From Parafrankia sp. EUN1f (GTDB lineage Bacteria > Actinomycetota > Actinomycetes > Frankiales > Frankiaceae): a DNA stretch of 59,496 nt. This document shows, piece after piece, positions 1 to 59,496 of this stretch. The stretch is taken from NCBI RefSeq assembly GCF_000177675.1, contig NZ_ADGX01000050.1, positions 1 through 59,496 on the forward strand, written 5' to 3'. The notes under the pieces are model-generated. The model saw only the letters and a program-made list of their open reading frames with translations, was not told the DNA's origin and did not search any database. Within the stretch, counting starts at the first letter, position 1. The number at the start of each line of letters is the position of its first letter. A program made the position numbers and the translations under genes.

Positions 1-375
1 CAGCGGCCCTGCGACCACCTCGAACAGTGCCTTCACCGGGGCGGGCCCGATCCGGCGGCGCAGGTCCCGCAGCGCCTTCTCCGAAGGCGTGACCAGCACC
101 AGGCCGGGCAGGTCCCGCAGCCCGGCCACGAGCTTGTCCCACACACGGGCGTACCCCAGATGCCCGTACAGGCCCAGCGCGAGAACGAAGTACATCCCGA
201 CCCGGCTGGGTAGATCACGCACCCGCTGCTGCACACGGCCGGTTTCCGTCAGCACGGCATCGACCAGCTCGAACGGCGCGTGCTGGGTCAGTTCACCCAG
301 ATGCCCGGGCGCGAACACCCCCTCGGCGACCGTGAGGGAACGCGTCAGACAGACCGTGGGACACTGAGCAGGCAA
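1..375 (-). CDS. IS4-family transposase, N-terminal part, cut by window edge
   Basis: Reading the minus strand gives an open frame whose product contains GELTQHAPFELVDAVLTETG and RVRDLPSRVGMYFVLAL, followed by GYARVWDKLVAGLRDLPG. This is the pattern of the N-terminal domain of IS4-type DDE transposases. The catalytic domain would lie left of the window. No ATG precedes the conserved part. A TTG at 375-373 is the best start I can see, and the true start or an upstream truncation is uncertain. The element lies just downstream of the monooxygenase operon, where a reductase gene would be expected. Confidence 0.72.
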   Translation of the reverse strand, partial: MPAQCPTVCLTRSLTVAEGVFAPGHLGELTQHAPFELVDAVLTETGRVQQRVRDLPSRVGMYFVLALGLYGHLGYARVWDKLVAGLRDLPGLVLVTPSEKALRDLRRRIGPAPVKALFEVVAGPL

Positions 376-565
376 CGGGACCTCTGGCAGCAGGCGGATC
401 TTGGCGGATCTCCTACCTACCAGCGGTCCCGTTGCGCGTTCACCACCAGCACCACGACACGCCGACGTCCCTTGACAGCCACCAACCACGCCTAACTACG
501 CGGCCTTGACTCTTGCTTGGTGGCAACCATCGGCAGTCTGAACGGTGCAGTCCGTGACGGCGTGG

Positions 566-1611
566 TCAGGGTGTGCCGGCAGCAGGACCGGCCGCGGCGG
601 CCAGACCGGCCTCGGCCAGGAGGGCGCCCCACCGGGTGCGCACAGCCGCGGAGATCTCGGCGGCGTCACGTCCGCTGCCGGTGGCGAGCAGCCGGCCCCC
701 GGAGTCGGCCATGGCGTCGCCCAGCGGGGCGAGCTCGTCGAGGTGGCCCTGCAGCACCTCCCGGTTGGCCTCGTCGGCGAGCAGGAACCTGGTCAGCGCG
801 GCGGTCCACCGCCAGCCGCGCTGGGCGTCGATCCACAGGTTCTCCAGGATCAGCGCGTCCAGCCGGGCACCGGCCTCGGCGCACTGCCTGCCGAGCTCGC
901 TCAGCGTCAGCAGGTCGGCGACCGGCTTCACGACGAGGTTGGTGACGACGAAGGCACGGTCCCAGTCGAACTCGACAAGCGCGAGCTCGACCGCACGGCG
1001 GATCGGCTGCCAGTCGTCGGCGCCCTCCCAGGCCTGGCGCTCCCCGGTGGCGAACCCGGCCCGCGGGTGGGCCGACCGCAGCTGGGTCGTGCGGCAGGCG
1101 GTGATCTGCACGCGGCGCAGCTGGTCCGCGGTCTGGAACGCGGCGCAGTTCGCGACATAGCTGCTGGACGCGAGCTGCTGCAGGTAGGCGGAGAGCATCT
1201 GCTGGCCGTGTGCCAGGTAGCGGCTCGGCGCCAGGGCCCGCCGCAGCAGGGCGACGGCCTCGGTGCCGAGCGCCGCGTCGTGGTCCTCCCGCTCGAACTG
1301 CTCCAGCAGGCCTTCGACGTAGGTCTCCTGATCGTCCTGCTGGGCGACGTACCTGCCGTACGTCACCGCGTCCGGGTCGCGGAAGGCGTCCCAGTCGGCG
1401 CAGCGTAGCCGGGTCGCATCCCGGTGCTCGCGCAGCCACACGTTGCCGTGGACGTCCGGGCCCATCTCCAGCGGCACGGGCCGGCCGGTGGTGTGGTTGA
1501 GGCCGTGGGTGACGATCTCGTACTCGGTCGGCCGCCGGCCGAGGTTTCCGAGCGCGCTCCAGGTCTTCAGTGCGCGCTGGCGTGAGCGGGGGTGGCCTGG
1601 GGATTCGTCAT
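566..1611 (-). CDS. tmoE: Toluene-4-monooxygenase-type hydroxylase beta subunit, apparent 5' frameshift
   Basis: This is the non-catalytic beta (TmoE-like) subunit of a bacterial multicomponent diiron monooxygenase, which packs against alpha in the hydroxylase. The conserved N-terminal stretch KTWSALGNLGRRPTEYEIVT lies in one frame together with the rest of the protein, including AFVVTNLVVKPVAD. That frame has no ATG, GTG or TTG before the conserved start; the first GTG, at 1477, falls inside the domain. In another frame an ATG at 1611 has an AGGAG at good spacing, overlaps the stop of the preceding effector gene as ATGA, and runs MTNPQATPAHASAH into a stop. One missing base between about 1570 and 1608, in C-rich sequence, would join the two. 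It is either a sequencing error or a recent lesion. A CTG start inside the second frame is a weaker alternative. Confidence 0.8.
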
Positions 1612-1952
1612 CGCTGATCTCCTGGGGTGCCGGCGCCGCGCTGGTTGTAGAACCACAGGTACTCGTCGTCGCGGGTCTTCAGCCTTCCCCGGAACGACGG
1701 CATGTCGATCTCGAGCTCGGCGAGCCGGCAGGGCTGGCCGAGGCATGCCTGCAGGCTCGCCTGGGTCAGCCGGCAGGTGCCGAGCGTGTGGACCCGCACG
1801 TAGTCGTCGCGGTCGAGGACGAGGACGTCCGAGCCGGGGTTGTCGAGGGCGACCGCCTCGATGACCGCCTCGGCGAGGTTGCCGGCCCGGATCACCGGGC
1901 CGACGAGGTCCGGCGAGGCTTCGGCGTCGGGCGTCATCTCGAGTATCGCCAT
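1608..1952 (-). CDS. tmoD: MmoB/DmpM-family effector protein of the monooxygenase
   Basis: The 114-aa product matches the small cofactorless effector (coupling) proteins of diiron monooxygenases (TmoD/MmoB/DmpM). These bind the hydroxylase and tune substrate access and oxygen activation. The body contains VGPVIRAGNLAEAVIEAVA and DDYVRVHTLGTCRLT, which fit that fold. The C-terminus carries a segment (LEIDMPSFRGRLKTRDDEYL) typical of the family. It sits fourth in the operon, in the same place as in the toluene-4-monooxygenase system. Its TGA overlaps the ATG of the beta-subunit gene, so the two are likely translationally coupled. A 90-bp gap separates it from the ferredoxin gene upstream. Confidence 0.85.
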   Translation of the reverse strand: MAILEMTPDAEASPDLVGPVIRAGNLAEAVIEAVALDNPGSDVLVLDRDDYVRVHTLGTCRLTQASLQACLGQPCRLAELEIDMPSFRGRLKTRDDEYLWFYNQRGAGTPGDQR

Positions 1953-2042
1953 CTACGCGCCAATCTTCTGGTCGGATGGGGAAAGCGTGGGCTGTGGGGG
2001 AGCGCGATCGGTGCGGTCGGCGGTCGGCGGTCGGCCGGTTGG

Positions 2043-2420
2043 CTAACCGGTCTGCACCGGTTCCGTTCGGGATGGCTGCGCCGCCGGGCGGGTGCGGGAG
2101 CAGAGCCGGACCTGGATCACACCTGACTCGTCCACCCGCACGTCATGTCGGGTCAGGCGGCTGCCCCTGGGGTTGATGCTCTCGCCGGTGCGCGCGTCGA
2201 ACTGCCACTCGTGGGCGCTGCAGGTCAGCACGCCGCCGGCCAGCTCCCCTTCGACGAGGGAGATGCTCTGGTGCGGGCAGGCACCGTCGTAGGCGCGGAT
2301 CTCCCCGTCGACCCTGATCAGGAGCACCTCGTCGGCGCCGACGTCGAACGCTTCCATCTCGCCATCCCAGAGGCTGCCGGCCTCGACCAGGTCGACGAAG
2401 CCGTCGCCGGGCTCAGACAC
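2043..2420 (-). CDS. tmoC: Rieske [2Fe-2S] ferredoxin of the monooxygenase
   Basis: The 125-aa product carries both Rieske cluster motifs, CPHQ and CSAHEW, spaced as in TmoC-type ferredoxins. These shuttle electrons from the reductase to the hydroxylase. The start is a GTG at 2420-2418 that overlaps the end of the gamma-subunit gene (stop at 2415-2413), which favours translational coupling. The C-terminal 15-20 residues are polar and extend beyond the usual ferredoxin end. A longer frame starting further upstream exists but would run through the gamma-subunit gene, so I chose the GTG. No matching reductase gene (TmoF type) is visible in the window. Confidence 0.88.
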   Translation of the reverse strand: MSEPGDGFVDLVEAGSLWDGEMEAFDVGADEVLLIRVDGEIRAYDGACPHQSISLVEGELAGGVLTCSAHEWQFDARTGESINPRGSRLTRHDVRVDESGVIQVRLCSRTRPAAQPSRTEPVQTG

Positions 2421-2718
2421 GGACGGCGCCCGGCTCGGCGGCGGGGAGCTTCGGCTCCCGGATCCGGACGTCGAACCACTGCAGCGGCAGGATCTGGTGC
2501 TCGGCGATGACCTGGCCGAAGGTCGCGGTCGGGTCGAGGACCCGGCCGTCGAGCAGAACGTCGTACCCGGCCTCGTCGGCGGGCCGGGCGACGCGACGGC
2601 CGATGCTGTGGACCGCCACCTTCGCGGCCACCTCGTCCAGGGTGTCCTCGGAGTCGACGGCGACGAGATGCGGGACGAAGTCGCCGACGAACCGGCCGGT
2701 GATCGGAAACGCTGCCAT
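2413..2718 (-). CDS. tmoB: Monooxygenase hydroxylase gamma subunit (TmoB-like)
   Basis: This 101-aa protein has the beginning MAAFPITGRFVGDFVPHLVA and the later segment ILPLQWFDVRIREP, characteristic of TmoB-like gamma subunits (usually about 84-90 aa). The gamma subunit completes the alpha-beta-gamma hydroxylase. An AAGGGA stands about seven bases before the ATG at 2718. It lies directly downstream of the alpha-subunit gene and its end overlaps the Rieske gene start. The 114 bp separating it from the alpha gene hold a set of short tandem repeats (see 2730-2795). Confidence 0.85.
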   Translation of the reverse strand: MAAFPITGRFVGDFVPHLVAVDSEDTLDEVAAKVAVHSIGRRVARPADEAGYDVLLDGRVLDPTATFGQVIAEHQILPLQWFDVRIREPKLPAAEPGAVRV

Positions 2719-2729
2719 ACGGACATCCC

Positions 2730-2795
2730 TTCGGACTTCTGGCGTTCGGACTTCTGGCGTTCGGCCTGGCGTACGTCCCGGCGTTCGGCCTGGAG
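2730..2795. repeat. 15-bp tandem repeats in the alpha-gamma intergenic gap
   Basis: The unit ttcggacttctggcg occurs twice back to back (2730-2744 and 2745-2759). It is followed by a shortened copy, ttcggcctggcg, and then by another related block ending ggcgttcggcctgg near 2793. The array lies between the stop of the alpha gene and the start of the gamma gene and is transcribed. It may form RNA structure that adjusts subunit ratios, or it may be replication slippage without function. Confidence 0.7.
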
Positions 2796-2832
2796 GTCGA
2801 CCATCCTGGCCGGTTTTCCGGGGGGATCCCGG

Positions 2833-4317
2833 TCAGTCGGATTCGGTGCCGGCGTAGTCCTTCGCCCAGGCGTAGTCGTAGACGTCCTCGCCCATCACCT
2901 CGGGGGTGATGCCCATGTACGCCAGCCCGCCGGTGAGGTCGGGTGGCAGGATCTGGCCGTCGATGAACCGGTCGACGATGTTCTGATGGCCGGCGTAACG
3001 TTCCGGGTCCTGCTCGAAGCACCATTTCGAGACCGCGTGGTCGAAATGGTAAAGACGGCCCCGGTAGACAAGCTGGTGCGGGGCTAGGTCGTGCCGGGAC
3101 GCGGCGGAGCCGAGCGGCAGCTGGGTCAGGTTGCACAGTGACGGCAGGGTCTCGGGCAGGGTCTGTTCCATGGAGCCGTCGTTGACATTCCTGATGATCT
3201 CGTCCCACAGGACGCCCCAGTTCTCCTCCCACGTGGGGTACTTCTCGTTCAGCCAGGCCCGTTCGTCCTTGGAGACCCCGGCATTGGGCCGCCAGAACAG
3301 CGTCGGGCGCCAGAACCAGGTCCCGATGTGCATGGCGTGGTGGCCGTTCTCCAGCGAGTGCAGGAAATCGTCCCAGTACCACGGTTTTTTGAGCCCGTAG
3401 TCCTCGAGAACCCGCTCATGGTGGTTCACGATCCATTCGAGCATGAACTCCTTGAACGACATCTTGCGCTGGTCAAGGGGCGTGTAGTAGTCCATCGCGG
3501 GACCGGTCAGGTTCTGGAACAGTCGGGTCGACCGCCAGAAGGCGACGTCGAGTGCCTTCTGGGCCCGCTCGGGGTCGTGCTCCATGAGCACGGCCAGCGT
3601 CGGGAAGCCCTGCTGTGCGTGCCGGGCCTCGTCGGTCTGGATCGAGAACAGCAGGTTCGACCAGTTGATGTCGCCGGCCGCCATCGCGTCGGCGGCCAGG
3701 GCGACGAACTGGATGTTGGTGAATCCGTGTTCGACGGTGAGGCTGGTCGCGAGCGCCGCCTCGACGCAGTCCGCGTTGAGCATCACGTCGTCGAAGAAGT
3801 TCTTCACGGCCAGCACGCCCCACTCGTTGGTGTGGAACGCCTTCTGGGTCCAGTCGAACCGCTGGTCGTGTCGGAGCAGGTTGTGCGCGAAGCGCATGTC
3901 CAGCTGGGTGTGTCGGGTTTCGTCGAGCATGCCGAAGACGCCGAGGTTGCGCCACCGGGGCGTGGGCGCGAACCGGCAGAACCGACTCTGCATGGTGACC
4001 GCCATGTGTTCCACCAGGCAGGTCGTGCCCATATGCAGCTGGGACGCGGCGACGTGGGCCGGGTCGAGTTTCTCGTAGGTGGCGGACCGCAGCAGCGCAT
4101 TGCTGACCGCCTTGACACCGGCCTCCTTCTCGCGCTGGATCCGGACGTAGTCGCGGTAGGAGACCCGGAACGGCTCATCCCACGCCTGCCAGGCCTCGGC
4201 CGGAATGCCCTGGGCGCCCGACCACCGGGTCGGGAACGCCACCTCGGGGTCTACATAGGACAGGGTCCACTCCAGGTCGCGAGAGGTGTCGTACCAGTCG
4301 TCACGATTCAGCGGCAT
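2833..4317 (-). CDS. tmoA: Toluene-4-monooxygenase-type hydroxylase alpha subunit (diiron)
   Basis: This is the catalytic subunit of a soluble diiron monooxygenase that inserts oxygen into aromatic or alkene substrates. The 494-aa length is normal for TmoA-like proteins. The two iron-binding E-x-x-H modules are visible as LDETRHTQLD and TDEARHAQQG, with the paired glutamates in VEHMAV and VEHGFTN. The last 90 residues hold a YHS-like metal-binding segment (HQLVYRGRLYHFDHAVSKWC), as in family members. The ATG at 4317 has a GGAGGAA about nine bases upstream. It is the first gene of the minus-strand operon alpha, gamma, Rieske, effector, beta. Substrate cannot be read from sequence; toluene/benzene-type aromatics and short alkenes are the usual ones. 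Confidence 0.9.
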   Translation of the reverse strand: MPLNRDDWYDTSRDLEWTLSYVDPEVAFPTRWSGAQGIPAEAWQAWDEPFRVSYRDYVRIQREKEAGVKAVSNALLRSATYEKLDPAHVAASQLHMGTTCLVEHMAVTMQSRFCRFAPTPRWRNLGVFGMLDETRHTQLDMRFAHNLLRHDQRFDWTQKAFHTNEWGVLAVKNFFDDVMLNADCVEAALATSLTVEHGFTNIQFVALAADAMAAGDINWSNLLFSIQTDEARHAQQGFPTLAVLMEHDPERAQKALDVAFWRSTRLFQNLTGPAMDYYTPLDQRKMSFKEFMLEWIVNHHERVLEDYGLKKPWYWDDFLHSLENGHHAMHIGTWFWRPTLFWRPNAGVSKDERAWLNEKYPTWEENWGVLWDEIIRNVNDGSMEQTLPETLPSLCNLTQLPLGSAASRHDLAPHQLVYRGRLYHFDHAVSKWCFEQDPERYAGHQNIVDRFIDGQILPPDLTGGLAYMGITPEVMGEDVYDYAWAKDYAGTESD

Positions 4318-4710
4318 CGGCGCGATTCCTCCAGGTGGACGACATTCAGGCCGCCGGCGCGCGCGGCCTTCCCGGGCGCTTGGCTACCGCTTGCTCCACA
4401 GCACGAAGACGCCCGATTCAGCCGGGCGGGCCGTGCGGTGAAAGCGCCTGGACGAGCGGATCTCAGACGCGCCGTCCGGCCGCTGGTCGGCATTTGCCGA
4501 ATCCGCCGGACGGATACTCGCTCAGTACATCTCGAACCGAGAACTCGGAGACCGTTTTGACCGTTTCAGGTTGTGGGTCCAGGTAATCCCCTCCCTGGTC
4601 GGAGGTGTCGGGGTAGCTGGTGACGGTCGGCGGCCGGTTCGACTGCGGATGTTGACGTCGATCTCGATATCGAGAACGATGTCGACCTGCGGTGCTGACA
4701 GGAGAGCCAG
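4318..4710. promoter_or_regulatory. Divergent intergenic region with 14-bp perfect palindrome
   Basis: About 390 bp without a convincing gene separate the monooxygenase operon from the SnoaL-like gene. A perfect palindrome, TCTCGATATCGAGA, lies at 4662-4675, about 35 bp before the SnoaL-like start. It is a plausible operator for the rightward genes. No sigma-70-like pair is obvious. Which regulator would bind is unknown; the nearest TetR gene has its own, different operator. Confidence 0.45.
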
Positions 4711-5157
4711 GTGGGAGGCAGCGTGACCGAAACCGACGACGCCGCTGCGATCATGGCGGTGCAGAACGCCTATGCGATCGCCATCGACCGCCGGGACTGG
4801 GCGGCGCTGCGTGCCTGCTTCGCGCCCGACGCCACGATCAGCTTCGGCATGCGGCTCCAGGTGGGAACCCTGGACGAGTTCATGGCCTGGGCCGCCGACT
4901 TCCACGACCCTCTCGGCCCGACACTGCATCAGATCTCCACGCACCATGTGGCGTTCCAGGCATCGGCCGCCGTCGCCGATGCGTCGTGCTACCTGCACGC
5001 GGTCCTGGTGGATGCGGCGCGCGGCACAGCCACCTCCGTCTTCGGCCGGTACGACGACGAGTTCGTCCGGAGGCGCGATCGCTGGGAGGTACGGCGGCGG
5101 CGCTTCCGCCCGACCTGGCTGTCGACATCCGTCGCGGCGGAAGGCCCGCGGGCATGA
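4711..5157 (+). CDS. SnoaL-like (NTF2 fold) protein
   Basis: This 148-aa protein has the profile of SnoaL-like/NTF2-fold domains: an N-terminal helix pair with IMAVQNAYAIAIDRRDWAAL, then CFAPDATISFG, then strands with ISTHHVAFQAS and a basic C-terminal strand. Such proteins act as cyclases, isomerases, hydratases or simple ligand binders. The exact reaction is not predictable. Two GTG starts are possible, at 4711 (AGGAG upstream) and 4723 (GGGAGG upstream). Its TGA overlaps the next ATG (ATGA at 5154), so it is coupled to the LLM oxidoreductase and probably works on the same substrate. Confidence 0.75.
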   Translation: MGGSVTETDDAAAIMAVQNAYAIAIDRRDWAALRACFAPDATISFGMRLQVGTLDEFMAWAADFHDPLGPTLHQISTHHVAFQASAAVADASCYLHAVLVDAARGTATSVFGRYDDEFVRRRDRWEVRRRRFRPTWLSTSVAAEGPRA

Positions 5158-6068
5158 CGCATGGGTCTGTTCGGCTGGGCGACGGGTCTGTTCGGCTGGG
5201 AGTGGTGCTCCCACAGGCGGAGATCCGTCCGAGCGACCCGCGTGCGGTACGGCGTTTCGCCGAGCACGTCGAGGAGCTCGGATTCGATCATCTGATCGCC
5301 TACGACCACGTGCTCGGCGCGGACTCGCAGAGCCGCCCGGGCTGGACCGGCCACTACGACCACCGGACGCCGTTCCTTGAGCCGCTGACCCTGTTCGCCT
5401 TTCTCGGCGCCACCAGCTCCCTCGAGCTCGTCACCGGGGTTCTCGTCCTGCCGCAGCGGCAGACGGCGCTCGTGGCCAAGCAGGCGGCGACCGTCGACCG
5501 GCTTCTCGACGGCCGGCTGCGTCTCGGTGTCGGCATCGGGTGGAACGAGGTGGAGTACGAAGGCCTCGGCGTGTCGTTCCGCTCGCGCGCCGCCCGTCTG
5601 GAGGAGCAGATCGGTCTGCTGCGCCAACTGTGGACACAGCCCGTGGTGGATCACCGGGGCCGGTCCGACGTCATCGACCGTGCCGGCATCGCGCCCCTGC
5701 CCGTCCAGCGACCGATTCCGATCTGGATCGGATGCGGTGACGTGCCCACCGCGCTTGAACGGGTGGGCCGGCTCGCCGACGGCTGGATACCCCATCCCGC
5801 GCTCGGCGGCGGCGGTCGGCTCGCCGCCGCGTGGACGGCCGTGCGCGCCGCGGCGGAACGGGCCGGCCGAGACCCGGCAACCCTCGGTCTGCAGGGGCAG
5901 GTACGGCTGACACCCGACAGCCTGAAAGACGTGGCGACCAGGATCGACCGCTGGATCGAGCTGGGCGCCACCCACGTGGCCCTCAACACCCTGGAGGCAG
6001 GGCTCACCTGGCCAGATGACCACCACGACCTTTACACGCGGATCGCACAGGCCTGGCAGGTCGAGTAG
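5154..6068 (+). CDS. LLM-class F420/flavin-dependent oxidoreductase
   Basis: The 304-aa product has the luciferase-like TIM-barrel pattern: LGVVLPQAEIRPSDPRAVRR at the N-terminus, HVEELGFDHLIAYDHVLG, then RLRLGVGIGWNEVEYEGLGV and a late PIPIWIGC. The actinobacterial members usually use F420 and act as reductases or dehydrogenases on varied secondary or xenobiotic substrates. The start overlaps the SnoaL-like stop. The first 17 codons contain a perfect heptad duplication caused by a 21-bp repeat. A second in-frame start further in is possible but would remove that duplication. It ends six bases from the convergent P450 gene. Confidence 0.85.
   Translation: MTHGSVRLGDGSVRLGVVLPQAEIRPSDPRAVRRFAEHVEELGFDHLIAYDHVLGADSQSRPGWTGHYDHRTPFLEPLTLFAFLGATSSLELVTGVLVLPQRQTALVAKQAATVDRLLDGRLRLGVGIGWNEVEYEGLGVSFRSRAARLEEQIGLLRQLWTQPVVDHRGRSDVIDRAGIAPLPVQRPIPIWIGCGDVPTALERVGRLADGWIPHPALGGGGRLAAAWTAVRAAAERAGRDPATLGLQGQVRLTPDSLKDVATRIDRWIELGATHVALNTLEAGLTWPDDHHDLYTRIAQAWQVE
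5163..5200 (+). repeat. 21-bp-period tandem duplication in the LLM gene start
   Basis: The 17-mer gggtctgttcggctggg is repeated exactly at 5163-5179 and 5184-5200. This gives the duplicated peptide GSVRLGDGSVRLGV at the N-terminus of the oxidoreductase. The first beta strand of the barrel (VRLGVVLP) needs only one copy, so the other is an added tail. Confidence 0.85.
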
Positions 6069-6074
6069 GACCCG

Positions 6075-7394
6075 TCACAGCTGTGAGCCGCCGGTGTGCC
6101 GGTCGCGCGCGGTGAACTCGACATGCAGAGCCTTCAGACCGCGGAAGAGGCTGGTCGGGTCGTAGTCGTACCGGCGGGCGCCGGCCGGTCCGTGCTCCGC
6201 GGTGGAGATCCTGATGTCGGCCATCCGGTCGAGGATGTGCTCCAGGCCGATGCGGGCCTCCGCGCGGGCGAGCGGCTGGCCGAGGCAGGTGTGGACGCCC
6301 CGTGCGAAGGTGACGTGCTCGTAGCTGTTGCGGCGGTCGAGGCTGAACTCGTCCGGTGCGTCGAAGCGACGCGGATCGCGGTTGACGGCGCCGATCATCA
6401 CCATCACGGTGGTTCCGGCGGGTATCGGCACGCCGCCGAGCGTGGTGGCCTTCCGCGCCAGCCGGAAATGGTCCTGGACCGGGCTTTCCAGACGCAGGAT
6501 CTCCTCGACGAAGCCTGGAATGCGGTCCCGGTGCTCGCGGAGGAACTCCTGCGTCCGGGGATGCTCGGCCAGGTACTGCACGGCGAAGGCCAGGGTGCGC
6601 GCGGTGGTCTCCTGCCCGGCGGCGAACAGGAAGGCGGCCTCGTTCGCCAGCACGGTGGTCGTCGGTGTCGAACCGTCGGGGAAGGTGACCTGCGCCAGAT
6701 GGGTGAGAACATCCTCCCGCGGCCGGCGCCGACGGTCCTCCAGGTAGTTCGTGAAGGCGTCCTCGAAGGATGACAGGACGTTCAGGTCCTCGACCTGGAC
6801 CTTTCCCTGACCGGCGGTGTTGCGGGCCTGCTGTGCGTCGAACCAGGCACGGAAACGCGGCAGGTCCTCCTGCGGTACGCCGAGGAGCGTGGCGATCACC
6901 AGCATGGTGTACGGCACCGCGAACTGGTAGATGAGCTCGCAGGCTCCGCGTTCGAGGAACTCGTCGATCTGGCGGTCGGCGAGCTGCCCCATGAAGGCCT
7001 CGGTCGCCGCGAGCCGCCGTGGTGTGAACAGCCCGGTGAGCAGGGAGCGGTAAGCGGTGTGCTCGGGCGGGTCCCAGGTGGCCATGTACCCGTGCAACGG
7101 CATGTCCGCGCGGTGTTGCTCGACCAGTGCGCTGACGTCGTCGACCTCGGTGCTGGCGGGGAATCCCGAGAACGGCCCGGAGGGCGCGTTGCACGACGAG
7201 AAGGTCTCGTGATCTCGGTAGACGGTGAGGGCCTCCTCATACCCGGTGACCATGGCCATGCCGTGGACGGGCTCGATCCAGACCGGGCCGCGCCGCTCGT
7301 GCAGGAACTGGTAGTACGGGTACGGATCCCGGATGATTGTTCCGTCGGTCAGGAAGTCGAGTGACTCGTATCTGTCTGTCGCTGCCTCGTGCAC
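6075..7394 (-). CDS. Cytochrome P450
   Basis: The 439-aa length is normal for a soluble bacterial P450. The I-helix oxygen-activation motif is AAGQETTARTL, and the K-helix ExxR is in FVEEILRLESP. The heme-ligand loop reads FARGVHTCLGQPLAR; it keeps the Cys and the CLG but has FARG where FGxG is usual. The start is a GTG at 7394. The gene follows the TetR regulator by only 23 bp on the same strand, so both are probably made from the promoter containing the 8044-8069 operator. No ferredoxin gene is adjacent. The substrate is unknown. Confidence 0.9.
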   Translation of the reverse strand: MHEAATDRYESLDFLTDGTIIRDPYPYYQFLHERRGPVWIEPVHGMAMVTGYEEALTVYRDHETFSSCNAPSGPFSGFPASTEVDDVSALVEQHRADMPLHGYMATWDPPEHTAYRSLLTGLFTPRRLAATEAFMGQLADRQIDEFLERGACELIYQFAVPYTMLVIATLLGVPQEDLPRFRAWFDAQQARNTAGQGKVQVEDLNVLSSFEDAFTNYLEDRRRRPREDVLTHLAQVTFPDGSTPTTTVLANEAAFLFAAGQETTARTLAFAVQYLAEHPRTQEFLREHRDRIPGFVEEILRLESPVQDHFRLARKATTLGGVPIPAGTTVMVMIGAVNRDPRRFDAPDEFSLDRRNSYEHVTFARGVHTCLGQPLARAEARIGLEHILDRMADIRISTAEHGPAGARRYDYDPTSLFRGLKALHVEFTARDRHTGGSQL

Positions 7395-7417
7395 CGTCCA
7401 CCTCCGCTGGCGGGGAC

Positions 7418-8020
7418 CTACCGGGGTTCCAAGCCGCGCAGCACGGTGGTGGCGAACTGGTCGAGTGCGTCAGCCCGCGCCGCGTTGTTCTCCTGAGTGA
7501 GCAGCAGTGCGTAGAGCCCGAGAAGGAAAACCGTCGCGCTGTTCGAGGGGTCGGCCGCCGCATCGATCTCGCCGCGATCCCGAGCGGACCCGACCTCGCC
7601 GATGACGCGGGCGACGACCGGATGCTCAGGCCACACCCGAAGCTCGGGGCGCGACGGCGAGAAATAGAGCGTGAGCAGGTCTCTGAAAAGAAGCGTGCCG
7701 ATGCGCTCCTCCAGCGACACCGCCATCCCGGCGACCACCGCGAACAGCTCCGTCAGGCCGCGTGGAGCCGCGAGGAAATCATCGAGCTCGGCGGCCATCC
7801 GAACCTCCTCGCGTTGGCCCAGCTCGGCGACGACGTGCTCCTTCGTCGGGAAATGGGAGAAGAACGTGCCATGGGCCACGCCGGCTGCCCGCACGATCGC
7901 GCCCACGTCGGCCGCCGCGGAGCCCGATCGCTCGAACTCCGCCACCGCGGCGGCGAAAAGCCGCTCGTGGGTCGCGCGTCGCTGTGCCTCCCGGCCTCCA
8001 GCCTTCGCGCCCGTCGCCAC
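7418..8020 (-). CDS. TetR-family transcriptional regulator
   Basis: The 200-aa protein has the N-terminal TetR helix-turn-helix, with ATHERLFAAAVAEFERSG followed by VGAIVRAAGVAHGTFFSHFP and TKEHVVAEL, and a helical C-terminal ligand domain. The GTG at 8020 keeps the full DNA-binding domain; an ATG two bases further upstream is in another frame. Two near-identical palindromes lie 24-49 bp upstream, which suggests autoregulation and co-repression of the downstream P450. Confidence 0.88.
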   Translation of the reverse strand: MATGAKAGGREAQRRATHERLFAAAVAEFERSGSAAADVGAIVRAAGVAHGTFFSHFPTKEHVVAELGQREEVRMAAELDDFLAAPRGLTELFAVVAGMAVSLEERIGTLLFRDLLTLYFSPSRPELRVWPEHPVVARVIGEVGSARDRGEIDAAADPSNSATVFLLGLYALLLTQENNAARADALDQFATTVLRGLEPR

Positions 8021-8043
8021 ATCCGGAAAGCTAGCGAGATCGA

Positions 8044-8069
8044 TGACTTAAGTCAATGACTTGAGTCAT
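8044..8069. promoter_or_regulatory. Double palindromic operator upstream of tetR-P450
   Basis: TGACTTAAGTCA (8044-8055) is a perfect 12-bp palindrome. TGACTTGAGTCA (8057-8068) is the same with one central mismatch, and its flanks extend it to ATGACTTGAGTCAT. The two start 13 bp apart. This layout, directly upstream of a TetR gene, fits a tandem site for two TetR dimers. Confidence 0.75.
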
Positions 8070-8180
8070 CGCTGTAGGTCGGAACCAGCTGCGGCACCGT
8101 TGCGTCGACGGGGTCTGTCGTCCCGCAGCCGCCGATCGGCCGTGATCGAGTGATGGGTCGACACTCGTGTAGGTCCGCGG

Positions 8181-9188
8181 TCAGGCGCCGCCGAAGGCCG
8201 GGGCGATCGCGTCGAAGGCGACAGCGAGGGGGCCCGGTGGCAGCGGCGGGCGGCGGGTGAGGTCCGCGACGAGGTCCGCGAGGTAGTCGCGGACGGTCCG
8301 GACTTCCGTTCCGAAGGTGTCCCGGCGGCTGTACAGGTGGCGCAGCCCCCGCTCCCGGTAGCGCCGGAACTCGGCGCCGTTCGGAGCGAACTGGACGGCG
8401 GGGAAGGGCGGCTTCGCGAGCCGGTCGGCGTAGTTCGCGGGGTTGTCCCAGAGCACCGGGAGAATCGAGTCCGCCGGCTTGCCGGTCGCCCGTTCGAACT
8501 CGTCCTGGCGTTGGGTGAAGTAGGCCCACTCACGGCCGCAGCCACGGCTGCCCATCAGGCTCACGCTGTAGAAGGGCATGAGGACGCGGCAGCCTGAGAG
8601 GGCCTCGACGAGCCCCGGGGACCATTCGATGCCCACGCTCAGGCTGGTGTCGACGTAGAGGGCCCGGGCCGGGCTTACACCGGTGACGCGAACAACCGCG
8701 GCCCGCAGGTCGTCGACGAACAACCCGAACTGATCGTCGTCGTCCGCCGCGTGGCCGTAGCTGACGAACACGACCGGCGGGTCATCGCCCGAGGCCGACG
8801 GTGCCGCGGTGGCCGCTCCGCTCCCGGTCGTCGTGGCGGCGGCAAGCGTGGCCTCGGGTCGGTCCGCCGGTCCACTGGCCGGCTTCGGACCGGCCGCCAG
8901 GTAGGGCTGCGCCCACTCCCGCAGCTTTCGGTTCCCACTGACGGCGAGGGCGGCCTTCACGAGGTCGACCAGCCAGTCGTCAACGGCCGCCGATTCAACC
9001 ACCCGGAGCGTGATATCCCGCAGGTCGGAGGCCTCGGGCGCGTAGTCGGCCAGGTGTCGATCAAGCTGGAACAGCAACAGCCGCTCCCAGTCGGCACGGG
9101 CCGGAAACGCCCTCCGCAGGACCTCGCCGAGTGCGCCCCGCTCCGGACCGGACAGAGCTCGGATCCGATCATCATCGAACAAACTCAT
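8181..9188 (-). CDS. EAD1-TIR effector protein
   Basis: This 335-aa protein joins an N-terminal effector-associated death-like domain (EAD1, about residues 8-95: ALSGPERGALGEVLRRAFPA, LLLFQLDRHLADYA, DWLVDLVKAAL) to a C-terminal TIR domain (about 138-315) through an Ala/Thr/Pro linker. The TIR part begins VVFVSYGHAADDDDQF and has CGREWAYF, with a glutamate (E220) at the position expected for NAD hydrolysis, so it may be an active NADase. The closest pattern is the FxsC-like TIR type. EADs recruit effectors to partners carrying the same domain. The divergent operon next door encodes two proteins with EAD1, which makes them the likely partners. The role in phage or stress defence is inferred from the family. 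Confidence 0.85.
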   Translation of the reverse strand: MSLFDDDRIRALSGPERGALGEVLRRAFPARADWERLLLFQLDRHLADYAPEASDLRDITLRVVESAAVDDWLVDLVKAALAVSGNRKLREWAQPYLAAGPKPASGPADRPEATLAAATTTGSGAATAAPSASGDDPPVVFVSYGHAADDDDQFGLFVDDLRAAVVRVTGVSPARALYVDTSLSVGIEWSPGLVEALSGCRVLMPFYSVSLMGSRGCGREWAYFTQRQDEFERATGKPADSILPVLWDNPANYADRLAKPPFPAVQFAPNGAEFRRYRERGLRHLYSRRDTFGTEVRTVRDYLADLVADLTRRPPLPPGPLAVAFDAIAPAFGGA

Positions 9189-9318
9189 CTGTTCCTGTCC
9201 CCTACGTGGAGCCGGAGGATGCCGTGCCGCTACCGTTATATCCGGACGGAAACGAGCACCGTTGAGGGCGGCGGTGAGCGGGCGGGGGGACATCGGCGTT
9301 GGCCGGGGTGCGTTCTTG

Positions 9319-10389
9319 ATGGACCTTGACGTTGACCGGCTTGAGGGGCTGACGGGCCCCCAGCTCCGGTCCTTCTTCAATGCGTTGAAGGAAGCGTTTC
9401 CCGAGCGCGCGGCCTTGGATCAGTTCCTCCTCTTCAACCTGGACAAGCGAGTCGGCGACTACGCGGGTGACGGCAAGGGCATCTCGGAGATCCTGATGGC
9501 GGTGTTGACGGCGGCCAAGGCGGAGGGCTGGTTGCCGCAGCTCGTGGCGGCAGCGAGCGAGGAGGCACCGTACGACAGGCATCCGTTACGGATCTTCGCG
9601 CTGAAATTCAAGCGCGAAGGGCAGGCACCAAACCCTCCACGTATGGGGGGTGGCGCCGACTCCGGCGGGCGGGCCTTCGTCCCGGCCATCGATCGTTACT
9701 TCAACAGCACCTTCTTCGACCTCGCCTCGGTGGACGACATCGTGCTGACCGCTGCGGGTACCGGGGCACCGGTTCTCGCTTTCGCCAGCACATACGCCGA
9801 GGACATGTACCTGGACAAGCTCCAGGTCCGGATCGAGGGCCTGGTCAGCGACGACGTCGCCCGGAAGACTCCGATCAACCTGCGTGAGGACATCCGGCCG
9901 CCCGAACTGTGGGCGGACGAGCTGTGCGGGCATCGCGACGAGCTGGCCTGGCGAGATCTGTCGTTCCGGGTCCACGTCGACGGGGTCGAGCGGGGGAGCG
10001 GCGACCGGATCCCGGCGGCGGTCGAGGTGTTCTGGGACCGCGTACGAAGCGATTTCATCGCCGGGCCCAGGCAACTGGTGCTGCTGTTCGTCAGTCGGGT
10101 CGGTATGGCTCTGCCGGACGACATCATCGTTCTCGACCCACCCCGCTTCACCCCGTTGGACGTCAGGAAATGGGCGCACGGCGCGGTGTCGCGTCTGGCG
10201 GAGACCCACGGCTGGCCGCTGGCACTGCGCTGGGCCTGGCAGGAGCAGCTCTGCCGGCGTGCCGCGCTCGGTCTCCCGGGCAGCGACGTTCTCGACGTCC
10301 GGGCTCTGTACTCGGCGATCGACGAAAGCGTCGATGAGCTGCATCGGGATCAGGCCGCCTTCCGCGGTCGACTGGAAGGAACCGGCTGA
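9319..10389 (+). CDS. EAD1 protein with probable inactive STAND-like domain
   Basis: The 356-aa product starts with EAD1 (about residues 5-88: LEGLTGPQLRSFFNALKEAF, FLLFNLDKRVGDYAGDG, EGWLPQLVAAAS). The rest (about 125-350) contains AAGTGAPVLAFAS, ELAWRDLSFRVHVDGVE, RQLVLLFVSRVGMALP and PPRFTPLDVRKWAHGAVS. It lacks a Walker A glycine-lysine loop. This matches my memory of the inactive STAND-like (iSTAND) domains in EAD systems, at moderate confidence. I took the ATG at 9319, where the EAD1 domain begins; longer frames start in the divergent promoter region. The stop overlaps the MoxR start (TGATG). It probably links the TIR effector to the MoxR-vWA core. Confidence 0.75.
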   Translation: MDLDVDRLEGLTGPQLRSFFNALKEAFPERAALDQFLLFNLDKRVGDYAGDGKGISEILMAVLTAAKAEGWLPQLVAAASEEAPYDRHPLRIFALKFKREGQAPNPPRMGGGADSGGRAFVPAIDRYFNSTFFDLASVDDIVLTAAGTGAPVLAFASTYAEDMYLDKLQVRIEGLVSDDVARKTPINLREDIRPPELWADELCGHRDELAWRDLSFRVHVDGVERGSGDRIPAAVEVFWDRVRSDFIAGPRQLVLLFVSRVGMALPDDIIVLDPPRFTPLDVRKWAHGAVSRLAETHGWPLALRWAWQEQLCRRAALGLPGSDVLDVRALYSAIDESVDELHRDQAAFRGRLEGTG

Positions 10390-11417
10390 TGCGTACCCGC
10401 CATCGGGTCGACACGTCCACGCAGTTCGACCCGGCCGCCGCCCTCCCGGAACACCGGCGCATCGAGCGGGCTGACCTGGAGCCGGTGCCGGCCACCGTCA
10501 CCGACACGGTGGAGGTCGGCCGCGAGCCCTACATCGCCGGCCCCCGGCTGGCCGAGGCGGTCAACGTCGCTGTCGCGTTGGGCCGGCCGCTGCTGCTTCA
10601 GGGGGACCCGGGCGCGGGCAAGACGCGGCTGGCCCATGCAGTGGCCTACGCGCTGGGCCTGCCGCTGGAGGAGATGTACGTCAAGTCGACGACCCGGGCC
10701 CAGGACCTGCTCTACACCTATGACGCCGTCCGCCGGCTGTACGACGCCCAGCTCCCGGCGGGAACAGCCGGAGACCCGGGGAACGTCGGCGACTACGTCC
10801 GGCTGGGGCCGCTGGGGCGGGCCATCGCCCGGGCCGAACAGGGGCGGCGCTCCGTCCTCCTGATCGACGAGATCGACAAGGCCGACATCGACTTCCCGAA
10901 CGACCTGCTGCGCGAGCTGGACCAGCTCGCCTTCGACGTCGCCGAGCAGCCCGGCCGCCGTCATGCCGTCCCGGAGGACCGCCCGGACCTGCGGCCGATC
11001 ATCTTCGTGACGAACAACGAGGAGAAGGTGCTGCCGAGCGCGTTCCTGCGACGGTGCGTCTTCCATTTCGTGGAGTTCCCGCGCGACGTCGGGCTGCTGG
11101 ACGAGATCCTGGCCGCGCATGACGTGCCCGAGGCGGCGCTGCGCGAGGGCGCGATCGACGTCCTGGTCCGGCTGCGATCGCTGAACCTGACCAAGCGGCC
11201 CGGCCTTTCCGAGCTGCTGGACTGGGTCGGCTACCTGCGGGCCGTCCAGACGCCGGTCGTCGAACTGGACCTCCTGCCCTACATCGGCGCGCTGCTGAAG
11301 GTGCGCTCCGACGTGGCGCTGGCTGAGGCCATGCCCGCACCTGGCACCGCCCCTCCATCCGGCCGCGCCGCGGCGGAGCGCCCGCCGCGCGGGCTGCCGC
11401 CGGGGGACGACGGATGA
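10389..11417 (+). CDS. MoxR-type AAA+ ATPase
   Basis: This 342-aa AAA+ protein has Walker A GDPGAGKT, Walker B LLIDEIDKAD, sensor 1 IIFVTNNEEK and an arginine-finger region FLRRCVFHF, followed by a helical lid. MoxR ATPases work with vWA-domain partners as chaperone-like remodelling machines; in EAD systems they form the NTP-dependent core. The C-terminal 35 residues are Pro/Ala-rich. Start and stop both overlap the neighbouring genes, so MoxR, vWA and the EAD1 proteins are translationally coupled. Confidence 0.92.
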   Translation: MRTRHRVDTSTQFDPAAALPEHRRIERADLEPVPATVTDTVEVGREPYIAGPRLAEAVNVAVALGRPLLLQGDPGAGKTRLAHAVAYALGLPLEEMYVKSTTRAQDLLYTYDAVRRLYDAQLPAGTAGDPGNVGDYVRLGPLGRAIARAEQGRRSVLLIDEIDKADIDFPNDLLRELDQLAFDVAEQPGRRHAVPEDRPDLRPIIFVTNNEEKVLPSAFLRRCVFHFVEFPRDVGLLDEILAAHDVPEAALREGAIDVLVRLRSLNLTKRPGLSELLDWVGYLRAVQTPVVELDLLPYIGALLKVRSDVALAEAMPAPGTAPPSGRAAAERPPRGLPPGDDG

Positions 11418-12586
11418 GCCCCGGCCCGCCGCGGTTCGTCACCGACCTGATCGACCAGCTGCGGCGGCGAGCGTTCATGCTCGGCCCCGAGGACGTGGCC
11501 GCGCTGCGCCAGGCTCTCGCCGCCGGCTTCGGCTGGTCCTCCCGCGCGGCGCTGGAGGACCTGTGCGTCACGCTGTGGGCCAAGTCGGACCGCGAGGCCG
11601 ACGTCGTGCGGGCCGCTTTCCTGCGGGTGGACGTGCCGGACCTCGACCCGCCGGCACCGGCCGAGGACGACCTCGCCGGAGACCTGGACGCCAGCAAGCC
11701 CGACGCTGAGCCGCATGCCGTCGCATCACCTGGGGCTGAAGCGGTACGTGCGGACCCGATGGGTGGCCTGCCGGCGCTCCCGGCCCCATCCTTCGCCGGG
11801 GTCGACCGCCGACTGGTGCTGGTTCCGCGCTACCCGGTGAGCGAGCGGGAGATCGCGCAGGCCTGGCGGCGGGTCCGCCGCCCGGTGCGGGTCGGCCCGG
11901 CTGTCGAGGTCGACGTGGAGGCATCCCTGCGCCGGCGCTGCGACAGCGGTGTGGCGACGGCGCCGGTCCTCGTCGCCCGGCGGCGCAACGCCGTCCGCAT
12001 GCTGGTCCTCATCGACGCGGGCGGGTCGATGACACCGTATGCCGACTATGTCCAACACGTCCGGGTCGCGCTGACGGAGACCGCCCGCTCCGAGACGACA
12101 ATTGTTCGGTATTTCCACAACGTGCCGGCCCCGAGCCCCGACCGACGGCTGCTGGACACGTTGTCCGACCCGTTCGCCGGCCACCTCGACGAGATCCTGC
12201 GCCGGATCTCGCCGCTGCCGAACGGCGCCGTCTACGCCGACCCGGCGCTGACCCGGGCGGAGCGGCTGGCCGACCTGCTCGACCTCGACGACGCGGCGGC
12301 GACCGGCGGCCCGACGGGAGCGGTGGTGATCGGGGACGCGGGTGCCGCCCGCGGCCGCTACGACCCGGTGCGGCTCCTCGACACGATCGCCCTTCTGAAA
12401 GCGCTACGGGAACGGTGCGGTCGCCTGGTCTGGCTGAACCCGGCGCCGGTCGGCCGCTGGGCCGGCTCGACCGCCGGGCGGGTCAGCCGGCATGTGCCGA
12501 TGTTCCCGCTGGCCACCAAGGCCGGCCTCGACGCGGCGGTGGAGGCCCTGCGCGGCCGGTCGGTCCTTGTGGACGCGCCGCTGTGA
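11414..12586 (+). CDS. vWA-domain partner of MoxR
   Basis: The 390-aa protein has an N-terminal helical part (about 1-90), an acidic and proline-rich linker, and a C-terminal vWA fold. The MIDAS motif is DAGGSMTPYADY (D-x-G-x-S) after MLVLI. A later segment TGAVVIGDAGAARGRYD carries the second metal-site aspartates. It resembles the actinobacterial vWA proteins paired with MoxR in conflict systems. The start overlaps MoxR by ATGA and its TGA overlaps the GTG of the next gene. Confidence 0.88.
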   Translation: MSPGPPRFVTDLIDQLRRRAFMLGPEDVAALRQALAAGFGWSSRAALEDLCVTLWAKSDREADVVRAAFLRVDVPDLDPPAPAEDDLAGDLDASKPDAEPHAVASPGAEAVRADPMGGLPALPAPSFAGVDRRLVLVPRYPVSEREIAQAWRRVRRPVRVGPAVEVDVEASLRRRCDSGVATAPVLVARRRNAVRMLVLIDAGGSMTPYADYVQHVRVALTETARSETTIVRYFHNVPAPSPDRRLLDTLSDPFAGHLDEILRRISPLPNGAVYADPALTRAERLADLLDLDDAAATGGPTGAVVIGDAGAARGRYDPVRLLDTIALLKALRERCGRLVWLNPAPVGRWAGSTAGRVSRHVPMFPLATKAGLDAAVEALRGRSVLVDAPL

Positions 12587-14427
12587 ACGCCGCCGCTGAC
12601 ACCGACACCGGCGACGCCGCGCGTCGCCGCTCGGACGTCCTGGCCGAGCTGCCTGATGGGCCACTGGCGCTGGCCGGCCACGCCGCCGTGCCGGTGGTCG
12701 TCGACGCCCGCCTGTTGCACCTGCTGCGGGTGAACTTCTTCCTCGATGACGAGCCGCTGGACTACGCCGTCGAGGCCGAACTGCTGCTCTCGCCGGTGTT
12801 CCGTGACATCGGCGACGGCCTGTTCGAGATCGAGCCGGAGCTTCGCCGGTTCCTGCTCACCTCGCTGCGCGCGCGGTACGGGATGGACCGGGTGCTCGCC
12901 GTCGCCAACCTGCTCTGGCAGTACGCCGAGCAGACCGGCACCTGGCGACATCGCCCCGAACTGGAAAAGGCCCAACAGCTCACCGCGCTGCACCTGCTCG
13001 ACCCGGAGGCGGCCGAACGCTGGCTGGCGGAGTCGGAGTCGACCGCGGGCACCGAGCACTCGCTGGCTCCCGGCTGGTTCGCGGCGATGCGCTACCAGTT
13101 CGCCCACCAGCCCGACCTCAGCCGCATCCCCGACGTGGAGGCGGCTGTGCCCAGGGTCGACGAATCGAAGATCGCGGCGATGGACGGCGCGCTGCGCCGA
13201 AGGGTACGGGACGCCCTCCTCGCCGTCTATCCGAACCCGGGAACGTTCGCGGAGCTGCTCTACGCGCTCGACAGGCCTTTGGCCTTCGGGCTGGAGAACG
13301 GCTCCATGACGGAAGTCGTGTTCAGGGTCGTCAGGCAGGCGCAAGCCGAGGGCTGGCTGGCGCGGCTGATCACCGAAGCCGCCAGGATGTACCCCGCCAA
13401 CCGCCAGCTCGCCGACGTGGTCCGCCTGTTCGAAAGCTCCGGTCGCGGCGTCGACGACGAGACTCCTGTCGACTCGTTGACCAGGTTTGAGGTGCAGGCC
13501 CTCGCGGCCGTCTATTCCGAGCGGACCGCTGCTGGTCAGCTGATTTCCCGGGCCGGTCTGAAACCCGAACAGCAGCCGCCGACGACATCAACCGCGATCG
13601 AGTACTGGCACGAGGTCAACGCCAGGCTCGTCCAGGGCATGCTCCCGGGTGCCCGCCGCCGGATTCTCACCCTCGCGGCTCACGACTTCCCCACCAACAA
13701 GGCGTTCCAGACGGGGCTGGCCGCCGCGCGACACGCCGAATCCGTGGCCAGCCCGCCTCGCGACGCCGGTGCGGAGCCGCGAACGGATGGCGGGCTGCCC
13801 ATGTACGGCACCGTCGTCGCCTTCGAAACCGTCAGCTACAGCGATCTCACCGCACTGGGGCAGAAGCAGCTGCGCGACGGGGTGCGGCGGATCATCGAGG
13901 ACTCCCTCGCCGAGGCCGGAATCCCCCGAGCGCTCCAGCAGCAGGACCGGGGCGACGGGTATCTCATGGTGTTCTCGGCCATCGTCCCGAAAGCACGGAT
14001 CGTCGCCGACTTCGTCCGCGAGCTTGGCATCGCACTGAACCTGTACAACGCGACCCGTAACACGCGCGGCCGGATCCGGCTGCGGGTCGCGATGCACGAA
14101 GGTGACATCCTGACCGACGGGACCGGTTGGGTCGGTGACGCCGTGGTGACCTGCGCGAGGCTGGTCGACTCGGCGCCCATCCGGGAAGTGCTCGCGGACG
14201 ACCAGGATGCGGACTCGGCCCTGATCCTTTCGTCCGAAATCTTCGATTCCGTGGTCCGCCCGCGGCTGCGCGGGCTCTCCCCGGGCGACTTCCGCGAGGT
14301 CGAGGTCACGGTGACGGCGAAGAGGTTCTCCGCCACTGCCTGGCTGGCGCTTCCCGGCCGCGGGGCGCCGCCCGGTCCGGAGAGCCGGGAACACACGGGC
14401 GATCTGGATGCCCCGTTCCCGGGCTGA
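12583..14427 (+). CDS. EAD1-EAD-nucleotidyl-cyclase-like multidomain protein
   Basis: This 614-aa protein has four parts. Residues 1-190 are a helical region common in these operons (VNFFLDDEPLDYAVEAELLL, QLTALHLLDPEAAERWLAES) that I cannot name. Residues about 193-285 are EAD1. Residues about 299-390 are a second death-like EAD of another family (LAAVYSERTAAGQLISRAGL). Residues about 407-590 are a class III cyclase-like domain. In the last, RGDGYLMVFS keeps the second metal aspartate (D458) and CARLVDSAP keeps the arginine. The first metal site reads AFETVSYS (E415 for Asp), and the usual Asn of VNxAxR is Val. It may therefore bind nucleotide rather than cyclise it. The GTG start overlaps the vWA stop. 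Residues from about 299 are strongly similar to the 33280-34806 protein. Confidence 0.82.
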   Translation: MNAAADTDTGDAARRRSDVLAELPDGPLALAGHAAVPVVVDARLLHLLRVNFFLDDEPLDYAVEAELLLSPVFRDIGDGLFEIEPELRRFLLTSLRARYGMDRVLAVANLLWQYAEQTGTWRHRPELEKAQQLTALHLLDPEAAERWLAESESTAGTEHSLAPGWFAAMRYQFAHQPDLSRIPDVEAAVPRVDESKIAAMDGALRRRVRDALLAVYPNPGTFAELLYALDRPLAFGLENGSMTEVVFRVVRQAQAEGWLARLITEAARMYPANRQLADVVRLFESSGRGVDDETPVDSLTRFEVQALAAVYSERTAAGQLISRAGLKPEQQPPTTSTAIEYWHEVNARLVQGMLPGARRRILTLAAHDFPTNKAFQTGLAAARHAESVASPPRDAGAEPRTDGGLPMYGTVVAFETVSYSDLTALGQKQLRDGVRRIIEDSLAEAGIPRALQQQDRGDGYLMVFSAIVPKARIVADFVRELGIALNLYNATRNTRGRIRLRVAMHEGDILTDGTGWVGDAVVTCARLVDSAPIREVLADDQDADSALILSSEIFDSVVRPRLRGLSPGDFREVEVTVTAKRFSATAWLALPGRGAPPGPESREHTGDLDAPFPG

Positions 14428-14723
14428 CCACTCGTCTGCGTGATCCGTTGCCTCGGTCAGAGCGGGATCTTCGTGCTGGTAGACGAGCGTGATCGGTGTA
14501 TCCGAACGGGCGAAGGGCTGACCGCCGCGCAGCGCCAGCAATTAGCCCCAAGGGGGATAAAAAGGACGCGCGGCCACTTGGTAACCCGCAAGAAGTGAGG
14601 ATTTTGGTTGCCGCAGCAGCCATAACCGTCACTTCTTGCTCGGAAGCCGCGACGGCAATGGCAGCCCGGGACTCGGGATTCTGCGACATGCTCTCCGCCG
14701 ACCACGGTCTTCAGCTGTTGCCC
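14428..14723. other. Convergent intergenic gap, no gene seen
   Basis: The 296 bp between the cyclase-like gene and the convergent GAF-EAL gene show no frame with recognisable protein features and no clear terminator hairpin. Confidence 0.5.
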
Positions 14724-16040
14724 TCAGCTGTGCTCCGAGGTCGGCTCCGGCGGCGAGGTGTCGGGCTGCGGGTGGGCCTGGTCGGCGTTCGGGGGCAGCG
14801 GGAGCGGTCCGGGTCGTGCGAGGAGGTGACCTTGTGCCTGGTGAACACCGGCGCCGATCAGGACGTCGAGCTCCGCGGCGGTCTCGACGCCTTCGGCGAG
14901 CACCAGCCCGTCGGTCTCCCGCGCGAAGCTCACGAGCGCGGTCGCGAGTGCGCGCCGGGCCGGATCGACGTCGATGTGCTGGGTGAGGCAGCGGTCCATC
15001 TTGATGAAGTCCGGCCGCAGCTGCACAAGGTGACGCAGGCCCGCGGAGCCGCGGCCGACGTCGTCCACGGCGACCCGGACGCCCGCCCGGCGCAGGACGT
15101 CCAGCGCGCGGTCTATCGCGGGGTAGTCCTCGATGTGGTCGTGCTCGGTGATCTCGAGGACGAGGCGGTCAGCGGGGAGGCCGACGATGATCTTGGCGAT
15201 GGCCCCGGAGACGATCGTCGTCGGAGACGCGTTGAAGCCGAGCCCGAACTCGGGTGGAAGCTGCGGCAGGGCGCGCAGCGCCACCCTGATCGCGGACACC
15301 TCGAGAGCGATGTCCAGACCCAGCTCGGCGGCCTCCGCGAAGCAACGCTCAGGGCCACCGAAACCTGGGGGGAACCGCGCCAGCGCCTCCGCTCCCATGC
15401 AGTCCATCGACGGAAGCTCGAAGACCGGCTGGAACGTCATCCGGGGACCGCCGTTGTCGATCAGCTGCCGGAACCGCCCGCGCCGTGCCTCCAGGTCCGG
15501 CGGCTGGCAGGAGAGTGACTCGGCGAGCACGCCGGCGAGCAGGATCAGGGACCGTGCCTGGCGACCACGTGCGGTGAGGACGCGGTCGTGGCTCAGGCAG
15601 CACAGCATCCCGTACAGCCGCCCGTCTGCCAGCACCACGGGAACCCCGAGGTAAGAACCCGCTCCGAGCCGCCCGGAGACCTGACCCTCGGCAGCCGACG
15701 TGCCTGTGCCTGTGCCCGGGCTCGCCTGACCGGCCGGTGCGGGTGGGTGGCCGGTGTGCCCGTGCGAGTGCCGTCGGTCGCCGTAGCGGACGGTCGAGCC
15801 GGGACGAACGCCGAACGAAGCCGCATCCCCACTGCAGGCCTCGATCACCTGGGTCCCGCCGATCAGCCGGGACAGCCAGCAGACATCCACTTCGAGGCAG
15901 CCGCGGGCGGTCGCCAGTAACCCGGCCACCGCCGCCGGCACCGGTTCCGGCCCAGCCACAGGCTCCAGCCCAGCCGGGCGCTCCGGGTCCGGCTCCCGCT
16001 TCGAGTCCGACTCGGGACGAACCGGGCACGGCGGTGCCAT
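14724..16040 (-). CDS. GAF-EAL cyclic-di-GMP phosphodiesterase
   Basis: The 438-aa protein carries a GAF-like sensor (about residues 30-180, interrupted by a Gly/Thr-rich insert) and a C-terminal EAL domain. The EAL residues needed for hydrolysis are present: EAL in GAEALARF, Asn in FNASPTT, Glu in LEITEHD, the Asp pair in VAVDDVGRG, Lys in DFIKMD and Glu in LAEGVETA. It is therefore probably an active phosphodiesterase that turns c-di-GMP into pGpG. The ATG at 16040 is my choice; longer frames run back through proline-rich sequence. It is last in the minus-strand order WD40-KAP, SBP-vWA, small membrane protein, EAL. Confidence 0.85.
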   Translation of the reverse strand: MAPPCPVRPESDSKREPDPERPAGLEPVAGPEPVPAAVAGLLATARGCLEVDVCWLSRLIGGTQVIEACSGDAASFGVRPGSTVRYGDRRHSHGHTGHPPAPAGQASPGTGTGTSAAEGQVSGRLGAGSYLGVPVVLADGRLYGMLCCLSHDRVLTARGRQARSLILLAGVLAESLSCQPPDLEARRGRFRQLIDNGGPRMTFQPVFELPSMDCMGAEALARFPPGFGGPERCFAEAAELGLDIALEVSAIRVALRALPQLPPEFGLGFNASPTTIVSGAIAKIIVGLPADRLVLEITEHDHIEDYPAIDRALDVLRRAGVRVAVDDVGRGSAGLRHLVQLRPDFIKMDRCLTQHIDVDPARRALATALVSFARETDGLVLAEGVETAAELDVLIGAGVHQAQGHLLARPGPLPLPPNADQAHPQPDTSPPEPTSEHS

Positions 16041-16183
16041 CGTGTCACCGCGATGCCCGCTCTCCGCCACGGCCCTCTCCTCCGCGCAGCTCCTCCCTCG
16101 GATGCTTCCCGGATACCCGGCAGGCACACAGCCGGGCGTGCGGGCACGGCCACGTGGCACGTGCCGGGGCTGGGACGTGCAGG

Positions 16184-16723
16184 TCAGAGATCGGGATCGT
16201 TGTGGAGCATGCCGTGCACCCGGTTGAAGCGCTCCCGCAGCTCGTCCCAGTGGACCGTTCTCGTCGGAGCGATCCCTCTGGAGACATAGAAGCTGTCCAG
16301 AAAGCGCGTGAGGTAAGCGACGTCCAGGCTCAGGTCGCGGGCCATCGCCTCCCGCGCCGCGGCCTCCTCGATACCGGCGATCACGTGTTCCCGCCGAAGG
16401 ATCAGCAGCTCGACCGTGTCGGCCAGCTCGCACACCTCGTCGGCGCGGGAGTGGGCGGGATGGTCCGCTCCGAGGTCCTCCCTCCACGCCCGCACCAGCC
16501 GGACGGCGTCCGCCGCTCCCAGCGGGTGCGGCTGCGGAGGCGGGGGCGGCGGTTGCGGGCCGCGTCGGGTGGCCGTGATCAGGACGAGGCCCGCCGTCAC
16601 CGGCCCGGCCACACCGGCCAGCCACGGCCACGGCCCGACCAGCCCGGCCACGAACGCGCCGAGTCCGAGCACGACGGCCTCGCCGACCCCGACCGGATCC
16701 TGGAACCGCTGTGGAAGCGCCAC
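16184..16723 (-). CDS. Small membrane protein, unknown function
   Basis: The 179-aa product starts at a GTG four bases after the vWA-protein stop. Residues about 14-52 form two closely spaced hydrophobic helices (VVLGLGAFVAGLVG, then a stretch through AGPVTAGLVLITA). A proline run (PQPPPPPPQPHP) follows, and then a charged helical cytoplasmic part ending HWDELRERFNRVHGMLHNDP. I do not recognise a family. Tight spacing suggests that it works with the upstream solute-binding/vWA protein at the membrane. Confidence 0.7.
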   Translation of the reverse strand: MALPQRFQDPVGVGEAVVLGLGAFVAGLVGPWPWLAGVAGPVTAGLVLITATRRGPQPPPPPPQPHPLGAADAVRLVRAWREDLGADHPAHSRADEVCELADTVELLILRREHVIAGIEEAAAREAMARDLSLDVAYLTRFLDSFYVSRGIAPTRTVHWDELRERFNRVHGMLHNDPDL

Positions 16724-16726
16724 CGT

Positions 16727-18570
16727 TCAGCCGAAGTTCCGGAAGACCCGGACGAATGCCGCGTCGATGTCCAGCGGGTTGCGGGCGTCGTACTGGGCCG
16801 CCCGGGTCAGGCGCGCGATCTCCGCGAGCGTGCCGACGTCGGCGTTGTCGGCCCGGCCGTAGGGGACCGTGAAGATCCGGACGGGTGTGTCCGAGGTGCC
16901 CGGGTCCAGCGCGGCCAGCAGCGCCTTCGCGCCACCGGGGTACGGCTCGGTGTTCTGCCCGTCGCTGAGCAGCACGATGGCGTTGATGCGTTCCGGGTCA
17001 TCTTCTCGCTGGCCCGCCGGGTGGCCTCGAACAGGGCGGTGTCCCCGCGCGCCTGCAGTCCCCGCAGCCGCTCCTGCAGTGCGGCGCGGACCTCACCGAC
17101 GGGTGACACCGGCACGACCTCGGTGTAGGCCGGGTCGGACGAGAACGTCCACAGGCCCACCTCGTCGTCATCGTCGAGCAGCGTGAGCGCACGTTCGGCG
17201 GCCGGGATCATCAGCTGCAGCTTCGTCGCGTCGACGGCCTTGTCCGGGTCGTCGACAGGTTCGTTCATCGAACCCGACACGTCGAGCAGCAGCAGCACGC
17301 GGGCCTTGCGCCGTACCCGGTCCCAGTTCTCCAGCATCGCCGCGAGCAGTGTGCCGTCGGGGGTCGGCACGAGCGCCGGCGTCTGGTCCGCCGGTATGCC
17401 GAGCGTTCGCACGAGCTGCTCGGTCGGCCGGGTGGCCGTGGCCTGCCCGTCGGGCTCGTCGTTCTCGTCGTTCTCGGTGGAGCTGGCGGGGAGTGGGCGG
17501 AAACCGACGTCGGCGAACAGCCGCTGCTGCTCGTCCTCGACCAGGAAACGGTAGAAGTCCTCCGCGACGCTGCGCTGCGGCGGCGTCGCCGAGGCCAGCA
17601 CGACGAACGGGTGATCGAGCTCGAGCGTGCCGTCCTGCGGATACACCACCCGCAGCGGACGGCGTGGCTGGCGCTCGTCGCTCATCTGGGCCGGATCGCC
17701 GCCGGGAGCGCCACGGTTGTACAGGTAGACCATCTGCTCCTGGATGACTATCGCGTCGACATACGGCCGGTAGGCGGCCTCGTCCTGCTTTTGTTCGGCG
17801 TCGTAGATCTGCTGCATGAACAGCACCGCCTCGTCGCCGTAACGCGAAACCGACGACTCGATTCCGTGCACGAAGGCCACGACGTCCGGATCATTGAGCC
17901 AGTCGGAGGTGGGTGTGGTCGCGGTACCGGTGGCGTGGGCTGCGGCGAGATAGGTGGCGACCGTGGCGGCCAGTCCGGAGGTCGACGTCTCCGCGTTGTC
18001 CCGGCCGAGCACGAACTTCCCCCATTCCGGTCGGCCGTAGGCGGACCAGCCTTTCTGCGCCAGATCGAGCACGTCCTTCCAGGTGGCGAGCTGGGCGCCG
18101 TGCTGCGCCAGCGTCTCGGCCACCGGCTGCGGCATCGCGATGACGAGCGCGCTCCTGGTCACCGACCGGTGTGCGGGCTCGGGTGCCAGCAGGTCGCCGT
18201 GCCCCTCCTGCGCGAGCAGGCTCGTCCACATCGACGACGTCGGAAGCCACACCTGCGGTGGGTCCTTCATGCCCGCGGCGAGGTCGTTCTTCGTCGCCCC
18301 GGACGTGCGGGCGTTGAGCTGGACGTGCCCGCAGAGGCCGGCCACGGCGCGCCCCGCGTCGTTGTACCGGTCGACGAGGTCGGCCATGACGCCGGCCTTC
18401 TCCGTGGACGAGGTGACCCGGATCGTCTCGGTGAGGTCGCAGTCGGCCGGGCCGTGGCCGCCGACCGCGACGCGCGGCGCCACGGCGGTGACCGCGACGA
18501 GGACGACGCCGACCAGAGCGCCGACGGCGTGGCGGCGGCGGAGGAAACGGTGTGCCCGTCCGCCGAACAC
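16727..18570 (-). CDS. Solute-binding and vWA-domain protein, apparent frameshift
   Basis: The protein starts with a basic segment and one hydrophobic helix (ALVGVVLVAVTAVAPRVAV), so it is exported or anchored. A type 2 periplasmic-binding-like domain follows (ETIRVTSSTEKAGVMADLVD; WLPTSSMW). A vWA domain comes last, with MIDAS DVSGSMNEPV. Near 17000-17002 the frame breaks: SEKMTRNAST ends one frame, while DPERINAIVLLSDGQNTE continues in another to the stop at 16727. One missing base explains the break. Repaired, the protein would be about 614 aa, a common actinobacterial architecture. Whether it is a pseudogene or an assembly error is open. Confidence 0.8.
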
Positions 18571-18586
18571 GGTCGCCTCCTGATGG

Positions 18587-20425
18587 TCAGCGGGGCTCGG
18601 TCAGATCCCAGGTCTCGAAACTGAACCGCGCCGTCGTTCCCGCCCAGCGTCGGTAGGTCGGAAGACTACTGTGTACGGAATTCCCGTCTCCCAGCAGAGC
18701 CAGCAGACGCGCCCAGATGTCGTGCACCCGCCAGGGCTGTTCGCGGCGGGACAGCTCCTCGATCAGCTCGTGGATACCGGCCCCGTCGACTTGTCCGTGC
18801 AGCGCCTTTATCAGGGTCCGGCCGCCTTCCGGATCGGCCACGAGTACCGCGAGCAGTACGAGTACCGCCTGGTAGGGGCCGTTTTCGTCGGTGCCTATGA
18901 AGTCGTCGAGCTCGTTGTCGGGAATTCCCGCGCGCACCAGGCGGTACAGGTTGACGAACCGTTTCAGTGCGCGCGGTGTCTCCAGCATCGGGCGCAGCCG
19001 CTGGACGAACCGCAGCTCCTGGGGGCGCAGCCGCAGCTGGTCCGGCTGGGGCGGTACCCCGCCGGGCGTGGCCGCCTGCCCGGTACGTCCCGGCCCGGAC
19101 CGGTCGGGCTCCCCGGAACCCGGGCGCGGCCCGGGCCCGGGCGATTCGGCTGCCCGGCGCCGGGGGCGTACGTCCTCGGTGGCCGTCGGCACGAGCCACT
19201 CGACGTAGCGGTCGGCCTCGGCCCCCATCGGCCGCAGCGCGAAGACCACCTGGAAGATCTTGTCCAGGTAGTCGAACGGTGTCGCGCCGCCGGCGGCGTC
19301 CGCGTTCCCGGCGAAGATCTCGGCGTAGTACTGCTCGAGGCAGCGCCGAAGCCACCGGGGATCCACGGCGACCACCACGACGAACAGCGGCAGCGCCAGC
19401 AGCATGTGCACCGCGGCGAGAACATCGACCACCCTGCGCGGCGAGCAGCGGTCGAGGTCGTCGATGTAGAGGATGACCCGCTCCAGCGGAGGCCTGCCCC
19501 GGGAGCCGGCCCTCGTCCACTCGGCGAAGGCCCGCCGCGCGCTGTCGCTGAGCTGGCGCAGGTCAGCGTGGACCTGGCCGAGCAGCCCGCGATACTGGTC
19601 GTAGGCGCCCGACCGGGCCTGCTCGATCACGACCGCCAGCCGCTGCGCGGCATCGAGCGTGGCCAGCTGCATCCGGGTGTCCCGCGCCTGCTGGTCCAGT
19701 TCGTCGACACGCCGCTGGTCGAGCCCGCTGACCGCCTGCCAGGCCGCCGCGAGCCAGCCGACGATGGGAAACCCGGCCAGCACGGCGACGACGCCACCGA
19801 CCGCCACCACCGGGGCCGGGCCCCACATCAGGCCGACCAGACCGGTGCCCATTCCCAGCACCAGAACCACCCCGGCCAGGACGAGCCGGCCACGCCACCG
19901 CGCGAGGTCGACCCGCCACAGCCGGGCCCGGGCCCGCAGCCGCTGCGCCCAGCCGGTGTCCTCGGCTGCCAGATCCTCGAAGGCGCGCAGCCTGTCGCGC
20001 AGGACCTCCCGCCTCGCGCGGATCTGCTCGGTGTCCGATGGCTCCGGCTCGACGAGTCCGGCGAAGAGGTGCTCGGCCATGCCCACCCAGAGGTGGTCGT
20101 CGTTGTAGTGCCAGGCGTCGAAGCGCACCTGGCGGATGTTGGTCGCGAAGATGCTGCGCGCCGCACTGCGGCTGGACTGCTCGGCCAGCGCGGCCACCCG
20201 GTCATGGAGCTGGCGGGCGAAGCTCGACTTGCCGGAGCCCCACCGGCCGAGCAGCGCGATCGCCAGCGGCGGCTCGGTCGCGCGGTCCGCGAGGAGCGCG
20301 GCCATGGCCTCGACGTCCGTGGCGAACCCGAGCAGGTCGAGCGCGCTTTCCTGATCGCTGACGTGGCCGGGCAGCGGGCCGGGGCGGCGCCCGGCGTGAT
20401 CCGCGCACCCGTCGCCAGGTCCCAC
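18587..20425 (-). CDS. KAP-family P-loop NTPase (C-terminal half of a WD40-KAP gene)
   Basis: The conserved part starts at about LPGHVSDQESALDLLGFATD and has Walker A LLGRWGSGKSSFARQL. Two membrane helices (about LVLAGVVLVLGMGTGLVGLM and VVAVGGVVAVLAGFPIVGWL) are inserted in the domain. Walker B is ILYIDDLDRCSP, followed by VVDVLAAVHMLLALPLFVVV. These are the signatures of KAP NTPases, which organise membrane-linked signalling and defence complexes. The only start in this frame, a GTG at 20425, lies inside the WD40 coding sequence and adds meaningless residues. A single missing base near 20365-20400 would fuse this frame to the upstream WD40 repeats. Confidence 0.85.
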   Translation of the reverse strand: MGPGDGCADHAGRRPGPLPGHVSDQESALDLLGFATDVEAMAALLADRATEPPLAIALLGRWGSGKSSFARQLHDRVAALAEQSSRSAARSIFATNIRQVRFDAWHYNDDHLWVGMAEHLFAGLVEPEPSDTEQIRARREVLRDRLRAFEDLAAEDTGWAQRLRARARLWRVDLARWRGRLVLAGVVLVLGMGTGLVGLMWGPAPVVAVGGVVAVLAGFPIVGWLAAAWQAVSGLDQRRVDELDQQARDTRMQLATLDAAQRLAVVIEQARSGAYDQYRGLLGQVHADLRQLSDSARRAFAEWTRAGSRGRPPLERVILYIDDLDRCSPRRVVDVLAAVHMLLALPLFVVVVAVDPRWLRRCLEQYYAEIFAGNADAAGGATPFDYLDKIFQVVFALRPMGAEADRYVEWLVPTATEDVRPRRRAAESPGPGPRPGSGEPDRSGPGRTGQAATPGGVPPQPDQLRLRPQELRFVQRLRPMLETPRALKRFVNLYRLVRAGIPDNELDDFIGTDENGPYQAVLVLLAVLVADPEGGRTLIKALHGQVDGAGIHELIEELSRREQPWRVHDIWARLLALLGDGNSVHSSLPTYRRWAGTTARFSFETWDLTEPR

Positions 20426-21276
20426 AGCCGGATCGTGCCGTCATCGGCGCCACTGACCAGGCGCTTGTTGTCCGGCGTGACGGCGAAGGCCCGCACCGCG
20501 CTGTCGTGGCCGCGCAGCCTCACCGGTGCCTGGCCGGGCTGCTCCGCACTCCACACCCAGATCCCGCCACCGAGGCCACCCGCGACGACCTGCCTGCCGT
20601 CCGGGGTCACCGCCAGGGTGACCGCGTCCTCGCAGCCGGCCAGGTCGACCGCGGTACGGGAGCCGGCCGTGTCCCAGTACCGCACAGCCCCCAGGATCGC
20701 GACGGCGATGTGGCTGCCGTCGTGGGAGGCCGCCACGGCGACACTGCCGTGCGCGGCACCGTCCAGCCGGCGCAGCTCGGCCCCGTGCCGATCCGTCACG
20801 CGGACGATCGGCTCCGATCCGCCGGTGACGACCTGCCCTCCGTCGCTCACCGTGATGCTGTCGACGCGCCGGTGGCCGCTTGGCCAGCTGCCGGTCCCGG
20901 GTGGCTGGATGACGACATCCTGGCCGGTGTCGATGCTGACCACGGTGTCCCCGCGTGGCGAGACGGCAGTCTCGGCGACGCGCCTCGGATACGGCACCGA
21001 GGATGGCGCCGCGGACGAGGCCGCGGCCGGCTCGCTCTCCCAGACGACCGTCTTGCGCTGGTCGCTGGAGACCACCTGACACTGCTCGTCCACCGCCACC
21101 GCGAGGACGGGGCCGGTGTGCGCGGTGTGTTCGGTGAGCAGCCGACCCGACGGCAGGTCCCAGACCCGGATTCTGGTGTCGTCCCCGCCGGTGACGATCC
21201 GGCGGCCGTCCGGGAAGACCGCGATCGCGCGCACGGCGCCCTCATGTCCGGCAAAGAAATCCGCGGGTGTGGTCAT
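20380..21276 (-). CDS. WD40-repeat N-terminal half of the WD40-KAP gene
   Basis: From the ATG at 21276 the product reads MTTPADFFAGHEGAVRAIAV, with repeats ending in RIRVWDLPSG, WDTAG, GIWVWSAEQ and TIRLWDLATG. I count about seven WD40 blades, enough for one propeller acting as an interaction or sensing platform. After LWDLATGARIT the frame leaves recognisable sequence while the KAP domain begins in another frame, in the C/G run near 20365-20400. WD40 and KAP domains occur fused in actinobacteria, so I read this as one gene with a one-base deletion. Confidence 0.8.
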
Positions 21277-21466
21277 GGTGGTCGCCGAGAATAGCCGGCA
21301 CTCGCCCACCGGCCCACCGGGCCCGGGCGGTCGGCCTATCCGATGGCTGACATCGCGCCGGGTGGGGCCGGAAAAGGCTCCCACCCAGCCGGCGCGGCCG
21401 TCGGCGGATCTCGGTGTCGCTTCGCTGTGAACAGGATGGAGAAACCCACTGGAAAACGCACCCGCC

Positions 21467-23053
21467 TCACCCGGTCGCGCGCCCGGCGGCGGCGTCGGTC
21501 GCTGTGCGCGCTGTTCGTGTCCGCAGGCGGGGGAGGAAGGCGGCGACGGCGAGCCCGGCCGCGATCGTGACGGCGCCGTCGATGGACAGGGCCATCCTGA
21601 TGCCGTCCAGGGTCGCCTCGTCGGCGGCGAGGGTGCCGGGGGCTCCGGCGGCGTTCGCGGCGACGACCGCGCTCAGGATCGGGATCCCGACGGTGAGCCC
21701 GATCTGCTGGGTCATGGTCGCGAGCCCGGTGGCCAGGCCCTGCTCGTCGTCGGGCAGGTCCGCGGTCGCCGTCACCAGGAACCCGACGATGCCGAGGGCA
21801 TGCCCGAAGAACCCGAGCACCGACGCGACCATCACCAGGGTGAGCGAGGTGCGGTCGAGGTCGACGAACGCCAGCGCCACGGCGGACGTCCCCTGGACGA
21901 ACAGCGCCGTGACGAGGGTCGTCCGCGGGCTGATCCGGCGCAGGACCCGCGGCGCGACGAGGCCGGCGGTGAAGGCCGCCGCGCCCGGGACACCGAAGAT
22001 CAGCCCGGTGACCATCGCCGAGTAGCCGAGCAGCTCCTGCAGGTAGACGGTGAGCAGGAAGACGATCGCGCTGCCCATCGCGAAGATCACCAATCCGCCG
22101 GCGTTGCCGCCGCCGACCGCGCGCCGGCGCAGTACGGCCAGTGACGCGAGTGGATGCGAGCTGGTCGACTCGATGCGCCAGAAGGCGACCAGCAACGCCA
22201 GGCCCACCCCGGCCGTGATCCACACGACGGGCCGGCCCCAGCCGTCCTCGCCACCGGTGGAGATCCCGTAGATCAGCGCCACCAGCCCGCCGGTGACGGT
22301 CAGCGCACCCGGGACGTCCAGTCGCCCACCCGTCTCACCGCGCCCGTCCGTGACCACCCGCGGCGCGGCGACCAGGATGGCGAGCGCGATCGGCACGTTC
22401 AACAGGAAGGCCCAGCGCCAGCTCAGGTACTGCGTGAGCAGGCCGCCGATGAGGGCGCCGACGGTGAACCCGGCCGGCAGGAGCGCACCGTTGAGCCCGA
22501 GCGCCCGCTGGCGGGCCGGCCCCTCCGGGAACGTGGTCACCAGCAGCGAGAGCGCGGCCGGCGTGGCGATGGCCGCGGCCATCCCCTGGCCCACGCGGGC
22601 GGCGAGGAGCACCGCCGGCGTGCTCGCCACCCCGCCGACCAGCGAGGCGACGACGAGCAGCCCCAGCCCGACCATGAACAGCCGGAGCCGCCCGGTGAGA
22701 TCGGCGACCCGCGCGAACAGCAGCGTGAAGCCGGCGGACGGGAGCGCGAAGGCCGTCGCGATCCACTGCAGGTGGCCCTCGGAGATCCCCACGCCAGCGC
22801 CGATGGAGGGCAGGGCGACGTTCAGGATGGAGAAGTCGACCGCGAGCATGAACTGCGTTCCGAGTAGCAGCAGGAGCGCGACGCGCTGTCGGGCGGTGAG
22901 GCGCTCGGAGCGCTCGGAGGGCTCGGAGGGCTCCGAGCGCAGCTCCGCCGGTGCCGGCGGGCCGGGTTCCGCGGAGCCGCGTCGGGCCTGCGGCTGCGGC
23001 TGCGCCTGCGCCGGCACGGCGACGGGCGTCGGTGTGGCGGTCGTGTCGGTCAT
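21467..23053 (-). CDS. DHA2-family MFS drug/metabolite exporter
   Basis: The product from the ATG at 23053 has a cytoplasmic Pro/Gln/Ala-rich tail of about 50 residues and then about 14 hydrophobic helices. It carries the family signatures DFSILNVALPSIGAGVGISE (motif D1) and RVADLTGRLRLFMVG (motif A), as in EmrB/QacA-type proton antiporters. It probably exports a toxic or secondary metabolite. A divergent XRE regulator gene is adjacent, with an imperfect palindrome between them, which suggests control by that regulator. Longer frames to 23137 have no support. Confidence 0.9.
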   Translation of the reverse strand: MTDTTATPTPVAVPAQAQPQPQARRGSAEPGPPAPAELRSEPSEPSERSERLTARQRVALLLLLGTQFMLAVDFSILNVALPSIGAGVGISEGHLQWIATAFALPSAGFTLLFARVADLTGRLRLFMVGLGLLVVASLVGGVASTPAVLLAARVGQGMAAAIATPAALSLLVTTFPEGPARQRALGLNGALLPAGFTVGALIGGLLTQYLSWRWAFLLNVPIALAILVAAPRVVTDGRGETGGRLDVPGALTVTGGLVALIYGISTGGEDGWGRPVVWITAGVGLALLVAFWRIESTSSHPLASLAVLRRRAVGGGNAGGLVIFAMGSAIVFLLTVYLQELLGYSAMVTGLIFGVPGAAAFTAGLVAPRVLRRISPRTTLVTALFVQGTSAVALAFVDLDRTSLTLVMVASVLGFFGHALGIVGFLVTATADLPDDEQGLATGLATMTQQIGLTVGIPILSAVVAANAAGAPGTLAADEATLDGIRMALSIDGAVTIAAGLAVAAFLPRLRTRTARTATDAAAGRATG

Positions 23054-23103
23054 GGGCCTGACGATCCAGGCGCGAGCGCAGGGTAGCCATCGCCTCACGC
23101 GGG

Positions 23104-23122
23104 CTATCCACCCGGTGGGTAG
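23104..23122. promoter_or_regulatory. Imperfect 19-bp palindrome between MFS and XRE genes
   Basis: CTATCCACCCGGTGGGTAG reads nearly the same on both strands. It lies midway in the 128-bp divergent region, so it is a candidate operator for the XRE regulator. No experimental or family-specific consensus supports it. Confidence 0.4.
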
Positions 23123-23181
23123 CACTGCCAGGGTCACCTTCCAGGCACGGAAATGCCTGCCGGCGGAGTGACAATGCGAGG

Positions 23182-24108
23182 ATGACGGAGCTTGGCGAAT
23201 TCCTTCGTTCGCGTCGCAACCGGCTCGCGCCCGCGGAGGCCGGCATCGCCCGCCCGGGTGATCGGCGCCGGGTGCCCGGCCTGCGCCGCGAGGAGCTCGC
23301 CCAGCTCGCCGGGGTGAGCGTCACCTACTACACGCGGCTGGAGCAGGGGCAGAGCCGCAACGCCTCCGACGCCGTGCTCGGCTCACTCGCCCGGGTGCTC
23401 AGGCTCACCGACGACGAGCACGCCCACCTGCTCAGCCTCGCCCGCCCGGAGCGGTCGGCGCGGCGCAACCGCCGGCCGGAGCGGGTACGTCCCGGGGTCC
23501 GGATCCTGCTCGAGTCGGTCCGTGACAGCCCGGCCCTCGTGATCGGCCGCCGCACCGACGTGCTCGCCTGGAACCGGCTCGGCCACGCGCTGATCGCCCC
23601 GCACCTGGACTTCGACGCCCCGGACCGCTGCGCCTCGCGTCCCAACATGGCCCGGCTGATCATGCTGGATGCTCATGTCCGTGACCTCTACGTCAACTGG
23701 CGGCGCAAGGTCGAGGACCTCGTCGGCTATCTCCGCCTGGCCTCGGGCCAGTATCCCGACGACGAGCAGCTCACCACGCTGATCGGCGAGCTGTGCGTGA
23801 AGAGCGAGGAGTTCGCGTCGGGGTGGGCGCGCCATCCGGTCAAGGACTGCGCCAGCCACGTGCGGGCGTACCGCCACCCGCTGGTCGGTGAGCTGACCCT
23901 GCACGAGGAGACGCTGCGCCTGCCGGAGGACCCCGGCCAGCGCATCGCCATCCTGTCGGCCGAGCCGCACTCGCCGACCGCCGAGCGGCTCGCGCTGCTC
24001 GCCTGCCTGGGCGCGCCGCCGGTCAGGGAGTCGCCGCCATTCGGTGCCGGCCGCACCCCGTGCTCAAATGGTGCAAAAGTAAAGGCTGAGCCCCGGCCTG
24101 GTATGTGA
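23182..24108 (+). CDS. XRE-family regulator with MmyB-like ligand domain
   Basis: The 308-aa protein has an N-terminal helix-turn-helix (LGEFLRSRRNRLAP; PGLRREELAQLAGVSVTYYT; RLEQGQSRNAS). It is followed by an MmyB-like sensing domain with LLESVRDSPALVIGRRTDVL, AWNRLGHALI and the late HPLVGELTLHEETLRLP. This architecture is common in actinobacteria next to oxidoreductase or efflux genes and binds a small, perhaps fatty-acid-like, ligand. It is divergent from the DHA2 exporter, its likely target. Confidence 0.9.
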   Translation: MTELGEFLRSRRNRLAPAEAGIARPGDRRRVPGLRREELAQLAGVSVTYYTRLEQGQSRNASDAVLGSLARVLRLTDDEHAHLLSLARPERSARRNRRPERVRPGVRILLESVRDSPALVIGRRTDVLAWNRLGHALIAPHLDFDAPDRCASRPNMARLIMLDAHVRDLYVNWRRKVEDLVGYLRLASGQYPDDEQLTTLIGELCVKSEEFASGWARHPVKDCASHVRAYRHPLVGELTLHEETLRLPEDPGQRIAILSAEPHSPTAERLALLACLGAPPVRESPPFGAGRTPCSNGAKVKAEPRPGM

Positions 24109-24297
24109 CGAAAGCCCATCCGGGGCCTCGAAATTTTCAGGTCGAAAGTCCGTGGTCGAGATCGGTCCATGATCTCGACAGAAGTCCGGTTTCTGGTGAA
24201 TGGCAGGGGCCGGCTCCATGAATACCGCGAATATGCCCCACTGCCCAAGGTGTCGGCGTACGCTTGATCTCGGCCGTTTTCCGGGGGGAGGGCGTGC

Positions 24298-25422
24298 GTG
24301 CGTACGGGCGCGATGCGGGTCGGCGTCGTACTACCGATCGTCGAGTATCCCTGGAAGCAACCGTCCTATCTCGAAATACGCGACCTGGCGTCCCAGGCGG
24401 AGGCGGCCGGTTTCGACTCCGTCTGGGTTTTCGACCATCTGTTGTTCCGCGCGCCGGGGGAGCGGGCCGAGGGCGGTTGGGAGTCGTGGACGACGCTGTC
24501 GGCTCTCGCCGAGGCGACGTCCCGGGTGACGCTCGGCACGTTCGTCCTGTGCGCGGCGTTCCGTCATCCCGCCGTCCTGGCGAAGATGGCGGCGACACTC
24601 GACGAGATCTCCCGCGGGCGGCTGGTGCTGGGCCTCGGCGCCGGCTGGCACCGACCCGAGTTCGAGGCCTTCGGGCTGCCGTTCGACCACCGCGTGGAAC
24701 GGCTCGACGAACAGCTGGAGATCATCACCACGCTGCTGCGCACCGGCCGCGCCGACCACCACGGCTCCTTCCACCGGCTGCGTGACGCAGAGCTGCGACC
24801 CGCGCCGCGCCGGCGGATCCCGGTGCTTGTCGGCGGTGGCGGCCCTCGGCTCATGCGCCTGGCCGCCCGGTATGCCGACCTGTGGAACACCTGCTGGTAC
24901 GGCGCACCCCAACCGGGCGACCCGGCGGACGAGACGACGGATGGCTCCGAGGCGGTCCGCGCCGCCACCGGCCCGGCGGCGGGCGACCTGACCCGCACTC
25001 TCGCCGCCGCGCGCGTCGCCTGCGCCGACGAGGGGCGCGACCCGGCGACGCTGGGTGTCACCGTCGGCGTCAACGTCGCGCCCCTGACCCCTGGACGTCC
25101 GTCGCCGTACCCATGGCCGGCCTACCCGGTGCTCGCCGGAGCGCCGGAGGAGATCGCCGCCGGCCTCCACCGCTACGAGGCGCTCGGCGTCGACCACCTG
25201 ATCTGCAACCTCAACCCCCACTATCCACAGGTGCAGAGCCAGCTCGCCCACGCGCTGTCCCTGTACCGCGCCGAGTCCCCGTACCGCGCCGACTCCGCGC
25301 GTGAGCCAGCTTCGGTACCGCCCCCGGCCGCCACCGGCGACGACGCCGGCCGCGGCGGCTCAGCCACCGCCGACGCCCTGGATGTCGCGGGCACCGGCGG
25401 GCGCAGGAAGGAGAGCTGCTGA
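24298..25422 (+). CDS. LLM-class flavin/F420 oxidoreductase, first gene of the KDX RiPP operon
   Basis: The 374-aa protein has the LLM barrel: MRVGVVLPIVEYPWKQPSYL, AGFDSVWVFDHLLFR, GRLVLGLGAGWHRPEFEAFG and RIPVLVGGGGPRLM. The last 55 residues are a low-complexity tail (SPYRADSAREPASVPPPAA) not needed for the fold. A GTG at 24298 has GGGGGGAG eight bases before it; an ATG at 24313 is the alternative. Its TGA overlaps the ATG of the repeat peptide, so enzyme and peptide are coupled. In this setting it could oxidise or reduce the modified peptide, which is inference. Confidence 0.82.
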   Translation: MRTGAMRVGVVLPIVEYPWKQPSYLEIRDLASQAEAAGFDSVWVFDHLLFRAPGERAEGGWESWTTLSALAEATSRVTLGTFVLCAAFRHPAVLAKMAATLDEISRGRLVLGLGAGWHRPEFEAFGLPFDHRVERLDEQLEIITTLLRTGRADHHGSFHRLRDAELRPAPRRRIPVLVGGGGPRLMRLAARYADLWNTCWYGAPQPGDPADETTDGSEAVRAATGPAAGDLTRTLAAARVACADEGRDPATLGVTVGVNVAPLTPGRPSPYPWPAYPVLAGAPEEIAAGLHRYEALGVDHLICNLNPHYPQVQSQLAHALSLYRAESPYRADSAREPASVPPPAATGDDAGRGGSATADALDVAGTGGRRKESC

Positions 25423-25976
25423 TGCCCTGGACGATCGACGAGACCCGAGTCCGGCCGTTCATGTCCGCCGCTGACCGCCGAGACCTGCTCACCATGCTGC
25501 GCCGCCCGGGCGACGCCGGCCACGAGCAGGACGGCGATGCCCTCGGCGCTGCCGTACCCGGCCGCGCCGGCCTGGGGGCAGCCGGCCACGCGCCCGGCCG
25601 GCCGGTGCCGGCCGACCCGGTCGGGCAGGCGCCCAAGTTCAAGGACTTCAAGGACGGCAAAGACTTCAAGGACTGGAAGGACTCCAAAGACACGAAGGAC
25701 ACCAAAGATCACAAGGACTTCAAGGATTTTAAGGACTTCAAGGACGGCACCGACGGCGCGCATCCCGGCGCCGCGGCCGGCCGGATAGCTGTCGACCGGT
25801 CCACGGGGCTCGGTCCGGTGGGTAGCGGCGACGCGGCGTCCGCCCGGACGGTTCCCGGCCGAGCCACCGACGGCGTGCCGGCGACGTCCGCTGTGATCGA
25901 CGAGGACGACATCGGTGCCGTTCTGCGGGCGTCCCGCGTCAACCAGTACCTACGCGCCGCCGGAGTCGTCATTTGA
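25422..25976 (+). CDS. Putative RiPP precursor with twelve Lys-Asp-X triplets
   Basis: The 184-aa peptide has three zones. Residues 1-70 look like a leader (MPWTIDETRVRPFMSAADRR, then a Gly/Ala/Pro-rich stretch). Residues 74-109 are twelve uninterrupted Lys-Asp-X triplets, where X is F, G, F, W, S, T, T, H, F, F, F, G in order. Residues 110-184 are a follower with VIDEDDIGAVLRASRVNQYL near the end. There is no signal peptide and no cysteine. Its start overlaps the LLM gene and its stop overlaps the next gene, so it is made with an ATP-grasp pair and an oxygenase. Graspetide ligases join Lys or Ser/Thr side chains to Asp/Glu side chains, and equal numbers of Lys and Asp would suit repeated Lys-Asp links. 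The family is unknown to me; a structural or binding protein cannot be excluded. Confidence 0.7.
   Translation: MPWTIDETRVRPFMSAADRRDLLTMLRRPGDAGHEQDGDALGAAVPGRAGLGAAGHAPGRPVPADPVGQAPKFKDFKDGKDFKDWKDSKDTKDTKDHKDFKDFKDFKDGTDGAHPGAAAGRIAVDRSTGLGPVGSGDAASARTVPGRATDGVPATSAVIDEDDIGAVLRASRVNQYLRAAGVVI
25641..25748 (+). repeat. 12 x 9-bp repeat encoding Lys-Asp-X
   Basis: Twelve 9-bp units of the form aar-gac-nnn run without a break. Asp is always GAC and Lys is AAG or AAA, while the third codon changes between Phe, Gly, Trp, Ser, Thr and His. The fixed Lys-Asp pair with a free third position points to selection on the peptide rather than simple DNA slippage. The local base composition is clearly lower in GC than the flanks. 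Confidence 0.95.
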
Positions 25977-26920
25977 CCACCGCCGCTGCTGCCGCTGCCG
26001 CGAAGCGGGACGGGACCGCCATGCGCACCGAGCCAGCCATGCCCCCGGTAGCCCACAACCTCACCGCCGACGATCTGCTGATCGTTGCCGACCCCGAGGA
26101 CCCGGTCGCGGCCGAGCTCACCGCCTACCTCGCCGAGCACGGCCGACGGGCCGTCACCCTCGACCCGTTCGACGCGGCCCAGCTGTTCACCGTCGAGGTC
26201 CGAGGCCGGGCGTCCGGTGACGGCGACCGGGGCGGCGAGGCGGGGGACGGCGTCGGCGGGCAGGCCGTGGTGAGCGTCGTCCCGGAGGTGCCGATCTTCC
26301 TGCGGGTGCCGGAGCTCGCGAACGCGGCGGGGAGTTTTGACGCGCGCTTCCAGTACCAGGAATGCGTCGCGCAGTTATGGGCCGCCGCAACACTGACGAA
26401 CGCACCGGTCGTCAACCGGCCGACGTCCCGTGCGTTCGGTGGGGCACTGTCCTACTCGGCCGCGCTCACCGAGCGGCGTGCCGGTGAGCCGGCCGGCTCC
26501 GTGGAGGTGTTCACGGCGAGGTTCCCCGACCCGGCCGTGCAGGTCGACGAGTGTTGGTGGGTGCGCGACACGATCACCGGCCACAGTGCGGTGTGGCCGG
26601 GCCGCCCGTCGGGCGACGGCCCCTACCGCGCCCGGTGGTCGGTCTCCGACCCGGCGTTCGAGGTCGTCATCGTCCTCGGTGCCGACGCCTGGCGGTGCAC
26701 CACCGCCGAGATCGACCATCTGGAGCTGACCGCGCGCAGCGTCACGCTCGCCGGCCGGCTCGAGCTCACGCTCGCGGCAGTGGTCTGGCGGGTCGACGCC
26801 GACGGCGAGCGGGCCCGGCTCGTCGAGGTCGACCCGTTCCCGGGCGTGGAGCTGCTGCGGATGGCCTGGCTGGGCCTTGGCCCGCGGCTGCTGGCCATGT
26901 TTTTCGGCGAAGGGATGTGA
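25973..26920 (+). CDS. Degenerate ATP-grasp-like partner protein
   Basis: The 315-aa product (TTG at 25973 overlapping the peptide stop; ATG at 26021 is the alternative) follows the plan of graspetide-type ligases. It has a pre-ATP-grasp-like start (NLTADDLLIVADPEDPVAAE), then RFQYQECVAQLWAAATLTNA and PVVNRPTSRAFGG. It ends with VEVDPFPGVELLRMAW, which resembles the Glu-x-Asn-Pro metal-binding end of ATP-grasp enzymes with Asp for Asn. I do not see the central lysine strand needed to bind ATP. It is best read as an inactive or regulatory partner of the intact ligase next door, perhaps for peptide binding. Confidence 0.62.
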   Translation: MTTAAAAAAAKRDGTAMRTEPAMPPVAHNLTADDLLIVADPEDPVAAELTAYLAEHGRRAVTLDPFDAAQLFTVEVRGRASGDGDRGGEAGDGVGGQAVVSVVPEVPIFLRVPELANAAGSFDARFQYQECVAQLWAAATLTNAPVVNRPTSRAFGGALSYSAALTERRAGEPAGSVEVFTARFPDPAVQVDECWWVRDTITGHSAVWPGRPSGDGPYRARWSVSDPAFEVVIVLGADAWRCTTAEIDHLELTARSVTLAGRLELTLAAVVWRVDADGERARLVEVDPFPGVELLRMAWLGLGPRLLAMFFGEGM

Positions 26921-26926
26921 CCCGGC

Positions 26927-28039
26927 ATGGACCTTGGCGCGCACATCCCAGGCCTTGACGGCCAGAACCTGGCCGGCGGGCCCGTGATCGCCCTCGGCGT
27001 GGGCACGGATGGGACGTACCGGCATTTCGTCACGGCCGCGTCCGGGCTGGGTATGGACGTCGTCGCGGTCGACCTGGCTGAGGTCGTCGGTGAAGGCGAC
27101 TGGCGGCTGGCGATCCCCGACGACGGGGCGAGCCGCCTGGTGACCGCCCTGGGCGCGGTGGACCTCGACCCGGCGGCCGCCTACTTCGCGCGGCTCGTCG
27201 ACCTGTCCGCGGTCGAGCCGGACGCGCGCCGTGCCGCCCGCTGGCGTGCGCTCACGAGCGCGCTCGCCGCCTGGCTGGACCACATCCCCGGCCCGGTCGC
27301 GAACCGCCCCGGGGCCTGGGCCGACAACGGCGCCAAGCCGCTGCACGAGGCGCGTCTGGCGCGCGCCGGCTTCGCCGTTCCGGCGAGCCTGACCAGCTCG
27401 GACCCCGAAGCGCTGCACGCGTTCGCCGCCGCCGGTCCCACCGTCGTCAAGGCCCTGTCCGGGGTGCGGGCCACCGCGCGCGCCGTGCGCGCCGAGGAGT
27501 TCACCGCGGCGGGCGGCTTCACCCGGGAGCGCGGGCCGGTGCACCTGCAGCGGTGGGTCGGCGGAACCGACATCCGGGCGCACGTCTGCGGCCGCACGGT
27601 GCACGCGCAGCGGATCACCGCGCGTTCGGAGGCGTTGGCCACGCGTGCCGCAGCCGCAGCCGCAGCCGCAGCCGCAGCCGCAGCCGCGTCCGCGGGCACG
27701 GACGCGGACGCGCGGCCGATGGTCGACTACCGCGAGCTCGACGGCGCCGGCCTCGACTTCGCCACCGTCGACCTGCCAGCCGACCTGAGCAGCCGCCTGG
27801 TCGCCGCGACGGCCGAATCCGGCCTGCTGTTCGCCGGCTGGGACCTCATGGCCGCCGACGAAGCCGGCGGGACCTACTGGGTGCTGGAGGCGAACCCCAC
27901 CCCGGGCTACGACTGGTACGACCGCCGGGCCGGCGGCGCGATCACCGCCGCCCTCCTCGACGCACTCGTGCCGGGCGACGCGGGTGAGGTGGCCGATGCC
28001 GGTGAGGTGGCGGACGCGGGCAAGGTGGTGCGCGCGTGA
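26927..28039 (+). CDS. ATP-grasp ligase of the KDX RiPP operon
   Basis: The 370-aa enzyme has the features of graspetide-type ATP-grasp ligases. These include VANRPGAWADNGAKPLHEAR and the ATP-binding lysine strand PTVVKALSGVRA (K175). Later come PVHLQRWVGGTDIRAHVCG and the metal-binding end WVLEANPTPGYDWYD (E321, N323). Such enzymes phosphorylate a side-chain carboxylate and couple it to an amine or hydroxyl of the same peptide. A poly-alanine run of about 14 residues, from a (gccgca)n repeat, interrupts a surface loop near residue 247. The C-terminal tail has an AGEVAD repeat. It is the probable modifying enzyme for the repeat peptide. Confidence 0.82.
   Translation: MDLGAHIPGLDGQNLAGGPVIALGVGTDGTYRHFVTAASGLGMDVVAVDLAEVVGEGDWRLAIPDDGASRLVTALGAVDLDPAAAYFARLVDLSAVEPDARRAARWRALTSALAAWLDHIPGPVANRPGAWADNGAKPLHEARLARAGFAVPASLTSSDPEALHAFAAAGPTVVKALSGVRATARAVRAEEFTAAGGFTRERGPVHLQRWVGGTDIRAHVCGRTVHAQRITARSEALATRAAAAAAAAAAAAAASAGTDADARPMVDYRELDGAGLDFATVDLPADLSSRLVAATAESGLLFAGWDLMAADEAGGTYWVLEANPTPGYDWYDRRAGGAITAALLDALVPGDAGEVADAGEVADAGKVVRA
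27647..27688 (+). repeat. (gccgca)n microsatellite inside the ATP-grasp gene
   Basis: Six exact gccgca units plus one gccgcg encode an alanine run. Each unit adds two codons, so length change keeps the frame. The run falls between the Lys strand and the metal-binding end of the ligase, where a loop is expected. Confidence 0.95.
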
Positions 28040-28830
28040 CGGCCGGCAGGCTCCTGCCGCCGTCGGACGTGGCCAGGGCCGCCGCGGAGTCGGGCACGGC
28101 GGTGGGCGGTGCCGGCGTGGGGGAGACGTCGCTGGCGACCGTTCGTCTGCTGTCCGCGGCGGAGGCGGACGGGATCCGCGCGGACGTGTACCGGGAGCGT
28201 CGGGCCTGGCTGGACCGCGGCTACGCCTTCCACACTCTGGGCACGCCCAGCTACCTCGACCTCGCGCCGGATGCCCCGCCCGGCGAGTACGACCGGCTCG
28301 CCGCGCTGCATCGCCCGCTGCTGTGGGACCGGTTCGGCTGGCTCTACGACCGGCTCGGCGCAGCGCTCACCGAGCGGCTCGCGGCCCCGGTCCGTTACAC
28401 CGACAGGTACGCCCTGCCGGGCTTCCACCTCTGGCGCACCGACGCGATCTTCCTGCGCCCTCGCGCACCGGTGCATTTCGACCTGCAGTACCAGTTCTTC
28501 GACTGGCCGGCGGCCGTAGACCTGTCCAGGGTGTTGTCCTTCACTCTGGCACTGCGGATGCCCGTCGCGGGCGGTGGGCTGAACACCTGGGAGGTCGGCT
28601 ACGAGGCGTACCTCGACGCCCAGCGACGCGGCTGGATCGACAGCGCCGGCGACTTGCGGCGCTTCCATCCCTTGCGGTACGTCCCCTATACCGCCGGCGA
28701 GCTGGTGATCCACTCCGGCCACCTGCTGCATCAGGTCGCGCCCAGCACGTCGGTGAGCGACGGCGACGAGCGGCTCACCCTGCAGGGCCACGGCATCTGG
28801 CACTTCGACCACTGGCTGCTCTACTGGTGA
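28036..28830 (+). CDS. 2-oxoglutarate/Fe(II)-type oxygenase of the KDX RiPP operon
   Basis: The 264-aa protein has the facial-triad pattern of 2OG/Fe(II) oxygenases. HFD in PVHFDLQYQFFDW (H147, D149) would be the first two ligands, a histidine in VIHSGHLLHQVAP (H229 or H232) the third, and ERLTLQGHGIW could supply the cosubstrate arginine. Between them lie FTLALRMPVAGGGLNTWEVG and a helix insert. The GTG start overlaps the ligase stop. In this operon it could hydroxylate Asp, Lys or the aromatic X residues of the repeat peptide; that is inference. Confidence 0.78.
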   Translation: MTAGRLLPPSDVARAAAESGTAVGGAGVGETSLATVRLLSAAEADGIRADVYRERRAWLDRGYAFHTLGTPSYLDLAPDAPPGEYDRLAALHRPLLWDRFGWLYDRLGAALTERLAAPVRYTDRYALPGFHLWRTDAIFLRPRAPVHFDLQYQFFDWPAAVDLSRVLSFTLALRMPVAGGGLNTWEVGYEAYLDAQRRGWIDSAGDLRRFHPLRYVPYTAGELVIHSGHLLHQVAPSTSVSDGDERLTLQGHGIWHFDHWLLYW

Positions 28831-28955
28831 CAGCGACGCCGTCGCCGGGCCCGTCCGGCAGACCCCGGGATCGGGCACCTGAGGTCCGCAGGTTCCTCGC
28901 CACGGACGTCAGGCGTGGCCCGTGGCGAGGATCCCGGTGCCTCCGGCGTCGCGGG

Positions 28956-29606
28956 TCAGGGTGCGGGGTAGGCGGTGGTCACGGTGCCGGCCTCCCCCTG
29001 GAAGGTGAACGTGACGCCGAGCGGCACGCTGACCACCTCAGGACGGGAGAACCCGAGCGGGTAGGCGCCGTTCGCGTCGGGCAGCCCGACGGAGAACAGG
29101 ATCTGCTCGGCGAGCGGAACGTCCGCGTTGATGAAGATGTAGTTCCCGACGGCCGTGTGGCTGAAGGTGCGCAGGCTCAGCGACACGGCCGTGCCGGTGA
29201 GGACCTTGCGGAAGACGAGCTGGCCGTCGATCTGCGCGGTTGTCGACCCGGCACCGCGCTGCGGGGGCTCGAGCGGGAAGGTGAGCCGTTCCGAGAGCGG
29301 GTTCAGGCACACACTGGTCTGGCCGGGCGCGGTGGCGTAGGCGATCACACCCGCCCTGGCGAGCGCCAGCAGGAACTCGCGGTTGAAGGTGAACTGCGCG
29401 GTCCCGACCCCTGGCGCCGGTGTCGCCGGCGGGATCGGGGAGCACAACGGCCCGGATGAGGCGGCGGCCTGAGCCGCCAGCGTCGCGGCGAGGCCAGGGG
29501 TGGCGGCCGTGCTGGCCGCGTTCGCGGTTCCCGCCGTCGCGGTGAGTGCGGCCAGCACTGATAACAGGCCCGCGACAAGGATTGTCGTCTTGTTCCGGAT
29601 GGTCAT
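28956..29606 (-). CDS. Secreted protein of unknown function
   Basis: From the ATG at 29606 the product has a clear Sec signal peptide (MTIRNKTTILVAGLLSVLAA, cleavage near ANA-AS). A mature domain of about 180 residues follows, with two cysteines (GPLCSPIPP and SVCLNPLSE) and strand-rich segments such as GQLVFRKVLTGTAVSLSLRT. I do not recognise a family. It is convergent with the oxygenase gene and not obviously part of the RiPP operon. Confidence 0.75.
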   Translation of the reverse strand: MTIRNKTTILVAGLLSVLAALTATAGTANAASTAATPGLAATLAAQAAASSGPLCSPIPPATPAPGVGTAQFTFNREFLLALARAGVIAYATAPGQTSVCLNPLSERLTFPLEPPQRGAGSTTAQIDGQLVFRKVLTGTAVSLSLRTFSHTAVGNYIFINADVPLAEQILFSVGLPDANGAYPLGFSRPEVVSVPLGVTFTFQGEAGTVTTAYPAP

Positions 29607-29743
29607 GGGCGTCCCCCTCGACAGCACACGCACACCTTTGGGCGATCAAGCTAACCGTCACCGCCCGTTCGCGCTACGAATGCGGTCGAGTACCTGTCGT
29701 AAGGTGCCATTGAGGGTTCTGGTTCGGCGCCGGCCGCGGCCGG

Positions 29744-30808
29744 TCAGGGCAGGAGCGTGGCGGCCCGGTCGATCTCCGCGCGCACGGACGCGCTCAGGCT
29801 CGTGAACGGCGACGTCTCGATCGTGTCACCGCGGCCGCGTAGCCGGCGCCGTTGCCAGGTGGCGACGATGCGGCCGTCGTGGACGACGGTCGGTCGGAAC
29901 ACGCCGTTGCCGCCCGGGACGACCCGCTGGAAGTCCTCGCGGCTGAGCATCGCGGACCGGTCGGTGTAGCCGAGAACCAGCTCGTCGAACGCGGGCAGCA
30001 GGTGGACGGCGCGGGCCTCGTCCCGGCAGGCCGCCAGGCGTTCCGGGGTGAGCGGGTCCATCAGGTGCTCGACGCCGTCCACGTCCATGCCGGTGAGGCT
30101 TGGCCGGGCCACCGCGACGGCGGCGCGGACGTCCGCCGCCAGCAACTTTGTCCACTTCGCGAAGTCGTCCCGGCTGGCCGGCCCGTGCCCGCGGAAGTAG
30201 GCGAGCGCCAGCGCGCCGAGAGCCTCGTCCCGGTCGAGCCACCGGGGCCGGCGCACCCACTCGCTGACCAGGACGAACGCCTGCTGCCCGTCCCGGGCCG
30301 GGCCGAGGCAGAGTGTTCCGGTCACGGTCAGGTGGACGATCAGGTGGTAGCCGCGCTGGCCTCCGGTGGCGATGCCTGCGGCCTCCCAGGCCGCGTAAAG
30401 CTCGTCCCGGAGCAGGCGGCGGCCTCCGGACAGCGCCTCGATGGCCCGTGTGCGGGCCTGTTCGAAGACGGCGGCACCCAGTCCGAGACCGGCTCGGTGC
30501 CGGGCGGCGACGGCGGCCAGCCGGGGAGCGGTGAGCGCGGTGAGCCAGCCGAGGTCCTCCGCGGGGACGGTGTGCAGGGTGCCCCTGATCGGCCAGCTCG
30601 TGACCAGCTCGCCGGCGTCGAAGGCGGCTGCGACCTCAGCCTGACTGCGGGCGGCCGTGCGCAGCGCGACCGACATCAGCAGGCTTCCCCGATCCTGCGC
30701 CTGCAGGCCGCCGAGCGTGCGCACCGCCTCGGCCGGCGTCGCCGCGGGTTCCCCGGCGAGCCGCTGTGCCACCAGCCTGAGCAGGCCGATCTCGGATGTA
30801 CCGGGCAT
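29744..30808 (-). CDS. AlkZ-like winged-helix DNA glycosylase
   Basis: The 354-aa length and motifs match the HTH_42 family (AlkZ/YcaQ-like), which removes damaged or crosslinked bases. The catalytic Q-x-Q is present in LGGLQAQDRGSL, followed by SWPIRGTLHTVPAEDLGWL, RPRWLDRDEALGALALAYFR and GHGPASRDDFAKWTKL. Actinobacterial members often protect against self-made DNA-alkylating metabolites. No such pathway is identified in this window. The start at 30808 touches the stop of the upstream aldo/keto reductase remnant. Confidence 0.85.
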   Translation of the reverse strand: MPGTSEIGLLRLVAQRLAGEPAATPAEAVRTLGGLQAQDRGSLLMSVALRTAARSQAEVAAAFDAGELVTSWPIRGTLHTVPAEDLGWLTALTAPRLAAVAARHRAGLGLGAAVFEQARTRAIEALSGGRRLLRDELYAAWEAAGIATGGQRGYHLIVHLTVTGTLCLGPARDGQQAFVLVSEWVRRPRWLDRDEALGALALAYFRGHGPASRDDFAKWTKLLAADVRAAVAVARPSLTGMDVDGVEHLMDPLTPERLAACRDEARAVHLLPAFDELVLGYTDRSAMLSREDFQRVVPGGNGVFRPTVVHDGRIVATWQRRRLRGRGDTIETSPFTSLSASVRAEIDRAATLLP

Positions 30809-31742
30809 TACCGCTCCTCCTGGAGGGTGACGGGCAGACCGGTGACCGGTCTGTTGGGCGGCGCCGAGAGATCGTGGAGCCGTACGGCGAGATCGGTCGG
30901 CAGGTCGAGGTCGAGGCCGGCGAGGTTATCGGTGAGCTGGTTGATGGTGCGTGGGCCGAGGATCACCGAGGTGATGCCGGGACGGCGCAGAGCCCACGCT
31001 ATGGCGACGGCTGACGGGGTGGTGGCGAGATGGTCGGCGACCTTCGTGACGCCGTCTGCGACGTCGAAGCTCCGGTCGCGCAGGAGTGTGGTCGCCCAGC
31101 GGGCGGCGGTGGGGTTGAAGGCGAGCCACTGGTGCAGGTGGCTGCCCGGTGCGGGCTGGGTGCCGCGTCGGTACCGGCCGGCGAGCACGCCACCGGCGAG
31201 TGGTCCGTAGGTGATGGCGCCCAGGCCGTGGCGCGCGCAGGCCGGCAGGATCTCGGCTTCGATCTCGCGGGCGAGGAGCGAGTAGTGGGGCTGGAGGCTG
31301 ATGAAGGGCGTCGTTCCCAGCCGCTGACTCGTCCACTGGACTCGATGATCTGGCTGGCGGTGTAGTTGGAGCAGCCTATGTAGCGGACCTTGCCCTGGCG
31401 GACGAACCCGTCCAGGGTCGTCATCGTCTCCTCGACGGGCACGTCCGGGTCCCAGTTGTGGCACTGGTAGAGATCGACGTGATCGGTGCCCAGGCGGCGG
31501 AGGCTGGCGTCCAGCGCGCGGCTGAGATGGCGTCGGGACAGGCCGCGGTCGTTCGGGCCCGGGCCCAGCGGGCCGGCGCCCTTGGTGGCCAGTACGACCG
31601 AGTCCCGGCGAGCGGCGATGGCGCGTCCGACGACCTCTTCCGAACCGCCCCCGGTGTAGATGTCGGCTGTGTCGATGATGTTGCCGCCCAGGTCGAGGAA
31701 GGCGTCGATGATTCGGCGCCGTGAAAGGGAGAGTGGCTCCAT
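30808..31742 (-). pseudogene. Aldo/keto reductase, 5'-truncated and frameshifted
   Basis: The product is clearly an aldo/keto reductase: LGGNIIDTADIYTGGGSEEV, VVLATKGAGPLGPGPND, GTDHVDLYQCHNWDPDVP, then SLQPHYSLLAREIE and ITSVILGPRTINQLTDNLAG. The usual first 35 or so residues, including the cofactor-site start, are missing. The conserved part begins at about residue 13 after an ATG at 31742, which overlaps the divergent TetR start. The frame breaks near 31336 between ASQIIES and QWTSQRLGTTPF; one missing base explains it. Two independent defects make a pseudogene more likely than error alone. Confidence 0.8.
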
Positions 31743-32376
31743 GGCAGACCGGACGGGCATCGCAGGCACGCCGGAGGCAGGAACAGCCCCGGAAACGTCG
31801 GTCTCCGGGCGTCCGCTGCGGGCCGACGCGCGGCGGAACCGGGCGCGAGTGCTCCGCGCCGCCCGTGACCTGTTCGCCGCCGACGGCCTGTCCGTTCCGC
31901 TGGACGAGATCGCCCGACGTGCAGGCGTCGGCGCGGGCACGGTGCACCGCCATTTCCCGACCAAGGAGGCGCTGTTCACGGCGGTCGTCGTCGACCAGGT
32001 GGAGCAGCTCGTGGCGGATGCCGCCGCCGCATACGCCACGAATACCGATTCCAGTGAGGCCCTGCTTGCCATGCTGGCCCGGATGCTGGCGGAGGGCATC
32101 GAGAGCAGTCCGCTCAAGGCCGCGCTCGCCGGAACGGACTTCGACATACGAACCGCCGCGCCCGACGTCGCGGCTCGTCTGCGCGAGACTCTGCACGCCC
32201 TTCTCCAGCGCGCGCAGCGGGACCGCGCAGTCCGCGGCGACATCGACGTCGACGATCTGTTCGCCCTGGTGGCGGGCGCCTTCGCCACTCTTCGCCACGC
32301 AGACGCAGAGGGGGCCCCCGACCGGTTCGCACGTCTCAACGCCGTTCTCTTCGACGGTCTGCGCGCATCGAGGTAG
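31741..32376 (+). CDS. TetR-family transcriptional regulator
   Basis: The 211-aa protein has a TetR DNA-binding domain (RNRARVLRAARDLFAADGLS, LDEIARRAGVGAGTVHRHFP, TKEALFTAVV) and a helical C-terminal domain with MLAEGIESSPLKAAL. The ATG at 31741 has a GAAAGGGAG upstream; earlier in-frame starts run into the reductase remnant. It is divergent from that remnant, its probable former target. A strong hairpin follows 20 bp after the stop. Confidence 0.87.
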   Translation: MADRTGIAGTPEAGTAPETSVSGRPLRADARRNRARVLRAARDLFAADGLSVPLDEIARRAGVGAGTVHRHFPTKEALFTAVVVDQVEQLVADAAAAYATNTDSSEALLAMLARMLAEGIESSPLKAALAGTDFDIRTAAPDVAARLRETLHALLQRAQRDRAVRGDIDVDDLFALVAGAFATLRHADAEGAPDRFARLNAVLFDGLRASR

Positions 32377-32396
32377 GCAGGCGGTCAGCGCGACAT

Positions 32397-32440
32397 CTCC
32401 GTTCCTTTTCAGGCACCGGGGCGCCTGAAAAGGAACGGAG
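32397..32440. terminator. 18-bp perfect stem-loop after tetR
   Basis: The arms ctccgttccttttcaggc (32397-32414) and gcctgaaaaggaacggag (32423-32440) are exact reverse complements around an 8-base loop. The position after the TetR stop suits a terminator. There is no T-run directly after it on either strand, so it could equally be a processing site or a mobile-element end. Confidence 0.7.
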
Positions 32441-32470
32441 GAAGCGTGGCCGCGGTCGGGGCTCGTCTGT

Positions 32471-32640
32471 TCAGAGGGTCAGGAACCAGCGGACGATCGC
32501 GGCTGTGCCGAGCAGCTCGGATCCCTCGTGCACGAATCCGCTGTAGTCACGGTTGACCCCCAGGTCGACAAGCCGAACCCGCCTGCCGCCGGTCGCGAAC
32601 CGCTCCTGGCAGTGGACGGAGTTGAGGTTCGCCGCGCCTG
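32471..32640 (-). pseudogene. C-terminal fragment of an unidentified enzyme
   Basis: One minus-strand frame ends ANLNSVHCQERFATGGRRVR followed by LVDLGVNRDYSGFVHEGSEL and GTAAIVRWFLTL before a stop at 32471. It looks like the tail of a real protein, perhaps a secreted hydrolase, with nothing recognisable upstream of about 32640. I call it a gene fragment. Confidence 0.35.
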
Positions 32641-32711
32641 GTGTTTTCCTGGTGGGGTTTCCCCACCTTTCTTCGGGGCGGGTGGCCGGCGGCCACGGGA
32701 ATGCTGGGGTG

Positions 32712-33175
32712 CTACTGCTTGTTCAGCTTCGAGACCATCTGGGCGGTGACGGCGGTGACGAGGTCGTCGGGCGGGTTCACTGCACTGGTCACGGTGGCCA
32801 GGCTCTCCACCTGGCCCTTCCCGAAGAGCAGAATATCCATGCAGAGGGGGACGGTCACGCCGTCGGTCGTCATGTTCACCGTGAAGGCGAAGCGGGCCGC
32901 CGCGCCGTCGGGGAGCGGGACGTCCCGCTCCCCGAACTCACCCATCATTTCTATGCTCTGGGTGGGATCATCCGTGCCAGCGGGGGACTCACCGATCGCC
33001 TCGACGGCGCAGTCGCGGAACTTCTGGGTGCGCACCACCGCGACGTCGTCCGCAACCTTCTTCGCGGGCTGGATGTAAGCCGTGGAGTTCACGACGACGC
33101 GCCCGCCGCCACCGGTCAGCGTCGGCCCGTCCGCCCAGCCGGCCGAGTCCGGAGAGGAATCGAAGACGCCTTCGC
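32712..33175 (-). pseudogene. C-terminal part of a secreted/lipoprotein-like protein, start missing
   Basis: The frame ends FTVNMTTDGVTVPLCMDILL, GKGQVESLATVTSAVN and VTAQMVSKLNKQ. It has RVVVNSTAYIQPAKKVADDV and KFRDCAVEAIGES before that, the pattern of small actinobacterial exported proteins with two conserved cysteines. Upstream of about 33175 the frame loses sense and there is no signal peptide before it overlaps the TIR gene end. It is probably 5'-truncated. Confidence 0.5.
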
Positions 33176-33279
33176 ACCTCCGAGATTTTGCTCGGCGCAC
33201 ATTACCAGGTGATCTACTGGCTGTTCGAACCCTGATCGGCGGATCCCCCGACCCGATGTCCGTGGTATTCCTGCGCCGG

Positions 33280-34806
33280 TCAGCGTGGGAACGGCGGTGG
33301 CTCGACGGGGCGGTAACCACCTTTGACCGACCGGCGGATCTGTTCGATCAGATGCTCCTGCGCGCCAGTGGGGTCCTCCTTGAAGGGAACCAGGTCGATG
33401 TACCGGATGCCGCCCAGCAGTGCTTTGGGCTCGCAATCCTCGATCCTGACGGGGATCAGCCCGCGGTGCCGTCCGCCCGGGTCGCGACCGAACGCGGTTC
33501 CCCAGGCGGCTCCGACCGCATCCGAGGCGAGATAGGCTCGTGAAAGCACGACGATCGTGCGTTCCGAGTATTCCAGGCCTTCCTGGAGTGCCAGGTAGTA
33601 GTTGGTGCCCGCAGGATCCCAGGCGTCGTGGCGGACGCGGTATCCCTGCGCCTGCAGGTACCACGTGATCCAGTCTCCCCACGCCTTGTCGGTACTGAGC
33701 GCGGAGACGAAGAAATCCCACTTGGTGCCGTCCGTCCGAACCGGAACATCCAGACCGCCCTGGTCGTCCGGGCTGCTCGGGTTGGTCAGGCTGGCGGGGC
33801 GGGCCGTTGTGCCTGCGGGAGCGGCCCGGGTTTCCGCACCCGCCGGGCTGCTGGTGGGGCTTGCCGGCAGGCGGGCTGGCGCGCTGGGCAGTGGGCGGCC
33901 GGGAAGGGTCAGCCAGGCGGTGGCGGAGAACGTCTTCACCGTCACGTCGACCTCGCGGAAGTTGCTCGGGAGGAGCCCGCGCAGCCGCGGGCGGACGACG
34001 GAATCGAAGACCTCGGCCGAGAGGATCAGCGCCAGGTCCGCGTCCTGGTCGTGCGCCAGCGCATCCCGAATGGGCGCCGAGTCGACCAGCCGCGCGCAGG
34101 TCACCACAGTTTCGCCGGCCCAGCCGGTGCCGTGCGGGAGGATGTCGCCGTCGTGGATCGAAACCCGCAGCCGGATCCGGCCGGTCTTGTTACGGGTCGC
34201 GTTGTACTCGTTCAGCGAGATACCGAGCTCGCGGACGAAGTCAGCGACGATCCGTGCCTTCGGCGTGGCAGCAGAGAACACCATGAGGTAGCCGTCGCCC
34301 CGGTCCTGCTGCAGAAGGGCGGGGGGTATTCGCGCCTCGGCCAGGGCGCCCTCGATGATTCCCCGCAGCCCGTCGCGCAGCTGCCTCTGCTCCAGCATTT
34401 CGAGACCGCTGTAGCCGACGGCGTCGAAGGCGATGACGGTGCCGTTCGTGGGCAGCTCACCATCCGCGCGAGGCGCGCGGCCGGTGACCCGGGGCTGGCT
34501 GCCCACGGGTTCGGCGTCCTGCGCGGAGGCCAGCCCCGTCTGGAACGCCTGGTTGGCGGGGAAGTCGCGAGCAGCGATGGCGAGAATCCTGCGGCGGGCA
34601 TCGGGAAGCACGCCCTGGACGAGCGTGGCGTTGACCGCATGCCAGTACTCGATCGCGGTCGACGTCCCCTGCGGCTGCCGTGCGGACTCCAGGCCGGCCA
34701 GCCTGAGTAGCTGACCAGCGGAAATCCGCTCGGAGTAGACGGCCGCGAGGGCCAGCACCTCCGCCTCGGCCAACGAATGGACCGGCGGCTCGTCGCCGCT
34801 CATCAC
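33280..34806 (-). CDS. EAD-cyclase-like-TIR fusion protein
   Basis: This 508-aa protein has three domains. An N-terminal EAD (about 12-92, LALAAVYSERISAGQLLRLA) is followed by a class III cyclase-like domain (about 120-300), an Ala/Pro/Ser linker (305-350) and a TIR domain (about 362-490, WDFFVSALSTDKAWGDWITW). In the cyclase part the first metal aspartate is present (AFDAVGYSG, D128), as is the second (RGDGYLMVF, D171) and the arginine in CARLVDSAP; the usual Asn of VNxAxR is Val. In the TIR part the usual catalytic glutamate position reads VGAAWGTA (A434), so NAD hydrolysis is doubtful. The first 300 residues are strongly similar to residues 299-590 of the 12583-14427 protein. No MoxR or vWA gene is adjacent. 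Confidence 0.85.
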   Translation of the reverse strand: MMSGDEPPVHSLAEAEVLALAAVYSERISAGQLLRLAGLESARQPQGTSTAIEYWHAVNATLVQGVLPDARRRILAIAARDFPANQAFQTGLASAQDAEPVGSQPRVTGRAPRADGELPTNGTVIAFDAVGYSGLEMLEQRQLRDGLRGIIEGALAEARIPPALLQQDRGDGYLMVFSAATPKARIVADFVRELGISLNEYNATRNKTGRIRLRVSIHDGDILPHGTGWAGETVVTCARLVDSAPIRDALAHDQDADLALILSAEVFDSVVRPRLRGLLPSNFREVDVTVKTFSATAWLTLPGRPLPSAPARLPASPTSSPAGAETRAAPAGTTARPASLTNPSSPDDQGGLDVPVRTDGTKWDFFVSALSTDKAWGDWITWYLQAQGYRVRHDAWDPAGTNYYLALQEGLEYSERTIVVLSRAYLASDAVGAAWGTAFGRDPGGRHRGLIPVRIEDCEPKALLGGIRYIDLVPFKEDPTGAQEHLIEQIRRSVKGGYRPVEPPPFPR

Positions 34807-35006
34807 CGCGACCTCGACTCATCGACCTCGGACACAGACCGCCTCCCCGTACATGCCGGCGCCGTCAGCTGCATTTCCTTTCGGAATGCTGGCAGACTAT
34901 CCGGCGCCGGCGGAATCATTGCCGTCGGTGGCCGGTTTCTGACCAGGCGCGGCGGCGATCCGAGGAGGATGCCGGCAGGAGATGCCGGCGGGCGCGGGAC
35001 GGCGAG

Positions 35007-36176
35007 TCAGACGATCTCGATGATCATGGCGGCGCCCATGCCGCCGCCGGCACACATCGAGACGCAGCCGAGGGAGGCGCCGCGGCGGCGAAGCTCGCCG
35101 ACCATGGTGACGACCATCCGGGCGCCGGTGGCGGCGATGGGGTGACCGAGGCTCGCCCCGCTGCCGTTCACGTTGACGATCTCCGGGCGGATGCCGAGCT
35201 TGCGCACGGCCGCCACCGGCACCGAGCAGAACGCCTCGTTGATCTCGAACAGGTCGATGTCGGCGAGGGCGAGCCCGGCGCGGTCAAGCGCGCGGGGGAT
35301 CGCGAGGGTGGGCGCGAGGCCGGTCAGTGCGGGCTCGATCCCGGCGGTGGCCCAGGAGCGGATCCGTGCCAGCGGGGTGAGGCCGTGGGTGGCCGCGTAG
35401 TCGTCGCTGGTCAGGGTCACGGCGGCCGCGGCGTCGTTGAGGCCGGCGGCGTTCGCGGCGGTGACGGTCGCGTTGGGCAGTTCGGGGTGCAGCAGGGGCA
35501 GCGTGGCGAGGCGTTCCAGGGTGGTGCCGCGGCGGGGGTGTTCGTCGGTGTCGAACCGCTTGGTCGTGCCGTCGGGCAGGGTGACGTCCAGCGGGATGAT
35601 CTCGTCGACGAAGGCGCCGGAGTCGATGGACGCCAGCGCGCGCTCGTGGGTGTAGACGGTCCACTCGTCGACGTCGCGGCGGGTCAGGCCCATCTCCCGG
35701 GCGGTGTTCTCCCCGACGGTGATGGACATGTCGAACGCGGGGGCCTCCGGCGTCTCCGGGTGCGACGGGGCCATCCAGGGCTGGTACTCGCCGGTGGCGT
35801 CCCGCTTCGAGCTGCGGGCCGCGTTGGTGAGGCTTTCGGTGCCGCCGGCGATGACGACGCGGTCCATGCCGGCGCGGATGCTGCCGGCGGCGATCGAGAC
35901 GGCGGTCAGGCCGCCGGCGCAGTGCCGGTTCGTCGCGGCGCCGGAGGCGTTGAACAGGCCGAGCCGGACGGCGATGTTGCGGGCGATCACCCCGCCGCCC
36001 TGGTACGACTCGGCGAGGACGACGTCGTCGACGTCCGCCGCGGGCACGCCGCCGCGCTCCAGGGCGGCCGGGACGACGGCCTCGGCCAGCTCGAACGCGT
36101 CGAGGCCGACGAGGCTGCCCTTGCGGGTCCGGCCGATCGCGGTGCGGGCGGTGGAGACGATGACTGCTTCGGCCAT
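35007..36176 (-). CDS. Thiolase (acetyl-CoA acyltransferase)
   Basis: The 389-aa enzyme carries the thiolase active-site residues: nucleophilic Cys in NRHCAGGLTAVSIAAGSI, His in GSGASLGHPIAATGARM and the second Cys in LGCVSMCAGGGMGAAM. It cleaves or forms 3-ketoacyl-CoA. The ATG at 36176 begins MAEAVIVSTARTAIGRT, the standard thiolase start. It follows an SDR gene on the same strand, consistent with the last two steps of a beta-oxidation-like route fed by the divergent acyl-CoA ligase. Confidence 0.93.
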   Translation of the reverse strand: MAEAVIVSTARTAIGRTRKGSLVGLDAFELAEAVVPAALERGGVPAADVDDVVLAESYQGGGVIARNIAVRLGLFNASGAATNRHCAGGLTAVSIAAGSIRAGMDRVVIAGGTESLTNAARSSKRDATGEYQPWMAPSHPETPEAPAFDMSITVGENTAREMGLTRRDVDEWTVYTHERALASIDSGAFVDEIIPLDVTLPDGTTKRFDTDEHPRRGTTLERLATLPLLHPELPNATVTAANAAGLNDAAAAVTLTSDDYAATHGLTPLARIRSWATAGIEPALTGLAPTLAIPRALDRAGLALADIDLFEINEAFCSVPVAAVRKLGIRPEIVNVNGSGASLGHPIAATGARMVVTMVGELRRRGASLGCVSMCAGGGMGAAMIIEIV

Positions 36177-36188
36177 GAGGATCTCCTC

Positions 36189-36230
36189 GATGTGGTCCGG
36201 ACGGCGCTGCGATGTGGTCCGGACGGCGCT
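36189..36230. repeat. Direct 20-bp duplication between SDR and thiolase genes
   Basis: gatgtggtccggacggcgct occurs at 36189-36208 and again at 36211-36230, a 22-bp period. It lies in the 125-bp gap just before the thiolase start. It is probably slippage. Confidence 0.85.
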
Positions 36231-36301
36231 CGACAGGCTGGTGCTCGGCTCGGGGACGGGCTGCACCGGTCCCGGGACCGGGACCGGGCTGGTTGCCTGG
36301 G

Positions 36302-37069
36302 TTATTTGGGCGGGAAGCGCAGGGCGCCGTCGAGGCGGATGTTCTCGCCGTTGAGGTAGGGGTTGCGCACGATCGACTCCACCAGCAGGGCGAACTCCTC
36401 GGGCTTGCCCATCCGCTTGGGGAACTGGATGGTCTCCACCAGGCGTGCCTTCAGTGCGTCCGGTGCGCCGAGCATGATCGGCGTGCCCATCGTGCCGGGC
36501 GCGATCGCGCAGACCCGGATGCCGGCCGGGGCGAGGTCGCGGGCCATCGGCAGCGTCATCCCGAGGATGGCCGCCTTGGCCGCGCCGTAGGCGAGCTGGC
36601 CGGCCTGCCCTTCGAGGCCCGCGATGGAGGCGGTGTTGACCACCACGCCGCGCTCCCCGTCCTCGGTGGGCTCGTTGCGGCTCATCGCCGACGCCGCGAG
36701 CCGGGTCACGTTGAACGTGCCGATCGCGTTCATGTTCATGACCTTCACGAACGCGTCCTTGTCGTGCGGGGTCCCGTCGCGGGCGACGGTGCGCCCGGCG
36801 ATGCCGCCGCCGGCGACGTTCACGACGACCGACAGGACGCCGAGCTCCCGCGCGGCGGCGACGGCCGCCAGGACCGCGTCGTCGTCGTTGACGTCACCGC
36901 TCACCGCGGTGGCGGCCGGGCCGATGCTGTCGGCAAGCTCCTTGGTGCGGTCCTCGTGCAGGTCGAAGACCACGGTCTTCAGGCCGAGGCCGGTGAGGTG
37001 GCGGACGCAGGTGGCGCCCAGCCCGCCCGCTCCGCCGGTGACGATGGCCGAACGCCCTGCCAGATCCAC
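36302..37069 (-). CDS. SDR-family 3-hydroxyacyl-CoA dehydrogenase-like protein
   Basis: The 255-aa classical SDR has the NAD motif VTGGAGGLGATCVRHL, the later NVAGGG, the catalytic Ser in VNTASIAGLEG and YGAAK for Tyr/Lys. The order and the end GENIRLDGALRFPPK resemble HSD17B10-type 3-hydroxyacyl-CoA dehydrogenases. It lies directly upstream of the thiolase on the minus strand, which supports that role. Confidence 0.88.
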   Translation of the reverse strand: MDLAGRSAIVTGGAGGLGATCVRHLTGLGLKTVVFDLHEDRTKELADSIGPAATAVSGDVNDDDAVLAAVAAARELGVLSVVVNVAGGGIAGRTVARDGTPHDKDAFVKVMNMNAIGTFNVTRLAASAMSRNEPTEDGERGVVVNTASIAGLEGQAGQLAYGAAKAAILGMTLPMARDLAPAGIRVCAIAPGTMGTPIMLGAPDALKARLVETIQFPKRMGKPEEFALLVESIVRNPYLNGENIRLDGALRFPPK

Positions 37070-37109
37070 TGGTTCCTCCCGCGACGAGCAACATCAAGAT
37101 GGGACAATA

Positions 37110-37191
37110 TTGACATCAAGATCGAAAATCTGTTCAAGATCGAAAAGTGCGAACCTCGAAATTGACATCGAAGTTGCAAAAAAGTTATGGT
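37110..37191 (+). promoter_or_regulatory. AT-richer divergent promoter with direct repeats
   Basis: A TTGACA at 37162-37167, 18 bases before TATGGT (37186-37191), forms a sigma-70-like promoter facing right. The first G of the GTG at 37198 is seven bases after the -10 box, so the LLM transcript is probably leaderless. Upstream, tcaagatcgaaaa occurs twice about 19 bp apart and ttgacatc occurs twice (37110 and 37162). This suggests a repeated site for an unknown regulator serving both divergent operons. Confidence 0.6.
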
Positions 37192-37197
37192 GCGCGA

Positions 37198-38214
37198 GTG
37201 TCGGTGTCAAAGGTTGCGCTAGGGCTCAGTCTCGCCGGGATCCGCGGGGACGCGGCCACCCTCGCCGCGGTCGCGCGGCGGGCGGAGGAGTCGGGGTACG
37301 ACTCGGTCTGGACCAACGAGGCGTGGGGTAACGACGCGTTCACGCCGCTGGGCGCCATCGCGGCTGTCACCTCCCGGCTCGGGCTCGGCACCGCCATCGC
37401 CCAGATCCCGGCCAGGACGCCGGCGACCACGGCGATGACCGTCCTGACTCTGCAGCAGCTGTCCGGCGGCCGCCTCACCCTCGGGCTCGGTGCCTCCGGG
37501 CCACAGGTCGTCGAGGGCTGGCACGGTGTCCCGTTCCGCCAGCCGGTGCGGATGACCAGCGAGTACCTGGCCGTGCTGCGCAAGGCGCTCGCGGCGAAGG
37601 AGCGGCTGGAGTTCGCCGGCTCGATCTATACGATTCCCTACGCCGGGGCGGATGCCACCGGCCAGGGCCGGCCGCTGCGTTCCACGATGCCGCCCGCCCC
37701 GGGCACGCCGATCCTCGTCGCCGCGATGGGCCCGAAGAACGTGGCGATGGCTGTCGCCGAGGCCGACGGCCTGCTGCCATACCTGTGGAGCCCGACCCGC
37801 TGGAGCGCGGCCTGGGGCGAGACGCTTGCCAAGGCGCCGGCCGGGTTCCAGGTGGCCCCGACAGTCCTGGCCTGCGTCGGTGACGACCTCGACAAGTGCC
37901 GTGACCAGGTCCGTCCGCGCATCGCGCTGCACATCGGCGGGATGGGTTCGAAGAAGACGAACTTCTACGCGGCGCTGGTCTCCCGCTACGGGTACGAGGC
38001 CGAGGCCAGCCACATCCAGGACCTCTTCCTCGGCGGCGACCGCGCCGGCGCCTGTGCGGCCGTCCCCGACGAGCTCGTCGACGACCTGGCGCTGGTCGGG
38101 CCGCTCGAGCGGATCGCCGACCAGCTCGCCGCCTGGCGCGACGGCCCGGTCACCACCATGATCATTGAGCCGTCCGACCTGAGCATGCTGGAGCCCATCG
38201 CCACCCTCTGGTGA
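37198..38214 (+). CDS. LLM-class F420/flavin-dependent oxidoreductase
   Basis: The 338-aa product has LLM features: KVALGLSLAGIRGDAATLAA, SGYDSVWTNEAWGNDAFTPL, RLTLGLGASGPQVVEGWHGV and GTPILVAAMGPKNV. I take the GTG at 37198 because the -10 box ends at 37191, leaving no room for a leader. An earlier GTG at 37147 would lie upstream of the promoter. It heads a rightward operon with an acyl-CoA ligase and an SMP-30 protein, and is likely an oxidation step on the substrate that is then CoA-activated. Confidence 0.85.
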   Translation: MSVSKVALGLSLAGIRGDAATLAAVARRAEESGYDSVWTNEAWGNDAFTPLGAIAAVTSRLGLGTAIAQIPARTPATTAMTVLTLQQLSGGRLTLGLGASGPQVVEGWHGVPFRQPVRMTSEYLAVLRKALAAKERLEFAGSIYTIPYAGADATGQGRPLRSTMPPAPGTPILVAAMGPKNVAMAVAEADGLLPYLWSPTRWSAAWGETLAKAPAGFQVAPTVLACVGDDLDKCRDQVRPRIALHIGGMGSKKTNFYAALVSRYGYEAEASHIQDLFLGGDRAGACAAVPDELVDDLALVGPLERIADQLAAWRDGPVTTMIIEPSDLSMLEPIATLW

Positions 38215-38267
38215 CGCAACCAGGCCCGGGCCACGTGCCAGGGAGCCAGACATCTAAGGAGACAGCC

Positions 38268-39980
38268 ATGCCAGCAGCGGCGACCGGGGGCGCGGAGGGC
38301 GTGGGGGGCGCGGACGCGGCGACCACGGCTGGGGCTGCGGCCACGGCCACGGCTGCGGTTGGGGCTGCGGCCACGGTTGCGGACGTCCTGCTCGCGCGGG
38401 CCGAGCAGGACGAGCCCGCGTTACTGGTCGCCGACCGGAAGTGGAGCTACCGCGAGCTGATCGAGGAGGCGTCGCGCCGGGCGGCGCTGTTCGAGCAGCT
38501 GCGTGACGCCGACCGCCCCCCGCACATCGGCGTCCTGCTGGAGAACGAGCCCGACTACCTGTTCTGGCTGGCCGCGGCGGCGCTGTCCGGGGCGGTCGTC
38601 GTCGGCATCAACTCGACCTACCGCGGCGACGCGCTGGGCCAGCTGATCCGGCACAGCGACTGCCAGCTGCTGGTCACCTCGACCGGGCAGCAGCCGCTGC
38701 TGGCCGGAGTGGACACCGGCGTCGCCGCTGACCGGGTGCTGCTGGTCGACGACCCCGACCACATCGCGCTGGTCGCCCGCCAGCCGGCGGAGCCGCCGTG
38801 GCGGCAGGCGGCGCCCGAGGACCTGCTCCTGCTGATCTTCACCTCGGGTTCGACGGGCCTGCCGAAGGCGGTGCGCTGCACCCAGGGCCGGTATGCCCGC
38901 ACCGGCGCGCACGTCGCGAAGATCGCGCAGCTCGGCGCGGGTGACGTCGTCTACTCCCCGCTGCCGTTCTTCCACTCGAGCTCGTTGTTCACCGGCTGGT
39001 CGTCCGCGCTGAACGCCGGCATCCCGATCGCGACCCGGTCGAAGTTCTCCGCCTCCAACACGCTGCCGGACGTCCGCCGCTTCGGCGCAACCATGATCAC
39101 CTACACCGGCAAGGTTCTCAACTACATCCTCGCCACCCCCGAACGGCCCGACGACGCCGACAACCCGCTGCGGCTCGCGGTCGGCAACGAGGCGTCCGCG
39201 CGCGACATCCGCGACTTCGCCCGCCGCTTCGGCTGCACCGTCCGGGACAGCTACGGCTCGACCGAGGGCATCATCATCATCCGCCGCGACCCGGCGATGC
39301 CCGAGGGCGCGCTGGGCGTCGCCGACCCGACGGTGAAGGTGCTCGACCCCGACACCGGGCTCGAATGCCCGCCGGTCACGTTCGGAGCGGACGGACGTCC
39401 CACCAACCTGGACGTCGCCGTCGGCGAGATCGTGGAGACCGCCCCGACCGGTGGGTTCGAGGGCTACTACCGCAACGAGGCGGCCACCCAGGCCCGCTTC
39501 CGCGACGGCTGGTACTGGTCCGGGGACCTCGCCTACCGCGACGCCGACGGCTGGCTGTACTTCGCCGGCCGCTCCAACGAATGGCTGCGCGTCGACGGCG
39601 AGAACTTCGCCGCCGCCCCCGTCGAAGCCATCGTGGGCCGCTACCCGGACGCGCGCTCGGTCGCCGTCTACGCCGTCCCCGACGACCCGGTGGGCGACCG
39701 GGTCATGGTCGCCCTCGAGCTGCGCGGCGGCGCCGAGTTCGACCCGGCGGCCTTCGACGCCTTCCTCGCCGACCAGCCCGACCTCGGACCCAAGTGGGTC
39801 CCGGCGTTCGTCCGCGTGACGCAGGAGCTGCCGAAGCTCGCCAGCATGAAGATCGACAAGATGCGGCTGCGGCGCGAGGCCTGGCGGGCCGACCAGGTGG
39901 TCTGGCGCCCGGGCAAGGGCGAGCCACTGCGCCGGCTCGACGAGGCCGACCGCTCCCGGCTCGCCACCCTTCTCGGCTGA
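38268..39980 (+). CDS. Acyl-CoA ligase (AMP-binding, FadD-like)
   Basis: The 570-aa enzyme has the ANL signatures: LLLIFTSGSTGLPKAVRCTQ (A3), DSYGSTEGIIII (A5), DGWYWSGDLAYRDADGWLYF (A7), EWLRVDGENFAAAPVEAIV (A8) and the late lysine in LASMKIDKMRLRR (A10). An AAGGAG precedes the ATG at 38268. The first 35 residues are an Ala/Thr/Gly-rich tail from a gcggcc-type repeat. It resembles the mycobacterial FadD17/FadD6 group that activates sterol or long-chain acids. Substrate is not certain. Confidence 0.88.
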   Translation: MPAAATGGAEGVGGADAATTAGAAATATAAVGAAATVADVLLARAEQDEPALLVADRKWSYRELIEEASRRAALFEQLRDADRPPHIGVLLENEPDYLFWLAAAALSGAVVVGINSTYRGDALGQLIRHSDCQLLVTSTGQQPLLAGVDTGVAADRVLLVDDPDHIALVARQPAEPPWRQAAPEDLLLLIFTSGSTGLPKAVRCTQGRYARTGAHVAKIAQLGAGDVVYSPLPFFHSSSLFTGWSSALNAGIPIATRSKFSASNTLPDVRRFGATMITYTGKVLNYILATPERPDDADNPLRLAVGNEASARDIRDFARRFGCTVRDSYGSTEGIIIIRRDPAMPEGALGVADPTVKVLDPDTGLECPPVTFGADGRPTNLDVAVGEIVETAPTGGFEGYYRNEAATQARFRDGWYWSGDLAYRDADGWLYFAGRSNEWLRVDGENFAAAPVEAIVGRYPDARSVAVYAVPDDPVGDRVMVALELRGGAEFDPAAFDAFLADQPDLGPKWVPAFVRVTQELPKLASMKIDKMRLRREAWRADQVVWRPGKGEPLRRLDEADRSRLATLLG

Positions 39981-39997
39981 GCGGGGGAGCGGCACCC

Positions 39998-40882
39998 ATG
40001 ATGACGCCCGAGTCGGCCGGAACCCGCCCGTCGCCGCTCACCGACGGCCTCGTCTTCGCGGAGGGCCCCCGCTGGCGCGCCGGCAGGCTCTGGTTCTCCG
40101 ACATGCACGGCGAGGCCGTCCACACCACGACCCTGGACGGAAAGACCACCCGGGTTCTCGCCCTCCCCGGGGAGAAACCGTCGGGCCTCGGGTTCCTGCC
40201 GGACGGGTCCGCGCTGGTCGTCGCCATGAAGCGCCGGGCACTGCTGCGCTTCGCCCCCGACGGCTCGAGTTCGGGCGGCTCCGGCACGGACGGCTCGTTC
40301 ACGGTGCACGCCGACCTCGCCGACCTGGTGTCGGACGAACTGAACGACATGGTGGTCGACGCGACCGGCGTCGCCTACGTCGGCAGCTACAACACCGAGC
40401 CGGGAACCGGCGTGATCGTGCGGGTCACCCCCGACGGCTCGGCCGCGATCGCCGCCACCGGCCTGGAGTTCCCCAACGGCTCGGTCATCACCCCCGACGG
40501 CCGGACGCTGATCGTCGCCGAGTCCAAAGGCCGCCGCCTCACCGCGTTCGACCTCGACGACCAGGGCAACCTCGCGCAACCCAGGACGGTCGCGACCACC
40601 CCGGACGCCGCCCCGGACGGCATCGCGCTCGACGCGGCCGGCGCGATCTGGGCCGCGTTCCCCCTCGCCCAGGAGTTCCGCCGCATCCTGCCCGGCGGCG
40701 AGGTCACCGACCGGATCAGCACCGGCGAACGCATGGCCATCGCCTGCACCCTGGGCGGCGACGACCGCCGGACCCTGTTCCTGCTCAGCGCGAAGAACTG
40801 GAGCGCCGACGCCTTGGCGGGCGCCAGAACCTCCGTGGTGGAAACCCTCCACGTCCCGATACCCGGCGCCGGCCTGCCCTGA
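39998..40882 (+). CDS. SMP-30/gluconolactonase-like protein
   Basis: The 294-aa beta-propeller has SMP-30 hallmarks: FAEGPRWRAGRLWFSDMHGE, GLGFLPDGSALVVAM, SDELNDMVVDATGVAYVGSY, TGLEFPNGSVITPDG and APDGIALDAAGAIWAA. The metal-ligand Glu, Asn and Asp positions are filled. Such enzymes hydrolyse lactones. The start is 17 bp after the ligase stop with GGGGGAG upstream, so it belongs to the same operon. Confidence 0.88.
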   Translation: MMTPESAGTRPSPLTDGLVFAEGPRWRAGRLWFSDMHGEAVHTTTLDGKTTRVLALPGEKPSGLGFLPDGSALVVAMKRRALLRFAPDGSSSGGSGTDGSFTVHADLADLVSDELNDMVVDATGVAYVGSYNTEPGTGVIVRVTPDGSAAIAATGLEFPNGSVITPDGRTLIVAESKGRRLTAFDLDDQGNLAQPRTVATTPDAAPDGIALDAAGAIWAAFPLAQEFRRILPGGEVTDRISTGERMAIACTLGGDDRRTLFLLSAKNWSADALAGARTSVVETLHVPIPGAGLP

Positions 40883-40911
40883 CCATGTGGGTGCCGGAAA
40901 CTGGGTTCAGG

Positions 40912-41496
40912 TCATGCAGCCTGCTGGTATTCGTGGATGAGCCCGCTGAGCCGATCATGTCGGATGATCGAGGTGCCGGGTTCGGGTGGCGGGTCGGTGC
41001 TGGTGCTGAGTGGTGCCTGTTGCTGGAGTGATCGGTGGGGCCGGTGGTGGTTGTAGTGATCGACGTTCTATGAAGAACAGGACGTACAACTTGCTCAGCA
41101 GGACGGTGTCGACGGTGACGAAGTCACAGGCCAGGATGGCGTGGGCTTGGGCATGCAGGAACTGCCGCCAGGTGGGGCCGGAGCGTCGGGGTGCGGGATC
41201 GACCCGGGCGGAGCGCAGGATCGTTCAACGGTACTGGCCGGCAGAATCGTCTCCGGGCGGACCAGCAGGATCGGCCATGAGGTGCGCGGGAGGAGTCGTG
41301 TCAGTCCGGTGAGGATCGCGCGGTCGGCCCAGCAGAACCGGGGCCGGGGCACCTGGAGGCGCGGCACGGCGAGTTCGTGGCGGAGCACGAGGATCTCGGC
41401 GTCTTTCGCCGCCGAGCTGCGGGCCACCAGCCCCAGCCAGCCGACCAGTCGGCAGAAGACGAGGTAGATCAGCCGAACCGCCATGGCCACGATCAT
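40912..41496 (-). pseudogene. Integrase-core transposase remnant with internal deletions
   Basis: Three pieces of one transposase follow each other in different frames. The N-terminal piece is AKDAEILVLRHELAVPRLQV with DRAILTGLTRLLPR. The middle is GPTWRQFLHAQAHAILACDF followed by VTVDTVLLSKLYVLFFIE. The tail is DHYNHHRPHRSLQQQAPLST ending HEYQQAA. The rve-type catalytic centre between middle and tail is gone. It marks an old insertion just after the SMP-30 gene. Confidence 0.82.
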
Positions 41497-41757
41497 CTAC
41501 GCGGTGGTGTCCCGGTCAAGAGCACGGGTACCCGGTTGGGGTACAGGTGTCCGATCCCCTCCCGGGGGGCATTCCGCAGCTGTCCCGCTGCTGTCCTGAG
41601 CTACGCCGAGCGCTGATAAGCGGCCCGGGGACCCGGGAACCCACCGTGCCATCCTGCGGCCCTGACTGCGGGCGTGATCGACGCAGCCAGAGGCCCGGGG
41701 CACAGAATAGCCGGGTTCTATGATCGGTTCGATGACCGGCGGATGTGGTTGTCTCGG

Positions 41758-41928
41758 TCAGCGCGTGGTGTCCTTGACGTTCTCGCCGACCTGCCTGATG
41801 TCTCCGCCGATCTTCTCGGCGGCGCCTCGGGCTTCCAGCTTTCGGTCCCTGCTGACCCGGCCTGCGCTCCGCTTGGTCCGCCCTGTGAAGCTCTGCAGGG
41901 CGTTCCTCGCCTTGTCCACCATGCTCAT
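41758..41928 (-). CDS. CsbD-like stress protein
   Basis: This 56-aa protein starts MSMVDKARNALQSFTGRTKR and continues SAGRVSRDRKLEARGAAEKI, then GGDIRQVGENVKD. That is the CsbD pattern of small, highly charged helical proteins made under general stress. A GGAG lies seven bases before the ATG at 41928. It stands alone between the integrase remnant and a gene-poor kilobase. Confidence 0.85.
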   Translation of the reverse strand: MSMVDKARNALQSFTGRTKRSAGRVSRDRKLEARGAAEKIGGDIRQVGENVKDTTR

Positions 41929-42962
41929 CGAAGACTCCTCCGTCGTGTGACCGTTCGCGCATGATTGCCGTGCCGGCTATACCCGGCCCGGGGGCGGCGA
42001 CGCATGAGGCCCGACACCAGACGGAGGCCACGGGTGACGATCCGGGCACGCCCGGCGACTTGGACACCTTCACAGAAGGCGCCGACGACGAGTTCGACCA
42101 ATAACCGCCTGGCCCTCACCCGTTCGCCAAGTTGTCCAGTACCCATCCCCGGGCAGACTAGGCCCACTCCTCCCAGGCCCACTCTTCCCAGTTCGATCGA
42201 CTACATATTGTAAGCGGCACACTTGCCCTGCCCAGTGCGGGAAGATATGACTGTTATGTCGAGGAGTCGCCGGCCGCGTGTGTGCGCATTGTGTGCGCGG
42301 ATGTCCCGGCACGACGCGGCATGCGCCGGCACGTTCCGGCACGGAAATCGCCCTGACCTCGGATTTTGCGGCATGGGGCGGCACGTTCCGGTATGCTCGG
42401 ATACGCGGTGACCGTTCTGTAATCGAGTGGCTAACCTCGATCTTTCGCCTGCCGGGTGCGTGCTGCCGTCGGCCGACCCGGTAGTGGTGAGGCTCCTGGA
42501 GACTGCCGGCGCGACAGCCTTTCTTGCGTACTACGCGAACACATACGGACCCCTGGCGACCGAGAGCGGCGCGCCGAGCCGCAACCCCGAGAAGCCCGTG
42601 CTCACGGTGTAGCCACAGGGTGCGGGGCCGGCTTTGGCCTGTACAGCTGGCCGCGATCCTCCTCACTCGTATTTGGATCAAGCGATGAATGACGGATCGA
42701 ACCTGGTCGCGTTCGGGCGCTTCGACGGTCGAGGCGCCTTGGCTTGCTTGGGCCCAGAGTTGCGCGTCGGCGGCGGGTACTAAGCCTTACTGGCGGTTTG
42801 GCTTCACCGCGATGATCTCCCCAACCGGCGCGAGCTCGACGAGGCCGTCGATCGACAGACCGTGGCGCGTACGTTAGACGCCGCCGGTTCTGGTGTCCAG
42901 CACGTACTCTGGCTATCCGGGCGGGTCCGGATCTCGCTGAGGAACCGGACGGGACGGACGTG
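41929..42962. other. Gene-poor kilobase with short repeats
   Basis: No recognisable gene is present. A GTG-started 61-codon frame at 42427-42612 (MANLDLSPAGCVLPSADPVV) has no family I know. cggcacgttccgg occurs at 42327-42339 and 42379-42391, in a stretch rich in cggca words. The region is less GC-rich in places and probably contains eroded mobile DNA. Confidence 0.5.
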
Positions 42963-43427
42963 CTAGCGGTTGCCGGTGGCATCGACGATCCAGGAGAAGT
43001 CCCCGTTGGCGAGACTCTCGCGCCATTCCGCGGGTGCGGGGCCCATCAGGGTCTGCATGTCCCAGTAATCCTTCCAGAGGGCGATCACGCCGTCCTGAAC
43101 GACCTGTACCGACAAGCAGGGCAGCACGATCTCCTCGCCCGAGGAGAAGCGCCAGATCTCGTGATGCTCCGTCATCACCGTGTCGCCTTCGCTGACCGTC
43201 CTGATCTGATCGTTCTCAAAGGTGGCGAGGCTGTCCAGTACGGACTTCGCGCGAGCGACGATGCCTTTCGGCCCTTTGGCCGCGAGGGTGGGCCCTGCGG
43301 GCACGTCCCAGTACACCGAGTCGTCGCCGAAGAAGACGTGCAGGTGCTCCCAGTCGCGGGCGAAAAGTGTCTTCCAGAACTCCGCTACAAGCGTCTCGGT
43401 GCTCGTCGTGGACGGGGCGTCGGACAT
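42963..43427 (-). CDS. Limonene-1,2-epoxide-hydrolase-like (SnoaL fold) protein, copy A
   Basis: The 154-aa protein has the fold pattern EFWKTLFARDWEHLHVFFGD, DDSVYWDVPAGPT, MTEHHEIWRFSSGEEIVLP and VIALWKDYWDMQTLM. Members hydrolyse epoxides or act as other SnoaL-fold catalysts; an Arg in EIWRF and an Asp in KDYWD could be part of the Asp-Arg-Asp relay. It is a close paralogue of the 43561-44022 gene, both starting MSD and ending in DATG(N/V)R. Confidence 0.8.
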   Translation of the reverse strand: MSDAPSTTSTETLVAEFWKTLFARDWEHLHVFFGDDSVYWDVPAGPTLAAKGPKGIVARAKSVLDSLATFENDQIRTVSEGDTVMTEHHEIWRFSSGEEIVLPCLSVQVVQDGVIALWKDYWDMQTLMGPAPAEWRESLANGDFSWIVDATGNR

Positions 43428-43495
43428 GGTCGGCTCCTTGCGCGGTACGCGGTGCGGAAGGGGGTTGCGGACGTCGCCGTGGGCGGGCGCCGCCC

Positions 43496-43564
43496 TCAAA
43501 GCGTGACGACGGTGCGGCCCTTGGTTCGACCGTCCTCCATGGCGCCGAGGTCCCGCGCCGTCAC
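43496..43564 (-). pseudogene. 22-aa tail of a quinone-oxidoreductase-type dehydrogenase
   Basis: Between the two hydrolase paralogues one minus frame reads VTARDLGAMEDGRTKGRTVV followed by TL and a stop. This is the typical last segment of medium-chain zinc-type quinone oxidoreductases. Its first codon overlaps the stop of copy B. The rest of the gene is absent, so it looks like the scar of a deletion during paralogue formation. Confidence 0.65.
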
Positions 43565-44022
43565 CGGACCCCGGTGGCGTCATAAAGCCAGGACCGGTCA
43601 CGTCCGAGGCTCGCGACCCAGGACGGCGGCGCCTTCGTGATGAGGGCCTGGAGGTCCCAGTAGTCCTTCCAGATGGCGATCACACCGTCGCGTACGACCT
43701 GTACCGAGACGCAGGGAAGCACGATCTCCTCCCCGCCGGCGAACCGCCAGATCTCCGCGTGCTCGGTCATGACCGTGTCGCCGGCGGCGACCGTCCGAAG
43801 GTGGTCGTTGCCGTAGAAGACGAGGGCGTCGAGGACCGACGTGGCCCGGGCGATGATGTCCTCAGGGCCCCTGGCGGCCACGGTCGGGCCGGTGGGCACG
43901 TCCCAGTAGACGGAATCCGGGCCGAAGAACGTGCGCGCGCGGTCCCAGTCGCGGGTGTACATCGCTTCCGTGAACGCGGCGACGATCTCCCTGGGGGTTG
44001 CGCGCGCCGGGGTGTCGGACAT
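43561..44022 (-). CDS. Limonene-1,2-epoxide-hydrolase-like protein, copy B
   Basis: The 153-aa paralogue has TEAMYTRDWDRARTFFGPDS, VYWDVPTGPTVAARGPEDII, MTEHAEIWRFAGGEEIVLP and VIAIWKDYWDLQALI. It lies 31 bp after the molybdopterin oxidoreductase stop on the same strand and is probably co-transcribed with it. Both copies keep the same putative active-site residues. Confidence 0.82.
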   Translation of the reverse strand: MSDTPARATPREIVAAFTEAMYTRDWDRARTFFGPDSVYWDVPTGPTVAARGPEDIIARATSVLDALVFYGNDHLRTVAAGDTVMTEHAEIWRFAGGEEIVLPCVSVQVVRDGVIAIWKDYWDLQALITKAPPSWVASLGRDRSWLYDATGVR

Positions 44023-44053
44023 GGTCAGCTCCTTGGTGCCGGCCGGCGGAGGG

Positions 44054-46225
44054 CTAGTGGACGGGGGATGGGGCGACGTCCGGCGCGGCGCACACGTCGA
44101 CGGGAATCGCGGTGATGTGGGACATGCAGCTCACGGGATCGAAGGCCCCTGGTCCACGCGGTGTCAGGACGTTCACGTTCGCACCGCCACGCCGCTGCGC
44201 CACCGGCATACCGGTCGTCCCCGCATTGCCGAAACCGTGGGTCATCGCCACCACGCCGGGGCGCAGCCGCGGGTCGAACTGCACCTCGGCGGCGAGCGCA
44301 CCCCACTCGTTGCTGACCGAGACCCGCGACCCGGCGGTGAGACCGAGGTCGGCGGCATCGTGCGGGTTCATCCAGAGCGGGTTCGGCCAGTCGCCGGGGC
44401 GTTTCGTCGGCAGGTTTCCCATGGCCGAGTTCAGCGCGTCCCGGGTTCGTCTCGTGACCAGTTTGAAGCGCCCCGGATCCTCGGCCCGGAGCTCCTCGAA
44501 CAGGGCGTGCCCCCGGGCGAGCGTCGAACCGAGCGCCTCGGGCACGCAGTCGAGCGGGCCGTCGACCCCCAGCCGTTCCCGGGAGCGTTCGGCGCCGTCC
44601 TCATGCAACGGCACGACGCCGCCCGCGGCGCGCAGCGCGGGCACGTCGAGGCCCTTCGGGGCGAGCGCCCGGTCGAACAGCAGCGGCAGGGCATCGGTCG
44701 CGGCCGGGTCGAGCAGGGGGGTGCGGCCCATCGCCTGCAGCAACTGGCCGAGGATGCGCCATTCCTCGCGCTGCTGCGCGTCCGCCTCGACCACGGCCGG
44801 TGTCCACTGCAGGTAGGGCTCCACCTGAATGCCCTGGACGAAGGTGTTGAGATCCGGCCGCTCGAACTGGTCGGTGGCCGGGAGCACGAAATCGGCGAGC
44901 TCACCGGTGGCGTTGCGGTAAAGGTCGATCGTGACGAGCAGGTCGAGCGAGCGCAGTGACTGTGTGAGCTCGGGGCCGCCGCCGACGCTGAGCGCCGGGT
45001 TTCCCGCCACGACGACCAGCGCCCGCAACGGCTCGTCGGCCGCGCCGATGAACTCGGGGAGCAGGGCGGCGGGGAGCAGACCCATCGCGCGCCGGAAGTC
45101 ACCCCATCGAGTCGTGTGGAACGAGGCCGCGGTCCGGTCGACGGGCCCGAAGCGTGCCCCGATCCCGCGGGCGGGGAAATAGTTCCCGCCGGGCCGGTCG
45201 AGGTTTCCCGTCAGCAGGAGCAGCATCTGGACGAGCCAGTAGGCGAGAGCACCCTGCCGGCCCATGTTCAGGCCGGTGGACACATGGATCGCCGCGGACC
45301 CGGCGGTAGCGAAGTCCCGGGCGAGCTGTGCGATGACCTCGGCGGGAAGGCCCACGACGTCGGCCACCGCGTCGGGTGAGTACGGGGCGACGAACGCGGC
45401 GACCTGCTCGGCACCGGTGACCGCCCCCTGCGCGGCACCCGTCCGGAAGCCCACCGTGCGGTGAATCTCGTGCAGGATCGCGGCCAGCAGGTACGGGTCG
45501 CTGTCCGGCCGGATCTGCAACGTCGTGCCGATGTCCGGTTCGACGTCGACGGGGTTCACGAAGACGACCCGGCCGCCGCGGTCGCGGATTCGCCTCAGCT
45601 CCACGACCGGGTTGGCGACACTGATGAACGACGACTTGCTGACCCGCGGGTTGGAACCGATCACGAGAAGCAGCTCGGTGCGCCTGAGATCGGGGATCGG
45701 GTTCGCACTCGGCGAGCCGTAGAGCAGCTCGGCGACCGCGTACTTGTTGGAACAGTCCTGCGTGGCGGCGGAGAACACCCGGTCCGTCCCCAGCGCGCCC
45801 GCGAAGTGGCCCGAGGCCGCGCTGCCCAGGGCGTTGAACGCGACCGGGTTTCCGATGTAGATGCCCGCCGCCCTCGGGCCGTGCTCGGACATGGCGTCCC
45901 GCATCCGCGAGGCGATCTCCTCCATTGCTTCGTCCCACGAGACGGGGACGAAGCGGTCGCCTTCCCTGCGCAGCGGTACCCGCAGCCGGTCCGGATCGCG
46001 GTGCAGGTCGATGGCGCGAAGTCCCTTGTTGCACGCGAAGCCGCGGGTGACAGCGTGATCGTGGTCCGGCCGGAGGCGGACGAGGTGGCCGCGCTCGACC
46101 GTGGCGACCGTTCCGCAGCCGGCCTCGCAGAGCCGGCAGTAGGTGCGGACGGTGCCAGCCTGCCCGTCGAGCAGCCCGGCCGCGGTGCCTGTGCGCCCAT
46201 GGAGGTGAGAGGACTCAGGATTCAT
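44054..46225 (-). CDS. Molybdopterin (bis-MGD) oxidoreductase with [4Fe-4S] site
   Basis: The 723-aa enzyme starts with a C-x2-C-x3-C-xn-C iron-sulfur motif (CRLCEAGCG, then FACNKGLRAID). It follows with SWDEAMEEIA, FSAATQDCSNKYA, where a Cys is the likely molybdenum ligand, LLLVIGSNPRVSKS and the C-terminal MGD-binding part (NPLWMNPHDAADLGL; VAMTHGFGNAG). It belongs to the NapA/FdhF-like DMSO reductase superfamily. There is no Tat signal, so it is cytoplasmic. No partner subunits adjoin. The substrate is unknown. It is divergent from the IclR gene. Confidence 0.87.
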   Translation of the reverse strand: MNPESSHLHGRTGTAAGLLDGQAGTVRTYCRLCEAGCGTVATVERGHLVRLRPDHDHAVTRGFACNKGLRAIDLHRDPDRLRVPLRREGDRFVPVSWDEAMEEIASRMRDAMSEHGPRAAGIYIGNPVAFNALGSAASGHFAGALGTDRVFSAATQDCSNKYAVAELLYGSPSANPIPDLRRTELLLVIGSNPRVSKSSFISVANPVVELRRIRDRGGRVVFVNPVDVEPDIGTTLQIRPDSDPYLLAAILHEIHRTVGFRTGAAQGAVTGAEQVAAFVAPYSPDAVADVVGLPAEVIAQLARDFATAGSAAIHVSTGLNMGRQGALAYWLVQMLLLLTGNLDRPGGNYFPARGIGARFGPVDRTAASFHTTRWGDFRRAMGLLPAALLPEFIGAADEPLRALVVVAGNPALSVGGGPELTQSLRSLDLLVTIDLYRNATGELADFVLPATDQFERPDLNTFVQGIQVEPYLQWTPAVVEADAQQREEWRILGQLLQAMGRTPLLDPAATDALPLLFDRALAPKGLDVPALRAAGGVVPLHEDGAERSRERLGVDGPLDCVPEALGSTLARGHALFEELRAEDPGRFKLVTRRTRDALNSAMGNLPTKRPGDWPNPLWMNPHDAADLGLTAGSRVSVSNEWGALAAEVQFDPRLRPGVVAMTHGFGNAGTTGMPVAQRRGGANVNVLTPRGPGAFDPVSCMSHITAIPVDVCAAPDVAPSPVH

Positions 46226-46281
46226 GGATCACCAGATCGTGCATGGCGGCAGACTCGCATGGTTGAGACATGCACCACAAG

Positions 46282-46298
46282 GGTTGCACTATGCAACC
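46282..46298. promoter_or_regulatory. 17-bp palindrome in the IclR/molybdoenzyme divergent region
   Basis: GGTTGCA-CTA-TGCAACC is a perfect 7+7 inverted repeat with a 3-bp spacer, 21 bp before the IclR start and about 57 bp before the molybdoenzyme start. Size and place fit an IclR-type operator controlling both directions. Confidence 0.65.
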
Positions 46299-46318
46299 AG
46301 TGTCGCGAAAGTACCGCC

Positions 46319-47185
46319 ATGGCCCGTCCCTCGCCGCAGACAGACCGAGTCGTGGCGCTCATCGAGATGATCGCGCTGCGTCCGACAGAGGGCGTGACCC
46401 TGGCGGACGTCACCCGCGGCCTGGGCGTGAACAAGTCCACCTGCCACTCGATGCTCAGTGCCCTCACCTCGGCGGGCTGGTTGCTGCGTGACCCGGTCCG
46501 CAAGCGCTACTGCCTCGGCCCGGGTCTGGTCGCGGTCGGTCGGGCGGCCGACGACGGGTTTCCCGCGCTTGCCTTCGCCCGGCCGGCCATGGCAGAGCTC
46601 AGCGCCGCCGCCGGTGCGAACTGCCTGGTGCTGACCATCGGCCGAGATCAGATGACCGTCGTCGACGAGGTTCGCCATCCACGGGCCGCGGTGGGCGGCC
46701 TGCGGGTCGGCTCCACCGTCCCGCTCCGTCCACCGTTCGGGACCGCCGTCCTCGCCGGCGACGACACCGACCGCTGGCTGGCGCAGGCGCCGGCCGCGCA
46801 CCGCGAGCGCTACGCCGCGGCGTTGGCCTCGGTCCGGGCGCGGGGCTACGCCGTCGAGCTGGCGCCCGCGCCCACCGAACAGCTGCGTCGCCTCGCCGGC
46901 CGCCTCGGCCTGCCCGGGCTGATGGAGCGGCTCACGGAGGAACTGACGGGTGATGACTACCACCTGGTCCAGGACCTCGAGCCCGACCGCGAGTACGACA
47001 CGACCTCGATCAACATCGCGGTACCCGGCCCGGGGGCCCAACCTGTCCTGCTGCTCGGCCTGACCTGCCTGCCCGCGCCACTGTCGGGCGCCCGCATCGC
47101 CGAGCTCGGCAGCCGGCTCATCGAGGTGGCCGGCCGGCTGGGCTCCGCCCTGGCGGGGACACCCCGAGCCGCGCGAGCCTCGTAG
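46319..47185 (+). CDS. IclR-family transcriptional regulator
   Basis: The 288-aa protein has the IclR winged helix (RVVALIEMIALRPTEGVTLA, DVTRGLGVNKSTCHSMLSAL, GWLLRDPVRKRYCLG) and the effector-binding domain (MTVVDEVRHPRAAVGGLRVG, PPFGTAVLAG). A much longer open frame runs upstream but only antisense to the molybdoenzyme, so the ATG at 46319 is taken. It likely controls the molybdoenzyme and epoxide-hydrolase-like genes through the palindrome in front of it. Confidence 0.9.
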   Translation: MARPSPQTDRVVALIEMIALRPTEGVTLADVTRGLGVNKSTCHSMLSALTSAGWLLRDPVRKRYCLGPGLVAVGRAADDGFPALAFARPAMAELSAAAGANCLVLTIGRDQMTVVDEVRHPRAAVGGLRVGSTVPLRPPFGTAVLAGDDTDRWLAQAPAAHRERYAAALASVRARGYAVELAPAPTEQLRRLAGRLGLPGLMERLTEELTGDDYHLVQDLEPDREYDTTSINIAVPGPGAQPVLLLGLTCLPAPLSGARIAELGSRLIEVAGRLGSALAGTPRAARAS

Positions 47186-47710
47186 CGCAGTCGCCGGCGT
47201 GCGCGGTCGCCGGCTGTGCGGTCGCCGGCGTGCGCAGGCAGCTGCCCCGTCGGCGGTTCTGCGAGGATCGGCGCCGCCGCCGACGAGTTCACGGAGTTCG
47301 TGTCGGCCACGACGTCCGGTGTGGTCGTTCTTCGACTCCGGAAAGGGGTTCGCCCGGCCGGCGAAATGATTTTTGCGCCGGCGGGAAGATCTCTCGGCAG
47401 GTCGGAGAAATGCTGACCAGTAATCTCCTCAGTGAGGGTATCTGACCCGGTCGGCCACGTTTACGGAACGCATTGTGGCCGTCGTCGCAAGGGGGTTATT
47501 AGGGGTCCCCTGTGGGGCTGACACCTTTTCTTCTCCCGGCTAGCCTTGCGGTGACCAGTTCTTTTCGCGGCCGTGTGCGCGCCGCTCACATCGCGGGGTA
47601 TGGCACCCGGCTGCAGGCAGCCGCCGCCGTCAGCATCACGGCGAGGGCTACGGTCGTTTTCCCGGTTCTTTCTTCTGCCGGTGTGTTTCCAAGAATGGGA
47701 GCGTGGGATC
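47186..47710. promoter_or_regulatory. 525-bp gap before the AHBA genes; repeats and putative promoter region
   Basis: No gene is convincing here. gtcgccggcgtgcgc occurs at 47190-47204 and 47221-47235, with a variant (gtcgccggctgtgcg) at 47206-47220. The stretch 47360-47510 is less GC-rich than its surroundings. It ends with the near-palindrome aggggtcccct (47502-47512), a possible regulator site for the ansamycin operon. Confidence 0.45.
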
Positions 47711-48889
47711 GTGAGTGCTGCGCCGAAGGCTGCGCCGGATCTTCCGGCCTGGCCGCGGTTCGACGACGACGAACGTGCCGGCCTGATCCGCGCCCTGGAG
47801 CAGGGGCAGTGGTGGCGGATGGGCGGTGGCGAGGTGGACGCCTTCGAGGCGGAGTTCGCCCGCCATCACGGGTCGGAGCACGGGCTGGCCGTCACCAACG
47901 GCACCCACGCCCTGGAGCTGGCGCTCCAGGTGCTCGGCGTCGGCCCGGGCAGCGAGGTGATCGTCCCGGCCTTCACCTTCATCTCGTCGTCGCAGGCGGC
48001 CCAGCGGCTGGGGGCTGTCGCCGTCCCGGTGGACGTCTACCCCGACACCTACAACATCGACGTCGCCGCCGCCGCGGCCGCGATCAGCCCGCGCACCAGT
48101 GCGATCATGCCCGTGCACATGGCCGGTGAGGTCGCCGACATGGACGCGCTCGCGAAGCTGTCCGCCGACTCGGGCGTTGCGCTGGTCCAGGATGCGGCGC
48201 ACGCGCACGGCGCGCGCTGGCAGGGCCGCCGCATCGGCGAGCTCGGCTCGGTCGCCGCGTTCAGCTTCCAGAACGGCAAGCTGATGACCGCCGGCGAGGG
48301 AGGTTTCGTCGTGTTCCCGGACGCCGAGCTGCGCGAGATCGGCTTCCTGCGGCACAGCTGCGGCCGACCGCGCACCGACCGGCTCTACTTCCACCAGACC
48401 TCGGGTTCCAACTTCCGGATGAACGAGTTCTCGGCCGCGGTGCTGCGCGCCCAGCTGCGCCGGCTCGACGGGCAGATCGACACCCGGGAACAGCGCTGGC
48501 CCGTCCTGTCCGGCCTGCTCGCCGAGATCCCCGGCGTCGTCCCGCAGGGACGCGACCCACGCTGCGACCGCCGGTCGCACTACATGGCGATGTTCCGGAT
48601 TCCGGGAATCGCCGAGGAGGAGCGCAACCGGCTCGTCGACACCCTCCAGGCCCGCGGCCTGCCGGCGTTCGCCGCGTTCAGGGCCATCTACCGCTCCGAC
48701 GGCTTCTGGGAGACCGGCGCGCCGGACCTGACCGTCGAAGAGCTGGCCCGCCGCTGCCCCCACGCCGACGCGATCAGTGCCGACGGCATCTGGCTGCACC
48801 ACCGCACCCTGCTCGCGACCGAGGCACAGATCCACGATGTCGCCGAGATCGTGGCCGACGTCGTCACCGGCTCCCCGGCCCGCCGGTGA
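47711..48889 (+). CDS. rifK: 3-amino-5-hydroxybenzoate (AHBA) synthase
   Basis: The 392-aa PLP enzyme of the DegT/DnrJ/StrS fold carries the features I associate with RifK-type AHBA synthases. They include ALEQGQWWRMGGGEV, VTNGTHALELALQVLGVGPG, IVPAFTFISSSQAAQRLGAV, QDAAHAHGARWQG and the PLP lysine in SFQNGKLMTAGEGG. Later come HSCGRPRTDR and LPAFAAFRAIYRSDGFWE. It aromatises 5-amino-5-deoxy-3-dehydroshikimate to AHBA, the starter unit of ansamycins and mitomycins. The GTG at 47711 gives the normal length; earlier starts add unsupported sequence. It is coupled to the next gene by GTGA. Confidence 0.92.
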   Translation: MSAAPKAAPDLPAWPRFDDDERAGLIRALEQGQWWRMGGGEVDAFEAEFARHHGSEHGLAVTNGTHALELALQVLGVGPGSEVIVPAFTFISSSQAAQRLGAVAVPVDVYPDTYNIDVAAAAAAISPRTSAIMPVHMAGEVADMDALAKLSADSGVALVQDAAHAHGARWQGRRIGELGSVAAFSFQNGKLMTAGEGGFVVFPDAELREIGFLRHSCGRPRTDRLYFHQTSGSNFRMNEFSAAVLRAQLRRLDGQIDTREQRWPVLSGLLAEIPGVVPQGRDPRCDRRSHYMAMFRIPGIAEEERNRLVDTLQARGLPAFAAFRAIYRSDGFWETGAPDLTVEELARRCPHADAISADGIWLHHRTLLATEAQIHDVAEIVADVVTGSPARR

Positions 48890-50190
48890 GCATCGGGACC
48901 CGCGACCGGTCCCCGGGGCCCGTCGGCGCCGACGGGCCGCTCACCGGCGGGCCGCCTCGACCGGTCGCGGCGGTCGAGGCGACGACGGACCAGAACCCGG
49001 CGGACGGCGGCGGCACCGTGCCCCCGCCGCTGCGGGTGGCCGTCGTCGGGCTCGGCTGGGCGGGACGGTCGATCTGGCTGCCGCGGCTGCGGGCGAGCCC
49101 GTGGTTCACCGTCACCGCCGCGGTCGACCGGGACGAGGGCGCGCGGGCCGGCCTCGCCGCGGCCGACCCGGACGTCCGGCTGCTCGCCTCGCCGGCCGAC
49201 CTGCCCCCCGGCAAGGTCGACCTGGCCGTCGTCGCGGTGCCGAACCACCTGCACGCCCCGGTCGCCGCCGACCTGCTCACCGCGGGTATCCCGGTGTTCC
49301 TGGAGAAGCCGGTGTGCCTGAGCGTGGCCGAGGCCGACCGGCTGGCATCGGCCGAACGGGCCGGCGGCGCGGTGCTGCTGGCCGGCAGCGCGGCCCGGCA
49401 CCGGGCCGACGTGCGTCGCCTGTACGACGTCGTCGGCTCCTGCGGCACGGTCCGGCACATCGACGTCTCCTGGGTGCGGGCGCGCGGCGTCCCGGACGCG
49501 GGCGGCTGGTTCACCAGCCGTCAGCTGGCCGGGGGCGGCGCGCTCGTCGACCTCGGGTGGCACCTGCTGGACACGGTCACGCCGCTGCTCGGCACGGATC
49601 GGTTCGCGCGGGTGCTGGGTGCCACCTCGGCCGACTTCGTCCGCGAACGCTCGCGCGGCGCGGCCTGGCGGCACGCCGCCGCCGGCGCGTCCCCTGCCGC
49701 CCCGGTGACCACCGCCGGGGCCGGGGACGTCGAGGACACCGCCCGCGGCCTGCTCGTCACCGACCGGGGTGTCTCGGTCTGGCTGCGCGCGAGCTGGGCC
49801 TCCCACCAGAGCCGCGACGTCACGCTGATCCGGGTCGAGGGCAGCGCCGCGACCGTCGAGCTGCGCTGCACCTTCGGCTTCAGCCCGAACCGGCTCGGCG
49901 GATCCACCCTCACGTACACCCGCCAGGGCGACACAGTGCGCCTCCACGTTCCGGACGAGCCGGTCGGCGCCGAGTACGCACGTCAGCTCGACGCCCTGCC
50001 CGGCCTGCTGGCCGACCCGGCGTCGCGCGGCCGGGCCGTCGAGGACGCCCGCCAGGCCGCCTACGCCGTCGAACGCCTCTACCGCTCAACCGACCATCGC
50101 CCCCCGACCGACCGCCAGCACCCGACCGACCGCCAGCACCCGCCCGCCCGCCCGGCCCGTCCCGGTGCCGTGGCGACATCCGATGCATGA
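48886..50190 (+). CDS. rifL: RifL-like Gfo/Idh/MocA oxidoreductase
   Basis: The 434-aa protein has a dinucleotide-binding start LRVAVVGLGWAGRSIWLPRL after a disordered 45-residue tail, then VAVPNHLHAPVAADLLTAGI and FLEKPVCLSVAEAD. The Gfo/Idh/MocA C-terminal sheet follows, with GGGALVDLGWHLLDTV. In the rifamycin cluster the equivalent gene follows AHBA synthase and is needed for making the aminosugar precursor of AHBA. The C-terminus has a short Pro/Thr/Asp repeat. The GTG start overlaps the rifK stop. Confidence 0.85.
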   Translation: MSIGTRDRSPGPVGADGPLTGGPPRPVAAVEATTDQNPADGGGTVPPPLRVAVVGLGWAGRSIWLPRLRASPWFTVTAAVDRDEGARAGLAAADPDVRLLASPADLPPGKVDLAVVAVPNHLHAPVAADLLTAGIPVFLEKPVCLSVAEADRLASAERAGGAVLLAGSAARHRADVRRLYDVVGSCGTVRHIDVSWVRARGVPDAGGWFTSRQLAGGGALVDLGWHLLDTVTPLLGTDRFARVLGATSADFVRERSRGAAWRHAAAGASPAAPVTTAGAGDVEDTARGLLVTDRGVSVWLRASWASHQSRDVTLIRVEGSAATVELRCTFGFSPNRLGGSTLTYTRQGDTVRLHVPDEPVGAEYARQLDALPGLLADPASRGRAVEDARQAAYAVERLYRSTDHRPPTDRQHPTDRQHPPARPARPGAVATSDA

Positions 50191-50210
50191 GCTAGAACTC
50201 GGAGAGACCG

Positions 50211-50930
50211 ATGGCAGTCGATCTACCGGTCCAGCCCTTCGTTCCCGCCCCCACCCGCGCCCCCGACCATGGGGGCGGCCGGCACGAACGCGCCGTGGTG
50301 TTCGACCTCGACGGGGTCGTCGTGGACAGCTTCGCGGTGATGCGCGAGGCGTTCCGCCGCGCGTACGCGCAGGTGGTCGGCCCCGGCGAGGCGCCGTTCG
50401 CCGAATACCACCGCCACCAGGGACGGTACTTCCCGGACATCATGCGGCTCATGGGCCTGCCGCTGGCGATGGAGGAGCCGTTCACCCGGGAGAGCCATCG
50501 CCTGCGCGACGGGGTGACGGTCTTCCCGGGCGTCACCGAGCTGCTGCGCACGCTGCGAGCCGCCGGGTTCGGCCTCGCGGTGGCCACCGGGAAGAGCGGG
50601 CCCCGGGCCCGGGCCCTGCTCGACCACCTCGGTCTGCTGGCGAGCTTCCACCACGTGGTGGGCTCGGACGAGGTGCGCCGGCCGAAGCCGGCCCCGGACA
50701 TCGTGCGCCGCGCGCTGGACCTGCTCGGGACGGAGCCGGAGAACGCCATCATGATCGGCGACGCGGTGACCGACCTGGCCAGTGCGCGCGGAGCGGGTGT
50801 GCGGGCGGCCGCGGCGCTGTGGGGCGCGGCGGATGCCGCCGAGCTGCTCGCGGCCGGTCCGGATGTCGTGCTTCGCCGGCCGGCCGACCTGCTGGCCGTG
50901 GTGGAGAAAACAACCACCCGGATTTCGTGA
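50211..50930 (+). CDS. rifM: RifM-like HAD phosphatase
   Basis: The 239-aa HAD hydrolase has motif I VVFDLDGVVVDSF, motif II VATGKSGPR, the lysine in VRRPKPAPD and motif IV AIMIGDAVTDLASAR. RifM-type phosphatases act with RifL and RifN in the aminosugar steps that lead to AHBA. A GGAGAG precedes the ATG. The order K, L, M is the same as in the rifamycin cluster. The kinase (RifN) and the aminoshikimate genes G, H, I and J are not in the window. Confidence 0.88.
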   Translation: MAVDLPVQPFVPAPTRAPDHGGGRHERAVVFDLDGVVVDSFAVMREAFRRAYAQVVGPGEAPFAEYHRHQGRYFPDIMRLMGLPLAMEEPFTRESHRLRDGVTVFPGVTELLRTLRAAGFGLAVATGKSGPRARALLDHLGLLASFHHVVGSDEVRRPKPAPDIVRRALDLLGTEPENAIMIGDAVTDLASARGAGVRAAAALWGAADAAELLAAGPDVVLRRPADLLAVVEKTTTRIS

Positions 50931-51077
50931 AACACCGCGGAAGCAGAAGAAGGTCGGGAGCCCGCATGTCAGGGACTTCTTAGGGGGCGGGCAGGGGAAC
51001 CCGAAGAAGCTTTCCCGGGTGAGACTGGAGAAAGCTTTTCTCGGTTTCGCCTGCTCGTTCGACGGAGGACCTGCGGA

Positions 51078-54000
51078 ATGCTGCGTACCGATCTCATTCG
51101 GCCGTTGCCGGAACTGCTTCGGCGGAATGCCGAACGTCTCGGCGAGAAGACCGCGTTCCAGGACGCCCGTCGGGCCGTCGGCTACGCGGAGCTGGAACGG
51201 CGCACCCGGCGGCTGGCCGGCCACCTCGCCGGGCTGCGGCTGCGGCCCGGCGAGCGGGTGGCGTTCGTGCTCGCGAACAGCGTCGAGAGCGTGGAGAGCT
51301 ACCTCGCCGCCACCCGGGCCGCGGTCATCGGTGTGCCCATCAACCCGCGGGTCACCGAGGCGGAGCTCGGCTACCTGCTGGATGACAGCGGGGCCCGGCT
51401 GGTGATCACGGATCCGGCGCGCCTGGACCTGGTGGCCAGGGTGCTGCGGGAGCGCCCCGGCGTGCGCGTGCTCGTGACCGGGGCGCCGCGGCTGCCGGCC
51501 GGCGCACCGGCGGGAGTACTGGCGTTCGAGGCCCTCGCCGGCAGCGAGCCGGCCACACCGGCCCGCGATGACCTCGGCCTCGACGACATCGCCTGGATGC
51601 TCTACACCTCGGGGACGACCGGGCGACCGAAGGGCGTGCTGTCCACCCAGCGCAACGGACTGTGGTCGGTCGCCGCCTGCTACGCGCCTGTTCCCGGCCT
51701 GTCCGAGCAGGACCGGGTGCTCTGGCCGCTGCCACTGTTCCACAGCCTGTCGCACATCGCCTGCGTGCTGACGGTCACCGCGGTCGGCGCCTCCGCGCGC
51801 ATCCTGGACGGGTTCGCCGCCGACGACGTGCTCACCGCGCTGCGTGCGGACTCCTCGACGTTCCTGGCCGGTGTGCCGACCATGTACCACTATCTGGTCC
51901 GGGCGGCGCGGGAGAGCGGCTTCGTCGCGCCGGATCTGCGGATGTGCCTGGTCGGTGGTGCGATCACCACGGCGGCGCTGCGGCGGGACTTCGAGGCCGC
52001 GTTCGGGGCGCCGCTGCTCGACGCGTACGGCAGTACCGAGACGTCCGGCTCGATCACGATCAACTGGCCGACCGGTGCCCGGGTCGAGGGCTCCTGCGGG
52101 CTGCCCGTGCCCGGTCTGGGTGTGCGTCTCGTCGACCCGCACAGCGGGCTCGACGTGGCCGCGGGGGAGGAGGGCGAGGTCTGGGTCCGCGGGCCGAGCG
52201 TGATGGTCGGCTACCACGGCCAGCCGGAGGCGACCGCCGCGGCGCTGCGGGACGGCTGGTACCACACCGGCGATCTCGCCCGCCGCGACGACGCCGGCTA
52301 CCTCACGATCACCGGCCGGATCAAGGAGTTGATCATCCGCGGTGGGGAGAACATCCACCCCGGCGAGATCGAGGAGGTGCTGCGCGGGGTGCCCGGCGTC
52401 GCCGACGTCGCGGTCGTTGGTCGCCCGCACGAGCTGCTCGGCGAGGTTCCGGTGGCCTTCCTGGTGCCCGGCCCGGAGGGACTCGACCCCGATCGGCTCT
52501 ACGCCGCCTGCCGGGAGCGGCTGACTTACTACAAGGTGCCCGAGGAGCTCTACGAGGTCGACCGGATCCCGCGGACCGGCTCGGGGAAGATCACCCGGCA
52601 CGTGCTGCTCGACCAGCCGGCCCGCCTGCGTGCCGCCAGCAGCGGCTACCACGAGTCGATGTTCCGGCTGGACTGGGTTCCGCTGGTCTCGGCCGCCACC
52701 GGGCCGGCCTCGGCCCCGGATCCCGCCCCGGAACCGCCCGCGGAACCCGCCGCGGTGTCCTCCCCGGCGGGCGGCCCGCCTGGTAAGGCCCCCCGTCGCT
52801 GGGCGGTCATCGGCCCCGACGTGTTCGGTACCGGCGGGGCGCTGACCGGCCGGGGCGCCACCGTCGTGGGTTACCCGGACCTGGCCGCCCTGCGCGCCGC
52901 TGTCGCCGCCGGCGAGGCGGCCCCGGAGGCGACCGTGCTGGCCTGCGGGGCCGCGCTCGGCGCGGCCGGCCCGCTCGCCGGCGCGCTCGCCGACCGCGCC
53001 GGGTGGCTCGCCGACGTCATCACCGACTGGCTCGCGGACCCGGGCCTGCGGTCCGGCCGACTGGTCATCGTCACCCGGGGTGCCGTGGCGGTCGGACCGG
53101 ACGACGACGTCGAGGACCTGATCCACGCTCCGCTGTGGGGGCTGGTGCGCACGGCGCAGGTCACCCACCCGGACCGGTTCGTGCTCGTCGACATCGGCGG
53201 GGACGACGCGGCCGCGGCGGCGCTCCTGCCCGCCGTCGTGGCCTCCGGCGAGCCGCAGGTCGCGGTGCGCGACGGGGTGCTCCTGCGTCCCAGGCTCGCG
53301 CGGGCCTCGGCGATGGTGGACGGCGACGACAGCCCGCGCTTCGACCGGCACGGCACCGTCGTCGTCACCGGGGCCGACGGGCCGGTCGGCGCGGCCCTCG
53401 CCCGGCACCTGGTCACCGGCTACGGTGCGCGGCGGCTTCTGCTGCTGGTCGACACGCCCGGCGACGACACCGAGGCGAGGGTCGGGGAGCGAGTCGGGGA
53501 ACTGCGCGAGGAGCTCGCCGCGGCGGGTGCCACCGTCGGCGTGACCGGCTGCGTCCTGGCTGACCACGCCGGGCTGTCCGCCGCGCTGGCGCGCGCGTCG
53601 CGTCCGATCACGGCGGTGTTCCACGCCCACGGACTGGCCGGCCCCGAGCCTGTCGGGGAGCGGCTCGCCGCCGCCTGCGCCGCCGCCCTGAACCTGCACG
53701 ACCTGACCCGCCGGCTCGACCTGCGGGCGTTCGTGCTGGTCTCGTCGGCCGCCGGGCTGCTGGGAACCCCCGGACAGGGCGGGCGGGCGGTGCTCGACGT
53801 CCTGCTCGCCGCCCTCACCCAGCACCGGGCGGCCCGCGGGCTGCCGGCGACCTGCCTGGCCGTCGGGCCGTGGGAGGGCACCGGGCTGGTGGCGGCCCCC
53901 GGGGTGCGTGCGCTGTCACGCCAGGAGGGCCTCGCGATGGTCGACGCGGCACTCGACGCCCAGGCGAGCACGCTGGCCCTGCTGCGGCCGGACGCGACCG

Positions 54001-57000
54001 CCCTCGGCGACGCGGCCGCGGTGCCCGTGCCGCTGCGGGACCTGATCGACGTCCCGCCCGCCCCGAGCGCCCCCGACGACGGCCGCGCCGCCGCGCTGCG
54101 CCGCGACATCGCGGACCTGGCCGAGGCCGACGCGATCCGGGTGCTCGCCGACCTGGTGCGCGCGGAGGTCGCCGAGATCGGCGGCCTGCCCGGGCCGGAC
54201 TCCGTCCCGGCCCAGCGCGCGCTGCGGGAACTGGGTTTCACCTCGCTGAGCACCGTGGAGCTGCGCAACCGGCTGAGCGCGCGGACCGGGGTACGGCTCG
54301 CGATCACCGTCGCGTTCGATCATCCGACCCCGGCCGCCCTCGCCCGCCACCTCCGGGAGGTACTGCTGGGCGAGCCGGTCGGCGCGGGACTGGCGGGCCC
54401 GGCGGGGGCGTCGCCGCGGGCCGCGTCGGACGAACCGGTCGCCGTGGTCGGGATGGCCTGCCGGCTGCCCGGCGGCGTGGCCTCGCCCGACGGGCTCTGG
54501 GACTTGGTGCTCGCGGGCGGGGACGGCATCGGCGGTTTCCCGACGGACCGCGGCTGGGACCTGACCGGCCTGTTCGCCGACGGTGAGCCCGGGCGGCCCG
54601 GGTCGTCGGCGGCGCAGGAGGGCGGGTTCCTGGCCGACGCCGCCGGCTTCGACGCGGGGCTGTTCGGAGTGTCGCCGCGGGAGGCCCTGGCGATGGACCC
54701 GCAGCAGCGGCTGCTGCTGGAGGTCTCCTGGGAGGCCTTCGAGCACGCCGGCATCAGCCCGCGGGACCTGCGCGGCACACCCGTCGGCGTGTTCACCGGG
54801 CTGATGCACCACGACTACGCCCGCGGGCACGGCGCCGGAGCCGGCAGCGGCAGCGGCAGCGGCGAGCTGGAGGGCTACCTGAGCACCGGCACCGCCGGCA
54901 GCGTCGCCTCGGGCCGGGTGTCGTACGTGTTCGGCCTGGAGGGGCCGGCGCTGACGGTGGACACGGCGTGCTCGTCGTCGCTGGTGGCGCTGCACCTGGG
55001 CGTGCGGTCGCTGCACGCCGGCGAGTCGACGCTGGCGCTGGTCGGCGGGGCCGCGGTGATGGCGACGCCGGAGGTGTTCGTCGACTTCTCCCGCCAGGGC
55101 GCGCTCGCGTCGGACGGCAGATGCAAGGCGTTCGCCGACACCGCCGACGGAACCGGCTGGTCCGAGGGCGCGGCGGTGCTGGTGCTGGAGCGGCTGTCGG
55201 ACGCGCGGCGCAACGGCCGGCGGATCCTCGCGGTGGTCCGCGGCTCCGCGGTCAACCAGGACGGCGCGTCCAACGGGCTGACCGCGCCGAGCGGCCCCGC
55301 GCAGGAGCGGGTGATCCGCTCCGCGCTGGCCGACGCGGGCCTGTCGAGCACCGACGTCGACGTCCTGGAGGCACACGGGACCGGGACCAGGCTCGGCGAC
55401 CCGATCGAGGCCCACGCGCTGCTGGCGACCTACGGGCAGGGCCGGCCGGCGGAGCACCCGGCCCTGCTGGGCTCGCTCAAGTCGAACATCGGCCACACCC
55501 AGGCGGCGGCCGGCGTCGCCGGGGTGATCAAGATGGTGCAGGCGCTGCGGCACGGGGTGGCCCCGAAAACGCTGCACGTCGAGCGGCCCTCGACCCGGGT
55601 GGACTGGGAGAGCGGGGCGGTGGCGCTGCTGACCGAGACGCGGGCCTGGCCGGAGCACGGCCGGCCACGCCGGGCAGCCGTGTCCTCGTTCGGGGTGAGC
55701 GGCACCAACGCGCACGTCATCCTGGAACAGGCCCCGCCGGACGAGCGGGTGACGCCGGACGAGCCGGTGACGCCGGACGAGCGGGTGACGCCGGACGAGC
55801 GGGTGACGCCGGACGAGCCAGGTTCGCGGAACGAGCCGGTGGTGCCGTGGCTGGTGTCGGCGGCGTCCGAGGCGGCGCTTCGCGCCCAGGCCGCCCGGCT
55901 GGCCGATCACGTCGAAGAACAGGCCGAGGAGCAGCTCGACGAACCGGTCGAGGAGCACGTCGACGGGCGGGACCGGCTGACGCCGGTGGAGGTCGGCCGG
56001 TCGCTCGCGACGACCCGGGCGCAGCTGCCGCGGCGGGCCGTCGTGCTCGGCGACCGGCGCGACGGACTGCTCGCCGGCCTGCGGGCGCTAGCGGCCGGCG
56101 AGCCGTCCGGGCAGGTGACGACCGGTACCGCCGACGTCGACGGCCGGCTCGCCTTCGTCTACCCCGGGCAGGGCTCCCAGTGGGTGGGGATGGGCGCCGG
56201 CCTGCTCGCGGCGTCCTCGGTCTTCGCCGAGGTCGTCGAGGAGATCGCCGAGACGCTCGACGGGCTGGTGGACTGGTCGCTGCCGGACGTCCTGCGCGGC
56301 GCCGGCGGGGCCGAGGTGCTGAGCCGGGTCGACGTGGTGCAGCCGGCGTCGTTCGCGGTGGCGGCGGGGCTCAGCGCGGTCTGGGGCTCGCTGGGCGTGC
56401 GGCCCGACGCGGTGGTGGGGCACTCCCAGGGCGAGATCGCCGCGGCGCACGTCGCGGGCGCGCTGACGCTGCGCGACGCCGCCCGGGTGGTCGCGCTGCG
56501 CAGCCGGCTGATCGGCGCGCGGCTCGCGGGCCACGGCGGGATGGCCTCGGTGCCGCTGCCGGCCGATCAGGTGCGGCCACGGCTCCCCGCCGGCGTCGAG
56601 ATCGCGGCGGTCAACGGGCCCGGCGTGACGGTGGTGGCCGGCGCCCCGGCCGGGCTCGACGAGCTGCTGGCCGGCTACGAGGCCCAGGGCGTGCGGGCCA
56701 GGCGGATCCCGGTGGACTACGCGTCGCACACGGCCCAGGTCGAGCGGATCGAGGCGGAGCTGACCGAGCTGCTGGCCGGCATCAGCCCGGCGGCGCCGCG
56801 GCTGCCGTTCTACTCGACGGTGGACGGGGGCTGGGTCGACGCGGGAACCACCCCGCTGGACGCCGGCTACTGGTACCGCAACCTGCGCCGGACGGTCCGG
56901 TTCGGCCCGGCGATCGGGGCGCTGGCCGACGCGGGATTCCGTGCCTTCGTCGAAGTCAGCCCGCATCCGGTCCTCACCGTGGGGATCAGCGAGGTGCTGG

Positions 57001-59496
57001 AGGAGCGCTCGGCGCTGACGACGGTCGTGACCGGCACCCTGCGCCGCGACGAGGGCGGCCCGGACCGGCTGCTGCGCTCCACCGCGGAGCTCCACGTCCG
57101 CGGTGTCCCGGTCGACTGGCCGGTCGTCCTCGGGCCTGCCGGGGGGCAGCCGGTCGCGCTGCCGACGTACGCCTTCCAGCATGAGCGGTACTGGCTCGAC
57201 GCGGCCGCGGCGGCGGGGCCCGCGGACGTCACCGCCGCCGGGCTCGCCCCCGTCGACCACCCGCTGCTCGGCGCCGCCCTCGACGTCGCCGGGACCACCC
57301 GGGCCAGCGGTGTCCCCGAGCTGGCCGGCGAGGAAACGGCGGCCGACGGGGCAGCCGGCGGCGCCGTGCTGCTCACCGGGCGGCTCTCGACCCGCAGGCA
57401 CCCATGGCTGCTCGACCACCGCGTCGGCGACGCCGTGGTGCTGCCGGGGACGGCGCTGCTCGACATCGTGGCCCACGTCGGCGAGCGGGTCGGCACGGCC
57501 CAGATCGCCGAGCTGACCATCGTCGCGCCGGTCGTGGTCGCGGACGGCGGCCTCGACCTGCAGGTGACGGCCGAGCCGGCGGACGGCGACGGGCACCGCG
57601 GCGTGCGCGTCCACACCCGCCCGAACGCCGGCGATCCCTGGACCGAGAACGCCGCCGCCGTGCTCGGCGCGCTCCCGTCATCCGCGGTGCCCGGCGCCGC
57701 ACCGGAATGGGCGGCGACCGGCTGGCCGCCGCCGGGCGCCCAGCCGGTCGACCTGACGGACTGCTACGAGCGGCTGCCGGTGCGGTACGGGCCGAGCTTC
57801 CACGCCGTGCGGGCGGCGTGGACACTCGACGGTGCGGTGTACATCCGGGTCGAGCTGCCCGAGGCTGCGCTCGGCTCCGACACCGACCGGTACGGCCTGC
57901 ACCCGGCGCTGCTCGACGCGGCCCTGCACCCGCTCGCCGCCGCCGGCTTCTTCCCCGGCCCCGACCAGCCGCGGCTCGCGTTCGCCTGGTCCGGGGTGCG
58001 GCTCCACGCGGTGGGCGCCCGAACGCTGCGGATCCGGGTCGCCCCGGCCGGCCCGGACGCGCTCACGATCAGTGCCGTGGACGACGCCGGTGCCCCGGTC
58101 GTCGACGTCGACGAGCTGGTCGTGCGCCCGGTCGACCCGGCCCGGGTCGGATCGGGTGCGCGGGCGTCGCGCGACGCGCTGTTCGAGCCGTACTGGGAGC
58201 CGGTCCCGGTGGCGACCGCGGCAGGGGGTGCGGTCGCCACCGGGGCCGCGGGGAGCTGGGCGTTCCTCGACGACCTTCCCGCCCGCCAGACCGGCGAGCC
58301 GGCCGCCGTCGTCCACCTCGTGCCCACCGTGCCCGCCGACGGTGCCGACGGTGCCGATGCCGACGTTCCCGCCCGGGTCCACGCCCTGGGCTTCGCGCTG
58401 CTGGAGGTGCTGCGCGGCTGGATCGCCGACCCCCGGCCCGTCTCCGCCCGCCTCGTCGTCGCCCTGCGCGCCGGTGACGTGGTCCACGGCGCGCTGCACG
58501 GGCTCGTCCGCGCGGCGCAGGCCGAGCATCCCGGCCGGTTCGGGCTGCTGGAGCTCGACCGGGCCGACGAGGAGAGCATCGCGGCCGGGGTGGCCGCGCT
58601 CGCCGGCGACGAGCCGGTGGCCGCCGTCCACGACGGCGTCGTGTCGGTGGCCCGGCTGCGCGCGGCGCGCCCGGCGCCGCCCCCGGCCCGCTCCCGGCTG
58701 GCCGGCGGCACGGTGCTGGTCACCGGGGCGACAGGCGGCCTCGGCCGGCTGGTGTCCGGCCACCTCGCCCGGGCCCATCAGGTGGCCGAGCTGGTGCTGG
58801 TGTCCCGCTCCGGCGTGCCCGCGAGCTGGGTGGAAGAGCTGTCGGCGGACGGAGTGCTGGTCCGGGGCGTCGCCGCCGACGTGGCGGACCGCGACGCCCT
58901 CGCCGAGATCGTCGGGTCCGTCTCCGACCGGCTCGTCGGCGTCGTCCACGTCGCCGGGGTGGTCGAGGACGGGATTCTCGAGTCCCTCGACGAGCGGCGT
59001 TGGCATGCCGCACTGCGGCCCAAGGTGGACGCGGCCTGGGCACTGCACGAGCTGACCGCCGGGCTCGACCTCGCGGCCTTCGTGCTGTATTCGTCGGCGT
59101 CCGCCGTGTTCGGCGGCGCGGGGCAGGCGAACTACGCCACCGGCAACGCGTTCCTCGACGCGCTCGCCGCGCACCGGCACGCCCTCGGCCTCCCGGCGGT
59201 GTCGCTGGCGTGGGGGCTGTGGGAACAGGCGGCGGGGATGGGCGGCCGGCTGCGCCCGGTGGACCGGGCCCGGATGACCCGGGACGGCACCCGGCCGCTC
59301 TCGGATGCCCAGGGTCTCGCGCTGTTCGACGCGGCGTTGGAGGACGACCGTCCGGCGCTGGTTCCCGTCCGGCTCGACCTCGCCGCGCTGCGCCGCCGGG
59401 GCATCGACGGCGTCGAGGGCGCCGTACCGGCACTGCTGCGCGCGCTCGTGCCCGTCGCCGCCCGGCGGCGCGCGGCCATCGGGGCGACGGCGGCCC
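51078..59496 (+). CDS. rifA: RifA-like type I PKS: AHBA loading module and module 1, cut by window end
   Basis: At least 2806 residues lie in one frame to the right edge. The loading module has a CoA-ligase-like A domain (about 1-540; WMLYTSGTTGRPKGV, YGSTETSGS), a KR-like domain (about 590-920) and an ACP (GFTSLSTVEL, S1056). That KR looks dead: VTGADGPVG and GQGGRAVLD put R903 at the Tyr position. Module 1 has KS (about 1117-1545; C1298 in DTACSSSL, EAHGTGT, SNIGHTQ), AT (GHSQGE; YASH at Y1881, the methylmalonyl type), DH (H2114 in HRVGDAVVLPG, Gly of the motif replaced by Asp) and KR (TGATGGLG, Y2686 in QANYATGN). The next ACP is outside. An A-KR0-ACP start behind AHBA genes is the RifA plan. 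GGAGG precedes the ATG. Confidence 0.93.
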   Translation, partial: MLRTDLIRPLPELLRRNAERLGEKTAFQDARRAVGYAELERRTRRLAGHLAGLRLRPGERVAFVLANSVESVESYLAATRAAVIGVPINPRVTEAELGYLLDDSGARLVITDPARLDLVARVLRERPGVRVLVTGAPRLPAGAPAGVLAFEALAGSEPATPARDDLGLDDIAWMLYTSGTTGRPKGVLSTQRNGLWSVAACYAPVPGLSEQDRVLWPLPLFHSLSHIACVLTVTAVGASARILDGFAADDVLTALRADSSTFLAGVPTMYHYLVRAARESGFVAPDLRMCLVGGAITTAALRRDFEAAFGAPLLDAYGSTETSGSITINWPTGARVEGSCGLPVPGLGVRLVDPHSGLDVAAGEEGEVWVRGPSVMVGYHGQPEATAAALRDGWYHTGDLARRDDAGYLTITGRIKELIIRGGENIHPGEIEEVLRGVPGVADVAVVGRPHELLGEVPVAFLVPGPEGLDPDRLYAACRERLTYYKVPEELYEVDRIPRTGSGKITRHVLLDQPARLRAASSGYHESMFRLDWVPLVSAATGPASAPDPAPEPPAEPAAVSSPAGGPPGKAPRRWAVIGPDVFGTGGALTGRGATVVGYPDLAALRAAVAAGEAAPEATVLACGAALGAAGPLAGALADRAGWLADVITDWLADPGLRSGRLVIVTRGAVAVGPDDDVEDLIHAPLWGLVRTAQVTHPDRFVLVDIGGDDAAAAALLPAVVASGEPQVAVRDGVLLRPRLARASAMVDGDDSPRFDRHGTVVVTGADGPVGAALARHLVTGYGARRLLLLVDTPGDDTEARVGERVGELREELAAAGATVGVTGCVLADHAGLSAALARASRPITAVFHAHGLAGPEPVGERLAAACAAALNLHDLTRRLDLRAFVLVSSAAGLLGTPGQGGRAVLDVLLAALTQHRAARGLPATCLAVGPWEGTGLVAAPGVRALSRQEGLAMVDAALDAQASTLALLRPDATALGDAAAVPVPLRDLIDVPPAPSAPDDGRAAALRRDIADLAEADAIRVLADLVRAEVAEIGGLPGPDSVPAQRALRELGFTSLSTVELRNRLSARTGVRLAITVAFDHPTPAALARHLREVLLGEPVGAGLAGPAGASPRAASDEPVAVVGMACRLPGGVASPDGLWDLVLAGGDGIGGFPTDRGWDLTGLFADGEPGRPGSSAAQEGGFLADAAGFDAGLFGVSPREALAMDPQQRLLLEVSWEAFEHAGISPRDLRGTPVGVFTGLMHHDYARGHGAGAGSGSGSGELEGYLSTGTAGSVASGRVSYVFGLEGPALTVDTACSSSLVALHLGVRSLHAGESTLALVGGAAVMATPEVFVDFSRQGALASDGRCKAFADTADGTGWSEGAAVLVLERLSDARRNGRRILAVVRGSAVNQDGASNGLTAPSGPAQERVIRSALADAGLSSTDVDVLEAHGTGTRLGDPIEAHALLATYGQGRPAEHPALLGSLKSNIGHTQAAAGVAGVIKMVQALRHGVAPKTLHVERPSTRVDWESGAVALLTETRAWPEHGRPRRAAVSSFGVSGTNAHVILEQAPPDERVTPDEPVTPDERVTPDERVTPDEPGSRNEPVVPWLVSAASEAALRAQAARLADHVEEQAEEQLDEPVEEHVDGRDRLTPVEVGRSLATTRAQLPRRAVVLGDRRDGLLAGLRALAAGEPSGQVTTGTADVDGRLAFVYPGQGSQWVGMGAGLLAASSVFAEVVEEIAETLDGLVDWSLPDVLRGAGGAEVLSRVDVVQPASFAVAAGLSAVWGSLGVRPDAVVGHSQGEIAAAHVAGALTLRDAARVVALRSRLIGARLAGHGGMASVPLPADQVRPRLPAGVEIAAVNGPGVTVVAGAPAGLDELLAGYEAQGVRARRIPVDYASHTAQVERIEAELTELLAGISPAAPRLPFYSTVDGGWVDAGTTPLDAGYWYRNLRRTVRFGPAIGALADAGFRAFVEVSPHPVLTVGISEVLEERSALTTVVTGTLRRDEGGPDRLLRSTAELHVRGVPVDWPVVLGPAGGQPVALPTYAFQHERYWLDAAAAAGPADVTAAGLAPVDHPLLGAALDVAGTTRASGVPELAGEETAADGAAGGAVLLTGRLSTRRHPWLLDHRVGDAVVLPGTALLDIVAHVGERVGTAQIAELTIVAPVVVADGGLDLQVTAEPADGDGHRGVRVHTRPNAGDPWTENAAAVLGALPSSAVPGAAPEWAATGWPPPGAQPVDLTDCYERLPVRYGPSFHAVRAAWTLDGAVYIRVELPEAALGSDTDRYGLHPALLDAALHPLAAAGFFPGPDQPRLAFAWSGVRLHAVGARTLRIRVAPAGPDALTISAVDDAGAPVVDVDELVVRPVDPARVGSGARASRDALFEPYWEPVPVATAAGGAVATGAAGSWAFLDDLPARQTGEPAAVVHLVPTVPADGADGADADVPARVHALGFALLEVLRGWIADPRPVSARLVVALRAGDVVHGALHGLVRAAQAEHPGRFGLLELDRADEESIAAGVAALAGDEPVAAVHDGVVSVARLRAARPAPPPARSRLAGGTVLVTGATGGLGRLVSGHLARAHQVAELVLVSRSGVPASWVEELSADGVLVRGVAADVADRDALAEIVGSVSDRLVGVVHVAGVVEDGILESLDERRWHAALRPKVDAAWALHELTAGLDLAAFVLYSSASAVFGGAGQANYATGNAFLDALAAHRHALGLPAVSLAWGLWEQAAGMGGRLRPVDRARMTRDGTRPLSDAQGLALFDAALEDDRPALVPVRLDLAALRRRGIDGVEGAVPALLRALVPVAARRRAAIGATAA
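55740..55820 (+). repeat. 18-bp repeats in the KS-AT linker of the PKS
   Basis: Four consecutive 18-bp units (gtgacgccggacgagcgg with one variable base) encode V-T-P-D-E-R/P from residue 1558. They lie in the linker between KS and AT and keep the frame. They lengthen the linker and are probably neutral slippage. Confidence 0.9.

Follow-up and report, generated by a model that had tools for sequence, protein, structure and literature searches.

The stretch of DNA analysed here, referred to as the window, comprises 59,496 nucleotides from Parafrankia sp. EUN1f (GCF_000177675.1, contig NZ_ADGX01000050.1, positions 1-59,496, forward strand). At 24298-28830 it carries five co-directional open reading frames on the + strand, mostly overlapping, which encode an LLM-class oxidoreductase, a precursor peptide, a pseudo-ligase, a ligase and an oxygenase, in that order. 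An earlier note, made from the sequence alone, had described a coupled five-gene cluster at this place, and all five frames are present. The features are the following.

24298..25422, + strand: LLM-class F420-dependent oxidoreductase, accessory (TIGR03619, PF00296)
25422..25976, + strand: precursor peptide of 184 aa with leader, KDX array and C-terminal tail (homologues in 11 other actinobacterial loci)
25635..25754, + strand: KDX array, including leading Lys72 and trailing Asp111 (i+4 count, array ends)
25905..25973, + strand: conserved C-terminal tail of the precursor, a possible follower peptide (tail pattern in actinobacterial homologues)
25973..26920, + strand: putative pseudo-graspetide-synthetase partner (predicted ATP-grasp fold, degenerate residues)
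26927..28039, + strand: graspetide-type ATP-grasp ligase with K175, D215-x-R217, D267-Y-R269 and E321-x-N323 (residues invariant in 17/17 rows)
28036..28830, + strand: 2OG/Fe(II)-type oxygenase with H147-x-D149...H232...R246 (residues invariant in 19/19 rows, predicted fold)

The precursor ATG overlaps the stop codon of the LLM gene (TGATG) and has an SD-like AAGGAG upstream. The pseudo-ligase starts with TTG, overlapping the precursor stop, and the oxygenase with GTG, overlapping the ligase stop, while a gap of 6 bases separates the pseudo-ligase from the ligase.

A set of 20 distinct loci was collected from ligase and oxygenase starting points; these are spread over actinomycetes and, at a greater distance, Nostocales, and Myxococcus and its relatives, which represent three phyla. 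A Lys/Asp-containing precursor lies near the oxygenase in 19 of the 20 (the exception is L037), so the neighbourhood search suggested in the earlier note finds the peptide kept beside the enzymes in other genomes. The ligase was found at 19/20 oxygenase loci and the pseudo-ligase at 16/20. The LLM enzyme, which the note had treated as an integral member of the pathway, was rejected as a core component, being full length, in the same position, in only nine of the 20 loci and reduced to a truncated remnant in two loci of Frankiaceae. The note did not foresee the second, PhyH-type oxygenase that 11/20 loci carry. The window is without that gene, and a remnant sought there was not found (best E 0.32). 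The best relative of the second oxygenase in this organism's own genome, 38% identical and on another contig, is probably unrelated. No protease or exporter occurs among the gene families common to at least four of the 12 actinobacterial loci. A first ligase-based scan of genome contigs gave no match. The oxygenase profile, scored on no more than 29 initial candidates in each genome, matched at least nine of 96 Myxococcus-family genomes, two of them strongly (G065, G140); the seven weak matches (E 1.4e-10 to 1.9e-20) were set aside, the flanks retrieved for them containing neither a ligase match nor a KDX precursor.

The window array consists of 12 exact K-D-X units at aa 74-109, preceded by K72 and followed by D111. 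Eleven other actinobacterial precursors, in the same gene position, carry 16-36 K-[DE]-X units, in which Lys and Asp/Glu are constant and X varies; the Lys-Asp-X repeat peptide of the earlier note is thereby confirmed. The array is not a product of chance, because homologous precursors hold the same place in these 11 loci. An origin by chance or slippage was rejected on the retention of Lys and Asp/Glu across different genera, the changes at X, and synonymous variation (AAG 331/AAA 56 and GAC 292/GAT 34 over 19 precursors). The window precursor matched no Pfam or NCBIfam family (E up to 1). Its leader contains PFM at aa 12-14, where all 12 actinobacterial precursors have PF[LM]; PYI or PFI occurs in the leaders of two MAG and two cyanobacterial precursors, and no PF-type motif was seen in the three deltaproteobacterial ones. 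Graspetide leaders bind the synthetase through a motif of the PFF/Phh type; the microviridin motif is worded as in PMC8939145, and PF[LM] is likened to it on resemblance only. A tail of the form LR[AS]SR...[YFL]L[RK]..G[VIL][VI]I fits 12/12 actinobacterial precursors, and a stricter pattern fits 11/12, the window being the exception; the precursors of cyanobacterial and deltaproteobacterial loci, and the two from MAGs, do not fit. The two cyanobacterial precursors have no array and carry KEASD, KDASD and KEACD.

The best family match of the ligase is TIGR04187 (E 1.2e-20), with 74 bits, under the 350-bit cut-off; CorB of the corallotide pathway likewise falls under it. Against solved structures in the PDB, PsnB comes first (3.5e-36), and the six best matches are PsnB, PruB, MdnC, MdnB, AMdnB and CdnC, protein names being taken partly from entry titles. 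K175, D267-Y-R269, E321 and N323 are invariant in 17/17 ligase rows. The intact graspetide-type ligase of the earlier note is thus upheld, and the enzyme falls with graspetide synthetases rather than with non-peptide ATP-grasp enzymes. In the ligase tree a 35-row part contains CorB (2 rows), 18 KDX-cluster ligases and 15 other ligases; the tree has long branches and a root for drawing only, and we use it solely to state that the KDX-cluster ligases do not stand apart from graspetide ligases, the 18 being grouped at only 94/62 support.

Searches of Pfam and NCBIfam (E up to 1) gave no match for the pseudo-ligase of the window, and its alignment to the ligase with hhalign gave E 0.0012 at a probability of only 19%. 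Its predicted structure (pLDDT 79) was compared with the PDB by Foldseek, and the best 31 rows are PsnB, PruB, MdnC, MdnB, AMdnB and a Chryseobacterium RiPP ligase. The E-x-N metal site is kept in no row of the pseudo-ligase alignment (the L040 sequence is incomplete): three Frankiaceae rows have E-x-D at this position, and the others have VDVDP, VEP, IEP, AEP and IDS types. In an alignment that is weak here, Pro replaces the Asp of D-x-R and a gap lies opposite the ATP lysine. The protein thus looks like a dead graspetide synthetase, with the predicted ATP-grasp fold and its catalytic residues lost, and structure prediction agrees with the note, which had called it a degenerate ATP-grasp protein.

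The window oxygenase likewise matched no Pfam or NCBIfam family (E up to 1). H147, D149, H226, H232 and R246 are invariant in 19/19 rows; the distal His is assigned to H232 by us, because H226 is invariant as well. The predicted structure (pLDDT 88) is a double-stranded beta helix, and together with the invariant HxD...H...R it bears out the note's 2OG/Fe(II) assignment. The closest solved fold is of the WelO5 type (E 3.2e-10, TM 0.64/0.61), in an entry titled 'G166D variant', and the sequence match is weak. WelO5 itself halogenates and carries Gly at the position that Asp occupies in hydroxylases, whereas the KDX oxygenase keeps the HxD Asp in 19/19 rows; hydroxylation rather than halogenation is therefore indicated, and a WelO5-like halogenase is not favoured. 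The LLM enzyme scores 195.8 bits against TIGR03619 (cut-off 166.9) and matches PF00296.

The register of the predicted links was deduced from the array ends. All 12 actinobacterial arrays have an unmatched Lys at the start and an unmatched Asp at the end: the leading Lys precedes the first Asp by 3 residues (seven arrays) or 4 (five), and the last unit has Asp without Lys (TDG, IDG, WDR, FDG, SDG, SDW). Pairing within a unit (i+1) would strand one Lys and one Asp in every one of the 12, and the unmatched ends therefore fit a link from the Lys of unit n to the Asp of unit n+1 (KxxxD). Asp or Glu stands at i+4 for 249 of the 258 Lys, including 122/122 in the five Streptomyces arrays and 12 of 13 in the window. 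The nine exceptions are seven leading Lys (Asp at i+3) and two Lys at a KDYGKD insertion in two Frankiaceae arrays. Because i+1, i+4 and i+7 are all acidic inside a KDX array, only the array ends argue for i+4. The 12 arrays cannot be counted as 12 independent cases, since the five Frankiaceae arrays (the window, L028, L014, L015 and L027) are close kin that form one family. The differing end triplets are a better guide to independence than the array count. A leading Lys is also found in 3/3 deltaproteobacterial arrays; the terminal-acid rule fails in two of these (L038, L061), and L039 has Glu at i+4 of the last KD. From the residue spacing, 12 links from i to i+4 are predicted in the window, Lys74 to Asp78 through Lys107 to Asp111, and an additional link from Lys72 to Asp75 (i+3) is possible. 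In the middle of the array we infer the same register.

The preferred reading, which we consider probable, is that the cluster makes a graspetide-like RiPP, in which the ligase and its dead partner close a ladder of KxxxD lactams that is then oxidised. An unlikely alternative is that the ligase joins Ser/Thr at X to Asp/Glu as esters, or makes its links in another register, either between adjacent Lys and Asp or as an inter-chain mesh. Esters are possible because 97 of the 316 X positions in 15 arrays hold Ser/Thr, and graspetide synthetases can form esters and amides, according to PMC13097080; however, the window array has Ser/Thr at X in only three of its 12 units and Lys in all of them. Another register would agree with two irregular MAG arrays, where an acid stands at i+1 of 0.96 and at i+4 of 0.69 of 70 Lys, but it accounts less well for the unmatched terminal Lys and Asp, which suit a link from unit n to n+1.

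Still less credence is given to a RimK-like ligase that, instead of cyclising the array, extends its acidic side chains with amino acids or polyglutamate. RimK enzymes share the fold, TIGR00768 (RimK) is the next family by sequence (E 2.4e-7), and RimK and LysX rows appear in the PDB search, but only behind six graspetide synthetases; the VDYR stretch of the ligase aligns to IDFR of PsnB, and TIGR04187 outscores TIGR00768 in every KDX-cluster ligase scanned, four in all (window, L030, L036, L040). It is similarly improbable that the array is left unmodified, as a charged or structural element, while the enzymes act on the leader, the tail or another substrate. The tail conserved in 12/12 actinobacterial precursors would suit such a role; yet the array is common to actinobacterial and deltaproteobacterial precursors although leader and tail differ in the latter, and the two cyanobacterial precursors retain KxxxD motifs in the absence of an array.

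For the lactam ladder we infer the bond, its oxidation, the order of steps and the role of the dead partner as follows. The ligase, with the dead ATP-grasp partner, would bind the precursor via its N-terminal leader and activate carboxylates on the side chains of the KDX array. The epsilon-amine of the Lys four residues upstream would attack the activated carboxylate, and the resulting isopeptide (lactam) would join the Lys of unit n to the Asp/Glu of unit n+1. Up to 12-13 overlapping rings could thus form a continuous covalent ladder in the window peptide. The 2OG/Fe(II) oxygenase would next hydroxylate linked residues, and the analogy of corallotide suggests the Lys delta-carbon as the site. 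Optional tailoring may be the task of the LLM (F420) enzyme and, in other species, of the PhyH-type oxygenase. More tentatively, and with somewhat less than even confidence, we propose that an active and a dead synthetase, paired in most members of the family (Actinomycetota, Cyanobacteriota, Myxococcota), walk the KDX array and close end-to-end overlapping Lys(i)-Asp(i+4) lactams, giving a stapled, oxidised helical rod. As to purpose, our guess is a rigid rod that resists proteases and is either structural or secreted.

KxxxD is a helix staple used by chemists. If the proposal is true, the product is a covalently locked peptide rod with each Lys tied to the next Asp and subsequently oxidised, and the staple has a natural, genetically encoded counterpart, a continuous ladder that in one Streptomyces could reach 37 rings. 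Were the rod an ideal alpha helix, its staples would spiral round it and X would lie on the face opposite. Bacteria would then build long peptides, stapled by lactams from end to end, out of a simple tunable repeat with X largely free, offering a programmable biomaterial as well as a set of peptide-stapling enzymes; a dead synthetase paralogue would have turned into a dedicated partner; and corallotide chemistry, so far known from Corallococcus, would extend to a far wider group. An expressible system can be chosen from the 20 loci.

Among known systems, collagen combines a period-three repeat with Lys 5-hydroxylation by a 2OG enzyme, but the KDX array is without the Gly-X-Y repeat, and the likeness is an analogy with no claim of relation. 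PsnB (plesiocin), PruB and MdnB/MdnC (microviridin) share the fold, the ATP/Mg residues and the D-F-R stretch with the ligase; their systems are not known to include a dead second synthetase, an oxygenase or a KDX array. Microviridin linkages are made by two paralogous ATP-grasp enzymes, as described in PMC8939145; KDX clusters also have two ATP-grasp proteins, but one is without catalytic residues.

A close likeness is to corallotide (graspetide group 15, CorA-D, Corallococcus), in which, according to PMC13097080 (2026), Lys-Asp isopeptides form in KxxxD motifs and are then 5-hydroxylated, the ligase and oxygenase form a complex, and ligase activity needs a partner protein. The chemistry proposed here thus has a precedent, since the bond predicted for the KDX loci is the one proven there. 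Both systems have a large precursor with repeated KxxxD, a TIGR04187-type ligase and a 2OG/Fe(II) oxygenase. CorB matches the KDX ligase profile (E 9.6e-28), and among KDX loci it matches the deltaproteobacterial ligases best. However, corallotide has five spaced motifs where KDX loci have 12-36 contiguous units, and these loci add a pseudo-ATP-grasp partner (16/20), the LLM enzyme (9) and the PhyH oxygenase (11). The oxygenase profile had no match to CorC at E up to 10; in tblastn searches of 22 loci, CorC and the beta-lactamase CorD matched only L102 and L106 (otherwise E 0.15 or worse and E 0.68, respectively), where CorA relatives with KxxxD repeats also occur. With CorC and CorD lacking sequence relatives at the KDX loci, identity with group 15, which the same paper describes as confined to Corallococcus, was rejected.

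The KDX system is not named in the available parts of PMC13097080 or PMC8939145. An earlier survey defined 24 graspetide groups (via PMC13097080); of those new in PMC13097080, long precursors with repeated motifs are frequent in groups 34 and 35, and group 34 is among those with DUF proteins or proteins without Pfam/TIGRFAM matches. Either may be the KDX system, listed there without description. The earlier note knew of no described graspetide group with this combination of parts. The hydroxylated Lys-Asp links that it suggested do have a precedent in corallotide. Within the literature searched, what is new at the KDX loci is that the array is contiguous, that a pseudo-synthetase partner is present, that the oxygenases are distinct and that the system spans phyla, while the Lys-Asp isopeptide and 5-hydroxylation chemistry is already known.

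All five frames of the cluster (24298-28830, forward strand) are co-directional, with stop and start codons overlapping at three junctions and 6 bases separating the genes at the fourth, in agreement with the run of mostly overlapping genes proposed in the earlier note. Among the five proteins, library labels were assigned to the LLM oxidoreductase and the ligase only. The precursor start sits within the LLM stop codon and is preceded by an SD-like AAGGAG. Its array, KFKDFKDGKDFKDWKDSKDTKDTKDHKDFKDFKDFKDGTDG, comprises 12 Lys-Asp-X (KDX) units flanked by one Lys before and one Asp after, as expected of the repeat peptide, and the C-terminal tail is conserved. Other features of the window are:

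5184-5915 and 37270-37812: two more LLM oxidoreductase stretches, 32-34% identical to the cluster LLM
18587-21384, minus strand: WD40 and KAP-NTPase frames overlapping in different frames, perhaps a single gene broken by a frameshift
21470-23137: MFS transporter, back to back with the following regulator gene
23182-24105: MmyB-like XRE regulator immediately upstream of the cluster, which it may or may not control
27645-27695: GCAGCC-type repeat encoding a long poly-alanine insertion in the ligase, absent from 16/16 other ligase rows

The ligase was assigned by a profile search against solved structures, in which 7drm (PsnB) ranked top (3.5e-36), followed by 9bou (PruB), 5ig9 (MdnC), 5ig8 (MdnB), 7m4s (AMdnB) and 7mgv (CdnC). 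These six graspetide synthetase structures outrank RimK and LysX, which upholds the proposed graspetide type. Its VDYR stretch aligns with IDFR of PsnB, the DFR motif described as critical in PMC13097080. TIGR04187 leads in NCBIfam for the ligases of the window and of loci L030, L036 and L040, with scores under the cut-off in all four and likewise in CorB of the corallotide pathway.

hhalign placed pseudo-ligase and ligase in collinear order across 243 columns (E 0.0012), yet at only 19% probability; the identity of the pseudo-ligase rests on its fold. With the AlphaFold model (pLDDT 79, pTM 0.73), graspetide synthetases fill the best 31 rows of Foldseek, whereas VIA-align places RimK and PsnB in a tie (Z 15.4-15.2); the modelled ATP-grasp ligase fold is therefore secure, and closeness to graspetide synthetases only likely. 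The E-x-N metal site is kept in no alignment row, three Frankiaceae rows having E-x-D instead, consistent with the degenerate ATP-grasp protein postulated earlier. The weak hhalign comparison puts Pro in place of the Asp of D-x-R, retains the aromatic residue and Arg that follow, and has a gap opposite the ligase's ATP lysine. PMC13097080 describes two graspetide synthetases that need partner proteins, and by analogy a partner role would fit the pseudo-ligase.

The oxygenase residues H147-x-D149, H226, H232 and R246 are invariant in 19/19 rows, and its model (pLDDT 88) matches WelO5 best, with proline hydroxylases lower in the list, supporting the 2OG/Fe(II) type. The retained Asp of HxD speaks, as elsewhere in this family, for hydroxylation rather than halogenation.

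A close ligase was found in 5/35 genomes of the Frankiaceae, the window's own counted. The ligases of the other four are 63-81% identical to that of the window, and in all five genomes the precursor, pseudo-ligase and oxygenase stand beside the ligase in unchanged order. The oxygenase is rare in the class, with at least 6 hits in a sample of 393 genomes, five of them from this family. In the species-wide genome set its profile found 16 loci: two Frankia (already among the five carriers), five Streptomyces, Streptosporangium, Microtetraspora, three Nostocales (one MAG), a Deltaproteobacteria MAG, Myxococcus, a Geodermatophilaceae MAG and an Ilumatobacteraceae MAG. Together with L061 (genome G140), from a search of the Myxococcus family, the window, and Frankiaceae loci L014 and L015, this gave 20 distinct loci.

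The earlier note had made conservation of the precursor beside the enzymes in other genomes a test of its reading and had included the LLM enzyme in the set. A precursor is present in 19/20 loci (none found at L037), a ligase in 19/20 and a pseudo-ligase in 16/20; the LLM gene is full length in 9/20. The oxygenase occurs in 20/20, largely by construction. The ligase is lacking on the 3.5-kb contig L042 and its match is split in two pieces at L038. Regular KDX arrays are present in 15 loci (12 actinobacterial and deltaproteobacterial L038, L039 and L061), irregular KD/KE arrays in two MAGs (L040, L042), and a short KxxxD stretch, not an array, in two Nostocales (L036, L041). The pseudo-ligase accompanies 12/12 actinobacterial arrays and occurs at L036, L037, L040 (weak, E 1.5e-9) and L041 (stop codon within the matched stretch). 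It had no match on the short L042 or at the three deltaproteobacterial loci; by the latter it is not needed everywhere, unless encoded elsewhere in those genomes. LLM remnants of about 50 residues precede the precursor in two Frankiaceae loci (L015:11915-12064, L027:1419-1672), each with a further LLM gene downstream (32-33% identical). A PhyH-type second 2OG oxygenase (PF05721, assigned by the L027 copy) adjoins the first in 11/20 loci: L014, L015, L027 (5348-6220), L028 (6798-7616), L030, L031, L033, L035, L038, L039 (4319-5137) and L061 (9820-10641). The copies are strongly conserved (66-94% identity to that of L027). Neither the gene nor a remnant is found in the window, which has lost it or never had one. 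At L032 the first oxygenase is duplicated: another copy (5899-6528, 38% identical) lies upstream of the cluster on the opposite strand. Families common to at least 4/12 actinobacterial loci were the cluster families named here and frames antisense to them, with no protease or exporter among them.

Inside the array an acid stands at i+1, i+4 and i+7 of every Lys, so the interior is uninformative on the register of the links; the array ends, unlike the interior, are informative. All 12 actinobacterial arrays continue past the last KDX with a unit of the form not-K, D, X (TDG, IDG, IDG, WDR, WDR, FDG, SDG, TDG, FDG, SDW, SDW, SDW), and a leading Lys precedes the first Asp by 3 residues in seven and 4 in five; L029 has additional Lys farther upstream. 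Pairing within units would leave one Lys and one Asp unpaired in each of these arrays, whereas pairing the Lys of one unit with the Asp of the next leaves none, provided that the leading Lys may close an i+3 ring (seven arrays) and that the KDYG insertion present in two may be spanned by an i+5 ring. Asp or Glu stands at i+4 for 249/258 Lys. Against the pairing of neighbouring units, the terminal acid is missing in L038 and L061. The two irregular MAG arrays have an acid at i+4 or i+5 in 70/71 Lys and at i+1 in 67/71, counts that mean little because the stretches are so acidic. The two cyanobacterial precursors without an array contain KEASD, KDASD and KEACD, and a leader stretch, PFIQDTFRRD, similar to the others. 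A hydrophobic signal-peptide-like stretch precedes their leader motif (L036:7782-8198, L041:5211-5627), which would be odd for a cytoplasmically modified peptide.

The leader motif PF[LM] is present in 12/12 actinobacterial precursors. In the most likely mechanism the leader would bind the ligase, to which the pseudo-ligase perhaps presents the array, and links would close along it; the oxygenase would act after link formation, and the LLM or PhyH enzyme would make one further change. By hand-worked geometry, overlapping i,i+4 staples at period three would wind round an ideal alpha helix without meeting.

Corallotide, described in PMC13097080, has KxxxD repeats whose Lys is joined to Asp by CorB; CorC hydroxylates the Lys delta carbon after linking and also activates CorB. 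Cor-type clusters were found in two genomes via the published peptide motif and compared with the KDX loci. The ligase profile recovers CorB (E 9.6e-28), and by analogy with corallotide the KDX system would work similarly. CorC and CorD, in contrast, had no match at the KDX loci, which differ in lacking relatives of both, and by the features tested the KDX system is not part of the corallotide group. No description of a KDX system was found in the searchable literature; groups 34/35 of PMC13097080 may include it.
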